Assembly: GCA_013152435.1 (NCBI GenBank)
Contig: JAADGJ010000112.1
Span: 1 to 43,883 of the forward strand
Source of the DNA: Chloroflexota bacterium
GTDB lineage: Bacteria; Chloroflexota; Anaerolineae; DUEN01
Direction: 5' to 3'
DNA: 43,883 nucleotides
Shown: piece by piece, positions 1 to 43,883 of the stretch
Layout: every line of letters starts with the position of its first letter
Position numbering within the stretch: the first letter of the stretch is position 1
Translations under genes and position numbers: made by a program
Notes under the pieces: model-generated
Told to the model about the DNA's origin: nothing
Database searches by the model: none
The model's input: the letters and a program-made list of their open reading frames with translations, nothing else

Positions 1-197
1 AGATGGAGTTGGTGAGCAAGCGGGGCGCCTTCTACTCCTATGGCGATGTGCGACTGGGACAGGGCCGTGAGAACGCCAAGCAGTTCCTCCGCGAAAATCC
101 GGACATCATGGAGGATCTGGAAGCACAAATTCGAGAGATTGCAGGGCTGGCGCCTGCACGGCGTCCAGAAGCCGCCGATGGCGAAGTGAGTGCATAA
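1..197 (+). CDS. recA: RecA recombinase, C-terminal fragment (gene cut by window edge)
   Basis: This is the last 64 or so codons of RecA, the ATP-dependent strand-exchange protein that also triggers LexA cleavage. The 5' part lies outside the window. The visible peptide has the conserved C-terminal stretch [20 protein letters not shown] followed by [20 protein letters not shown], which belongs to the RecA C-terminal domain. A short Ala/Glu-rich tail follows and the frame ends in TAA at 195-197. recX lies downstream in the same direction, the usual partner order, although here about 400 bases separate them. Identification is firm; nothing can be said about the start or promoter. Confidence 0.93.
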
Positions 198-599
198 CCG
201 ACAGGCGACGCAGGGGGAAAGCCCCCGTGAGGTCTGTCCAGCGATTACCACGCGCACGGCGCGTGTTGCGAGCTTTGATCTCGTTGGCTAGGGTTCCGCG
301 TGAGGTATGGGTCCTGGGAGGGCGAGCGATCGAGCAACCGGATGAAGGCGGGTCGAGGTGGCCGGCCTTCCAGCCGTTGTTTAGGAACGCCCACATAATC
401 ATTTGAGGGAAGGCATTTCTGGCAAGGTTATTCACCTGCTCAGCCCCTGGCGTCTCGGGGTAGTGAAGGGAACGCCGGAGCGTTTTCTCGAAAGCCAACC
501 GTTCAAAGCTGTGCGCGCCAGCCTTGCGCGAGAAGCTCGGTGATGGCTGTGGCAGACCCGCCACAGCCATTTTCGTTGTCATGAGGGAGAGGGGAGGTC
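198..599. other. recA-recX spacer, 402 bases, with inverted repeats and no convincing gene
   Basis: This spacer is unusually long for a recA-recX pair. It holds a GGGGG/CCCCC mini-hairpin just after recA (about 210-226), a CACGCGC-acg-GCGCGTG inverted repeat at 249-265 and a perfect 10-bp hairpin at 543-570 annotated separately. A minus-strand open frame runs through 106-582, but its 3' part is antisense to recA and I recognise no family in it; the stretch complementary to about 380-520 looks somewhat protein-like and could be a decayed insertion. I see no tRNA or CRISPR. Confidence 0.5.
543..574 (+). terminator. Hairpin upstream of recX
   Basis: ATGGCTGTGG at 543-552 pairs perfectly with CCACAGCCAT at 561-570 around an 8-base loop and is followed by TTTCG. 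It sits 30 bases before the recX start, so it could end recA readthrough transcripts or attenuate recX. The U tract is short. Confidence 0.55.
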
Positions 600-1277
600 A
601 TGGGCGGCGTGATCACCGCCCTACGCTATCAGAAGCGCAACAAGGACAGGGTGAACGTCTATCTCGACGGGCGGTTCGCCTTCGCCCTGCCGGCCGTGGA
701 GGCGGCGCGCCTTCACAAGGGACAGGAGCTGAGCGACGAGGAGATCGAGCGGCTGCAGCGCGTCGATCTCGAGCAGAAAGCCTATGACCGAGCGTTGCGC
801 TTCCTGGGGTATCGCCCCCGCAGCATCGCGGAGGTGGAGCGATACCTCCGGCGTCATCATGTGGACGGATCGATCATTCAACAGGTCATCAGACGTTTGC
901 AACGGATCGGATACCTGGACGACGGCGCCTTCGCCCGTTTCTGGGTGGAGAATCGCCAGCAGTTCAATCCACGAGGGATCCACGCCCTGCGACAGGAGCT
1001 TCGCCTCAAGGGGGTGGCCTCCGAGGTGATCGAGGAGGCGATAGACCACGCCGCTATCGACGAGGAGGAACTGGCCTATCGCTCGGCAAGCTCTCATGCG
1101 CGGCGCTGGCGCGCGCTGGATCGGTCGAGCTTCTGGCGCAAGGCGGGGAGTTATCTGGCCCGCCGGGGATTCTCATACGACGTCATCCAGGTCGTCTTGC
1201 GCCGTCTCTGGGAGGAGATCCAGACCACCGAGGCGGAGGATCCCACGTCCGGGCATTACGATCCGACGTCGCAATGA
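600..1277 (+). CDS. recX: RecX family regulatory protein
   Basis: RecX binds RecA filaments in the cytoplasm and limits their extension and activity. The 225-residue product fits the family: an N-terminal segment beginning MGGVITALRYQKRNKDRVNVYLDG, then alpha-helical three-helix repeats including AYDRALRFLGYRPRSIAEVERYL (about 60-83) and the hallmark GYLDDGAFARFWVENR (about 104-119), followed by IHALRQELRLKGV. The ATG at 600 is preceded by GGGGAGGTC, a good ribosome binding site. Downstream of recA on the same strand, it may be co-transcribed, but a hairpin at 543-570 lies between them. The polar tail after about residue 210 is not conserved in families I know. Confidence 0.93.
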   Translation: MGGVITALRYQKRNKDRVNVYLDGRFAFALPAVEAARLHKGQELSDEEIERLQRVDLEQKAYDRALRFLGYRPRSIAEVERYLRRHHVDGSIIQQVIRRLQRIGYLDDGAFARFWVENRQQFNPRGIHALRQELRLKGVASEVIEEAIDHAAIDEEELAYRSASSHARRWRALDRSSFWRKAGSYLARRGFSYDVIQVVLRRLWEEIQTTEAEDPTSGHYDPTSQ

Positions 1278-1365
1278 ACGCGCAAGTTATCAAGGGACGA
1301 ATGACGCACAGCGGTTGAGATTCAGTTCATTCTAAACGATACGGATGTAACGGGGAGTCAATCAT

Positions 1366-2910
1366 ATGGGAGCGGGAATAGACAAACTGATACTGATCCT
1401 GTTAGGGATCCCTCTCGCCGCCATCGTTGGTGGTGTAGTGGGATACTTCCTGCGACAGTATCTGGTTGAGGCTCGCATTCAGGCGGCCCAGGAACAGGCG
1501 AAACAGATCATCGCCCAGGCGGAGACTCGCGCTCGGGAGATCGAGCTGGCAGCCCGCGACGAGGCGATGAAACTGCGCGATCGGACCGAGGCGGAGCTCA
1601 ATCGCCGGCGGTCCGAGCTGCGTCGAACCGAGGAGCGCCTTCAAAATCGCCTGGAGGCCATTGAGCGCCGGTTCGAGCAGATCGAGAATCGAGAGAGACG
1701 GCTCAATCAGCGACAGAGCCAGATCGATAAGCGGTTCAACCAGGTCCAGAAGATGGAGGAGTCCATCCGCTCCGAGCTGGAGCGGATCGCCGGGCTCTCC
1801 AGCGAGGAGGCTAAGGCCGAGCTCCTGAAGCTTGTGGAGCAGGAGACCCGCCAGGAGATGGCCCGAGTGATCCGCCAGGTGGAAGCGGAGATGCATGAGA
1901 AGGCGGAGGAGAAGGCTCGCGAGTTGATCACCCTGGCCATCGAGCGGGTGGCCTCCGATCACGTGGCCGAGACCACGGTCTCCACGGTGCCGTTGCCAAA
2001 CGATGAGATGAAGGGGCGTATCATCGGGCGGCAGGGCCGGAACATCCGGGCCATCGAGATGTGCACAGGGGTCGATCTGGTCGTAGATGACACGCCGGAG
2101 GCGGTGATCATCTCCAGCTTCGATCCGGTGCGCCGCGAGGTGGCGCGAATGGCCCTGGGGAAGCTGGTCCAGGATGGGCGAATCCACCCGGCCCGCATCG
2201 AGCGGGAGGTGGAGAAGGCACGGCAGGAAGTGGAGCGCCAGATCCGGGAGGCCGGTGAGGCGGCCGCGATCGAGACGGGCCTGCAAGGCCTCCATCCGGA
2301 GATCCTGAAGCTGGTCGGGCGCCTGAAGTTCCGCACCAGCTACGGCCAGAACCAATACTACCACGCGATCGAGACGGCCCACATCGCGGGCCTCCTGGCC
2401 GCGGAGCTGGGCGCGGACGTCAAGATCGCCAAGATGGGCGGGCTGTTGCATGATCTGGGCAAGGCGGTCAGCCACGAGGTGGAGGGGCCGCACGCGCAGG
2501 TAGGGGCCGATCTCGCCCGCCGATACGGCGTGCCGGAGAAGGTGGTCAACATCATCGCCGCACACCATCATGAGACGGAGCTCCAAAGCCTGGAGGCCGT
2601 CATCGTCGCCGCGGCCGACGCCATCTCCGGCGCTCGACCCGGGGCCCGGCGGGAGGCGTTGGAGGCCTACATCAAGCGTGTGACCGCCCTGGAGGAGCTG
2701 GCCAACTCCTTCGAGGGGGTGCAACAATCCTACGCGATCCAGGCGGGGCGGGAGCTCCGCATCATCGTTAAGCCGGAAGACGTGGACGACCTGGCAGCCA
2801 TCCGACTGGCGAAGGACATCGCGCGCAAGGTGGAGGACAACCTGGAGTACCCGGGACAGATCAAGGTGACCGTGATTCGGGAGACGCGTTCCGTGGAATA
2901 TGCCAAGTAG
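1366..2910 (+). CDS. rny: Ribonuclease Y
   Basis: RNase Y is the membrane-anchored endoribonuclease that starts mRNA decay in many bacteria lacking RNase E. The 514-residue protein has the full architecture: one N-terminal membrane helix (about 7-28), a long charged coiled coil (about 30-190), a KH RNA-binding domain (about 205-270, with [15 protein letters not shown]) and an HD metal-dependent phosphohydrolase domain (H362-D363 within LLHDLGKA) with a C-terminal region ending SVEYAK. The length matches the family's usual 510-520 residues. The ATG at 1366 follows GGGGAGTC. The order recX-rny-spoVS on one strand is seen in several deep-branching Gram-positive-type lineages. No truncation or missing catalytic residue is seen. 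Confidence 0.97.
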
Positions 2911-3180
2911 GTTGCCCAAGCATCCATCTGTGATCACTTGTACGGAGGGCTACAGACACGCGCAAAATTTGTAAGTAACCTTTGTAATGGATCGGACGTC
3001 TTCAGCTTCAAAGCAGATATGTGGCCCCGCATGCGCTCCCAGATCTGTTCTGGGCACAGAGCACGATCAGGGAGTCCGTCACGGGCCTCCGCGAAGAGTG
3101 AGATCGCTGCCGAAGGATACCGAGGATAGCAAGCGGCAGAGGTCGTACGTCCTAGACGACTTTGCAGGGAGGCTGCCAAC
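2911..3180. other. rny-spoVS spacer, 270 bases
   Basis: I see no gene, RNA or clear terminator here. There are AT-richer patches around 2965-2985 that might hold a promoter for spoVS, but no hexamer pair with acceptable spacing convinced me. Confidence 0.4.
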
Positions 3181-3441
3181 ATGGACGTCATCAAGGTCTC
3201 GGCTCGGTCTCGATCCACCGCAGTTGCGGGAGCGATCGCAGGGGTCGTACGCGAGCATGGACGCGCTGAGGTGCAGGCTATCGGCGCCAGCGCGGTCAAC
3301 CAGGCCGTCAAGGCCGTTGCCATCGCTCGCACATACCTGGCCCAAGACGGTATCGACGTGATCTGCATCCCGGCCTTCACGGAGGTCGATATCGAAGGGC
3401 AAGAGCGCACGGCGGTCAAGCTGGTGGTCGAGCCCCGCTGA
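3181..3441 (+). CDS. spoVS: SpoVS family DNA/RNA-binding-like protein
   Basis: The 86-residue product matches stage V sporulation protein S throughout: MDVIKVSARSRSTAVAGAIA, then AEVQAIGASAVNQAVKA and a C-terminal GQERTAVKLVVEPR. It has the Alba-like small alpha/beta fold reported for this family and exactly the B. subtilis length. In Bacillus it affects septation and spore coat assembly, but orthologs occur in many non-sporulating bacteria, where it is probably a general nucleic-acid-associated regulator. GGGAGGC lies nine bases upstream of the ATG. It follows rny by 270 bases in which I see no gene, and it is closed by a strong hairpin at 3506-3542. Confidence 0.95.
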   Translation: MDVIKVSARSRSTAVAGAIAGVVREHGRAEVQAIGASAVNQAVKAVAIARTYLAQDGIDVICIPAFTEVDIEGQERTAVKLVVEPR

Positions 3442-3505
3442 CCGCACAGCGCTCCCACAACTGAATCCGTCCCTTTCGCAGCCCCTGACGGTTTCGCGCG
3501 CCAAA

Positions 3506-3545
3506 ACGGGCGTGGAGCTTCCCAAAGAAGCCCCACGCCCGTCTC
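3506..3545 (+). terminator. Terminator hairpin after spoVS
   Basis: ACGGGCGTGG (3506-3515) pairs with CCACGCCCGT (3533-3542). After one A/C mismatch the stem continues as GCTTC/GAAGC around a CCAAA loop. It lies 65 bases past the spoVS stop. The following bases are CTCGCTTG, so the U tract is poor. Confidence 0.7.
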
Positions 3546-3549
3546 GCTT

Positions 3550-3570
3550 GTATGCGACACTCGCGTGCCC
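3550..3570. repeat. 21-bp direct repeat, left copy
   Basis: Begins GTATGCGACACTCGCG and is repeated exactly at 3852-3872. The two copies bracket the structured repeat A1. The left copy sits directly after the spoVS terminator. Confidence 0.85.
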
Positions 3571-3634
3571 TATTCGCATCAACCGAACAGCATGAGCGAG
3601 GCCCCCGCCTGTCGCTTTTTCCCTCCATGGGCGG

Positions 3635-3835
3635 CTGCACCTGAAAGGGGAGGTGCGGAGGGGAAGCCCCTCCGCAGAAAAACTCTTTTCCTCGCCCCTT
3701 ACCTGCCTGGTTGGGGCTTTGGCCGGTGGCCTCCGGCCCCACGGGGCAGGTGAGGGGCTGAATATAGAGTTCTTCGGAGGGGCGGCCGCTCCTCCGAGCC
3801 ACCCCAGAGATGCGGAACCACGCTTCCGTATCGCT
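3635..3835. repeat. Structured repeat A, copy 1 (A1)
   Basis: About 200 bases of strongly folding DNA: a GCGGAGGGG/CCCCTCCGC hairpin near 3655-3677, an AAAAACTCTTTTCC linker, a long stem starting CCCCTTACCTGCC and closing GGCAGGTGAGGGG (about 3695-3755), then a GGAGG...CCTCC hairpin near 3776-3800. The segment from the linker to the last hairpin recurs in reverse orientation at about 41315-41490 with high identity. No protein is supported here. Edges are approximate. Confidence 0.75.
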
Positions 3836-3851
3836 TAATTTGATACCAATG

Positions 3852-3872
3852 GTATGCGACACTCGCGTGCCC
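3852..3872. repeat. 21-bp direct repeat, right copy
   Basis: Exact copy of 3550-3570. It ends one base before the ricT stop codon (3873-3875 on the minus strand). Confidence 0.85.
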
Positions 3873-4745
3873 CTACCGCCGGCCATCGGACCGGCGGCTG
3901 GCAGGGCAGCCGTTACACGGGCCCCGCCCCTTCTCCAGCGCCTTCTGTCCGGCGATCAGCTCGGATGCGGGGATCTCAACGACCGTCTCATCCTCCAGCC
4001 GTACCGTGACCATCTCCCGCAGCGCGTGGATCTGTCGCACGCGCCCCTTCCCCTGGGGGGTGACCACCTCCGTCCCCACCTTGGGGAGCTTCTGCTTGAT
4101 ATCCGTGTACGTATCCAACTCGTAGCTCAGACAGCACAACAGCCGCCCGCACACGCCCGAGATCTCCGAGGGATTCAGCGGGAGATCCTGCTGTTTCGCC
4201 ATCTTGATGGAGACGGGGCTGAACTCTCGCAGCCAGGAGGCGCAACACAGCCGGCGGCCGCATTTCCCAAATCCCCCCAGGAGCTTGGCCTCATCCCGGA
4301 CGCCGATCTGCCGCATCTCCACGCGCGTGCGCAGACGGCGGGCGAGATCCCGCACCAACGCGCGAAAGTCCACCCGCTGCTCCGCCGTGAAATACACCAC
4401 CAGCCGGCCGCCGTCGAAGTTGTACTCGGTCCGGACCACCTTCATCGGCAGCCCATGCTCCGCCACACACTCGCGGCACTTCTGCAACGCCTCGGCCTCA
4501 CGATGGATATACCGATCGCGCTGCACCATATCCCACGCCGTAGCCCGGCGCACAACCGGCTTCAAAGGCTCGGCGATCTCCTCCTCCGGGACCTCGTGCG
4601 GCGGCTGTACCACCTGGGCCACCTCACGCCCACGGGCGGTGTCCACGACCACCCAATCACCCGGCTCCAGGTCATCATGGCCGGCCGGATCAAAATGATA
4701 GATCTTCGATACGAACCGGAATTGAACCCCTACTACCTTCGGCAT
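3873..4745 (-). CDS. ricT: RicT/YaaT family protein (PSP1 domain)
   Basis: The 290-residue product is a PSP1-domain protein of the RicT (YaaT) type. In B. subtilis RicT works with RicA and RicF as an Fe-S-containing complex that promotes RNase Y-dependent mRNA processing. Diagnostic features are the N-terminal VVGVQFRFVSKIYHFDP, the PSP1 core with VRTEYNFDGGRLVVYFTAEQ and DFRALVRDLARRLRTRVEMRQIGVRDE, and the cysteine-rich GGFGKCGRRLCCASWL plus GVCGRLLCCLSYE (about 158-212), the cysteine set linked to cluster binding in RicT. A further CNGC lies near the C terminus. It is downstream of holB on the same strand, as in Firmicutes, and rny lies close by. A repeat (B1) separates holB and ricT. Confidence 0.93.
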   Translation of the reverse strand: MPKVVGVQFRFVSKIYHFDPAGHDDLEPGDWVVVDTARGREVAQVVQPPHEVPEEEIAEPLKPVVRRATAWDMVQRDRYIHREAEALQKCRECVAEHGLPMKVVRTEYNFDGGRLVVYFTAEQRVDFRALVRDLARRLRTRVEMRQIGVRDEAKLLGGFGKCGRRLCCASWLREFSPVSIKMAKQQDLPLNPSEISGVCGRLLCCLSYELDTYTDIKQKLPKVGTEVVTPQGKGRVRQIHALREMVTVRLEDETVVEIPASELIAGQKALEKGRGPCNGCPASRRSDGRR

Positions 4746-4835
4746 CCAACGTCCTCCATCCCGCTACGCCCATTCTCGCTCAGCTTACTCTCTGCCCATA
4801 CTGGTTGATGTCGATCACTGAGGATCGTTCATAAA

Positions 4836-5013
4836 AGTGTGTCTGATGACCTGCCCGGCCTCGGCCCAGATCCCTGCGGAAAGAGACGAGAAAGGCAGGT
4901 GCAGGCCGGAAAAGTGGGATCTCCGTGGAGGAAAGATTCCCTCCACACCTCCCCCTGTGGAGCTGGTATCTGAGGGAGACCCTCAGATACCTTACCGGTA
5001 ATAAATTTTCTCC
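4836..5013. repeat. Repeat B, copy 1 (B1), internally deleted
   Basis: It starts with AAGTGTGTCTGATGA, a match to the B terminal repeat, then jumps directly to CCTGCCCGGCCTCGGCC, so about 55 bases present in other copies are missing. The rest (GGCAGGTGCAGGCCGGAAAAG, CTCCCCCTGTGGAGCTGG) follows the family. It also holds a perfect 12-bp hairpin, GGTATCTGAGGG (4965-4976) with CCCTCAGATACC (4980-4991). The right terminal repeat has decayed. It lies inside the holB-ricT interval. Confidence 0.78.
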
Positions 5014-5032
5014 AAGATAGCTCCAACACCCC

Positions 5033-6055
5033 TCACGGCCCAACCTGAGATCGAGGCAGGTGCAGGAAGAGCACATCCAGGGCCAATCGAGCGTTCGCGT
5101 TCCTCTGGATATGCTGCAGCGTATCCTGCAGCCTTCGCACCGTCTCACGCACCTGATCGGCCGTCCATCGACGCGCCGCCTCCTCCAGCGAGGCTCGCTG
5201 ATCGATGTTCACGATCTGGTCCTCACAACGCGCCTGCAACAGCATGACATCCCGCCACCAGCTCAGCCACAGCGGCAGGATCGAGCGCACCCGATCCGGG
5301 TTACGGCTCAACTGCTCGGCCAGAGCCAGCCGCTCCACATAGCCCGCTTGAACGAGCTGACCGATCTGCTCCAGACACTGAACGCGCCAGTCCTGATCCT
5401 TCTGGTCCTGCAACAGGGCGACGGCCTTCCCCAAACACCCGCCGCTCACCCGGGCCAGGAGCGCCGCCAGCTCCGGCGGCGCCTGCCAGCGTTCCTGCAA
5501 CGCCGCCTCCACCACATCGACGGGCAACGGCCGCAACGTCAGCACCTGGCAGCGCGACACCACCGTGGGCAGCAGCGCCTCTCGTTGGGTCGCGGTCAAC
5601 AACAACATCACGTGTGGGGGAGGCTCCTCCAACGTCTTCAGCAGGGCATTGGCCGCCTGCGGCGTCGCCCGATCGAGCTCGCGCACGATGAAGGCCTTCA
5701 CCCGCCCCTCCATGGGGGATAGGCTGGCCTCCCGCTGCAGCTCACGGATCTGGTCGATGGCAAGCGGTCGGCCGGGCTCCGGTGGGGCCACCAGGCGAAC
5801 GTCCGGGTGACGATCCTGCCCGATCAGTTGGCAGGCGCGACATTCGCCGCAAGGCCGCGCGGCGATCTCGTCATGCTGACAGAGCGCGGCCTGGGCCAGC
5901 GCCCGCGCCAGCGTCGTCTTCCCAACGCCCGGCGGGCCGACGAACAGGTACGCATGCGACAGGCGCCCCTGCTGCAGGCTCTGATGCAGCAGTCGCACCG
6001 CCCAATCATGTCCGACGACAGGCCAGGCCGGCCGAACCGTCTTGTGATCTCCCAT
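5033..6055 (-). CDS. holB: DNA polymerase III subunit delta' (clamp-loader subunit)
   Basis: Delta' is the fixed AAA+ subunit of the beta-clamp loader in the replisome. The product has GQ/GH-type N-terminal VVGHDWAVRLLHQSL, SHAYLFVGPPGVGKTTLA (Walker A), a zinc-binding cluster CGECRACQLI with HPDVRLV, and VRELDRATPQAANALLKTLEEPPPH, the classic delta'/gamma region ending in the SRCQ sensor motif. I place the start at the ATG at 6055 (340 residues) because the family has only about 10-15 residues before the first conserved helix. The frame stays open to a GTG at 6121, and an ATG at 6109 is also possible. Upstream genes on the strand are close (26 nt to the methyltransferase), so it is probably part of a four-gene operon. 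Confidence 0.94.
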   Translation of the reverse strand: MGDHKTVRPAWPVVGHDWAVRLLHQSLQQGRLSHAYLFVGPPGVGKTTLARALAQAALCQHDEIAARPCGECRACQLIGQDRHPDVRLVAPPEPGRPLAIDQIRELQREASLSPMEGRVKAFIVRELDRATPQAANALLKTLEEPPPHVMLLLTATQREALLPTVVSRCQVLTLRPLPVDVVEAALQERWQAPPELAALLARVSGGCLGKAVALLQDQKDQDWRVQCLEQIGQLVQAGYVERLALAEQLSRNPDRVRSILPLWLSWWRDVMLLQARCEDQIVNIDQRASLEEAARRWTADQVRETVRRLQDTLQHIQRNANARLALDVLFLHLPRSQVGP

Positions 6056-6147
6056 AGCCACCCACGCGTCCCAATGCCCACGCCTTGACCCAGGCGTGAG
6101 ATGTGACATAAGCGCGTTCACATTTTACCACACATGCTCATCGCGGG

Positions 6148-6975
6148 CTATCGAAGGGAGGCCCGGAAGAGGATCACGGGGGGAACGCGCTGCAGCCGGC
6201 GCATGTACGCGTGGTCCGGCTGGAGGTCCGGCCAGAGATAAGGAATGCGCCGGGGAGGCACGGCCTGCGGATCCAAGGGGAGCGGCTCCAACAGGCGCTC
6301 GACGACGAACCCGTGGCGGGCCAACGTCTCGACCATGTCCTCCGTCGTGTAGTAAAACTCGCAGGCGGGCACACGGCGACGATCCTCCGGCCCGAAATCC
6401 CACACATCGTCGCCCAGAACGCGACGCCGGCTCGGCCAGTAGCTCGTCCAGGCATACCCCGGTTCCCCATCCGGATCCACCAGGCATCGATCCACAGGAT
6501 GGTTCATCGACCAGACGAACACGCCGTGTGGAGCCAGCACGCGGGCCACCTCGGCAATCGCCGCGTCCAGATCAGCGACGAACATCAGCGCGCCTACGGA
6601 GATCACGATATCGAACGAGCGATCCGCCAAGCCGTCCATGCGGCCGGCGTCCCCCTGGATAAACCGCACACGGACGCCGGCCTGCCGCGCCAGACGACGG
6701 GCATGAGCCAGCTGCGCCCCGGAGATGTCCAACCCGACGACCTGGCCTCCCCAGCGCGCCAGGACGATGCTGTTCTGGCCGCCGCCACAGCCCACATCCA
6801 GGCATCGTCGCCCCCGCACGCGCTCCGGCCCTCCCAACAAATTCAGCTCCCGCTCTCCCGGGATCATGGGGCCGTAGTGCACGTCCTCCAGGGAGATCCA
6901 CGCGCTGGCCTGATACGGCTGGCTCACCTGATTCCAGGCGGCCTGGTTGATTCGGGTGATCTCCTCATCCCTCAC
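6148..6975 (-). CDS. Class I SAM-dependent methyltransferase
   Basis: The 275-residue protein has a Rossmann-fold methyltransferase core: CLDVGCGGGQNSIVLARWGG (motif I, about 66-85), VVGLDISGAQLAHARRLA (acidic loop), GDAGRMDGL and FDIVISVGALMFVADLDAAIAEVARVLAPHGVFVWSMNHP. The C-terminal third (WTSYWPSRRRVLG, FYYTTEDMVETLARHGF) resembles the lid of small-molecule or tRNA/quinone-type methyltransferases, but the substrate cannot be read from sequence. The GTG at 6975 is preceded by GAGGAT. It lies 18 nt after the zinc-ribbon gene and 26 nt before the holB frame, so it is likely co-transcribed with replication and RNA-processing genes without an obvious functional link. Confidence 0.88.
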   Translation of the reverse strand: MRDEEITRINQAAWNQVSQPYQASAWISLEDVHYGPMIPGERELNLLGGPERVRGRRCLDVGCGGGQNSIVLARWGGQVVGLDISGAQLAHARRLARQAGVRVRFIQGDAGRMDGLADRSFDIVISVGALMFVADLDAAIAEVARVLAPHGVFVWSMNHPVDRCLVDPDGEPGYAWTSYWPSRRRVLGDDVWDFGPEDRRRVPACEFYYTTEDMVETLARHGFVVERLLEPLPLDPQAVPPRRIPYLWPDLQPDHAYMRRLQRVPPVILFRASLR

Positions 6976-6993
6976 AGCAGATCCTCAGCCAGC

Positions 6994-7272
6994 CTACTCC
7001 GCCTGCTCCTCCGTGTCCGCCTCCCCGCCATCGGAGGAGGCCGGCGAAGCCTCCTCCTGCGGCTCCTCCTCGGGCAGGATTCCCAGCCGCTCCATGCGCG
7101 TATAGGCCTGGCGAATCGGCCGCAAAGGGACCTTGATCGCCTGGCGACAGAACGGGCACTCCACCACGTAGTGCTTTCGCTTCTTCCCGCGCGATTCCTC
7201 CACCGCGCGCACGATCTGCTCGTTGGAGAGCATATATCCACGGCCGCAATGTGAGCATGTAACACGAACCAT
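6994..7272 (-). CDS. Small zinc-ribbon protein
   Basis: The 92-residue product begins MVRVTCSHCGRGYMLSNEQ and carries two CxxC pairs (C6/C9 and C35/C38 in ECPFCRQ), a typical single zinc ribbon. The C-terminal 30 residues are Glu/Ser-rich and probably disordered. I chose the ATG at 7272 because GGGAGGGGGAAG lies directly upstream; the open frame extends to 7362 but without such a site. It is the first gene of the minus-strand set leading to holB and ricT. Conserved zinc-ribbon genes of unknown role are common beside holB in this type of genome. It may bind nucleic acid or a protein partner, but no function can be assigned. Confidence 0.82.
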   Translation of the reverse strand: MVRVTCSHCGRGYMLSNEQIVRAVEESRGKKRKHYVVECPFCRQAIKVPLRPIRQAYTRMERLGILPEEEPQEEASPASSDGGEADTEEQAE

Positions 7273-7454
7273 CTTCCCCCTCCCGCACCCACCCGATATC
7301 CCAAGCTCCCTTGGTCCCGCAGCAGGGCTTTCAGAGTTCCAACGAAGCTCCCCTATCCCCAACCGGCCCTACTCTGCCTTGGCGAACCCCTCCCGTCAGG
7401 GCGAGGGCGATAAAGATCAGAACGTTGAAAGGCCCTGCTCCCGAGGGTGGGCGC

Positions 7455-7680
7455 TTGGTAGCGTATCTAAAATGGCGGAAATTTCGCGAGACGACCCACG
7501 ACGCCCATCGCAAGCCCACAGGGGAGGTACGGAGGGACCTCCCTCCGCCAAAACCTCTTTTTTTCCGCCTTGCACCTGCTCCTTCCTAGCCTGATCCGGG
7601 TAGAGGAGGCCAGGCGAAGCAGGTAAAGGGCGAAAACCCGGAAGTTTCTTTTGAGGGGCTGCGCCCCTCAAAGCTCCCCG
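7455..7680. repeat. Structured repeat C, copy 1
   Basis: This fills most of the divergent gap between the zinc-ribbon gene and mgsA. The segment around 7485-7550 (CGCGAGACGACCCACGACGC..., GGAGGGACCTCCCTCC) matches in reverse orientation the sequence at about 10950-11035. A CCAAAACCTCTTTTTTTCCG linker and a CACCTGC...GCAGGT stem follow, the same plan as repeats A and B. It ends with a 10-bp hairpin TTTGAGGGGC/GCCCCTCAAA (7650-7672). No gene is supported. Confidence 0.7.
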
Positions 7681-7718
7681 TCGTGTTTCCACCGAAAAAG
7701 ATACACGATCCACAGGTG

Positions 7719-7754
7719 GGCGCTTTGACAGCGCCAGTATACCTGTGCTACAGT
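7719..7754 (+). promoter_or_regulatory. mgsA promoter with palindrome over the -35 box
   Basis: TTGACA (7725-7730), an 18-base spacer and TACAGT (7749-7754) form a good sigma-A-type promoter. GGCGCT-TTGAC-AGCGCC (7719-7735) is a perfect inverted repeat centred on the -35 box, a natural operator position. Transcription would start about 25 bases before the mgsA start. Confidence 0.7.
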
Positions 7755-7786
7755 CTTCGTGCAACTATGGGTAACGGAGAAACGAG

Positions 7787-8158
7787 GTGGCCACGATCGC
7801 TTTGATCGCCCATGACGGCAAGAAGGACGAGCTGGAGAGGTTCGCGCGGGCCCACAGGGCGGAACTGGAGCGCTTCCACCTGATCGCCACCGGCACGACG
7901 GGGCAGAGGATCGCGGAGGCCACGGGACTCCCGGTGGAGCGGATGCTCTCAGGCCCGTTGGGAGGGGACGCCCAGATCGCCGCCCGGGTGGCCTCTGGGC
8001 ACGTCCTCGCCGTGATCTTCCTGGTGGACCCTCTGTACGCCCACCCACATGAGCCGGACATCCAGGGGCTGTTGCGCATCTGCAACGTCCATAACGTCCC
8101 GCTGGCAACGAACGCAGCCACAGCCGAACTCGTGCTGGCCGGGCTGACGGCCTCATAG
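7787..8158 (+). CDS. mgsA: Methylglyoxal synthase
   Basis: MgsA converts dihydroxyacetone phosphate to methylglyoxal and phosphate, a bypass of lower glycolysis when phosphate is limiting or sugar phosphates build up. The 123-residue protein shows the family signature in order: [23 protein letters not shown], the phosphate-binding [12 protein letters not shown] with the catalytic Asp, [17 protein letters not shown] and [20 protein letters not shown]. The length is slightly below E. coli MgsA and normal for short forms. I take the GTG at 7787, preceded by ACGGAGAAACGAG. A promoter and operator-like palindrome lie directly upstream. The tpiA gene, acting on the same triose phosphate, is only 1.8 kb away. 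Confidence 0.95.
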
Positions 8159-8225
8159 CCCGATTCGCCTCCGGCGACCCTCCTCCAAGAACGATCGGAA
8201 CTTACCCCTGCGTGGAGGCAACGCG

Positions 8226-9089
8226 ATGTCGCGTGCACGTATTCTCCCCTTAATCGCGGACTATACCCTGATCGTGATCGGCGCCCTCCTGATCGCCCTG
8301 GCAGCCGATCTATTCCTCATCCCCAACCAGGTGATCTCCGCCGGGCTGTTCGGCATCGCGGTGATCTTCTACTATCTGTTCGGGACGCCGGTCGGGTTGG
8401 TCACCCTGGCCCTCAACATCCCGCTGTTTCTGGCCATGCTGCGCTGGGGAGGCGGCTGGAAGGCGGGTGTGCGCACCATGGTAGCCGTGGCCGTCATGTC
8501 CTTCGCCGTGGACTTGATGGCCGGGCGCCTGCCGGTGATCACCACGGATCCCTTGCTCTACACGCTCTACGGCGGCATCCTGGACGGACTGGGGATCGGC
8601 CTGATCTTCCGGGCGCAGGGCACGACGGGTGGCATCGACATCATCGCCCGGCTCATGCAGCGCTGGCGGGGCTCCGAGCCGGGACAGGTGCTGCTGGTGC
8701 TGAGCGGGCTCACCCTGGCCGCCGCGGCCATCGTCTTCGGGATTGAACGAGCCCTCTACGCCATGATCGTGGCCACCGTGTCCAGCATGATGGTCGATCT
8801 GGTCCAACAGGGGCTTGGGCGCGCCAAGGTCGCCTTCATCGTGTCCACCGAGCACGACCGCATCCGGTCCGCTATCCTCGAGGAAATGGAGCGCGGCGTG
8901 ACGATCCTACAGGGCGAGGGGGGATACACCGGGGAGGCGCGACCGGTGCTCATGTGCGCGGTCGCCCAATCCGAGGTAAGCGTGCTCAAGCGGTTGATCG
9001 ATCGATACGATCCGAACGCCTTTATCGTCATCGCGCCCGCCCAGGAGGTTCTGGGCGAGGGATTTCGCGGGTTGCACCCCGCCGTGTAA
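8226..9089 (+). CDS. YitT family membrane protein (DUF161 + DUF2179)
   Basis: The 287-residue protein has five to six membrane segments (first about residues 11-30, YTLIVIGALLIALAADLFLI) with the repeated LIPNQVISAGLFGIAVI and AQGTTGGIDIIARLM motifs of the YitT/YxlG family. A C-terminal soluble DUF2179 domain follows (about 205-280, KVAFIVSTEHDRIRSAIL...RGVTILQGEGGYTG). The family is widespread in Gram-positive-type bacteria; its transport substrate is not established. The ATG at 8226 follows GGAGGCAACGCG. It lies 67 bases after mgsA on the same strand and may share its promoter. Its stop is only 6 bases from the convergent protease gene. Confidence 0.9.
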   Translation: MSRARILPLIADYTLIVIGALLIALAADLFLIPNQVISAGLFGIAVIFYYLFGTPVGLVTLALNIPLFLAMLRWGGGWKAGVRTMVAVAVMSFAVDLMAGRLPVITTDPLLYTLYGGILDGLGIGLIFRAQGTTGGIDIIARLMQRWRGSEPGQVLLVLSGLTLAAAAIVFGIERALYAMIVATVSSMMVDLVQQGLGRAKVAFIVSTEHDRIRSAILEEMERGVTILQGEGGYTGEARPVLMCAVAQSEVSVLKRLIDRYDPNAFIVIAPAQEVLGEGFRGLHPAV

Positions 9090-9095
9090 GCGGAA

Positions 9096-9830
9096 TCAAT
9101 ACACGACGCGTTGCCCTTTGAGGATTCCCAGGAACAGCTCGGTGAGCCCCACCGCGATGGCGATCGGCAGGTCGATCAACACGGCCAGGCTCAGGGCATA
9201 CGTCAACGTCTGGACGCCGCGTGCGATCGCGCTCATCGCCTCCTGGGAAAGCGAGGGCAACAGGTCCAGCGCATACAGCCCTCCCACGGCGATGATGAGG
9301 TAGAGAAACAGGGATCCCCAGGCCTCTCGGTCGCTGGCGCTGGGCATCATCCCGTTAGATACGGTGAAGATCAGGTAGACGTAGAGCCAGATGTCCGGCT
9401 TCCCCATTCCCTGCCAGAGGTTGCGCACGGCCGCACGCCACCCATCCACCCCGGCCAGGCCGAATACCTGTAAGGCGATCCCCAGGAGGATCGCGCAGCC
9501 GGTGATGAAGGGCGCCATCCCCACCAGGCTATCCCGCACGGTCCCCCCGGAGCGAAAATCCACGTAGCCCATCCGCACCGATCGCCCCCGTGATTCAGGC
9601 CAGACGCGAAGCCGCGAGGGACGCAGGCCCAACACCCGGGCGGCCGCCCAATGGCTTGCCTCATGCAGCGCGATCCCGGGCAGGAAGATGAGCCAGGCCA
9701 ACACCATAGCCCCCGTGTTCCGCTCGGTGAGGAGCAGGCCAATTCCCTGCACATGCCGGCCGATCCAGTCGCTCAGCAGGGATAGGACCACCAAAACCAC
9801 AGCGAACGTCGCCAGCGTTTCCCACGGCAC
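9096..9830 (-). CDS. M50-like integral membrane metalloprotease
   Basis: The 244-residue protein has a transmembrane segment carrying LPGIALHEASHWAAARVLGL (about 50-69), which contains the HExxH zinc-protease motif inside a hydrophobic helix, and a later IFTVSNGMMPSASDREAW (about 153-170) resembling the third-ligand loop of site-2-type proteases (N/D-P-x-x-x-D). Several other hydrophobic segments surround these. Such proteases cleave membrane-embedded substrates, but neither substrate nor pathway is visible. There is no PDZ domain. The start is a GTG at 9830 with a weak ribosome site. It is downstream of tpiA on the same strand, with a terminator hairpin between, and converges on the YitT-type gene. 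Confidence 0.75.
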   Translation of the reverse strand: MPWETLATFAVVLVVLSLLSDWIGRHVQGIGLLLTERNTGAMVLAWLIFLPGIALHEASHWAAARVLGLRPSRLRVWPESRGRSVRMGYVDFRSGGTVRDSLVGMAPFITGCAILLGIALQVFGLAGVDGWRAAVRNLWQGMGKPDIWLYVYLIFTVSNGMMPSASDREAWGSLFLYLIIAVGGLYALDLLPSLSQEAMSAIARGVQTLTYALSLAVLIDLPIAIAVGLTELFLGILKGQRVVY

Positions 9831-9847
9831 GGTCGGGCTCTCTCAGC

Positions 9848-9884
9848 ATTCAAAGAAAGGAGGGCAGGGATCCCCTGCCCTCAC
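9848..9884 (-). terminator. Terminator hairpin after tpiA
   Basis: GAGGGCAGGG (9860-9869) and CCCTGCCCTC (9873-9882) form a perfect 10-bp stem around ATC. On the minus strand it is followed by CTTTCTTTG, a usable U tract, 70 bases past the tpiA stop. Confidence 0.75.
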
Positions 9885-9953
9885 ATCGGAAACCACTCAC
9901 ATCATGCAACGATCCGCCTGTCATCGCACCCAAGATCCGCTAACCGTCCAGGG

Positions 9954-10721
9954 TCAGCGATACACCTCGGAGGTGATGCGGATCATGGCCACAAACTCGT
10001 CCGCCCGCAGGCTGGCCCCGCCCACCAAAGCGCCGTCCACATCCGGCTGGGACATGATCTCCCGGATGTTCTTGCTGTTGGTGCTCCCGCCGTACTGGAT
10101 GCGCACCTGCTCGGCCACATCCCGGCCATACAAACGCTCGATGGTCGCCCGCACCACGCCGCCGATCACCTGCTGTGCCTGCTCGGCAGTGGCAGCCTTG
10201 CCCGTCCCGATCGCCCACACGGGCTCATAGGCGATGACCACCTTCGCGACCTGGTCCGCCGTGAGTCCGTCGAGCACGCCCTCCACCTGCCCGCGCACCA
10301 CGGACTCGGTCTCCCCCGCGTCGTACTGGGCCTCCGTCTCCCCCACGCAGATGATGGGGGTCAGACCGTGGCTCAGCGCCGCCTTCACCTTACGGTTCAC
10401 GAGCTCGTCCGTCTCACCGAAATAGGCCCTCCGCTCCGAGTGCCCCAGGATCACGTACTGGCATAGATCCACCAGCATCAAGGGCGAGATCTCCCCCGTG
10501 AACGCGCCCTTCTCCTCCCAGTGCATGTTCTGGGCACCCAGTCCGATATCCGTCCCCCGGATCAGCGTCGCCACCCGATCCAGATCCACGAAGGGCGGGC
10601 ACAACACCTTCTCCACATTCTGAACCGCCGTCAGGCCATCGAGCATCCCCTTCACCAGCTCTTCCGCCTCGGCGATGGTTTTATTCATCTTCCAGTTGCC
10701 AGCGATGATGGGCGTACGCAT
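9954..10721 (-). CDS. tpiA: Triosephosphate isomerase
   Basis: TpiA interconverts dihydroxyacetone phosphate and glyceraldehyde 3-phosphate in the cytoplasm. The 255-residue TIM barrel has all catalytic residues: K11 in GNWKMN, H94 in LGHSERR and E166 in AYEPVWAIGTG, plus the phosphate-binding QYGGSTNSKN and VGGASL near the C terminus. The length is typical. The ATG at 10721 follows AAGGAGGAAGGAAG. A promoter can be proposed at 10755-10783. It stands alone here, away from the gap-pgk cluster where it is often found, and ends in a good terminator. Confidence 0.97.
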   Translation of the reverse strand: MRTPIIAGNWKMNKTIAEAEELVKGMLDGLTAVQNVEKVLCPPFVDLDRVATLIRGTDIGLGAQNMHWEEKGAFTGEISPLMLVDLCQYVILGHSERRAYFGETDELVNRKVKAALSHGLTPIICVGETEAQYDAGETESVVRGQVEGVLDGLTADQVAKVVIAYEPVWAIGTGKAATAEQAQQVIGGVVRATIERLYGRDVAEQVRIQYGGSTNSKNIREIMSQPDVDGALVGGASLRADEFVAMIRITSEVYR

Positions 10722-10754
10722 CTTCCTTCCTCCTTAGTCGTTCGGTCACCCGCC

Positions 10755-10783
10755 ATCTTAGCACCAACCATCCGCAAAAGCAA
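10755..10783 (-). promoter_or_regulatory. tpiA promoter
   Basis: On the minus strand TTGCTT (10783-10778), 17 bases, then TAAGAT (10760-10755), 34 bases before the tpiA start. Consensus match only. Confidence 0.6.
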
Positions 10784-10831
10784 AATCCCCCCGATCGCCC
10801 ATCCGATCATCAACCTCGTGCCCTACCTCTA

Positions 10832-11035
10832 GAGCATGTCTGAGAAATGCCATTCCTCTGCCATGGGGAGGCCCGGAAGAGCCTCGCCCTCCGGGAAAAG
10901 CCCTTCTCCCCAGACCGGGGAAGGAAGGCACGAGGCGGACAAAGGGGATGGGAGGCCCCTCCGCACTTCCTCCGTGGGCCCGCGATGGGCGTTGTGGGGC
11001 GTCTCACGGGATCTCTGTCGTTTTGGATATACGAC
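10832..11035. repeat. Repeat B/C hybrid (B2)
   Basis: The left end GAGCATGTCTGAGAAATGCC is a B terminal repeat, followed by a B-like body with GGGGAGGCCCGGAAGAGCC and GGGAAAAGCCCTTCTCC. The right part from about 10950 is instead the reverse complement of the repeat C segment at 7465-7540. It lies in the divergent gap between tpiA and the Cys-rich mini-protein gene. Confidence 0.7.
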
Positions 11036-11050
11036 TATGACCATCCCCCC

Positions 11051-11079
11051 TTGCCTCTCACAGACGGCCATGGTAAGAT
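11051..11079 (+). promoter_or_regulatory. Promoter of the Cys-rich mini-protein gene
   Basis: TTGCCT (11051-11056), exactly 17 bases, TAAGAT (11074-11079). The predicted transcript starts about 73 bases before the ATG at 11159. Confidence 0.6.
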
Positions 11080-11158
11080 GGTCTTGCAGTAGGAGCTTCG
11101 GCACCGGTACGATCGACGTGATGAGCCTGCACGAGGGACCGTCAAAGGAGGGAGCGAG

Positions 11159-11356
11159 ATGGCACGCGTGGAAGGATCGGGAATGTTGATCTGTGACGGC
11201 TGCGGAGTGGAGATCACATGGGCCCCTGTGAGGCAACGGGATCGCGTGTTCTGCTGCAAGACGTGCGCCCGCGGGCTGCCCTGCCGATGCGATGACATCG
11301 AGGATGCGGAGCCCTTCGATCCCCGGTTGGATCGGTTCGAGTTCCTGCCCGATTGA
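11159..11356 (+). CDS. Cysteine-rich 65-residue protein, putative metal-binding
   Basis: The product is not a family I can name. It contains seven cysteines: C12, C15 (CDGCG), then C31, C32, C35 (FCCKTCARG) and C40, C42 (LPCRCDD), arranged like a treble-clef or compact zinc/Fe-S site, followed by an acidic tail ending FEFLPD. An AAAGGAGGGAGCGAG ribosome site directly precedes the ATG, a sigma-A-type promoter lies at 11051-11079, and a UUCG-capped terminator follows at 11395-11418. The complete transcription unit around such a short frame argues for a real monocistronic gene. It could be a metal-storage or regulatory mini-protein. Confidence 0.75.
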   Translation: MARVEGSGMLICDGCGVEITWAPVRQRDRVFCCKTCARGLPCRCDDIEDAEPFDPRLDRFEFLPD

Positions 11357-11394
11357 CCCTTGCGTGCGTGTTGGAGTGGTACGGCTGTAACATT

Positions 11395-11418
11395 CGCGGG
11401 AGGGTTCGCCCTCCCGCG
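11395..11418 (+). terminator. UUCG-loop hairpin between convergent genes
   Basis: CGCGGGAGGG (11395-11404), loop TTCG, CCCTCCCGCG (11409-11418). It ends the mini-protein transcript and could act on alr from the other side. No U run follows. Confidence 0.7.
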
Positions 11419-11513
11419 ATGTGCTTATCAACCCGCCGGCACATGCCTACGAGGTCCGACCCGGCCGCGGAAACGCTTGTGAGCGGGGTCGGAGGAGAGA
11501 GGAGGGGACAGGA

Positions 11514-12698
11514 TCACCAGCGATGCCCATTGGAGGATGACGTGGTGATGCGCGGGACACGGGCCAGGATCTCCGAGATCACCTCGTAGTTGATGGTGCC
11601 CAGGTGGATGGCTACCTCATCCGCCGTGATCTCCTCATCCCCCTGACGGCCGATCAGCACCACCTCGTCGCCCTGCCGGACGCCCGGGATGTGGGTCACA
11701 TTGATCATGGTCTGATCCATGCACACCCGGCCCACCACAGGCGCCCGCTGCCCCCGCACCAGCACGCTCCCCCAGTGCGTGGGCGACCGTCGGAAGCCAT
11801 CGGCATATCCCACCGGGATCACGGCGATACGCTCCTCCCCTTGTGTGCGATACACGTTCCCATAGCTGACGAAGCTGCCCGGCGGCAACGTCTTCACCTG
11901 AGCGATGATGGTCTTCCAACTCAGCGCACGGCGAAATCCAGGCGGCAGGGGCGTCTCCGCCGAGGGTGCCAGGCCGTACATGGCGATACCCAGCCGCACC
12001 ATATTGAAGCGGCTCTCCGGCACGGTAAGCAGCGCGGCCGAATTCGCCGCGTGGACCAGGGGGACGTGGACGCCAAGATCCCGGATCACATCCAGCGCGC
12101 GGTGGAACCGCTCCAACTGCCAGTACGTGTATTCCTTATCGGCCGCGTCGGCCACGGAGAAATGGGTAAAGACCCCCTCGATCTCGACGCCGGGCAGGCG
12201 CGCCACCGCCTCCACGAAGTCCGGCACCTCCTCCGGGAGGATGCCCAGGCGTCCCATGCCCGTGTCGATCTTGATATGGACGTAAGCCGGACGGCCGACG
12301 AGGCGAGCCGCCTCGCTCAATGCGAAGGCGGTATCCAGATCGAAGAGGGTGACGCGCACGCCGTGGCGCACGGTATCCTGCGCCTGCCAGGCCGGGGTGT
12401 ATCCCAACACCAACATGGGGATGGCGATCCCGGCCTCCTGCAGCATATGCGCCTCGGACAGACAGGCCACGCCCAGCATCGAGACGCCGCCGGCCACAGC
12501 CGCGTGCGCGATCTGGAACAGCCCATGCCCGTACGCGTTGGCCTTCACCACCGCCATGATCCGCACATGCGGCCCCACGATCTCCCGAACGCGGCGGACG
12601 TTCTCGCTGATCGCATCCAGATCGATCTCCAGCCATGTCGGCCGGTCCGGGATGGAAGGAAAGATCGCCATTTCCGCTTGATGATGTGTGGTCCACAT
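11514..12698 (-). CDS. alr: Alanine racemase
   Basis: Alr makes D-alanine for peptidoglycan using PLP. The product contains WLEIDLDAISENVRRVR, the PLP-lysine motif AVVKANAYGHG, the GRLGI and THFSVADAAD regions, HAANSAALL, RLGIAMYGLAPS and the C-terminal domain with VSYGNVYRT (active-site Tyr) and CMDQTMINV. From the ATG at 12698 the protein has 394 residues, close to the family norm of 370-390. The frame stays open to 12863, but the extra 55 residues are unlike the family and cross the promoter region; an ATG at 12671 is the other candidate. A TACAAT box on the minus strand at 12733-12738 fits transcription starting just upstream. The gene stands alone, convergent with the mini-protein gene. 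Confidence 0.95.
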   Translation of the reverse strand: MWTTHHQAEMAIFPSIPDRPTWLEIDLDAISENVRRVREIVGPHVRIMAVVKANAYGHGLFQIAHAAVAGGVSMLGVACLSEAHMLQEAGIAIPMLVLGYTPAWQAQDTVRHGVRVTLFDLDTAFALSEAARLVGRPAYVHIKIDTGMGRLGILPEEVPDFVEAVARLPGVEIEGVFTHFSVADAADKEYTYWQLERFHRALDVIRDLGVHVPLVHAANSAALLTVPESRFNMVRLGIAMYGLAPSAETPLPPGFRRALSWKTIIAQVKTLPPGSFVSYGNVYRTQGEERIAVIPVGYADGFRRSPTHWGSVLVRGQRAPVVGRVCMDQTMINVTHIPGVRQGDEVVLIGRQGDEEITADEVAIHLGTINYEVISEILARVPRITTSSSNGHRW

Positions 12699-12820
12699 GC
12701 GCAGGCGCCCCCGATGATCCGTATGGATTATGGGCCATTGTAGCACAACGACTCGCGAGCGGCCAGAACGAAAATCCCACGCGCTCATACATTTTGCTAA
12801 CGAAAACCTTACGCCGCTCT

Positions 12821-12826
12821 TATACT
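12821..12826 (+). promoter_or_regulatory. Probable -10 box of dnaK
   Basis: TATACT lies about 95 bases before dnaK. The best -35-like hexamer, TTGCTA (12794-12799), is 21 bases away, so the -35 element is poor. I find neither a CIRCE (TTAGCACTC-N9-GAGTGCTAA) nor a HAIR element. Confidence 0.4.
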
Positions 12827-12918
12827 GTGGGCGTATGCTGAGCACCGGACGGAAAGTCGGCATTCTATATGAACGCGCATAGCAATCACAGCTTAATGAT
12901 TCCGAGGAGGATTCTCAT

Positions 12919-14820
<1,902 letters not shown>

Positions 14821-14861
14821 CGCCTGCTGAGGGATGATGATCAGGACAAAGGATGGGTTTG

Positions 14862-14892
14862 CGGGCGGGGTCATGGGCCCCGCCCGTTCTTT
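14862..14892 (+). terminator. Hairpin between dnaK and grpE
   Basis: CGGGCGGGG (14862-14870) pairs perfectly with CCCCGCCCG (14878-14886) around a 7-base loop and is followed by TTCTTTGG. It is intrinsic-terminator-like and ends just 18 bases before the proposed grpE start, so partial termination would lower grpE relative to dnaK. Confidence 0.7.
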
Positions 14893-14903
14893 GGAGGTTT
14901 TCT

Positions 14904-15584
14904 GTGAACCGTTACTTTTACGATGATCCCTTCGGCCGGCCCTGGCGCGCCGGCCGCCCGAGGCGGGTACGTGTGCCCGTCCGGGTAGAGGACGAAACGC
15001 CAACAACCGAAGAACAACCGATGCACGAGGAGACGATCGCCAAACCGACGATGTCTCAGGAAGCCATGTCAGACCAAACGGAGTTCAAGACGCTGACGGA
15101 GTGCCAGGAAGCTCTGGAGAAGGCTCGGGCGGAGGCGGCGGAGTGGAAAGACCGCTACCTGCGGCTGCAGGCCGATCTGGAGAACATGCGCAAGCGGCTG
15201 GAGCGTCGCTACGCGGCCGAGGCCGAGCGGGAGAAGGAGCGCATCCTGCAGGCCATGCTTCCCGTAGCCGATCACCTGGAATTCGCACTGAGACACGCGA
15301 GCGGCCGGGATGAGCCGCTGCAACAGGGTGTGGCGCTGACGCTGAAGGCCTTCCAGGACGCGCTGGCGGCCCTGGACGTCCGGCCCATCGAGGCGAAGGA
15401 CCAGCCCTTCGACCCGAACGTGCACGAGGCCGTAGGTGTGGAGCCCACGTCCGCCGTAGAGCCGGGCATCGTGGTCGCGGAGGAGCAGAAGGGGTACACG
15501 TATGGCGACCGGGTGCTCCGTCCCGCGCGCGTGCGGGTGAGCACCTCGCCGGATCGGGCGTCCCGCATCGAGCGCGACGCCTGA
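14904..15584 (+). CDS. grpE: GrpE nucleotide exchange factor
   Basis: GrpE releases ADP from DnaK. The 226-residue product starts at the GTG at 14904, chosen because TTTGGAGG lies 7 bases upstream and because an ATG at 14853 would place coding sequence over the terminator hairpin. The N-terminal 70 residues are basic then Glu/Thr-rich and not conserved. The conserved part follows: a coiled-coil helix (CQEALEKARAEAAEWKDRYLRLQADLENMRKRLERR), PVADHLEFALRHA, and the C-terminal beta wing (PFDPNVHEAVGVEPT...GIVVAEEQKGYTYGDRVLRPARVRVS). The family length is usually 180-210, so only the N-terminus is extended. Confidence 0.95.
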   Translation: MNRYFYDDPFGRPWRAGRPRRVRVPVRVEDETPTTEEQPMHEETIAKPTMSQEAMSDQTEFKTLTECQEALEKARAEAAEWKDRYLRLQADLENMRKRLERRYAAEAEREKERILQAMLPVADHLEFALRHASGRDEPLQQGVALTLKAFQDALAALDVRPIEAKDQPFDPNVHEAVGVEPTSAVEPGIVVAEEQKGYTYGDRVLRPARVRVSTSPDRASRIERDA

Positions 15585-15698
15585 CGACCGAGGGAGAGGA
15601 GGGCATGTTTTGACGCCCTTGCGCCCTCCAACGACTCATCCAAGCTTAACCTGGTATTCAGCTGAAATTAAGCTCATTCCAGGAACGTAAGAGGGGCC

Positions 15699-16682
15699 AT
15701 GGAGTACAAGGACTATTACAAAATTCTGGGCGTGGACCGCAATGCCACAGAAAAGGAGATCCGGCAGGCCTATCGCCGGCTGGCACGTCAATATCACCCT
15801 GACATGAATCCCGGCGACAAGGCTGCCGAGGAGCGCTTCAAGGAGATCAACGAGGCCTATGAGGTGCTCTCCGACCCGGAAAAGCGCAAGAAGTACGATC
15901 AGTTCGGCGCCCAATGGCAACAATTCGAGCGCATGGGCGGCCGCCCGGAGGACTTCGACTGGAGCCGATGGGCGGCGACCGGGCCGGATGGGCAACGGGT
16001 CTACACGCGCACCGTCAGCCCGGAGGAGATGGAGGAGATCCTGGGCGGCATGGGCGGCTTCTCCGATTTCTTCGAGATGCTCTTCGGCGGCATGGGCGGG
16101 CGTCGCCGTACGGTGGACTTCGGCGACCTGTTCGGAGGAGCCGGGCAGGCCTTCCAGGAACATGTGTCACGCGCCCAGGATGTTGAACAGCCGGTGCAGA
16201 TCACCCTGGAGGAGGCCTTCCATGGCACCACGCGCACGTTCCAGCGAGAGGACGGCACACGGCTGGAGGTGAAGATCCCTCGCGGCGTGCGCACGGGGTC
16301 CCGAGTGCGCGTATCGGGCGCGGCAGGCGGACGCGGCGGGCGGCGCGGCGACCTCTACCTTCGGGTGGAAGTCCTGCCCCACCCCGTCTTCCAGCGGGAC
16401 GGCGACGACCTGAAGGTGGAGGTGCCTGTGGATCTCTACACGGCCATCCTGGGAGGCGAGGTGCAGGTGCCGACGCTGGAACGGCCGGTGATGTTGACGA
16501 TCCCACCGGAGACGCCGAACGGGAAGGTGTTCCGCCTGCGCGGGCTGGGCATGCCCAACCTGCGCAATCCCGACAAGCGCGGGGATCTCTACGCACGTGT
16601 GAACGTGCAACTGCCGCGCAACCTGACCGAGCGGGAAAAGGAGCTATTCCGGGAGCTGCGAGACCTGGCACGTCGCCGCTAA
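15699..16682 (+). CDS. DnaJ-class cochaperone, CbpA-like, without zinc finger
   Basis: The 327-residue protein has an N-terminal J domain ([18 protein letters not shown], with H33-P34-D35), a Gly/Met/Phe-rich linker (about 100-150, including [21 protein letters not shown]) and two DnaJ C-terminal beta domains ([48 protein letters not shown]). The four CxxCxGxG zinc repeats of canonical DnaJ are absent, so this is a type II/CbpA-like J protein. It would stimulate the DnaK ATPase encoded upstream. The ATG at 15699 follows AAGAGGGGCC, 114 bases after grpE on the same strand. Whether a zinc-containing DnaJ exists elsewhere cannot be seen. Confidence 0.95.
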
Positions 16683-16805
16683 CCCCGAGGCTTTCCACCA
16701 TCCCGGATACGCCGCTCGCGTCAGGTGCGCCCACCCTGGTTCGCCTCACGACCAGAATGAAAACCGGGGGACGGTGAGGATGATATCGAGCGCAGGAGGT
16801 GTGCG

Positions 16806-18125
16806 ATGAAGCACGGAGTGCATACACGCGGTTGGACGCTTCTCGCCATGTTGGTGATCATCAGCCTGGTCGTTTCCGGCTGTGCACAAGTGTTGGCCTC
16901 TTCGAAGCCGCACGCGGCCGCGGCGACGCCGACGCCCGTGGCGGTGGAGGAGACGAGCACGACACCGACCGAGGAGACGTCGGAGGAAACGCCCTCCCTG
17001 GCAGACGCCCAGGCAATCGTCGCCGCACAAGAGACGGTGCTGAGTCACATCTACGAGACAGTGTTACCTTCCGTGGTTCATATCCGTGTGGTACAGAAGG
17101 TGGAGCAATCTCCAGAGGTTCCCAGCTGGGGATTTGGGTTCCCCGGCATTCCGGGATTCCCTTACCCCTATCCGGGCATCCCAAGGACGCCACAGGAGTT
17201 TTATCGGCGAGGGGAGGGATCTGGCTTCGTCTGGGATAAGGAAGGGCACATCGTCACCAACAATCACGTGGTGGAGGACGCGGATCGCGTGGAGGTCGTG
17301 TTCGCCGATCACTCGGTGGCCGAGGCGGAGGTGCTGGGCACCGATCCGGATTCCGATCTGGCGGTGATCAAAGTGGATGTGCCGGCAGAGCGCCTGAAGC
17401 CGGTCACCCTGGGCGACAGCGACGCGTTGAAGGTCGGCCAGATGGCCATCGCCATCGGGAATCCCTTCGGCCAGGAGTTCACCATGACCAGCGGCATCAT
17501 CAGCGCGCTGGGGCGGACGATCCGCAGCGGGGCCAGCCCGTTCTCCATCCCGGAGGTCATCCAGACGGACGCGGCCATCAACCCGGGGAACTCGGGCGGG
17601 CCGCTGCTGGACCGCATGGGACGCGTGATCGGCATCAATGCGATGATCATCAGCCGCAGCGGCGCGAACGCCGGCATCGGCTTCGCGATCCCCATCAACA
17701 TCGCCAAGATGGTGGTACCGGATCTGATCGAGAAGGGCACGTATGAGTACGCATGGCTGGGTATCACCGGCGCCAACCTGGTGCCTGAGGTGGCCGAACT
17801 CATGGGGCTGCCCAAGGACACCCACGGCGCCCTGGTCATCAACGTGGCCAAGGACAGCCCGGCCGACAAGGCGGGCCTGCGCGGCAGCGACAAGACCTTG
17901 AAGGTCGAGGGCGCGGAGTACCAGTTCGGCGGCGACGTCATCGTCAGCATCAACGGCCAGCCGGTGAAGGGCATGGATGATCTGATCGCCTACCTGGTGA
18001 AGAACACCCGGCCCGGCGACAAGGTGACGCTGGAAGTGATCCGCGCCAAGGGACAGCGCGAGAAGCTGACGGTCACGCTGGAGCCGCGCCCACGTCGCTA
18101 CCAGAAGCGCTCGCCTCAAGAGTGA
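16806..18125 (+). CDS. HtrA/Deg-family serine protease, predicted lipoprotein
   Basis: The 439-residue protein is a trypsin-like HtrA protease acting outside the cytoplasmic membrane. It has a signal peptide with lipobox LVVSGC (lipidated Cys about 26), a Thr/Pro/Glu-rich tether, and a protease domain with H154 (NNHVVE), D184 (DSDLAVI) and S263 (NPGNSGGPLLD), then one C-terminal PDZ domain (about 325-425, including GALVINVAKDSPADKAGLRG and GDVIVSINGQPVKGMDDL). A Pro/Gly-rich insertion (SWGFGFPGIPGFPYPYPGIP) precedes the catalytic core. The ATG at 16806 follows GCAGGAGGTGTGCG. It completes a protein-quality-control cluster with dnaK, grpE and the J protein and ends in a strong terminator. Confidence 0.95.
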   Translation: MKHGVHTRGWTLLAMLVIISLVVSGCAQVLASSKPHAAAATPTPVAVEETSTTPTEETSEETPSLADAQAIVAAQETVLSHIYETVLPSVVHIRVVQKVEQSPEVPSWGFGFPGIPGFPYPYPGIPRTPQEFYRRGEGSGFVWDKEGHIVTNNHVVEDADRVEVVFADHSVAEAEVLGTDPDSDLAVIKVDVPAERLKPVTLGDSDALKVGQMAIAIGNPFGQEFTMTSGIISALGRTIRSGASPFSIPEVIQTDAAINPGNSGGPLLDRMGRVIGINAMIISRSGANAGIGFAIPINIAKMVVPDLIEKGTYEYAWLGITGANLVPEVAELMGLPKDTHGALVINVAKDSPADKAGLRGSDKTLKVEGAEYQFGGDVIVSINGQPVKGMDDLIAYLVKNTRPGDKVTLEVIRAKGQREKLTVTLEPRPRRYQKRSPQE

Positions 18126-18161
18126 GCCCACCATCGCATCGCAGGCGATGAGCGAACGGGA

Positions 18162-18196
18162 AAAGGCCTGCTCTCCTTGCGAGAGCAGGCCTTTCT
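18162..18196 (+). terminator. Strong terminator after htrA-type gene
   Basis: AAAGGCCTGCTCTC (18162-18175), loop CTTGC, GAGAGCAGGCCTTT (18181-18194): a perfect 14-bp stem whose 3' arm ends in TTT, followed by CTGC. It lies 37 bases past the stop. Confidence 0.85.
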
Positions 18197-18318
18197 GCAT
18201 CTCGGGATCGCGTCCAATGGCGAACGGGACCTCGCAAAGGACCTGCCACAGAAGCGGGTCGTGTATTCTCCTCGGTGGAAACACGGCGGGGAGCCGTGAG
18301 CTATGATCCGGGGGATGG

Positions 18319-18324
18319 TATAAT
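18319..18324 (+). promoter_or_regulatory. Consensus -10 box upstream of the desulfurase-like gene
   Basis: A perfect TATAAT, 42 bases before the TTG start at 18366. No good -35 hexamer is present 16-18 bases upstream, so activator dependence or a non-canonical element is possible. Confidence 0.55.
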
Positions 18325-18365
18325 AGGGACAGTTCCCAACCCAACATCTCGCGGAGGTAAGCATC

Positions 18366-19649
18366 TTGGCATCCATTTCACGCGACTGGTCCCAGGTGAG
18401 AGCCCAATTCCCCGCGCTTTCCCTCACCGTGAACGACCGCCCCGCGGTGTACTTCGACAACCCCGGCGGCACCCAGGTCCCCCAATGCGTCATCGACGCC
18501 ATGACGCATTATCTGCGCCAGGCGAACGCCAACGTACACGGCGCCTTCCTGACCAGCCAGCGCACCGATGAGATCCTGGCCGATGCCCACCAGGCCATGG
18601 CGGACATGCTGAACGCCAGCTCCCCAGACGAGATCGTCTTCGGCCCCAACATGACCACCCTGACCCTGGCGATCAGCCGAGCCATCGGCCGGCTGATCCG
18701 CCCCGGCGATGAGATCGTCGTCACCCGGCTGGACCACGACGCCAACATCGCCCCCTGGCTGGCGCTGGAAGAACAAGGAGCCGTGATCCGCTGGGTCGAC
18801 TTTGACGTGGAGGATTGCACACTGGACATGGAGGATATGCGCTCCAAAATCAACGAGCGCACACGCCTGGTGGCGGTCGGCTACGCGTCTAATGCCGTGG
18901 GCACCGTCAACGACGTGGCCACCATCACCCGGTGGGCACACGAGGCGGGCGCATGGATCTATGTGGACGCCGTCCAATACGCGCCCCACGGCCCCATCGA
19001 CGTACAGGCCCTCGGCTGCGATTTCCTGGTCTGCTCCGCCTATAAGTTCTTCGGCCCACACGTGGGCGTGCTCTACGGGCGCTATGATCTGCTAGACCAG
19101 TTGCCGGCCTACAAGGTGCGTCCGGCCCCAGACGATCCCCCCGGGAAGTTCCAGACGGGCACACAGAATCACGAGGGGATCGCGGGCACGGCCGCCGCCG
19201 TAGAATACCTGGCGGAATTGGGCCGCACATTCGGGCGAGAGCACCAAACGGCATTCCCGGACTTCACCGGTCGCCGTCGCGATGTGCACGCCGGGCTGGC
19301 GGCCATCCGGGCGCACGAGCGCGATCTGGTGGCCCGACTCATCGACGGGCTGATCCAGATCCCAGGGCTTCGCGTGTACGGGATCACCGATCCCGATGCC
19401 TTCGACCAACGAGTCCCAACGGTCTCCTTCACGATCCAGGGGATATCCCCCCGGGAGATCGCGACGCGCCTCGGGCAAGAGGGCATCTTCGTATGGGATG
19501 GAAACTACTACGCTTTGGCCGTCACGCAGCGCCTGGGAGTGGAGGAATCCGGCGGCATGGTCCGGGTGGGACTCGTCCACTACAACACGGCCGAGGAGAT
19601 CGACCGACTGATCGAAACGTTGCATCAGATGACGCAGGAGGGTCCATGA
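18366..19649 (+). CDS. Cysteine desulfurase-like aminotransferase class V protein
   Basis: The 427-residue protein is a fold-type I PLP enzyme of the cysteine-desulfurase-like group often annotated as VC1184-type. PVYFDNPGGTQVP-type N-terminus (here AVYFDNPGGTQVPQ), the cofactor Asp D201 in YVDAVQYAPHG and the Schiff-base Lys K227 in CSAYKFFGPHVGVLYG are present. No SufS/IscS-type catalytic loop cysteine stands out, so desulfurase activity is uncertain; other lyase or aminotransferase reactions are possible. The start is a TTG at 18366 with GGAGGT 7 bases upstream, and no better start is available. Its TGA overlaps the ATG of the next gene by 4 bases, so the two are translationally coupled. 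Confidence 0.88.
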   Translation: MASISRDWSQVRAQFPALSLTVNDRPAVYFDNPGGTQVPQCVIDAMTHYLRQANANVHGAFLTSQRTDEILADAHQAMADMLNASSPDEIVFGPNMTTLTLAISRAIGRLIRPGDEIVVTRLDHDANIAPWLALEEQGAVIRWVDFDVEDCTLDMEDMRSKINERTRLVAVGYASNAVGTVNDVATITRWAHEAGAWIYVDAVQYAPHGPIDVQALGCDFLVCSAYKFFGPHVGVLYGRYDLLDQLPAYKVRPAPDDPPGKFQTGTQNHEGIAGTAAAVEYLAELGRTFGREHQTAFPDFTGRRRDVHAGLAAIRAHERDLVARLIDGLIQIPGLRVYGITDPDAFDQRVPTVSFTIQGISPREIATRLGQEGIFVWDGNYYALAVTQRLGVEESGGMVRVGLVHYNTAEEIDRLIETLHQMTQEGP

Positions 19650-20407
19650 GCCTGCCGCCGTTGCTTCCGCTAAAGGACGTCGGCACCGTCACTCTGTTCG
19701 TCACCTGCATGGTGGACACGTTCTACCCTGAAGTAGGAGAAGCTGTCGTCGACCTGCTGGAGGGTTTGGGATTACAGGTTGCCTTTCCAGAGGCGCAAAC
19801 GTGCTGCGGCCAACCGGCCTACAACGCCGGCTATCGAGAGGACGCCAAAGCGCTGGCGCGGCGCTTCCTGGACGTGTTTGAGAACGCCGAGGTGATCGTG
19901 ACGCCGTCCGGCTCCTGCGCGGCCATGATCCGTCACGGCTATCCAGACCTCTTCTCGGACGATCCCGGGACGCTGGCCAGAGCCCAACGGATCGCGGAGC
20001 GAACGTGGGAGTTCAGCCAGTTCCTGGTCGACGGATTGGGCATCACCGATCTGGGGGCGCGCTTTGACGGGAAGATCGCCTACCATGCCTCCTGCCACCT
20101 CACGCGCATGCTGGGCATCACCCATCCTCCACGAGTACTGTTGAGCCACGTCCGCGGCGCGCAACTGGTCGATCTACCCGGATATGACGAGTGCTGCGGG
20201 TTCGGCGGCCTGTTCGCCGTCAAGATGGCGGAGATCTCCTCGGCGATGTTGGCCCGCAAGCTGCGCAACATCGATCGCAGCGGAGCGGATATCGTCATCA
20301 CCTGCGATGTCAGCTGCATGACGCAGATCAACGGCGGGCTACACCGGTCCGGAATGCCGCAGCGAGCCTATCACCTGGCGCAATTCCTGGCTGAACACCG
20401 GACGTAA
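19646..20407 (+). CDS. LutA/HdrB-like CCG-domain (Fe-S) protein
   Basis: The 253-residue product has two CCG (DUF3483/cysteine-rich) domains: TCCGQPAYNAG with a downstream PSGSCAAMIRHGYPDLF, and YHASCHLTRMLG with CCGFGGLFAVKMAEISSAML and CDVSCMTQI. This is the pattern of LutA/YkgE, a subunit of the Fe-S lactate oxidase LutABC, and of HdrB. I chose the ATG at 19646, preceded by GCAGGAGGG and overlapping the previous stop. No LutB or LutC partner is present, so it may work with subunits elsewhere or with the PLP protein. The stop codon is followed at once by repeat B3. Confidence 0.88.
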   Translation: MSLPPLLPLKDVGTVTLFVTCMVDTFYPEVGEAVVDLLEGLGLQVAFPEAQTCCGQPAYNAGYREDAKALARRFLDVFENAEVIVTPSGSCAAMIRHGYPDLFSDDPGTLARAQRIAERTWEFSQFLVDGLGITDLGARFDGKIAYHASCHLTRMLGITHPPRVLLSHVRGAQLVDLPGYDECCGFGGLFAVKMAEISSAMLARKLRNIDRSGADIVITCDVSCMTQINGGLHRSGMPQRAYHLAQFLAEHRT

Positions 20408-20649
20408 GAGTGCACCTGAGAAATGCCTTTGCCTCTGCTGTGAGGAGGCCCTCCGGAAAAAGCCTTTCTCCCGCCTTCGACCTGCCTGGCCTCGGCCCGA
20501 GTCCTTCGGGAAGGGCCGAGAACGGCAGGTGCAGGCCGGAAAAGCGAAGTTTTCCGTGGAGAAGGAGGCCCTCTCCACACCTCCCCCTGTGGAGCTGGTC
20601 GTTGGGGAAGCCCCTCAGGCACCTTGCCGGTAAACTCTCAGACGCGCTC
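20408..20649. repeat. Repeat B, copy 3 (B3), full length
   Basis: A 242-bp element with imperfect 15-bp terminal inverted repeats, GAGTGCACCTGAGAA at the left and the complement of GAGCGCGTCTGAGAG at the right. Inside are a GGAGGCCCTCC hairpin, AAAAAGCCTTTCTCCC, a long stem from CCTGCCTGGCCTCGG to CCGAGAACGGCAGG and a CTCCCCCTGTGGAG segment. It begins one base after the lutA-like stop codon. Confidence 0.85.
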
Positions 20650-20652
20650 CAA

Positions 20653-20892
20653 GAGTGTGTCTGAGAAACGCCGTCACTTCTGCCGTGGGGAGGCCCTCCG
20701 GAAAAAGCCTTTCTCCCGCCTTCGACCTGCCCGGCCTCGGCCTGGATCCTTCGGGAAGGGCCGAGAACGGCAGGTACAGGCCGGAAAAGCGGGATTTCCG
20801 TGGAGGGGAGGCCCCCTCCACACCTCCCCCTGTGGAGCTGGTCGTCGAGGAAGACCCTCAGACACCTTGCCGGTAAATTTTCAGACACGCTC
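20653..20892. repeat. Repeat B, copy 4 (B4), full length, tandem to B3
   Basis: A 240-bp element with left end GAGTGTGTCTGAGAA and right end complementary to GAGCGTGTCTGAAAA, separated from B3 by CAA and followed by CAA. It is about 88-90 percent identical to B3 by eye. This is the best reference copy of the family. Confidence 0.87.
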
Positions 20893-20922
20893 CAAGCGAA
20901 ATACAGGGTACCTATAGACAAT

Positions 20923-20954
20923 GAGGGGCGGGAACCTTGCGGTTCCCGCCCCTC
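20923..20954 (-). terminator. 14-bp hairpin downstream of comEA
   Basis: GAGGGGCGGGAACC (20923-20936), loop TTGC, GGTTCCCGCCCCTC (20941-20954), a perfect stem 82 bases past the comEA stop. On the minus strand it is followed by ATTGTCTATAGG, so the U tract is weak. It also stands between the repeats and comEA. Confidence 0.7.
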
Positions 20955-21036
20955 ACGAGCAAAGGAGGAGGAAGAATCACCCTTATTTTGGATAATGCTG
21001 AGAGAAATAACAGTGACCTGGCTTACCTTGTGCAAT

Positions 21037-21624
21037 CTATCGCACGGTGATACGATCTCGCAACTTGGCGAAGATCGCATCCCCAATGCCGGGCACACGC
21101 AAGATATCCTCCGGCTTCTCGTAAGGACGGCCCTCGATGATACGCTGAGCCATCGTCGGGCCAATCCCCGGCAACGTATCCAGCTCCTCCGCTGTAGCCG
21201 TATTGATGTTGACCCGCGCGGCGGCCTTGACGCCGCTCGCGGAGGCATCTGATGCCCGGGTGATGGGGGGTATCCCAGAGGCCTCTCCCTGTCGTGGCAC
21301 ATGGACATGCATGCCATCGGCCAGGAGCAGCGCCAGGTTGACCGCCTCCAGATCAGCCTCCGCCGTGGCGCCGCCCGCGGCCTGCACCGCGTCCCGCACG
21401 ATGGCACCCGGGCGCAGCTCATAGACGTCGGGTGCCCGCACCGCGCCGCTGACATACACCCGAATGGGAGCCGGCGTCGGCGTGGCCGTGGGGGTGGGCG
21501 GAGGAATCAGCTCAACGGGGGTGCCCAACGGGCGCCGCATGGTGAGCACAACCAGGCCACCCAGCAGCGCCCAGGCAAGCGAGAGGAACACATAAGAACG
21601 ATAACGAAGCCACCAATCCTGCAT
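21037..21624 (-). CDS. comEA: ComEA-like DNA-binding protein
   Basis: ComEA is the membrane-anchored double-stranded DNA receptor of natural transformation. The 195-residue product has one N-terminal membrane helix (YVFLSLAWALLGGLVVL), a Pro/Thr linker, a SLBB/soluble-ligand-binding domain (IRVYVSGAVRAPDVYELRPGAIVRDAVQAAGG) and a C-terminal helix-hairpin-helix domain (VNINTATAEELDTLPGIGPTMAQRIIE...LRVPGIGDAIFAKLRDRI). This two-domain layout is that of Gram-positive ComEA. I chose the ATG at 21624, preceded by GGGAGGCAGGGG; an ATG at 21657 is the other option. It is the last gene of a likely three-gene operon with the PLD-type lipoprotein; no comEC is visible. Confidence 0.92.
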   Translation of the reverse strand: MQDWWLRYRSYVFLSLAWALLGGLVVLTMRRPLGTPVELIPPPTPTATPTPAPIRVYVSGAVRAPDVYELRPGAIVRDAVQAAGGATAEADLEAVNLALLLADGMHVHVPRQGEASGIPPITRASDASASGVKAAARVNINTATAEELDTLPGIGPTMAQRIIEGRPYEKPEDILRVPGIGDAIFAKLRDRITVR

Positions 21625-21686
21625 CGCCGCCCCTGCCTCCCGAAGGCATGACGGCACGATTGTGGCGGATCCCGCTCACTGGCGGC

Positions 21687-22025
21687 TCACTGCTCATACC
21701 TGCGCGATAAGAGTACCTGCCGCAGGAGCACCGGCAGCTGATCCAGCACCTCCTGCAAATCCTCCGGGGCCTGCACGGTCGTGGAGAGGGTGAAGACGCC
21801 ATGTTCCTCCCACATCGTGCGGTAGGCGCGAGTCCCTCGCCGCACGCGACGCGCCCGGGCCGCTCGCAACGGGCGCGTCGCGGTGATCAACACCCGGCCG
21901 GCTCCATCCACGGCCAGCGTCCACGTGCCGTGCCGGTCCTCCCGGCTGGCAACGACCTCCCCTTCTCCAGGGGTGACATCCCATCCGGCCCTGCGCAACA
22001 CCGCGATCGCGGCCTCCAGATCCAT
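21687..22025 (-). CDS. Conserved-looking hypothetical protein, 112 residues
   Basis: I do not recognise this protein. It starts MDLEAAIAVLRRAGWDVTPG, continues with a predicted antiparallel sheet (EVVASREDRHGTWTLAVDGAGRVLITATR), a basic patch (RAARARRVRRGTRAYR) and a C-terminal amphipathic helix (PEDLQEVLDQLPVLLRQVLLSRRYEQ). No signal peptide or cysteine is present. It starts 10 bases after the PLD-type gene and ends 62 bases before comEA, all on the minus strand, which supports expression. The size and fold suggest a small cytoplasmic adaptor or nucleic-acid-binding protein, but this is a guess. Confidence 0.7.
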   Translation of the reverse strand: MDLEAAIAVLRRAGWDVTPGEGEVVASREDRHGTWTLAVDGAGRVLITATRPLRAARARRVRRGTRAYRTMWEEHGVFTLSTTVQAPEDLQEVLDQLPVLLRQVLLSRRYEQ

Positions 22026-22035
22026 CGCCCGCCCC

Positions 22036-23415
22036 CTACGGCAGGATCTCGATCTGCGATGGGTCGTTCACGATGATCTCCGGCCACCCCCGGTACTTCT
22101 TGATGAGCCCGGTCACTCGGATGGTCTTGCCCGCATAGTATTGATCCGGAGGCTCCGGCCACTTGCCCCACACGCTCGGGAAGATCACTACCTTGAAATT
22201 CCGATCCCGGTCCTCGTCTGGCATCAGCCAGATCACGCGGCCGCTATTGTAAGTGGCCTTCACCGGCATCTCCACGGTGATCTCCTGATAGAAGTAGCGG
22301 GCTGCCTGGCTGTGATCGATGTACCCGGCCTCCGGCGTGGCCACCTGGGGGAAGGCTTCCTCACGACCCTTCTCCCAATCCGCGTCGAACTGCCGCAGCA
22401 GCCGCTGAACCGGCTGCGTCTCAGCGAACAGGACGCTCAGCTCGCGGTTGAAATCCAGCGAGTTGGTGGTGAGATTGATCGAACCCACCAGGGCCTGCCG
22501 TCCATCGATGATGATAGCCTTGGCATGGACGTATGGATCGTCCAGGTAGCGAATTTGGGCGCCCGCGCGGCGCAGTCGCTCCCGCCCCGGCTCATCCGCA
22601 TCCTCCTCCAGCGGATAGCGCGGCGTGGTGATGTGACGGATCCGCACACCCCGCCGCGCGGCGGCCACCAGATGATCCACGACCTCCTCATCCTGCATGT
22701 TCTGATGCTCGATGTCCAGAGTCGCCTGGGCGCCGTCGATCAGCTGAAGCAGCTCATCCCGAGCGTTATCCGGGGCCCACAGCAGGCTGGGATCGCTGTG
22801 CCGGACCGCCTGGCGCGCCCAGTCCGCCTCAAACGTGGCGATGATCTCGGCCACATCCTGGGGATGTGTCGTGCGTACGATGTACTCCCGGTTGGCCGTG
22901 AACGCCGACGTGGTGAAGTTGCCGGTCATGACCAGGGCATACGCCTCATCCACGATGATCGTCTTCTGGTGCAGGTAGCGGATCGTGCGCGGGTCCCAGC
23001 GCACGATCACCCCGGCCTCCTTCAGCTCATTGGCCACGAGGACGTTCTGCGAGCTGCCGCCATACGGGTTGAGCTCCAGCAGCAAGCGCACCTCCACGCC
23101 ACGCGCGGCCGCATCCTTCATGGCCTGGATGATCTCGGGATCCGTGATCAGGTACATCACGATGCGAAGCGTATCCTGAGCTTCCGAGATGGCGGATAGC
23201 ACAGGAGCCCGGCCATCGTCCGGTTCCACGAACAGCTCGTAGAACGGGCCGACCGGCGTCACCACGCTCGTCGGCGGCGCCGTGGCAGGCACCGGGGTGG
23301 GCGAAGGGATCGGTGTGGGTGTGACGACAGGCGTGGGGGACGCCAGCAGGCAGCCACCCAGCCACAGCACCAGCAGCAACAACGACAACAGGGACCATCT
23401 ACGAGAGCGACTCAT
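22036..23415 (-). CDS. Lipoprotein phospholipase D-superfamily protein (putative extracellular nuclease)
   Basis: The 459-residue protein has a lipoprotein signal (lipobox LWLGGC, lipidated Cys about 22), a Pro/Thr tether and two PLD domains with complete HKD motifs: H149-K151-D156 (YLHQKTIIVDEAYALVMTGNF) and H297-K299-D304 (YVHAKAIIIDGRQALVGSINL). A C-terminal domain (about 385-455; VRVTGLIKKYRGWPEIIV-like, here IRVTGLIKKYRGWPEIIVND) resembles an OB-fold nucleic-acid-binding module. In bacteria this combination fits either Nuc-type nucleases or phospholipases; the OB-like tail favours a nuclease. It heads the minus-strand set PLD-112aa-comEA, which suggests processing of external DNA before uptake. 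The substrate is unproven. Confidence 0.87.
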   Translation of the reverse strand: MSRSRRWSLLSLLLLVLWLGGCLLASPTPVVTPTPIPSPTPVPATAPPTSVVTPVGPFYELFVEPDDGRAPVLSAISEAQDTLRIVMYLITDPEIIQAMKDAAARGVEVRLLLELNPYGGSSQNVLVANELKEAGVIVRWDPRTIRYLHQKTIIVDEAYALVMTGNFTTSAFTANREYIVRTTHPQDVAEIIATFEADWARQAVRHSDPSLLWAPDNARDELLQLIDGAQATLDIEHQNMQDEEVVDHLVAAARRGVRIRHITTPRYPLEEDADEPGRERLRRAGAQIRYLDDPYVHAKAIIIDGRQALVGSINLTTNSLDFNRELSVLFAETQPVQRLLRQFDADWEKGREEAFPQVATPEAGYIDHSQAARYFYQEITVEMPVKATYNSGRVIWLMPDEDRDRNFKVVIFPSVWGKWPEPPDQYYAGKTIRVTGLIKKYRGWPEIIVNDPSQIEILP

Positions 23416-23565
23416 GGACTCCTCACCTCATTGTGCGCGATCATTCCCGTCCATCCATCGCAGGATCGCCTCGATGGACGTCTTCAGCCTCCCCTGCGCC
23501 CCGCCAGCCCATGCCAGCCAGGGGCACGACGGAGGCTGGCACGACATCTCATCGGCTCAGAACGC

Positions 23566-24381
23566 TCAAGCCGATGGGGCGCCGGATCCGCTAATCTGAT
23601 CGGCCTCCGCCGCGGCCGTCTTAAACATCGACTCGAAAGCACGGAAGAACTCCAGGGGGATGGGGAAGAGGATGGTGGAGTTCTTCTCGACGGCGATCTC
23701 CGTCAGGGTCTGCAGATAGCGCAGCTGAATGGCCGCGGGCTCGCGAGCGATGATGCCCGCCGCCTCTGACAGCATCTGGGAGGCCTGGAGCTCGCCCTCG
23801 GCGTGGATGATCTTCGCCCGCTTCTCCCGCTCCGCCTCCGCCTGGCGGGCCATCGCCCGCTGCATGGTCTGCGGCAGCTCCACGTCCTTCACCTCGACGA
23901 TACTCACCTTCACGCCCCAGGGCTCCGTGGCCTCGTCGATGATCTGCTGCAGCTTCTGGTTGATCCGCTCTCGATGGGCCAACAGCTCGTCCAGCTCCGA
24001 CTGCCCCATGACGTTGCGCAGCGTCGTCTGGGCGATGTTCCACGTGGCCCGGCGGTAATCCTCCACATTGACGACGGCGGCCGCGGGGTCGATGACGCGG
24101 AAGTATACCACCGCGTTCACCTTGACCGTGACGTTATCCTTGGTGATCGCCTCCTGGGAAGGCACATCCAGCGTGACGACGCGCAAGTCCACCTTCACCA
24201 TGCGATCGATGATGGGGATGATGAAGAACAGCCCCGGACCTTTTGCACCCACCAGCCGTCCCAGGCGGAAGATCACACCGCGTTCGTATTCCTGCACGAT
24301 CTTGATGGCCGAGCTGAGGATGGCCAACAGGACGATGATGAACACGCCGAACGTCGAGAGCAAACCCAGTATTGCCTCCAT
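23566..24381 (-). CDS. Slipin (SPFH/band 7 membrane protein)
   Basis: The 271-residue protein has an N-terminal membrane helix ([18 protein letters not shown]), then an SPFH domain ([31 protein letters not shown]...[25 protein letters not shown]) and an Ala/Glu-rich coiled coil ([28 protein letters not shown]), the stomatin/slipin pattern. Slipins form cage-like oligomers at the membrane and usually pair with an NfeD-type Clp-fold protease. No NfeD follows here; a different Clp-fold membrane protease is encoded 2.2 kb away on the other strand. An AGGAGGTGTGAGCG site precedes the ATG. A promoter with a leader of about 225 bases is predicted at 24612-24640. A stem at 23550-23576 overlaps the stop. 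Confidence 0.94.
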
Positions 24382-24605
24382 CGCTCACACCTCCTCATGT
24401 GTCTGAGCCTTCTACACGAACGGTAGCCTTGCACGCAACCGTGGACGTGAGAAGAGAACCTTCCCGCCGGAACCCGACGAGGTGCGGAGACTCCCTCCTC
24501 CCCCATGGGGATCCGGCCAGGGGACGTCGATCAGTCGACGGGGATGCCATGACCTGCCCAGCGAGAGCAAGTCCCATCAGGTCTCCCCGGGAGACGTATG
24601 AACCT
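24382..24605 (-). promoter_or_regulatory. Long folded leader of the slipin gene
   Basis: Between the predicted transcription start near 24605 and the slipin ATG lie about 225 bases with several palindromes: GTCTCCC-c-GGGAGAC (24581-24595), CGTCGA-tcag-TCGACG (24526-24541) and CCCCATGGGG (24502-24511). No reading frame of note is present. A regulatory 5' UTR is possible. Confidence 0.4.
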
Positions 24606-24611
24606 GTCCTC

Positions 24612-24640
24612 ATTGTACAATCGTTTTCCCGGCTTGTCAC
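24612..24640 (-). promoter_or_regulatory. Slipin promoter
   Basis: Minus strand GTGACA (24640-24635), 17 bases, TACAAT (24617-24612). The -35 box overlaps the stop codon of the upstream DUF2142 gene. Confidence 0.55.
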
Positions 24641-26478
24641 CTTGGGCCGAGATAGTAATGCGGGATCACGATCCCCCACAGCGACCCGATCGCTACCCCC
24701 GCCATGAAGGCCATGGGCGCGATCCACCATCGCCGCAGGAGGAGGCGGTCCCCCCATCCCGCCCAGCCCCCCGCCCAGCCGATGGCCACCGGGACCAGGG
24801 CCGGGAACAGGTAACGCCCCTGGGGTTGCCAATCACGCCCGATCATGGGAAGGAGGATCCCCACGACCATGAAGGCCATCTGCAAGGTCAGAAGGATCAG
24901 AGCCCGGCGCTGCCAGCGGGCGGCCCACAGACGTCTGCCATATCGCCATCCCCATGCGACGAACGCGCACACCAGGGCGATCACCCCATACGCCCATATC
25001 GGGAGAGGCAGCGTAAGCCAGCCGAAGTTCGCCCAGAAGTTGGGAAAGAGCAGCGCGATGTAGAGCCCATAGCGCCGCAAGGCGGCCAGATCATAGCTGC
25101 TCGGCTCCAGGAGGCCGCGGAGGAACCAGGGGGGCAGTCGCAAATAGGCGGCCGCAAACCCCTCCACGTAGCGTTTGGGCGACTCCGCCGATCCGTTTGC
25201 GATCCACTCATGCCCCAGGGCGATCAGGCTCACATCGTCCAGATAGACCGCTCCCGCGTACGCCCCCTCCTCACGGGAGAAGATGATCCGTAACCGGGTG
25301 GCCTCCGGGGCGATCTGACCAGACAGCACCACCTCCTGCCATCGCTCCGTCGTACCAACCACCTTCTCCTTCGGCGCCACGCCGTCGTCCACCGTCAGTC
25401 GGATCCTGGACGGGACGTCGGAGCGGACCCAGGCCCGCAGCGTCACGACGTGCCCTCGCATCCGGCGGGCGATGGCCTCCGGGAGCGCCTGTACGATCCA
25501 GGAGGGCTTCTCGACCCCCAAGTCGGGCAGGAGAAAGGCGTACCGGCCGGAGTGGGCGACGAGGGGCGTGCGCGCCCCATACCGTACAGGCCCACGCCGC
25601 CCCCACGCCGCGGGCTGGTCGGGGACGGGGCGGAGGAAGACCGCCAGGGTCAACACGCACAACAGGCCCAGCCCCAGGCCGAACCACCTCCGACGTCGGG
25701 GGGACATCCCCCTGAGCAGCGACCACACCAGGACCACCCCGCCCAGGGGCATCAGGGCCAATCCCAACTTCTTGCTGAGCGGCAACGCGCAGAGGATCAG
25801 CGCCAGGGCGCCCAGACGAGCAGGCGTCCAGCCGCGGCGGCTCCCCCGGACCATCCACCAGGCCAGCAGCCCCCCCCATAGGTTCACCAGGGCATCATTG
25901 TTGGCGGACGAGCCGATGAACCCGGCCATGGGGAGCAGGGCGACCCAACCGGCCGCCACATGGGCAATCATGCGACGATCGGGCCACAGCTCCCGGGCCG
26001 TGGCATACGCCAAAGCCACCACGACAGCGCTGAGGAGGGCGGAGTAGAGGCGCATGAACCGCAGCCGGTGAACGGGGTCGGAGATCCCCTGGAACGCGAC
26101 GGCCGGGATGATGTAATAAAGCGCGGGTTCGTCGCCGATCTGGGTACCGGATCGGCTCAGGAAAGGATCCGGCGATTGGGCGAAAGCTTCCGGCATCGGA
26201 TGCGGCGTGGGCTCTCCCAGATAGCGCCAGAAATCGGACTCGGCTAGAAGGGAGAGGATCCGTTGTTGTCGCTCGGGGGAGATATCGGCGGCCGTCGGCA
26301 GGCGGTGCAGCTCGGACATCGCCAGGGCATACTCGTAATGCAACGGCTCGTCAGGAGCCTGCCAGGGGGGGATGATCCAGGCCCATAGCAGGAAATAGAG
26401 CAGGGCCCCCAGGAACCATGCGACGGCCGGCGGGATAGGTCTTGGAACTCGTCGCTGCACCGCGTCCCGATTTTCCAT
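24637..26478 (-). CDS. DUF2142-type polytopic membrane protein (GT-C glycosyltransferase-like)
   Basis: The 613-residue protein has about ten or more membrane helices. Its first loop, PPWQAPDEPLHYEYALAMSE (about 37-56), matches the PDExxH-like motif of DUF2142 proteins, a GT-C-like group near cell-surface glycan genes. FRPVPD to about LIALGHEW (300-430) is instead a soluble beta-rich insert with WRTLRAWVRSD-like text (VVTLRAWVRSDVPSRIRLTVDDG; WQEVVLSGQIAPEATRLRIIF; VYLDDVSLIALG) resembling carbohydrate-binding jelly-roll modules. Catalysis of polyprenyl-sugar transfer is inference. The ATG at 26478 lies only 6 bases past a TATAAT, pointing to a leaderless mRNA. The gene is divergent from the Clp-fold protease. 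Confidence 0.82.
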   Translation of the reverse strand: MENRDAVQRRVPRPIPPAVAWFLGALLYFLLWAWIIPPWQAPDEPLHYEYALAMSELHRLPTAADISPERQQRILSLLAESDFWRYLGEPTPHPMPEAFAQSPDPFLSRSGTQIGDEPALYYIIPAVAFQGISDPVHRLRFMRLYSALLSAVVVALAYATARELWPDRRMIAHVAAGWVALLPMAGFIGSSANNDALVNLWGGLLAWWMVRGSRRGWTPARLGALALILCALPLSKKLGLALMPLGGVVLVWSLLRGMSPRRRRWFGLGLGLLCVLTLAVFLRPVPDQPAAWGRRGPVRYGARTPLVAHSGRYAFLLPDLGVEKPSWIVQALPEAIARRMRGHVVTLRAWVRSDVPSRIRLTVDDGVAPKEKVVGTTERWQEVVLSGQIAPEATRLRIIFSREEGAYAGAVYLDDVSLIALGHEWIANGSAESPKRYVEGFAAAYLRLPPWFLRGLLEPSSYDLAALRRYGLYIALLFPNFWANFGWLTLPLPIWAYGVIALVCAFVAWGWRYGRRLWAARWQRRALILLTLQMAFMVVGILLPMIGRDWQPQGRYLFPALVPVAIGWAGGWAGWGDRLLLRRWWIAPMAFMAGVAIGSLWGIVIPHYYLGPR

Positions 26479-26484
26479 AAACCG

Positions 26485-26512
26485 ATTATACCCGAGGCGG
26501 CTGACAATTTAA
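26485..26512 (-). promoter_or_regulatory. Promoter of the DUF2142 gene, leaderless arrangement
   Basis: Minus strand TATAAT (26490-26485) with TTTAAA 17 bases upstream. Six bases separate the -10 box from the ATG, so transcription should begin at or next to the start codon. Confidence 0.6.
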
Positions 26513-26551
26513 AATTGCATCCTTTCACGGAGATCGCGCTCGCCGTTGAGG

Positions 26552-26580
26552 TTGCTCCCCCTCGCATGTCCTGGTAGAAT
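26552..26580 (+). promoter_or_regulatory. Promoter of the Clp-fold protease-rhomboid pair
   Basis: TTGCTC (26552-26557), 17 bases, TAGAAT (26575-26580), about 55 bases before the ATG at 26642. Confidence 0.6.
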
Positions 26581-26641
26581 AAGGGCAACCTCGATCCGTC
26601 CTCTTACATCGTCTGAGCACAAACGGCCAAGGAGGTCTCCC

Positions 26642-27496
26642 ATGGACTTCTTCAGCATCCTGTGGATCTTCATCATCCTCTCCAGCTTACAGCCGGTCCT
26701 GCACCAACGGTACATCGAAGCCATGCGGCAGCGAGTGATCCGCAGCATCGAGAAAAAGCGCGGATCGCGAGTCATCACCATGCTCCATCGACAGGAGACG
26801 ATGCGATTCCTCGGGTTCCCCGTCTCGCGCTACATCGACATCGAGGACAGCGAGCAGGTGCTGCGAGCGATCCGCATGACCCCGGACGACATGCCCATCG
26901 ACCTGATCCTGCACACCCCGGGCGGCCTCGTGCTGGCCTCGGAGCAGATCGCCCATGCGCTGGTGCGTCACCAGGGCAAGGTCACCGTCTTCGTACCCCA
27001 CTACGCCATGTCCGGCGGGACCTTGATCGCCCTGGCGGCCGATGAGATCGTCATGGACGAGAACGCCGTCCTGGGGCCCGTCGATCCGCAGCTGGGGCAG
27101 GCCGCCGCGGCCTCCATCGTCCGTGTGTTGGAGATGAAGGATCCCAACGAGATCGACGATCAGACGATCATCATGGCCGATCTGGCCCAAAAGGCGCTAC
27201 GCCAGGTGAACAAGACCGTGCAGGAGATCCTGACCCATAATGGCATGGATCAAACCAAGGCCAAGGAGATCGCCGACCTGCTGAGCACGGGCACCTGGAC
27301 GCACGACTATCCCATCAGCTGCGACGAGGCCAAGGATATGGGCCTGCCCATATCCACTGACATGCCACAGGAGGTATACGCGCTGATGGACCTCTGTCCG
27401 CAGCCTGCACAGCGTCGGCCATCTGTGCAGTACATCCCGCTGCCGTACGAGCGGCGTGAGAATGGCCGGCGCGATCAGGGTGGAGGTACCCGATGA
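26642..27496 (+). CDS. SDH-family Clp-fold serine protease, membrane-anchored
   Basis: The 284-residue product has an N-terminal membrane helix (FFSILWIFIILSSLQPVL) and a ClpP/crotonase-like serine protease domain. PIDLILHTPGGLVLASEQIA (about 85-104) and YAMSGGTLIALAADEIVMDE with nucleophile S124, then VLGPVDPQLGQ, match the SDH/SppA-like family (Pfam SDH_sah). The C-terminal helical part (LLSTGTWTHDYPISCDEAKDMGLP) is typical of the same group. The ATG at 26642 follows CAAGGAGGTC; the frame is open further upstream to 26546, overlapping the promoter. Its stop overlaps the rhomboid start by 4 bases (27493-27496), so the two proteases are translationally coupled. The substrate is unknown. Confidence 0.92.
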   Translation: MDFFSILWIFIILSSLQPVLHQRYIEAMRQRVIRSIEKKRGSRVITMLHRQETMRFLGFPVSRYIDIEDSEQVLRAIRMTPDDMPIDLILHTPGGLVLASEQIAHALVRHQGKVTVFVPHYAMSGGTLIALAADEIVMDENAVLGPVDPQLGQAAAASIVRVLEMKDPNEIDDQTIIMADLAQKALRQVNKTVQEILTHNGMDQTKAKEIADLLSTGTWTHDYPISCDEAKDMGLPISTDMPQEVYALMDLCPQPAQRRPSVQYIPLPYERRENGRRDQGGGTR

Positions 27497-28197
27497 TCCC
27501 GCTAGGTGACAGCACGCCCCGGCGCAGCGTCCCCGTCGTCACCTATACGCTCATCGGGCTCAACGTGGTCTTCTTCCTGGTAGAGCTGGCTCAAGGCCCC
27601 CACCTGGAGCAGTTCATCCGACAATGGGGCGCTGTGCCCAGTCGTCTGATGCAGTGGCCGCAGAATCCGGCCGTGTTGATCACGTTGATCACCAGCATGT
27701 TCCTGCACGGGGGATGGTTCCATCTGATCGGGAATATGATCTACCTGTGGATCTTTGGGGATAACGTGGAGGATCGCCTGGGCTCCGCCCGCTATCTGCT
27801 CTTCTATCTGGTCGGCGGCCTCGCCGCGGGCATTCTGCAGACACTGCTCACACCCCACAGCAACGTCCCGGCCATCGGCGCCAGCGGAGCGGTGGCCGCC
27901 GTCCTGGGCGCATACCTGGTGTTCTTCCCGGCGGCCCAGGTGCTGGTCGGCATCCCTCTCTTCTTCTGGTTCGAAGTGATCGCCATGCCCGCCGTGCTCG
28001 TCCTGGGGTTCTGGTTCATCGGGCAGTTCTTCAACGGCCTGTTGTCGCTGGCCACCGGCCCGGCCGCCTTTACGGGCGGCGTGGCCTGGTGGGCTCACGT
28101 GGGCGGCTTCGTAGCGGGGATGCTCCTGGGCCCCATCCTGCGCCCTCGTTGGCGCCGCCGCATGCCCGAGGCGGTCTACATCTACTACTACCGTTAA
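27493..28197 (+). CDS. Rhomboid-family intramembrane serine protease
   Basis: The 234-residue protein has six membrane segments and the rhomboid catalytic dyad: S131 in IGASGAVAAVLGAY and H202 in WWAHVGGFVAGM, with the oxyanion-stabilising HLIGNMIYLW (H77, N81) and the L1-loop text FGDNVEDRLGSARYLLFY. Rhomboids cut membrane proteins within or next to their transmembrane helices. The ATG at 27493 overlaps the stop of the Clp-fold protease by 4 bases; a rhomboid coupled to a second membrane protease is a notable pair. The C-terminus is basic then Tyr-rich (PEAVYIYYYR). It ends before a 9-bp and then a T-rich hairpin. Confidence 0.96.
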   Translation: MIPLGDSTPRRSVPVVTYTLIGLNVVFFLVELAQGPHLEQFIRQWGAVPSRLMQWPQNPAVLITLITSMFLHGGWFHLIGNMIYLWIFGDNVEDRLGSARYLLFYLVGGLAAGILQTLLTPHSNVPAIGASGAVAAVLGAYLVFFPAAQVLVGIPLFFWFEVIAMPAVLVLGFWFIGQFFNGLLSLATGPAAFTGGVAWWAHVGGFVAGMLLGPILRPRWRRRMPEAVYIYYYR

Positions 28198-28248
28198 CGC
28201 GGAGACCCCCTGGCCGCTCGACGGCGTAGGGGGAGCAAGCCCTTTCGA

Positions 28249-28275
28249 GCGGGGGCGGTCATGGATCGCCCCCGC
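28249..28275 (+). terminator. Hairpin after the rhomboid gene
   Basis: GCGGGGGCG (28249-28257), 9-base loop, CGCCCCCGC (28267-28275), 52 bases past the stop. No U tract follows. Confidence 0.5.
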
Positions 28276-28320
28276 AGGCATCACGGGCAGCCCATCTCTT
28301 CAACTCAAATCCCGTAGAAG

Positions 28321-28349
28321 CAGTCGGCTCTGAGCCGGCTGTTCCTTTT
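28321..28349 (+). terminator. Second hairpin with U tract after the rhomboid gene
   Basis: CAGTCGGCTC/GAGCCGGCTG (28321-28341), a near-perfect stem with one mismatch, followed by TTCCTTTTG. It is the better intrinsic terminator for the protease pair. Confidence 0.7.
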
Positions 28350-28378
28350 GCCAGCACAAAGAGGAAGGGATATCCTTA

Positions 28379-28585
28379 GAGCGTCTCTGAGAAATGCCGT
28401 TGCCTCTGCTGTGAGGAGGCCCGGAGGGGTTCCGCCCCTTCGGAAAAAGCCCTTCTCCCGCCTCTGACCTGCCCGGCCTCGGCCCGGGGCCTGCGGAAAG
28501 GGCCGGGAAAGGCAGGTGCAGGCCGGAAAAGTGGGGTTTTCGTGGAGGGGAGGTCTCCTCCACACCTCTCCCTGCGGAGGCATGC
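28379..28585. repeat. Repeat B, copy 5 (B5), right end missing
   Basis: The left end GAGCGTCTCTGAGAA and the whole B body through CTCCACACCTCTCCCTGCGGAG are present; the last 50 bases and right terminal repeat are replaced by unrelated sequence. An extra GGAGGGGTTCCGCCCC insertion enlarges the first hairpin. Position: between the rhomboid and LLM genes. Confidence 0.8.
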
Positions 28586-28764
28586 GCCTGCACCTCTGGG
28601 GTGACTCGAAGAAGCGGCCAGTCCATTCGAGCCTTCCCTTTCAGGTGCAGCCATCCTATCGGGCAAGGAAACCGACGGGGGAAGCCTTGCCTGCGCCATT
28701 CAACTGACACGCGAGGTCTATCCGGATCGCCGCCGAGCGGCCTTGGGAGCAGGGAGGTGTATAG

Positions 28765-29712
28765 ATGGCTGATATTCAATTCGGCTGGCGCGTGCCGGCC
28801 TTCCCGGCGGATGACAGCCGGGGCCAGGTCTTCATCCGGCAGATCCACGACATGCTACGCGTCGTGACCCGCCACTTCGATTCCGTGTGGGTAGCCGATC
28901 ATTTCGTCCCCTGGGCCAGATGGCAGTCGCCCGATGTGGACACGTTGGAGTGCTTCAGCACCATGGCCTATATCGCCGGCGCCTTCCCGCAACTCCAGGT
29001 GGGCAGCATCGTGATGTCCAACTCCTATCGTCCACCCTCGCTGCTGGCCAAGATGGGGGCCACCCTCCAGGCGCTGACCGGAGGGCGCTTCATCCTGGGC
29101 ATCGGCGCCGGGTGGAAGGAGGACGAGTATCGGGCCTACGGATATCCATTCCCCTCCACGGCGACGCGCATCCGGCAGCTCGCGGAGGGGGTACAGGTGA
29201 TCAAGGCCATGTGGACCCAGTCACCGGCGACCTTCTATGGGCGCTACTACCACATCGAGAACGCCTACTGCGAGCCGCGACCCGATCCGATGATCCCCGT
29301 CATGATCGGTGGCGGCGGCGAGAAACTCACCCTGCGCGTGGTCGCCCAGTACGCGGACTGGTGGAACTTCCCCGGCGGCTCCCTGGAGAACTACGCGCAC
29401 AAGCTGGAGGTGCTGAAGGAACACTGTCGGGCGGTGGGGCGCGATTACGACGAGATCGTCAAGACCTGGTCCACCGAGATGGTCGCCATCGCCCCGACGG
29501 AGGCCGAGGCGCGCCGCATGGCCCAGGCCAGCCCCTACTTCGACGGAGAGCATGGGCTCGTCGGCACGCCGGAGCAGGTCGCCGAGCAGATCCAGGCCTT
29601 CGTCGATCTGGGTGTGAAGCACTTCATCCTCCGATTCGCCGACTTCCCGCGGCCCGACGCGGCGCAACTCTTCGCCGAAGCGGTCATGCCAGAGTTTCAA
29701 CGCAGGGCGTAA
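28765..29712 (+). CDS. LLM-class flavin/F420-dependent oxidoreductase
   Basis: The 315-residue TIM-barrel protein is a bacterial luciferase-like monooxygenase: FGWRVPAFPADD near the N-terminus, DSVWVADHFVPWARW, LQVGSIVMSNSYRPPSLLAKMGATLQALTGGRFILGIGAGWKEDEYRAYG (about 80-126) and PVMIGGGGEKLTLRVVAQYADWWNF (about 180-205), the typical hallmark of TIGR03560/F420-dependent members. It probably uses F420 or FMN; the substrate is unknown. The ATG at 28765 follows GGGAGGTGTATAG. It starts the plus-strand sugar/redox cluster, 37 bases before the GH2 gene, so co-transcription is likely. Function in glycan use is an inference from position. Confidence 0.9.
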   Translation: MADIQFGWRVPAFPADDSRGQVFIRQIHDMLRVVTRHFDSVWVADHFVPWARWQSPDVDTLECFSTMAYIAGAFPQLQVGSIVMSNSYRPPSLLAKMGATLQALTGGRFILGIGAGWKEDEYRAYGYPFPSTATRIRQLAEGVQVIKAMWTQSPATFYGRYYHIENAYCEPRPDPMIPVMIGGGGEKLTLRVVAQYADWWNFPGGSLENYAHKLEVLKEHCRAVGRDYDEIVKTWSTEMVAIAPTEAEARRMAQASPYFDGEHGLVGTPEQVAEQIQAFVDLGVKHFILRFADFPRPDAAQLFAEAVMPEFQRRA

Positions 29713-29749
29713 CGAACACCAGAAAGGCGGAAAAAACGAGGAGGGACTT

Positions 29750-32275
29750 GTGATTCTACTCGACCTGAACGGCACCTGGAAGCTGCAAGACTTCGACCCC
29801 GGCGCCGGGGTCTCCGCGGGCGCCTTCGCGCCGGACTACGACGACGAACCATGGCTTCCGGCCGAGGTGCCAGGTGACGTCCACACCAGCCTGACGGCGG
29901 CTGGCCGCATTGAGCCCCCCTTCTACCACATGAACGTCGAGAAGTGCCAGTGGGTGGAGCGACGCGAGTGGTGGTATCGGACGACCTTCATCGGCCCCGA
30001 TCCCGCCGACACGGACCGGCAATGGCTGGTCTTCGACGGGCTGGACACCTACGCGACGATTTACCTGAACGGCGAGGAGATCGGCAGCCACCAGAACATG
30101 TTCGTCCCCGCGCCCTTCGAGGTCACCGGCAAAATCCGGCCGGGCGAGCCCAACACGCTCGCCATCCGCTTCGATCCCGTCCTCGATCGTGTGGGCGATC
30201 GAGAGGTGCCGGGACAATGGGGAGGCTACGGCCCGGAGCGCGTGTGGGTGCGCAAGGCCCAATGCCACTTCTCGTGGGACTGGGGGCCGCGCCTGGTGAG
30301 CGTGGGGCTATGGCGAGGCGTCCGCCTGGAGGGATACCGCTCGGCGCGGCTGAAGGACGTCTTCTTCCGCACAGAGGAGATCGGCGCCGACCGAGCGCGC
30401 GTGCGGATCACGGTGGAGGCGGACGCATGGGACGAGACGGGCGAGCTCACGGCCGTCGTCCAGTTGATCCGGGACGATCAGTGCATCGCGGCAGAGGTCC
30501 CCATCACCAACGGGGTGGCTGACGTCACTCTGGACGTCGCCCATCCGGCGTTGTGGTGGACCCATGACCTGGGCGATCCGGCCCTGTATGACCTCTCCGT
30601 CTCCCTGCGGAGCGGTGATGAGACGCTGGACACGCATCAGGAGCGCGTGGGCATCCGCACCATTCGCGTGGACCAGTCGCCCGATCCCGAGGAGCCCGGC
30701 ACGAAGTTCTTCACCTTCGTGCTGAACGGCGTCCCCATCTTCGCCAAGGGGGCGAACTGGATTCCGGCCGATTCCTTCATCTCCCAGGTGACGGAGGAGC
30801 GCTATCGGGAGCTGCTGGAGCTGGCCGTCGAAGGGAACATGAACATGGTGCGGGTGTGGGGTGGCGGACTTTACGAGAAGCCCGCCTTCTACCGCCTGTG
30901 CGACGAGCTGGGCCTTCTGGTCTGGCAGGACTTCATGTTCTCCTGCGCCCGCTACCCCGACTACGACCCCGACTTCTACGCCGAGGTCGAACGCGAGGCC
31001 AAGCTGGTCGTCCGCCGGCTGCGCAACCACCCCTGTCTGGCGCTGTGGTGCGGCAACAACGAGAACGACTGGATCGAGGACATGGTCTACTGGCAGGAGC
31101 CAGGCCACGACTTCCCGGGGCGCAAGATCTACCATGAGCTGTTGCCGCGGATCGTTGGGGAACTGGATCCCACCCGGCTCTACTGGCCGTCCAGCCCCTA
31201 TGGAGGCAACGACCATAACGACGAGCGTGAGGGGGATCGCCACAACTGGCAGGTATGGCACGGGGCCGTGTACCCGCGGCGCTTCGGCGAGCAGCCGAAG
31301 CGGGACTTCTCGCCGGCCGGGGTCTCGTTCCGCCACTATGCGGAGGATCCGGCCCGTTTCATCAGCGAGTTCGGCATGCATGCCGCCCCGATCCTGGAGA
31401 CGCTGCGCCGCAACGTGCCGCCGGACGAGCTGTACTTCGGCAGCGAAGGGCTGCTCTACCGCAACAAGGACAACCCCAAGGACAAAGGCAACAACTTGAT
31501 GCTGGCGCACACCGGCCTCCCCAGGGACCTGAACCAGTACATCGACTTCTCGATGATCGCTCAGGCCGAGGGGTTGAAGTTCGGGATCGAGCACTATCGA
31601 CGCCGCAAGCCCCACTGCTCCGGGACGCTCTTCTGGCAGCTAAACGACACCTGGCCGGGGCTGAGCTGGAGCGTGCTGGACTACTACGCCTTCCCCAAGG
31701 CGGGCTACTTCTACGCCCGCCGGGCCTATGCCCCGATCATGGCCTCCTTCAAGCGGGAAGACGACGGCGGCTACAGCCTCTGGATCGTCAACGACACGCT
31801 GGAGACGGTGACGGACGAGATCACCTGGGGGATCGCGGAGTTCGACGGGACCGTACTCCGACAGGAGACTACAGAGGTGACGATACCGGCCAACCGGTCA
31901 CAGCAGGTAGCGCGCCTGCCCGCCGATGCGATCCCCGGCGATCCCCAGCGCACTTACCTGTTCGTGCGCTCGGGCCAGGGGCGCTTCCCGGACAACCGGG
32001 AGTTCCGCGTGGAGGTCAAGGATCTGGTCCGCCCGCAGCCGTCGCTCGCCGTGGGGATGATCCAGGACGAGGAGACGGGACGCATCACGGTGCGGATCGG
32101 GAGCGACGTGTTCGCCTACTTCGTCAAGCTGATCGTCCCCATCGAGGGGACGCGCTTCAGCGACAACTACTTCGATATCTTCCCCGGAGAGGAGCGCTTG
32201 ATCGAGATATGGAACGCGGCGGGACGCCCCATCTCCCCGGCGGATATCGAGGTGTCCTCTTTGGATAGCGCATGA
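29750..32275 (+). CDS. GH2 beta-mannosidase-like glycoside hydrolase
   Basis: The 841-residue protein has the GH2 layout: jelly-roll sugar-binding domain (LDLNGTWKLQDFDP, EVPGDVHTSLTAAGRIEPPFY, REWWYRTTF), immunoglobulin-like domain, TIM barrel and C-terminal beta domains. The conserved WGGGLYEKPAFYRLCDELGLLVWQDFMFSC-like stretch and WGPRLVSVGLWRGVRL favour beta-mannosidase over beta-galactosidase. The acid/base Glu is about E438 in CGNNENDW and the nucleophile about E540 in SEFGMHA. No signal peptide is seen, so it acts in the cytoplasm on imported mannosides. The start is a GTG at 29750 after AGGAGGG. It is flanked by an LLM oxidoreductase and an MFS transporter; a terminator follows. Confidence 0.95.
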   Translation: MILLDLNGTWKLQDFDPGAGVSAGAFAPDYDDEPWLPAEVPGDVHTSLTAAGRIEPPFYHMNVEKCQWVERREWWYRTTFIGPDPADTDRQWLVFDGLDTYATIYLNGEEIGSHQNMFVPAPFEVTGKIRPGEPNTLAIRFDPVLDRVGDREVPGQWGGYGPERVWVRKAQCHFSWDWGPRLVSVGLWRGVRLEGYRSARLKDVFFRTEEIGADRARVRITVEADAWDETGELTAVVQLIRDDQCIAAEVPITNGVADVTLDVAHPALWWTHDLGDPALYDLSVSLRSGDETLDTHQERVGIRTIRVDQSPDPEEPGTKFFTFVLNGVPIFAKGANWIPADSFISQVTEERYRELLELAVEGNMNMVRVWGGGLYEKPAFYRLCDELGLLVWQDFMFSCARYPDYDPDFYAEVEREAKLVVRRLRNHPCLALWCGNNENDWIEDMVYWQEPGHDFPGRKIYHELLPRIVGELDPTRLYWPSSPYGGNDHNDEREGDRHNWQVWHGAVYPRRFGEQPKRDFSPAGVSFRHYAEDPARFISEFGMHAAPILETLRRNVPPDELYFGSEGLLYRNKDNPKDKGNNLMLAHTGLPRDLNQYIDFSMIAQAEGLKFGIEHYRRRKPHCSGTLFWQLNDTWPGLSWSVLDYYAFPKAGYFYARRAYAPIMASFKREDDGGYSLWIVNDTLETVTDEITWGIAEFDGTVLRQETTEVTIPANRSQQVARLPADAIPGDPQRTYLFVRSGQGRFPDNREFRVEVKDLVRPQPSLAVGMIQDEETGRITVRIGSDVFAYFVKLIVPIEGTRFSDNYFDIFPGEERLIEIWNAAGRPISPADIEVSSLDSA

Positions 32276-32325
32276 GCGACGACGAGGGGCACGCCCCTCC
32301 CACGATCATCGCGTGAGTCACACAC

Positions 32326-32366
32326 GGCGGACGAGAGGCGCCGCACCCAAGCGCCCCTCGTCCGCC
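32326..32366 (+). terminator. Hairpin between GH2 and MFS genes
   Basis: GGCGGACGAG (32326-32335) pairs with CTCGTCCGCC (32357-32366), and GGCGC/GCGCC extends the stem after an A/C mismatch, loop CGCACCCAA. The 3' flank CGTTGCG has little U. Confidence 0.65.
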
Positions 32367-32418
32367 CGTTGCGAGGGCCACTCCATATCCCAGGAAGGTC
32401 GAAAGCAAGGATCGGCTC

Positions 32419-33729
32419 GTGAACGAGTTTGATTCCGCCGTTTACGAACAGGAGATCGAGCGCCACCTGCGCTGGAACATGATCGTCAACGCGCTGGATG
32501 GGGCGTTCTTCTGGTTCGCGATGACCTTCGCCTCCACCAGCACCATCCTTCCCCTGTACGTCAGCCATCTGACGAGCTCCAAGCTGGCCATCGGGCTGGT
32601 CGCGGCCATCCCGAGCATGGGGTGGCTATTCCCACAGTTGCTGACGGCGCCGCTGGTGGAGCGCATGCCCCGCAAGAAGCCGTTCCTCATCTGGACCAGC
32701 CTGGCCACCGAGCGCGCCGCGTTGCTGTTCATGGCCATCAGCGCGTATTTCCTCAGCAAGTCGTCCCCCCGGCTCGCGCTGCTCCTCTTCTTCGTCACGC
32801 TGATCTGGCACGCGTTCGGGGCGGGGACCATCGCCACGGCCTGGCAGGACATGATCGCAAAGGTCATCCCGGTTCGATGGCGCGGCCGCTTCTTCGGCGT
32901 GACCAATTTCCTCGGCGCGGCCATGGGCGTGCCCGGCGCCGTCGTCGCCACGGCGATCCTGGGGCGATTCCCATATCCCGTCAACTTCGCGCTCTGCTTC
33001 TTCCTGGCCTTCGCCGGGAGCACAGCCTCCTGGATCTTCCTCGCCCTGACCCGAGAGCCACCCGGGCCAACGCGCCAGGAACGAGAGCCCCCCTCCCTCT
33101 ATATCCGGCGGCTTCGCCGGATCATCCACACGGACGCCAACTTCGCCCGATTCCTGCTCGCCCGGATCATCGGCACGCTGGGCAGCATGTACGTCGGCTT
33201 CATCGCCATCTCGGCGGTGCAGCGCTTCGGGCTGCCAGACGAGGCCGCGGGACAGTTCACCGGGTTCATGGTCGCGGGTCAGCTCATCGCCAACCTGATC
33301 CTCGGCCTCATCGCCGACCGGTGGGGGCACAAAATCGTCCTGGAGATCGGGAGCCTGTGCAGCGCGACATCGGTCGCGCTGGTCCTGTTCGCGCCCACCC
33401 CCCTGTGGGTCTACCTCGCGTTCGTCCTGCAGGGGGTGACCGTCGCCACATACCTGCTATCCGGCATGAGCATCACGTTCGAGTTCAGCGAACCGGAAGA
33501 GCGTCCGACCTACATCGGCCTGGCCAGCACCATAGGAGGTATCTTCAGCGGCGCGGCGCCGCTGGTAGGAGGCTGGCTGGCCGGCCAGCTCGGATACGGA
33601 TGGCTCTTCGGCCTCTGCCTGTTCATCACCCTGGTGAGCTTTTCGCTGCTCCACTGGCAGGTTCAGGACCCTCGCTTCGCCCGGCCGGGACAGCCCGGCA
33701 TCCAGACATCACCCACAGGAGTGAGCTAA
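32419..33729 (+). CDS. MFS transporter
   Basis: The 436-residue protein has about twelve membrane helices in two halves joined by a basic loop around residues 215-235 (REPPGPTRQEREPPSLYIRRLRR). It contains the loop-2 text ERMPRKKPFLIWTS and the second-half GLIADRWGHKIVLEIGSL, typical of major facilitator proteins of the BtlA/sugar-efflux-or-uptake kind. A soluble N-terminus (EFDSAVYEQEIERHLRWNMI) precedes helix 1, a trait of a subgroup often found in glycan clusters. The substrate is likely a sugar or glycoside given the neighbouring GH2 gene. The start is a GTG at 32419; its stop is one base before the dehydrogenase start. Confidence 0.9.
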   Translation: MNEFDSAVYEQEIERHLRWNMIVNALDGAFFWFAMTFASTSTILPLYVSHLTSSKLAIGLVAAIPSMGWLFPQLLTAPLVERMPRKKPFLIWTSLATERAALLFMAISAYFLSKSSPRLALLLFFVTLIWHAFGAGTIATAWQDMIAKVIPVRWRGRFFGVTNFLGAAMGVPGAVVATAILGRFPYPVNFALCFFLAFAGSTASWIFLALTREPPGPTRQEREPPSLYIRRLRRIIHTDANFARFLLARIIGTLGSMYVGFIAISAVQRFGLPDEAAGQFTGFMVAGQLIANLILGLIADRWGHKIVLEIGSLCSATSVALVLFAPTPLWVYLAFVLQGVTVATYLLSGMSITFEFSEPEERPTYIGLASTIGGIFSGAAPLVGGWLAGQLGYGWLFGLCLFITLVSFSLLHWQVQDPRFARPGQPGIQTSPTGVS

Positions 33730-33730
33730 G

Positions 33731-34723
33731 ATGCAAGCGATGGTTTTCGAGAACCCTGGCGTTCTTCACCTGATGGAGCGCCTGCAACCGACGCCGCAGG
33801 AGGGCGAGCTGCTCGTTCGCGTGCGCGCCTCCGGCATCTGCGGGACGGATCGGCACATCTATCACGGCGAGGCCCCCGCCCGGCCGCCGGTGATCCTCGG
33901 CCACGAGTTCGCGGGCGAGGTCGTGGCGGTAGGGCCTGGCGTGACGCCCGACTGGATCGGGCGCCGCGTCGCCATCGACCCGAACATCTACTGCGGGCAG
34001 TGTGACCCCTGCCGGGATGGGCGCCCCCAACTGTGCACAAGCCTGAAGGCCATCGGCGTGACCTGCGACGGCGGCTTTGCGGAGTTCTGCGCCGTGCCGG
34101 AGGCGCAGGCCCTCCCCCTCCCCGATGGCCTGAGCTTTGAGGAGGCGGCGATGGCGGAGCCGGTGGCCTGCTGCCTGCACGGCATCGACCTGGCCGAGAT
34201 CCGGGCCGGACAGACGGTGGCGGTGCTGGGGGGCGGTGCCATCGGCCTGATCCTGGCCCAATTGGCCCGGGCACAGGGAGCCGCCGAGGTGGTGGTCAGC
34301 GAGCCAGCCGCCCCTCGACGCGAGATCGCCTCAACGCTGGGCCTGGAGGCCGTACCCCCCGAGGCGTTGAGGGATCGACTGCCCGCAGGTGTGGACGTGG
34401 TGATCGAGGCCGTGGGCGCCACGGTGACGGCCGCGCAGGCGTTGGAGATCGCCCACAGGGGCGCCATGATCCTCTTCTTCGGCGTCACCCCCATGGGGCA
34501 GAAGATCGAGGTCGAGCCATTCCAGGTGTACCAGAAGGAGCTGACCATCCGGGGGTCGGCCCTCAACCCGTTCACACAGCGGCGCGCGCTGGCCCTGCTG
34601 GGCAGCGGCCGGGTGAACGTGGCGCCGTTGATCACCCACAAGATCGGGCTGGAAGACCTGGAGCGCACGCTGGCCACGCCCGCCCCTCCCGAGATGGTCA
34701 AAGCGATGGTGGTCCTGGCATGA
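33731..34723 (+). CDS. Zinc-dependent medium-chain alcohol/sugar dehydrogenase
   Basis: The 330-residue protein is an MDR dehydrogenase of the threonine/sorbitol dehydrogenase type. Catalytic zinc ligands are C37 (GICGTDRHIYHG) and H58-E59 (ILGHEFAGEV), and the structural zinc loop is CGQCDPCRDGRPQLC (C88, C91, C94, C102). The Rossmann motif VLGGGAIGLILAQLA follows at about 165-180. It would oxidise a polyol or sugar with NAD(P). An AGGAGTGAGCTAAG site overlaps the MFS stop, one base away, so the pair is co-translated. The chain is about 15-20 residues shorter than typical family members at the C-terminus but shows no obvious gap. Confidence 0.93.
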   Translation: MQAMVFENPGVLHLMERLQPTPQEGELLVRVRASGICGTDRHIYHGEAPARPPVILGHEFAGEVVAVGPGVTPDWIGRRVAIDPNIYCGQCDPCRDGRPQLCTSLKAIGVTCDGGFAEFCAVPEAQALPLPDGLSFEEAAMAEPVACCLHGIDLAEIRAGQTVAVLGGGAIGLILAQLARAQGAAEVVVSEPAAPRREIASTLGLEAVPPEALRDRLPAGVDVVIEAVGATVTAAQALEIAHRGAMILFFGVTPMGQKIEVEPFQVYQKELTIRGSALNPFTQRRALALLGSGRVNVAPLITHKIGLEDLERTLATPAPPEMVKAMVVLA

Positions 34724-34749
34724 CGGCACGCCGTGTGCGGCATAGTCAG

Positions 34750-34778
34750 TTGACACGCCATCGGGTCCATGATAAGAT
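34750..34778 (+). promoter_or_regulatory. Strong sigma-A-type promoter before the DegT operon
   Basis: TTGACA (34750-34755), exactly 17 bases, TAAGAT (34773-34778). It is the closest consensus match in the window. Transcription would start near 34785. Confidence 0.8.
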
Positions 34779-34790
34779 GTAGGCGCTTCG

Positions 34791-34875
34791 ACGGGCTTCT
34801 CCTGAGTCATCCGGGGGAGACTCAGGAGGCCCGTACTCTCACCGCTCTTTACAGGGCCTCCACACCAGGAGACTC
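34791..34875 (+). promoter_or_regulatory. Leader with alternative hairpins before the DegT aminotransferase gene
   Basis: The predicted 140-base leader starts with ACGGGC (34791-34796) and CTCCTGAGTC (34799-34808) pairing to GACTCAGGAG (34819-34828) and GCCCGT (34829-34834), a 16-bp stem with a TT bulge. GGAGGCCC (34825-34832) of its 3' arm is also perfectly complementary to GGGCCTCC (34854-34861), so a second stem would break the first. GGAGACTC occurs twice (34816-34823 and 34868-34875), giving two possible partners for GAGTC. This looks like an attenuator or translational switch, but no long U tract is present. Confidence 0.55.
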
Positions 34876-34925
34876 GATCCTACTCAATACAAGACCCTAG
34901 GGAGAACGAGGAAAGGAGCTTTGCC

Positions 34926-36050
34926 ATGCACGTTGGGTTCTACGGTCATGTCCGGCAGTATCACAACATCAAGTCAGAAATCGATGCCAAGATCCAAGAG
35001 GTGCTGGAGAGCGGGCAGTACGTCATGGGCCCCATGCTCAAGCGCTTTGAAGAGGAGCTTGCAGAATATTTCGGCATGAAGCACGCGATCGGCGTCAACA
35101 GCGGCACAGACGCTCTGTGGCTGGCCTTTTTGGCCCTCGGCATCGGCCCGGGCGATGAGTGCATCACCACGACGAACACCTTCTTCGCCACCGCCGAGGC
35201 CATCTGGTTCACAGGCGCAACCGCCGTTTTCGTGGATACGGATCCCCGCACCAACTGCATCGATCCCTCCAAGATCGAGGCCGCCATCACGGAGAAGACC
35301 AAGGCGATCGTCCCCGTGCATCTCTACGGCCAGTGCGCCGACATGAAGGCCATCCGCAAGATCGCGGACAAGTACAATCTGTACGTGATCGAGGACAACG
35401 CCCAGGCTTTGGGCGCGCACGGAGACGGCTTCAAGATCGGCGAGCTCAGCGACGCGGTGTGCACCAGCTTCATCATCCAGAAGAACCTGGGCACCTTCGG
35501 CGATGGCGGAGCGGTCATCACCAACAACGACGAGATGGACCAGACCATCCGCAAGCTGCGCAACCACGGCTCTCTGAAGCGATCCTACCACAGCCCGGGC
35601 TTCAACAGCCGCCTGGACGACATCCACGCCGGAGTGCTCAGCGCCAAGCTGAAGCACATCGATGAGTGGAACGACCTACGGCGCAAGTGGGCCGCCCGCT
35701 ACACCGCCGGGCTCCAGGAGGCGGAGAACATCGTCCTCCCGTACGAGGCGCCCGGATACCGCCATGTCTATCACCTCTACGTGATCGAGACCCGGCGTCC
35801 CGAGGATCGCGACAAGCTGCTGAACTTCCTGATCGAGAATGGCATCGACGCGAAGACCCACTACCCCATCGCGATCCATCAGCAAGAAGGGTACCCTTGG
35901 GACAAGTCCGCCCGCATCGTCGGCCCTCTCACCAACTCCGAGCGGAACGCGGCGTGCTGTGTCTCCCTGCCCATGTACCCCGAGCTGACGGAGGAAGAGG
36001 TGGACTACGTGATCGCCAAGGTTCTGGAGTGGGACCAGGCGAACTCGTAG
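34926..36050 (+). CDS. DegT/DnrJ/EryC1/StrS-family sugar aminotransferase
   Basis: The 374-residue PLP enzyme transaminates keto sugars. It has SGQYVMGPMLKRFEEELAEYFG (about 29-50), the substrate- and cofactor-binding GVNSGTDALWLA, D157 in VIEDNAQALGA for the pyridine nitrogen and the Schiff-base Lys K186 in IIQKNLGTFGDGG, then RLDDIHAGVLSAKL and the C-terminal FNSR and HVYHLYVI segments. It is closest in type to dTDP- or phospho-3-keto-sugar aminotransferases. The ATG at 34926 follows GGAAAGGAGCTTTGCC. It heads the promoter-led set DegT-Gfo/Idh-SIS, which would oxidise, aminate and isomerise a sugar, or run the reverse for catabolism. Confidence 0.93.
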   Translation: MHVGFYGHVRQYHNIKSEIDAKIQEVLESGQYVMGPMLKRFEEELAEYFGMKHAIGVNSGTDALWLAFLALGIGPGDECITTTNTFFATAEAIWFTGATAVFVDTDPRTNCIDPSKIEAAITEKTKAIVPVHLYGQCADMKAIRKIADKYNLYVIEDNAQALGAHGDGFKIGELSDAVCTSFIIQKNLGTFGDGGAVITNNDEMDQTIRKLRNHGSLKRSYHSPGFNSRLDDIHAGVLSAKLKHIDEWNDLRRKWAARYTAGLQEAENIVLPYEAPGYRHVYHLYVIETRRPEDRDKLLNFLIENGIDAKTHYPIAIHQQEGYPWDKSARIVGPLTNSERNAACCVSLPMYPELTEEEVDYVIAKVLEWDQANS

Positions 36051-36095
36051 CCCGGCAAGCGAAGAGGGGCATCGTAGCACCAACAGCCATCGAGG

Positions 36096-36124
36096 TAGGG
36101 GCGCAAGGCCTTGCGCCCCTATTG
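36096..36124 (+). terminator. 26-base perfect palindrome between DegT and Gfo/Idh genes
   Basis: TAGGGGCGCAAGG/CCTTGCGCCCCTA (36096-36121) is a perfect palindrome followed by TTGAG. It is either an intercistronic terminator/stabiliser or a protein-binding site. It lies 22 bases before the next start codon. Confidence 0.55.
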
Positions 36125-36143
36125 AGTTCAAGGAGGAGTACGG

Positions 36144-37211
36144 ATGAGTGAGAAGTATCGCGTCGTTGTGATCGGCATGGGGAAGCGGGGGATGCACCAT
36201 GCCATGGCCTTTCATGCCAACGAGCGGTTTGAAGTCGTGGGCATCTGCGACATCGACACCTCGCGACTGGAAGCGGCCGCCGCGCAGCTCGGGAACCCCC
36301 AGACCAGCACGGACGCCGCCGAGTTAGCCAACGCGCTCAAGCCGGACGTGTTCTGCTTCGCCACGCTGCCCAACCTTCGCCTGGAGATGGTCAAGATCGG
36401 CGTGGAGAGCGGCGCCAAGCTGATCGCCTTTGAGAAGCCCGTCGCTTTGTCCAGCGCGGAAGCCATGGAGATCAAGAAGCTGTTGGATGACAATGGGGTG
36501 AAAGCCGTCGTCAGCCACCAACACCGCTACGGCGATCACTATAAGAAGGTCAAGGAGATCATCGACAGCGGGGCGTTGGGTCGGATCCACACGGTGTACG
36601 GCACCGCGACCGGGTGGATGATGCACATGCTGAGCCACCTGATCGACTATATCCGCTGGTACAACGACTATGCGGAGGCCGAGTGGGTGATCGCTCAGGC
36701 GGCGGGCCGGGGCAAGCTGTCCGACATGCACCCCTCCCCGGACTACATCGCGGGATTCGTCCACTTCGCCAACGGCGTGCACGGCGTCCTCGAGTGCGGC
36801 GCCGGGGCCCCGGATGTGCCGGAGGTGGACTACTGGTGGCGCAAGAACCGCATCGGCGCGCAGGGCACCGACGGATTCGCCGAGGTCCTGACCGGCGGCG
36901 GCTGGCGAGCGGTGACCAAGACGGGGTCCTCCTCAGGCGAGGGGAACATGGACTATGAGCACGACATGCCCCCGTATATCCAGGACATCGCCGACTGGCT
37001 GGATGACGAGAGCAAGGTGCATCCGTGCAACTTCGAGAGCGCATACAAGGGGCACGAGATCATGATGGCCATGTGTCGCTCGGTCCTCGAGGGCGGTCAG
37101 GTGGCGCTGCCGCTCACAACCGGGATGGACGAGATCCAGGCCCTGCGAGAGAAGCTGCCGGACAAGCCCGTGATCCTCTCCATGCCGGAGAACGCGAAGG
37201 AGTATGGCTGA
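36144..37211 (+). CDS. Gfo/Idh/MocA-family oxidoreductase
   Basis: The 355-residue protein is an NAD(P)-dependent sugar dehydrogenase. The N-terminal Rossmann fold has VVVIGMGKRGMHHAMAF (about 7-23) and CDIDTSRLEAAAAQLG; the catalytic E97-K98-P99 lies in LIAFEKPVALSSAE. The C-terminal sheet domain has SHQHRYGDHYKKVKEIIDSGALGRI, VYGTATGWMMHMLSHLIDYIRWY with the usual His, and FVHFANGVHGVLECGAG. Members oxidise a sugar hydroxyl or epimerise via a keto intermediate, the step that feeds DegT aminotransferases. The ATG at 36144 follows AAGGAGGAGTACGG. It is in line with the DegT and SIS genes. Confidence 0.94.
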   Translation: MSEKYRVVVIGMGKRGMHHAMAFHANERFEVVGICDIDTSRLEAAAAQLGNPQTSTDAAELANALKPDVFCFATLPNLRLEMVKIGVESGAKLIAFEKPVALSSAEAMEIKKLLDDNGVKAVVSHQHRYGDHYKKVKEIIDSGALGRIHTVYGTATGWMMHMLSHLIDYIRWYNDYAEAEWVIAQAAGRGKLSDMHPSPDYIAGFVHFANGVHGVLECGAGAPDVPEVDYWWRKNRIGAQGTDGFAEVLTGGGWRAVTKTGSSSGEGNMDYEHDMPPYIQDIADWLDDESKVHPCNFESAYKGHEIMMAMCRSVLEGGQVALPLTTGMDEIQALREKLPDKPVILSMPENAKEYG

Positions 37212-37318
37212 TCGGGTGGCACGACCCCAGCCGACGCAGGCCGAATCTCCCATGAGATGCCGATTATCCCTCGGGCGGCGCGCACATGCGTCGCCCGATC
37301 TGTGAGGTGAGATCCCCG

Positions 37319-38359
37319 ATGTCGTTTCTGGAACGTGAGATCCACGAGCAGCCGGCCGCCATCGCCCGTCTTCTGGAGGCTACCCGCCGGACGACGGAGG
37401 AGCTGGCGGCGGCCATGCGCGAGCGCGACGTTCGCTACATCATGATCGCGGCTCGCGGCACCTCGGATAACGCGGGAACCTATGCGAAATACCTCTTCGC
37501 CGCGTTCAACGGACTGCCCGTCGCGATGGCCACTCCCTCCCTCTTCACGCTCTATCGCAACCCACCCCGGCTGCGCGACGCGCTGGTGCTGGGCATCTCC
37601 CAATCGGGCCAGTCGACCGATATCGTCGAAGTGATCCAGGAGGCCGCCCGCCAGGGCACATTGACCGCCGCCATCACGAACGATCCGGACTCCCCCCTGG
37701 CTCAGGCCGCCGACTTCGCCTTGGACCTGAACGCGGGGCCGGAGAAGGCGGTGGCCGCGACCAAGACGTACACCACCTCGCTGACCATGCTGGCGCTGCT
37801 CTCGACCGTGCTGGCCGAGGACGAGGAGCGGCTGGCCTGCCTGGAACGGCTGCCGGACGATATCGCCCTGACGCTGGAGATCACGGAGGAGATGGTCCGG
37901 AAACGGGCGGAGCGCTATCGCTACATGGAGGACTGCGTGGTCATCGGCCGCGGCTACAACTACGCGACCGCCTTTGAGATCGCTCTGAAGCTGAAGGAGC
38001 TGACCTACGTCGTCGCGGCCCCCTACTCATCGGCCGACTTTCAGCATGGCCCCATGGCCCTGATCGATCCGGGCTTCCCGGTGCTGGTCATCGCGCCGGA
38101 CGGTGTGCTGTTCCCCAACACGATGGCCTTCCTGAGACAGCTGCGGAAGCGAGACGCGGAGATCCTGGTCATCTCGAACCAGTCCGAGGCCCTGAGCATG
38201 GCCCAGACCCCCATGCCGCTGCCGACCCGGGTGCCCGAATGGCTCTCGCCGGTGACGGCTGTGATCCCCGGACAACTGCTGGCCTTGCACCTCACGCTGG
38301 CCAAGGGCCTGGACCCGGATTCCCCCCGAGGGCTCAAAAAGGTCACGGTGACGGAATAA
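37319..38359 (+). CDS. SIS-domain sugar isomerase (GlmS-isomerase/AgaS-like)
   Basis: The 346-residue protein has two SIS domains and no glutaminase domain. ARGTSDNAGTYAKY and VLGISQSGQSTDIVEVIQEA lie in SIS-1; AGPEKAVAATKTYTTSLTML (like GlmS) is between; GRGYNYATAFEIALKLKELTYV and SSADFQHGPMALI are in SIS-2. It resembles the isomerase half of GlmS and the catabolic AgaS/FrlB enzymes, so it probably isomerises or deaminates an amino sugar phosphate. I chose the ATG at 37319, preceded by GTGAGGTGAG; the frame is open to 37286. It is the last gene of the plus-strand sugar set and ends at a bidirectional terminator. Confidence 0.93.
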   Translation: MSFLEREIHEQPAAIARLLEATRRTTEELAAAMRERDVRYIMIAARGTSDNAGTYAKYLFAAFNGLPVAMATPSLFTLYRNPPRLRDALVLGISQSGQSTDIVEVIQEAARQGTLTAAITNDPDSPLAQAADFALDLNAGPEKAVAATKTYTTSLTMLALLSTVLAEDEERLACLERLPDDIALTLEITEEMVRKRAERYRYMEDCVVIGRGYNYATAFEIALKLKELTYVVAAPYSSADFQHGPMALIDPGFPVLVIAPDGVLFPNTMAFLRQLRKRDAEILVISNQSEALSMAQTPMPLPTRVPEWLSPVTAVIPGQLLALHLTLAKGLDPDSPRGLKKVTVTE

Positions 38360-38361
38360 AC

Positions 38362-38393
38362 ACAGGGCCCCGGCTAGCCGCTCGGGGCCCTGT
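38362..38393. terminator. Bidirectional hairpin between the SIS gene and surE
   Basis: ACAGGGCCCCG (38362-38372), 10-base loop, CGGGGCCCTGT (38383-38393): an 11-bp stem between convergent genes. The surE stop codon (38374-38376) lies in its loop. U tracts are poor on both sides. Confidence 0.65.
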
Positions 38394-39216
38394 CCGTGTC
38401 CGGGCTTCCCTCCGCCCACACCCCCGCGAGCTCCGCCCAATCCACGTGCGCGGTCAGATCCAGGGTCAGCGGCGTCACCGAGACCACCCGATCCCGGGTG
38501 AACGCCCAGATGTCCGAGTCCGGCTCCAGCCGGTCCCACTCGATATGGACCTCATACGCGAGCCGCCGGGGAACGCCGAAGCGCATCTCCTTGTGCGGGA
38601 TCGAGCGGTAGTATGATTGCATGGACTGTCGAGTGACCCGCCACGGCGTGCGCGGTGTAGCCGTGGCGGGGATGTCCACCTTGATCGCCTGCACCCGGGC
38701 GGGCAACCCGCGCGTCAATATCCCCTCCGCGAAGCGCCGGGTGAAGTGAACGGCCACCGACCAGTCGATGCGATCGCCGGAGTGGTGATTGAAGTGGAAG
38801 GCCACGGGCACCTCCAGCGACACCGCCAACCCGGGCACCCCCATATCGCCGGCCTGCAACGCCGCCCCCACCGTGCCGGAGACGAAGGCGCTGGTCCCCA
38901 GGTTCTCGCCGTGGTTGATACCCGCCACCACCAGCGCAGGCGGCCGTTCGGCCAACTCCAGGATGCCGTGTAATACCGCCTGAGCCGGGGTGCCGTCGAT
39001 GGCATATGCCGTGTAAAGGACGTCATCGACTTCCAGCGAGCGCGGGGTGATCGCGCAGGAGGAATCCCCCGGCAGGCTGCGCCCCATGCCGCTCTGCTGT
39101 CGCACGGGCGCCACAATCAGCAGCTCGCCTAAGTCGCACACCGCGCGTATCGCGGCGGCCAGGCCGGGAGAGGCCCACCCATCATCGTTCGTGATCAGGA
39201 TCAAGGGAGGATTCAT
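38374..39216 (-). CDS. surE: 5'/3'-nucleotidase SurE
   Basis: SurE is a metal-dependent nucleoside monophosphatase/exopolyphosphatase of stress metabolism. The 280-residue product has the N-terminal ILITNDDGWASPGL with metal-binding D11-D12, VAPVRQQSGMGRSLPG (metal Ser), the conserved VVAGINHGENLGTSAFVSGTVGAAL with metal Asn, and GVPGLAVSLEVP. The domain-swapped C-terminal arm follows (WRVTRQSMQSYYRS...). Length is normal. The ATG at 39216 has no strong ribosome site, and it lies 40 bases after the alpha/beta hydrolase. Its last codons run into the bidirectional terminator. Confidence 0.95.
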   Translation of the reverse strand: MNPPLILITNDDGWASPGLAAAIRAVCDLGELLIVAPVRQQSGMGRSLPGDSSCAITPRSLEVDDVLYTAYAIDGTPAQAVLHGILELAERPPALVVAGINHGENLGTSAFVSGTVGAALQAGDMGVPGLAVSLEVPVAFHFNHHSGDRIDWSVAVHFTRRFAEGILTRGLPARVQAIKVDIPATATPRTPWRVTRQSMQSYYRSIPHKEMRFGVPRRLAYEVHIEWDRLEPDSDIWAFTRDRVVSVTPLTLDLTAHVDWAELAGVWAEGSPDTDRAPSG

Positions 39217-39256
39217 ACGAACATGCCACGCAAGAATCTCTTCCGACGCACACGGG

Positions 39257-40213
39257 CTACGCGATGAGGCGCGTCAGCCATTCCTCAACGGCCGCATGAT
39301 ACAGATCCGGCCGGGTCAGCAACCCCAGATGTCCAGAGCCAGGGATCTCCCGATACGTGCCATCCCGCACGCCCTCCGCGATCTCGCGAGCCCAGTCGCG
39401 CCCCGTCATCGTATCCAGCCGGCCACGCAGCACCAGAACGGGAGCTGAGATCTCCCCCAACCGGGCGCGCAGGTCCGTGCTCACGATCGCCCACGCCCGC
39501 TCCCAGATGGCACGCCAGGACATCCGCCGCGTCGAACGCTGCACATATTCGATGGCGATCTCCCGCCCGGGCGAGTTCTCGTACAGGCCCGCGTTGCGCG
39601 CCGACAGCCATCGGGCCATCGCCCGGCCCAGGCTCGGGGGGACGGCCCGCGTCGATGCGGCGGCCAGGAGCAGGGCCGGGAATCCGGCCAGCGACCAGAC
39701 GTGAGCGAAGTCCCAATGCGCCAGGGGATTACACAAGATCAGTCCCCGCACACGCCCCGGATGATCCAACGCAAACTGCAACGCGATCATCCCCCCCATG
39801 GACTGGCCCAGGATGAGACAGGGCTCCTCCACCCGCCAGTGCACCAGAAGATGGGTCAGGTCGGCCGCGTAGGGCTCGGCCGAGGGAAGCGTGTGGGCGG
39901 GCAGCCGCTCTCGCAGATCGACGGCGATGACGCGGAAACGACGGGAGAAATACGGGATCTGGGCGGCGAAGATCTCCTTATCCCCGGCGAAGCCCGGCAG
40001 CAGGATGAGGGTGGGGCCCTCGCCCACGTCCAGGTACTCGACCGTTTGGCCGTCCTCCAGGGAGGCCCGCCGAACGGGATAGGGGGAGCCATCCGGTCGT
40101 CGCAGCACGAGGCGGGGCGTCCGCAGATTGGCCCGGTGGATCCACGCCGCGTAGAAGCCGCCGACGAACCCCAACAGGAGCCCCCGAGCCCAGGATCGTG
40201 TCCTTCGCTTCAT
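39257..40213 (-). CDS. Alpha/beta hydrolase, membrane-anchored
   Basis: The 318-residue protein starts with a basic segment and one membrane helix (RGLLLGFVGGFYAAWI), so the hydrolase domain is probably tethered. It has VEYLDVGEGPTLILLPGFAGDKEIF (oxyanion loop), the nucleophile elbow GQSMGGMIAL, Asp in VLRGRLDTMT and His in IPGSGHLGLL, a complete Ser-Asp-His triad. Esterase, lipase or C-C hydrolase function cannot be decided. I chose the ATG at 40213; a GTG at 40231 is possible. It is 43 bases downstream of the M42 gene and 40 bases before surE on the same strand, likely one operon. Confidence 0.9.
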   Translation of the reverse strand: MKRRTRSWARGLLLGFVGGFYAAWIHRANLRTPRLVLRRPDGSPYPVRRASLEDGQTVEYLDVGEGPTLILLPGFAGDKEIFAAQIPYFSRRFRVIAVDLRERLPAHTLPSAEPYAADLTHLLVHWRVEEPCLILGQSMGGMIALQFALDHPGRVRGLILCNPLAHWDFAHVWSLAGFPALLLAAASTRAVPPSLGRAMARWLSARNAGLYENSPGREIAIEYVQRSTRRMSWRAIWERAWAIVSTDLRARLGEISAPVLVLRGRLDTMTGRDWAREIAEGVRDGTYREIPGSGHLGLLTRPDLYHAAVEEWLTRLIA

Positions 40214-40256
40214 GCCTCGCGTTCCTGTCACGAGCGGGCCGACCTCAACGAGCGGT

Positions 40257-41249
40257 TTAAACCTCGATGGGCTCGCTCAGGAACCCCACGATCAGCCGAA
40301 TGGCGTTCTGCACATCGCCGTAATCCACCATCTCCGAGGGGGTGTGCAGATAGCGCGTCGGGATGGAGACGCACCCTGCCGGCACCCCCGCCCGGCTGAT
40401 CTGGATCGTCATGGCGTCCGTCGTGCCGAGCTCCAACACCTCCAGCTGATAGGGGATCTGCAGGCGCTCGGCCGTCTCCACCAGGCGATCCTTCACCCCG
40501 GGATGAGCCAGCATCCCTCGATCCTTGACCTTGATGGCCGGGCCCACGCCGAGCTGTACCGGACGCCTTTTCGCCTCCGGCGTGTCCCCTGTGGCCGTCA
40601 CGTCGATGGCCAACGCCAGCTCCGGCTCCACACCAAAGGCCGAGGTCGTGGCACCGCGCAGACCTACCTCCTCCTGGACGGTGAACACCCCCACCACCTC
40701 ATGGGGGGTCTCCTGAAGCTGTCGCATCACCTCGATCAGGATCGCACAGCCGATCCGATCATCGAAAGCCTTGGCCACCATACGACCGCCCAGATCGGAG
40801 AACTCTCGCCAGAACACGGCCGGATCACCGACTTTCACCGGGCAGTCCTCACGGGAGGCGGCGCCCACATCGATGAACATCTGGTCCAGACGAGGATTCC
40901 CCTCCGCCTTCTCCTCCCGATGAATGACGCCCACCCGGCCATCCCGGAACCGCACGCGCGCGCCGCGCAGGTTCAGAGGATGCACGCCTCCGAGGTTGGT
41001 GAAGCGCAGGAATCCCTTCTCATCCACATGGGTCACCATGACGCCGATCTCGTCCATGTGCGCGGCCAGCATCACGCGCCGCCCGCCTCCTTGACGGGTC
41101 GGCCTCTTCACGGTGATCAGATTACCCAGCGCGTCCACGCGCCACTCGTCGACCGCGTCGGCCACCTCGGCGAGGATCTGCTCTCGCACCTGATCCTCAT
41201 AACCGGATGGTCCCCATGCCTCCACCAGTTGCTTGATGAGATCCTTCAC
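40257..41249 (-). CDS. M42-family glutamyl aminopeptidase-like peptidase, copy A
   Basis: The 330-residue product has all M42 (TET/FrvX) metal and catalytic residues: H64 in MLAAHMDEIG, D163 in AKAFDDRIG, catalytic E193 and metal E194 in TVQEEVGLRGA, D216 in LAIDVTATGDTPE and H302 in TRYLHTPSEM. These enzymes form cytoplasmic tetrahedral dodecamers that trim peptides. The start is a GTG at 41249 with AAGGAGCGG 7 bases upstream; the frame is open to 41639, but that extension covers repeat A2 and a hairpin and is not family-like. It is one of three M42 genes in a row, about 35-45 percent identical by eye. The alpha/beta hydrolase and surE follow. Confidence 0.94.
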   Translation of the reverse strand: MKDLIKQLVEAWGPSGYEDQVREQILAEVADAVDEWRVDALGNLITVKRPTRQGGGRRVMLAAHMDEIGVMVTHVDEKGFLRFTNLGGVHPLNLRGARVRFRDGRVGVIHREEKAEGNPRLDQMFIDVGAASREDCPVKVGDPAVFWREFSDLGGRMVAKAFDDRIGCAILIEVMRQLQETPHEVVGVFTVQEEVGLRGATTSAFGVEPELALAIDVTATGDTPEAKRRPVQLGVGPAIKVKDRGMLAHPGVKDRLVETAERLQIPYQLEVLELGTTDAMTIQISRAGVPAGCVSIPTRYLHTPSEMVDYGDVQNAIRLIVGFLSEPIEV

Positions 41250-41314
41250 CGGACCGCTCCTTATCGCGCTCTCAACGTTAAGATAGTGATGAGGGTACCC
41301 CTCATAATCCACAT

Positions 41315-41492
41315 TCAGCGGTACAGAACATGGCCCTGTATCTCCGGAGTGGCTCGGAGGGACTACCGCCCCTCCGAAGAACTCTATTTCCGGCCCCTCA
41401 CCTGCCCCGTGGGGCCGGAGGCCACCGGCCAAAGCCCCAACCAGGTAGGGAAAAGGCGAGAGAAAGCGTTTTTCTGAAGGAGGCGACACGTG
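41315..41492. repeat. Structured repeat A, copy 2 (A2), reverse orientation to A1
   Basis: Its reverse complement matches A1 from CTTTC-TCTCGCC through the long CCTACCTGG...CCCCACGGGGCAGGTGAGGGG stem to the CTTCGGAGGGGCGG hairpin and GAGCCACTCCGGAGAT end. The 21-bp direct repeats that flank A1 are absent here. It lies between M42 copies A and B. Confidence 0.75.
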
Positions 41493-41493
41493 G

Positions 41494-41532
41494 GTTTTGC
41501 GGCGGCGCAGCGAAACTGCGCCGCCGCAAAAC
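41494..41532 (-). terminator. 17-bp hairpin after M42 copy B
   Basis: GTTTTGCGGCGGCGCAG (41494-41510), loop CGAAA, CTGCGCCGCCGCAAAAC (41516-41532): a perfect stem that begins 7 bases past the M42-B stop. No U tract follows on the minus strand. Confidence 0.75.
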
Positions 41533-41538
41533 TCCCTA

Positions 41539-42579
41539 TCAGCGCTCCAGCACGGCGGGGGAGAGCCGGCGCAGCGCCGCCTCCATGAGCTGCACAGTCC
41601 ACTGGAGGTCCTGCTTATCCAACAGGGACGCCGGGCCATGGATGTATCGGCAGGGCACGGCCGCGACCGCGCTGGGCACCCCTTCGCGAGCCAGGTGAAT
41701 GCGCCCTGCGTCCGTGCCGCCCACGCCCGGCTGCTTCAACTGGTACGGGATGCCCTCCTCCGCCGCCGTCTCGATCAGGAACCGCAACAACCGAGGGTCG
41801 ACGAAAACGGAACGATCCATCACCGTCAACGCCGGCCCCTTCCCCAACTCCGTCGTCGGGCTTTCATCCTTCTCCTTGGGCAGGTCGTCCGCGACGGTGC
41901 CCTCCAACACGAAGGCGACGTCCGGATCGATCTCGTACGCGGCCACCCGAGCCCCCCGCAGACCGATCTCCTCCTGCACGGTGAACACGGCGTACAACTC
42001 CACCGGATATGGGCCAGCGGCGAGCAATTGGGCTAACACCGCGCACCCGGCCCGATCATCGAACGCCCTGCCCTTGACGCGCGGCCCCAGATCGGCGAAA
42101 TCGGTCGCGAATACGGCCCGATCGCCGCGCTTGACCAGACGCCCGGCCTCCTCCTCGCTGGAGACGCCGATGTCGATGAACAGATCATCCACGCCTAGAA
42201 CCCGCTTGTTCTCCGTCCCGGAAAGCAGATGGATCGGCTTCACGCCGATGACGCCGGGGAGGCCATCCTTGCCCACCCGCACCACCTTGGAGGGCAGAAT
42301 GCGATCATCGATGCCCCCCACCTTACGAAAGCGAAGCCCGCCGTTCTTCTCCAGGCGGATGACCATGAGGCCGACCTCATCCATGTGAGCCGCCACCATC
42401 ACCCGCATGGGATGATCCCCCGCAGCGTGGCGCACAGCGATCAGATTGCCCAGGGCATCCACCCGGATCTCGTCCACATGAGGCTCTATGGCCTCCCGCA
42501 GGATCGAGCGCACGGCCCCTTCATCGCCGGACACGCCAGGCGCCTCCGACAGGCGTTTTAACAGATCGAGGATATCCAT
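41539..42579 (-). CDS. M42-family aminopeptidase-like peptidase, copy B
   Basis: The 346-residue product has H in VMVAAHMDEVGL, D in GRAFDDRAGC, EE in TVQEEIGLRGA, and H in CRYIHGPASL. The fourth metal ligand is Glu in FVLEGTVADDLPK rather than the Asp of copies A and C, a substitution that occurs in one M42 subgroup, so it need not be inactive. The substrate loop GVGGTDAGRIH differs from the GTTDAM of copy A. The ATG at 42579 follows GAGGGGGGAC. It lies 8 bases after copy C, so those two are tightly coupled, while repeat A2 and a terminator separate it from copy A. This subgroup may prefer a different N-terminal residue. Confidence 0.94.
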   Translation of the reverse strand: MDILDLLKRLSEAPGVSGDEGAVRSILREAIEPHVDEIRVDALGNLIAVRHAAGDHPMRVMVAAHMDEVGLMVIRLEKNGGLRFRKVGGIDDRILPSKVVRVGKDGLPGVIGVKPIHLLSGTENKRVLGVDDLFIDIGVSSEEEAGRLVKRGDRAVFATDFADLGPRVKGRAFDDRAGCAVLAQLLAAGPYPVELYAVFTVQEEIGLRGARVAAYEIDPDVAFVLEGTVADDLPKEKDESPTTELGKGPALTVMDRSVFVDPRLLRFLIETAAEEGIPYQLKQPGVGGTDAGRIHLAREGVPSAVAAVPCRYIHGPASLLDKQDLQWTVQLMEAALRRLSPAVLER

Positions 42580-42587
42580 GTCCCCCC

Positions 42588-43643
42588 TCACTCCATCTTC
42601 AATGCGTCGAGGAACGCGTCGTCCAGGCCAGCGATGAAGTGCGCTAACAGCCGACCAGCCCGCTGGATATCCTTCAACGACAGCGTCTCCACCGAGGTGT
42701 GCATGCTCCGCAAGGGGATGGAGATCAACCCGGTGGGAACCCCAGCTCGGGTCACCTGCATGGCCCACGCATCCGTCCCCGTCGCGGCCGGGATCGGATC
42801 CACTTGATAGGGGATCTCCTGCTCCTTCGCCGTCTCCTCCAGGCGCTCGAACACGGCGGGATGGATATTCGGGCCCAGCGCGATGGCCGGTCCTTTGCCC
42901 ACTTCCACCGTCTCCGCGTCGCTCACCCCCGGCTGGGCGCCAAAGGTCACATCCAGGGCGATCCCCACCGTCGGCGTGATCGCGAAGGTGCTCGTGGTGG
43001 CCCCCTTCAGACCCACCTCCTCCTGGACGGTCGCCACCGCGTAGACGTCCCAGGCGTGTCGCATCCCCCGGAGGGCATCCAGGCAGGCCAGCACGGCCAC
43101 CACACACGCTCGATCGTCGAACGCCTTGCCGGCCACAAGCTCATTCCGCAGCTCGACGAAGGGCCGATACATCGTGATCAGATCCCCGGTGCGGACCAGC
43201 TCCTCCACCTCCTCCGCGGGCAGGCCCACGTCGATCAACAGGTCCTCACGAGCGATAACCTTCTTTCGCTCGTCCGGAGGCAACACGTGCGGCGGCCGGC
43301 TGCCGATGATCCCCCGCAGCGGACGTCGCCCGTGAACCACGACCTCCTGCCCCAAGAGCACCCGATCGTCGAAGCCGCCCACGGTGGCAAAGCGGATAAA
43401 CCCCTTCTCCACGCGGGTCACGATGAGGCCGATCTCGTCCATATGAGCCGCCAACATGACGCTGGGGCCGCGCCCCTGGGCGGCAGTCCCCCGGCGCAGC
43501 CCGATGATATTCCCCAACGCGTCGGTGCGGACCTCATCGACCCGATCGCTCATCTGCTCGATGACCCGGGTGCGCACCTCCTCCTCATAGCCAGCCACAC
43601 CGCTGGCCTCCGAAAGCTGCTGCAACACCGACTTGACGTCCAC
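42588..43643 (-). CDS. M42-family aminopeptidase-like peptidase, copy C
   Basis: The 351-residue product is complete: H in MLAAHMDEIGL, D in GKAFDDRACV, EE in TVQEEVGLKGA, D in GIALDVTFGAQPG and H in LRSMHTSVETL. The gate loop reads AATGTDAWAMQ. The insertion PPHVLPPDERKKVIAREDLLID lies at the dimer region as in other family members. The ATG at 43643 follows CAAGGAGGC. It is the first of the three tandem M42 genes as transcribed, with repeat B6 immediately upstream, so the promoter probably lies at or beyond the repeat. Confidence 0.94.
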   Translation of the reverse strand: MDVKSVLQQLSEASGVAGYEEEVRTRVIEQMSDRVDEVRTDALGNIIGLRRGTAAQGRGPSVMLAAHMDEIGLIVTRVEKGFIRFATVGGFDDRVLLGQEVVVHGRRPLRGIIGSRPPHVLPPDERKKVIAREDLLIDVGLPAEEVEELVRTGDLITMYRPFVELRNELVAGKAFDDRACVVAVLACLDALRGMRHAWDVYAVATVQEEVGLKGATTSTFAITPTVGIALDVTFGAQPGVSDAETVEVGKGPAIALGPNIHPAVFERLEETAKEQEIPYQVDPIPAATGTDAWAMQVTRAGVPTGLISIPLRSMHTSVETLSLKDIQRAGRLLAHFIAGLDDAFLDALKME

Positions 43644-43671
43644 GCTTGACGCCTCCTTGGATCTCGACTCA

Positions 43672-43883
43672 GAGTGTGTCTGAAAAATGCTGTTGCTTCT
43701 GCTGGGGGGGAGGCTCGGAGGGGCGGAGCTCCTCCGGAAAAAGCCCTTTTTCTGCCTTCAACCTGCCCGGCCTCGGCCTGAGTCCTTCAGGGAGGGCCGA
43801 GAAAGGCAGGTGCAGGCCGGAAAAGTGGGATTTCCGTGGAGGGGAGGACCCCTCCACACCTCCCCCTGTGGAGCTGGTCGTTG
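43672..43883. repeat. Repeat B, copy 6 (B6), cut by window edge
   Basis: Begins GAGTGTGTCTGAAAA and follows the B consensus to CTCCCCCTGTGGAGCTGG at the window end; the right terminal repeat would be outside. It lies 28 bases upstream of M42 copy C. Confidence 0.85.

Follow-up and report, generated by a model that had tools for sequence, protein, structure and literature searches.

The window analysed here, a stretch of 43,883 nucleotides, is the complete contig C112 of its assembly (G000; 4.97 Mb in 149 contigs), which represents an uncultured Caldilineae-type Chloroflexota bacterium. Directly behind a gene at 19493-20407, whose product is a cysteine-rich CCG-domain protein, lie two full-length forward-strand copies of a MITE, hereafter repeat B, which are 88% identical to each other. 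The first (20408-20649, 242 bp) has the ends GAGTGCACCTGAGAA and GAGCGCGTCTGAGAG. The second (20653-20892, 240 bp), which serves as the reference copy, has GAGTGTGTCTGAGAA at its start and GAGCGTGTCTGAAAA, inverted, at its end, its left terminal inverted repeat occupying 20653-20667 on the forward strand and its right one 20878-20892 on the reverse strand. The sequence CAA at 20650-20652 separates both copies and forms the left duplication of the reference copy, whose right duplication is the CAA at 20893-20895. The reference copy thus has CAA on both sides, whereas the flanks of the first copy are unlike (TAA left, CAA right). Judged from the sequence, the open reading frame and the C-TNA-G target consensus, this TAA (20405-20407, forward strand) serves both as the left target trinucleotide of the first copy and as stop codon of the gene that precedes it. 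Equally tight arrangements, in which 2-3 bp separate copies or copy ends that are oriented in tandem or back to back, also occur at G000:C12:31284-31732 and G000:C82:33791-33823; such spacing suggests that a single TNA was targeted more than once, or that the segment was duplicated locally.

The end sequence GAGYGTGTCTGARAA occurs six times in the window when up to two mismatches are allowed, against 0.22 expected, and the six copies that the initial annotation had placed at about 4836, 10832, 20408, 20653, 28379 and 43672 are all present. The others, likewise on the forward strand, are rearranged or cut. At 4835-5021, a degenerate left end (AAGTGTGTCTGATGA) is fused straight to the core and the right end has decayed, in agreement with the internal deletion ascribed to this copy. 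The supposed hybrid at 10832-11006 is indeed a chimera, in which the left part of the MITE is followed by a right part resembling the repeat at 7471-7714 read backwards (right part and join assigned by eye). The copy at 28379-28652 had been described as lacking its right end; that end is absent, and the MITE, recognizable up to about 28587, continues from about 28588 into the end of a different repeat, an inverted match to 3633-3662. The copy at 43672-43883 is cut by the contig end and covers positions 1-195 of our sequence model, as judged from the model match.

Other repetitive features occur alongside these copies. A palindromic interspersed repeat of 146 nt, whose occurrences at 3602-3822 and 41331-41500 are 86% complementary to each other, is without repeat B ends and weakly similar to the repeat B core. 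A further palindromic repeat, at 7471-7714 and 18256-18300, has a 45-nt end segment common to both places; at the far end, it is similar to the right part of the 10832 chimera. Three adjacent M42 aminopeptidase paralogues on the minus strand at 40257-43643 (Pfam E < 1e-87 each) account for the direct repeats D4 and D8 of the window.

Copy number, structure and age of repeat B

The many genomic copies expected of a mobile element were found: a sequence model trained on 32 copies yielded at least 151 matches in the own genome, all scoring strongly among the matches listed. Exact GAGYGTGTCTGARAA occurs there 155 times (73 and 82 on the two strands), compared with 0 occurrences of the reversed control. 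Detailed reading of 90 distinct full-length copies from this genome revealed two size classes, so that the 240-bp body initially reported describes the class of about 240 bp, while a second class of about 256 bp carries an insert of 16-17 bp around position 40. The 15-bp terminal inverted repeats (left GAGTGTGTCTGARAA, right GAGCGTGTCTGAAAA) are present as claimed and imperfect, typically with 12-13 of 15 positions matching across the full copies. Left and right versions are distinct, position 4 being T in 69 of 90 left ends and C in 85 of 90 right ends.

Mean pairwise identity among the 90 copies is 85.6% and the highest 96.7%, with a median identity to the consensus of 92%. The expansion is old and without recent copies, and we infer that the transposition wave is over in this lineage. 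Among 60 relatives, substantial DNA matches to repeat B were confined to G001, the sister species and only same-genus genome in the set. Searches with the sequence model returned 12 matches in G001 and 28 in G003, the best of the latter reaching only E 1.6e-9, and none in G002 or G015; G002 and G003 represent other genera of the family. The exact right-end consensus was absent elsewhere in a collection of one genome per species (84,980 species), outside which the own species and its nearest relatives possibly fall. For the two copies at loci L002 and L005 (G000:C44 and C115), about 125 bp of upstream flank at the contig starts are 98% identical and the downstream sequences are unlike.

Target site and empty sites

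Identical 3-bp duplications flank 51 of the 90 full copies; when the partners were shuffled 1000 times, such matches averaged 14.8 and never exceeded 27. Duplications of 2, 4 and 5 bp were seen in just 3, 0 and 1 cases. Of the 51 exact 3-bp duplications, 48 have the form TNA, embedded in C-TNA-G. The flanking bases are constrained accordingly, with T at -3 in 81/90 and A at -1 in 84/90 copies, whereas the central base is free. We attribute the lack of an exact duplication in the remaining 39 of 90 copies to their age. Repeat B thereby displays the exclusive 3-bp TNA duplication that is a trait of the IS1031 subgroup.

Comparison with relatives revealed sites without a copy, the evidence of mobility that the initial annotation had called for. 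The copy at C63:7451-7705 is missing from G001:C157:29518-29937, where 420 bases align unbroken across the junction at 87% identity. For the L273 copy (C102), the site is empty in G001:C194 (71% identity), and the joined flanks are also unbroken in G003 (66%). Around the site of the window copies, the same two flanking genes are found in G003 and G002, where the spacer is shorter and holds no copy. Retention of all copies at shared positions, the pattern that would have argued against transposition, is therefore not seen. A site-by-site search of the own loci for paralogous empty sites returned only self-matches and nested repeats among the matches listed.

Position, coding potential and folding

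Gene positions were predicted with a simple gene finder based on codon usage. Of the 83 copies that could be evaluated against them, 76 (92%) are intergenic, whereas this holds for 135 of the 292 CTNAG sites found in these segments; neither convergent nor divergent gene pairs are favoured. This bias towards spacers fits the loss of gene-breaking insertions. A protein-coding frame was rejected: copy lengths are spread evenly over the residues modulo 3 (34/29/27) and no reading frame is open in all 90 copies. The initial annotation had likewise ascribed the peptide similarity among frames in the copies to the DNA repeat and not to a gene.

Repeat B folds far better than shuffled sequences on both strands (z of -6.0 and -4.3). 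Together with the occupation of spacers, such folding would be expected of a REP- or ERIC-like palindrome that is kept for a function in transcripts, e.g., as a processing site, terminator or structured RNA, and that spread without an IS transposase. Some excess of pair-keeping double changes (22 vs. 8) also points in this direction. However, the excess is above shuffles on both strands and can be explained by common ancestry of subfamilies, the covariation term for the consensus fold is weak, and no Rfam family matched the window at gathering thresholds, although Rfam is incomplete for such repeats. A selected RNA should moreover accumulate more C>T than G>A changes on its strand, as the former keep a G-U pair, but rare changes in G-C pairs lack this skew (C>T vs. 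G>A of 52:46 on the plus and 35:47 on the minus strand). An RNA function thus finds no support in the consensus fold, in covariation or in the strand-specific mutation test, and the strong folding is better explained by the body being a series of DNA palindromes. In view of the clean TNA duplications and the empty sites, we consider maintenance and spread as a transcript element quite improbable. Secondary co-option of the palindromic body by the host, e.g., as an intergenic signal for RNA processing or transcription termination, is also unlikely, although slightly less so; if true, the host would retain more than 150 regulatory hairpins derived from a dead MITE family.

Candidate helper element

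The search for an IS with the same ends succeeded in the sister species G001; the own assembly yielded no such transposase. DUF4096 is the N-terminal part of IS5-type transposases, and the first ORF of the G001 IS fragments, whose frame closes, matches this domain with E 7e-35. Two left ends (GAGTGTGTCTGAATATTTG) and one right end (GAGCGTGTCTGAAAATTCGAG) were recovered, each adjoining TAA; each of these three fragments runs into a contig end, such that left and right are never joined on one molecule. Repeat B (right end for comparison, GAGCGTGTCTGAAAATTTACC) matches these IS ends over the terminal 12 to 17 bases and diverges beyond them, and in both elements position 4 distinguishes the left end (T) from the right end (C). 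The sister genus G002 contains the same type of IS with slightly different ends. Repeat B is hence a short element with terminal inverted repeats that has its ends in common with the IS of G001 and G002, the similarity being confined to these ends, as is characteristic of type II prokaryotic MITEs.

Related transposases in archaea, cyanobacteria and other bacteria (loci L121, L128, L129, L143, L151, L157 and L161) belong to elements of about 850-940 bp with TNA duplications and GAG..TGTYTGAAAA ends, which include GAGCGTGTTTGAAAAG and GAGGGTGTCTGAAAAG. The IS1031 subgroup of IS5 is described as having two overlapping ORFs and as generating 3-bp TNA repeats exclusively (PMC12016507). Given the end type, the TNA duplications and these published traits, the candidate helper IS likely belongs to the IS1031 subgroup, a placement drawn from sequence comparison.

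Within the own assembly, no close IS5-type transposase was detected; the only DUF4096 protein, encoded on C67, is 35% identical. The corresponding IS5-type element (L064 1374-2289, G000:C67), the sole representative detected in this genome, has ends beginning with GAGCCTGTTATGCAC, and was rejected as the helper because its ends differ from those of repeat B. The ends of the G001 IS likewise gave no match in G000. The helper may have been lost, or it may have been left out of the assembly, since multi-copy IS break short-read assemblies. Another IS of the own genome could alternatively have acted as the helper, for instance the element at L065 891-2336 (G000:C12), which encodes a DDE_5-type transposase in two reading frames. 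This IS has a transposase of a DDE family, is inserted between TAA trinucleotides and adjoins a 358-bp variant of repeat B. Its ends (GCTCGACTTTGTACG), however, are unrelated to those of repeat B, which are found on the IS5-type element of the sister genomes instead, rendering such a helper highly improbable.

We therefore return to the IS5-type element and infer that the helper was the G001-type IS or one closely related to it. Repeat B is a genuine type II MITE, non-coding and non-autonomous, representing a new sequence family of a well-known kind with an unusually large number of copies. The interpretation initially offered, a non-autonomous transposon moved by a transposase encoded elsewhere, is supported by the copy number, the now defined ends and TNA duplications, the empty sites and the matching IS. 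We assign a probability of about 0.93 to this reading as a whole, in which repeat B is a type II MITE that has only its ends in common with its helper and was mobilized by an IS5-family, IS1031-type transposase. In the proposed mechanism, such a transposase would comprise a DUF4096 N-terminal part and a DDE domain encoded in a second, frame-shifted ORF. Supplied in trans, it would recognize the GAGYGTGTCTGARAA ends of repeat B, excise or copy the element, and insert it at C-TNA-G with duplication of TNA.

Relation to known elements

Repeat B and the IS of this genus resemble the IS1031 subgroup of the IS5 family in their GAG-type ends with TGTYTGAAAA and in the 3-bp TNA duplication. A DUF4096 transposase in two overlapping frames is a probable further likeness of the genus IS, whose contig-cut fragments show the DUF4096 part and the closing of the first frame. 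Unlike IS of the subgroup, repeat B lacks a transposase gene and has about 12-17 terminal bases in common with the IS; without two overlapping transposase frames of its own, it is at most a derivative and not a member IS. Similar type II prokaryotic MITEs have been described in Methanosarcina acetivorans, whose IS5-associated MITE measures 140 bp and is present in 24 copies with an IR of 16 and a DR of 3 (PMC3852290), and in Geobacter, where Chunjie (235 bp) occurs in 38 copies with conserved ends (PMC10969869). Repeat B shares with both the short, non-coding nature, the IS-type ends, many copies in spacers and frequent truncated copies, but differs in sequence, host phylum and its strongly palindromic body; its copy number is far above that of the M. 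acetivorans MITE. ERIC and Correia (NEMIS) elements are similarly palindromic and intergenic and exceed 100 copies in some hosts. Their sizes, ends and target are other than those of repeat B, a comparison made by description together with the negative Rfam search. A literature search for described MITEs of Chloroflexota returned nothing relevant.

Implications for Chloroflexota

Unrelated short bodies bounded by ends identical or nearly identical to those of repeat B, in many cases next to TNA, were observed in G015 (L070, L075, L078, L080, L086), G050 (L069, L074, L077) and G001 (L067, L073, L079, L085, L087), with 84 exact end matches in G015 alone. As the same ends enclose unrelated bodies in these genomes, several MITE families of independent origin in this phylum appear to owe their spread to a single IS type. 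Several contigs end inside or next to repeat B-type repeats, which are thus part of the reason why metagenome assemblies break. Within a branch of the Chloroflexota that has received little study, repeat B itself constitutes a well-delimited MITE family of very high abundance, for which a likely helper type, the target and the empty sites have been worked out.
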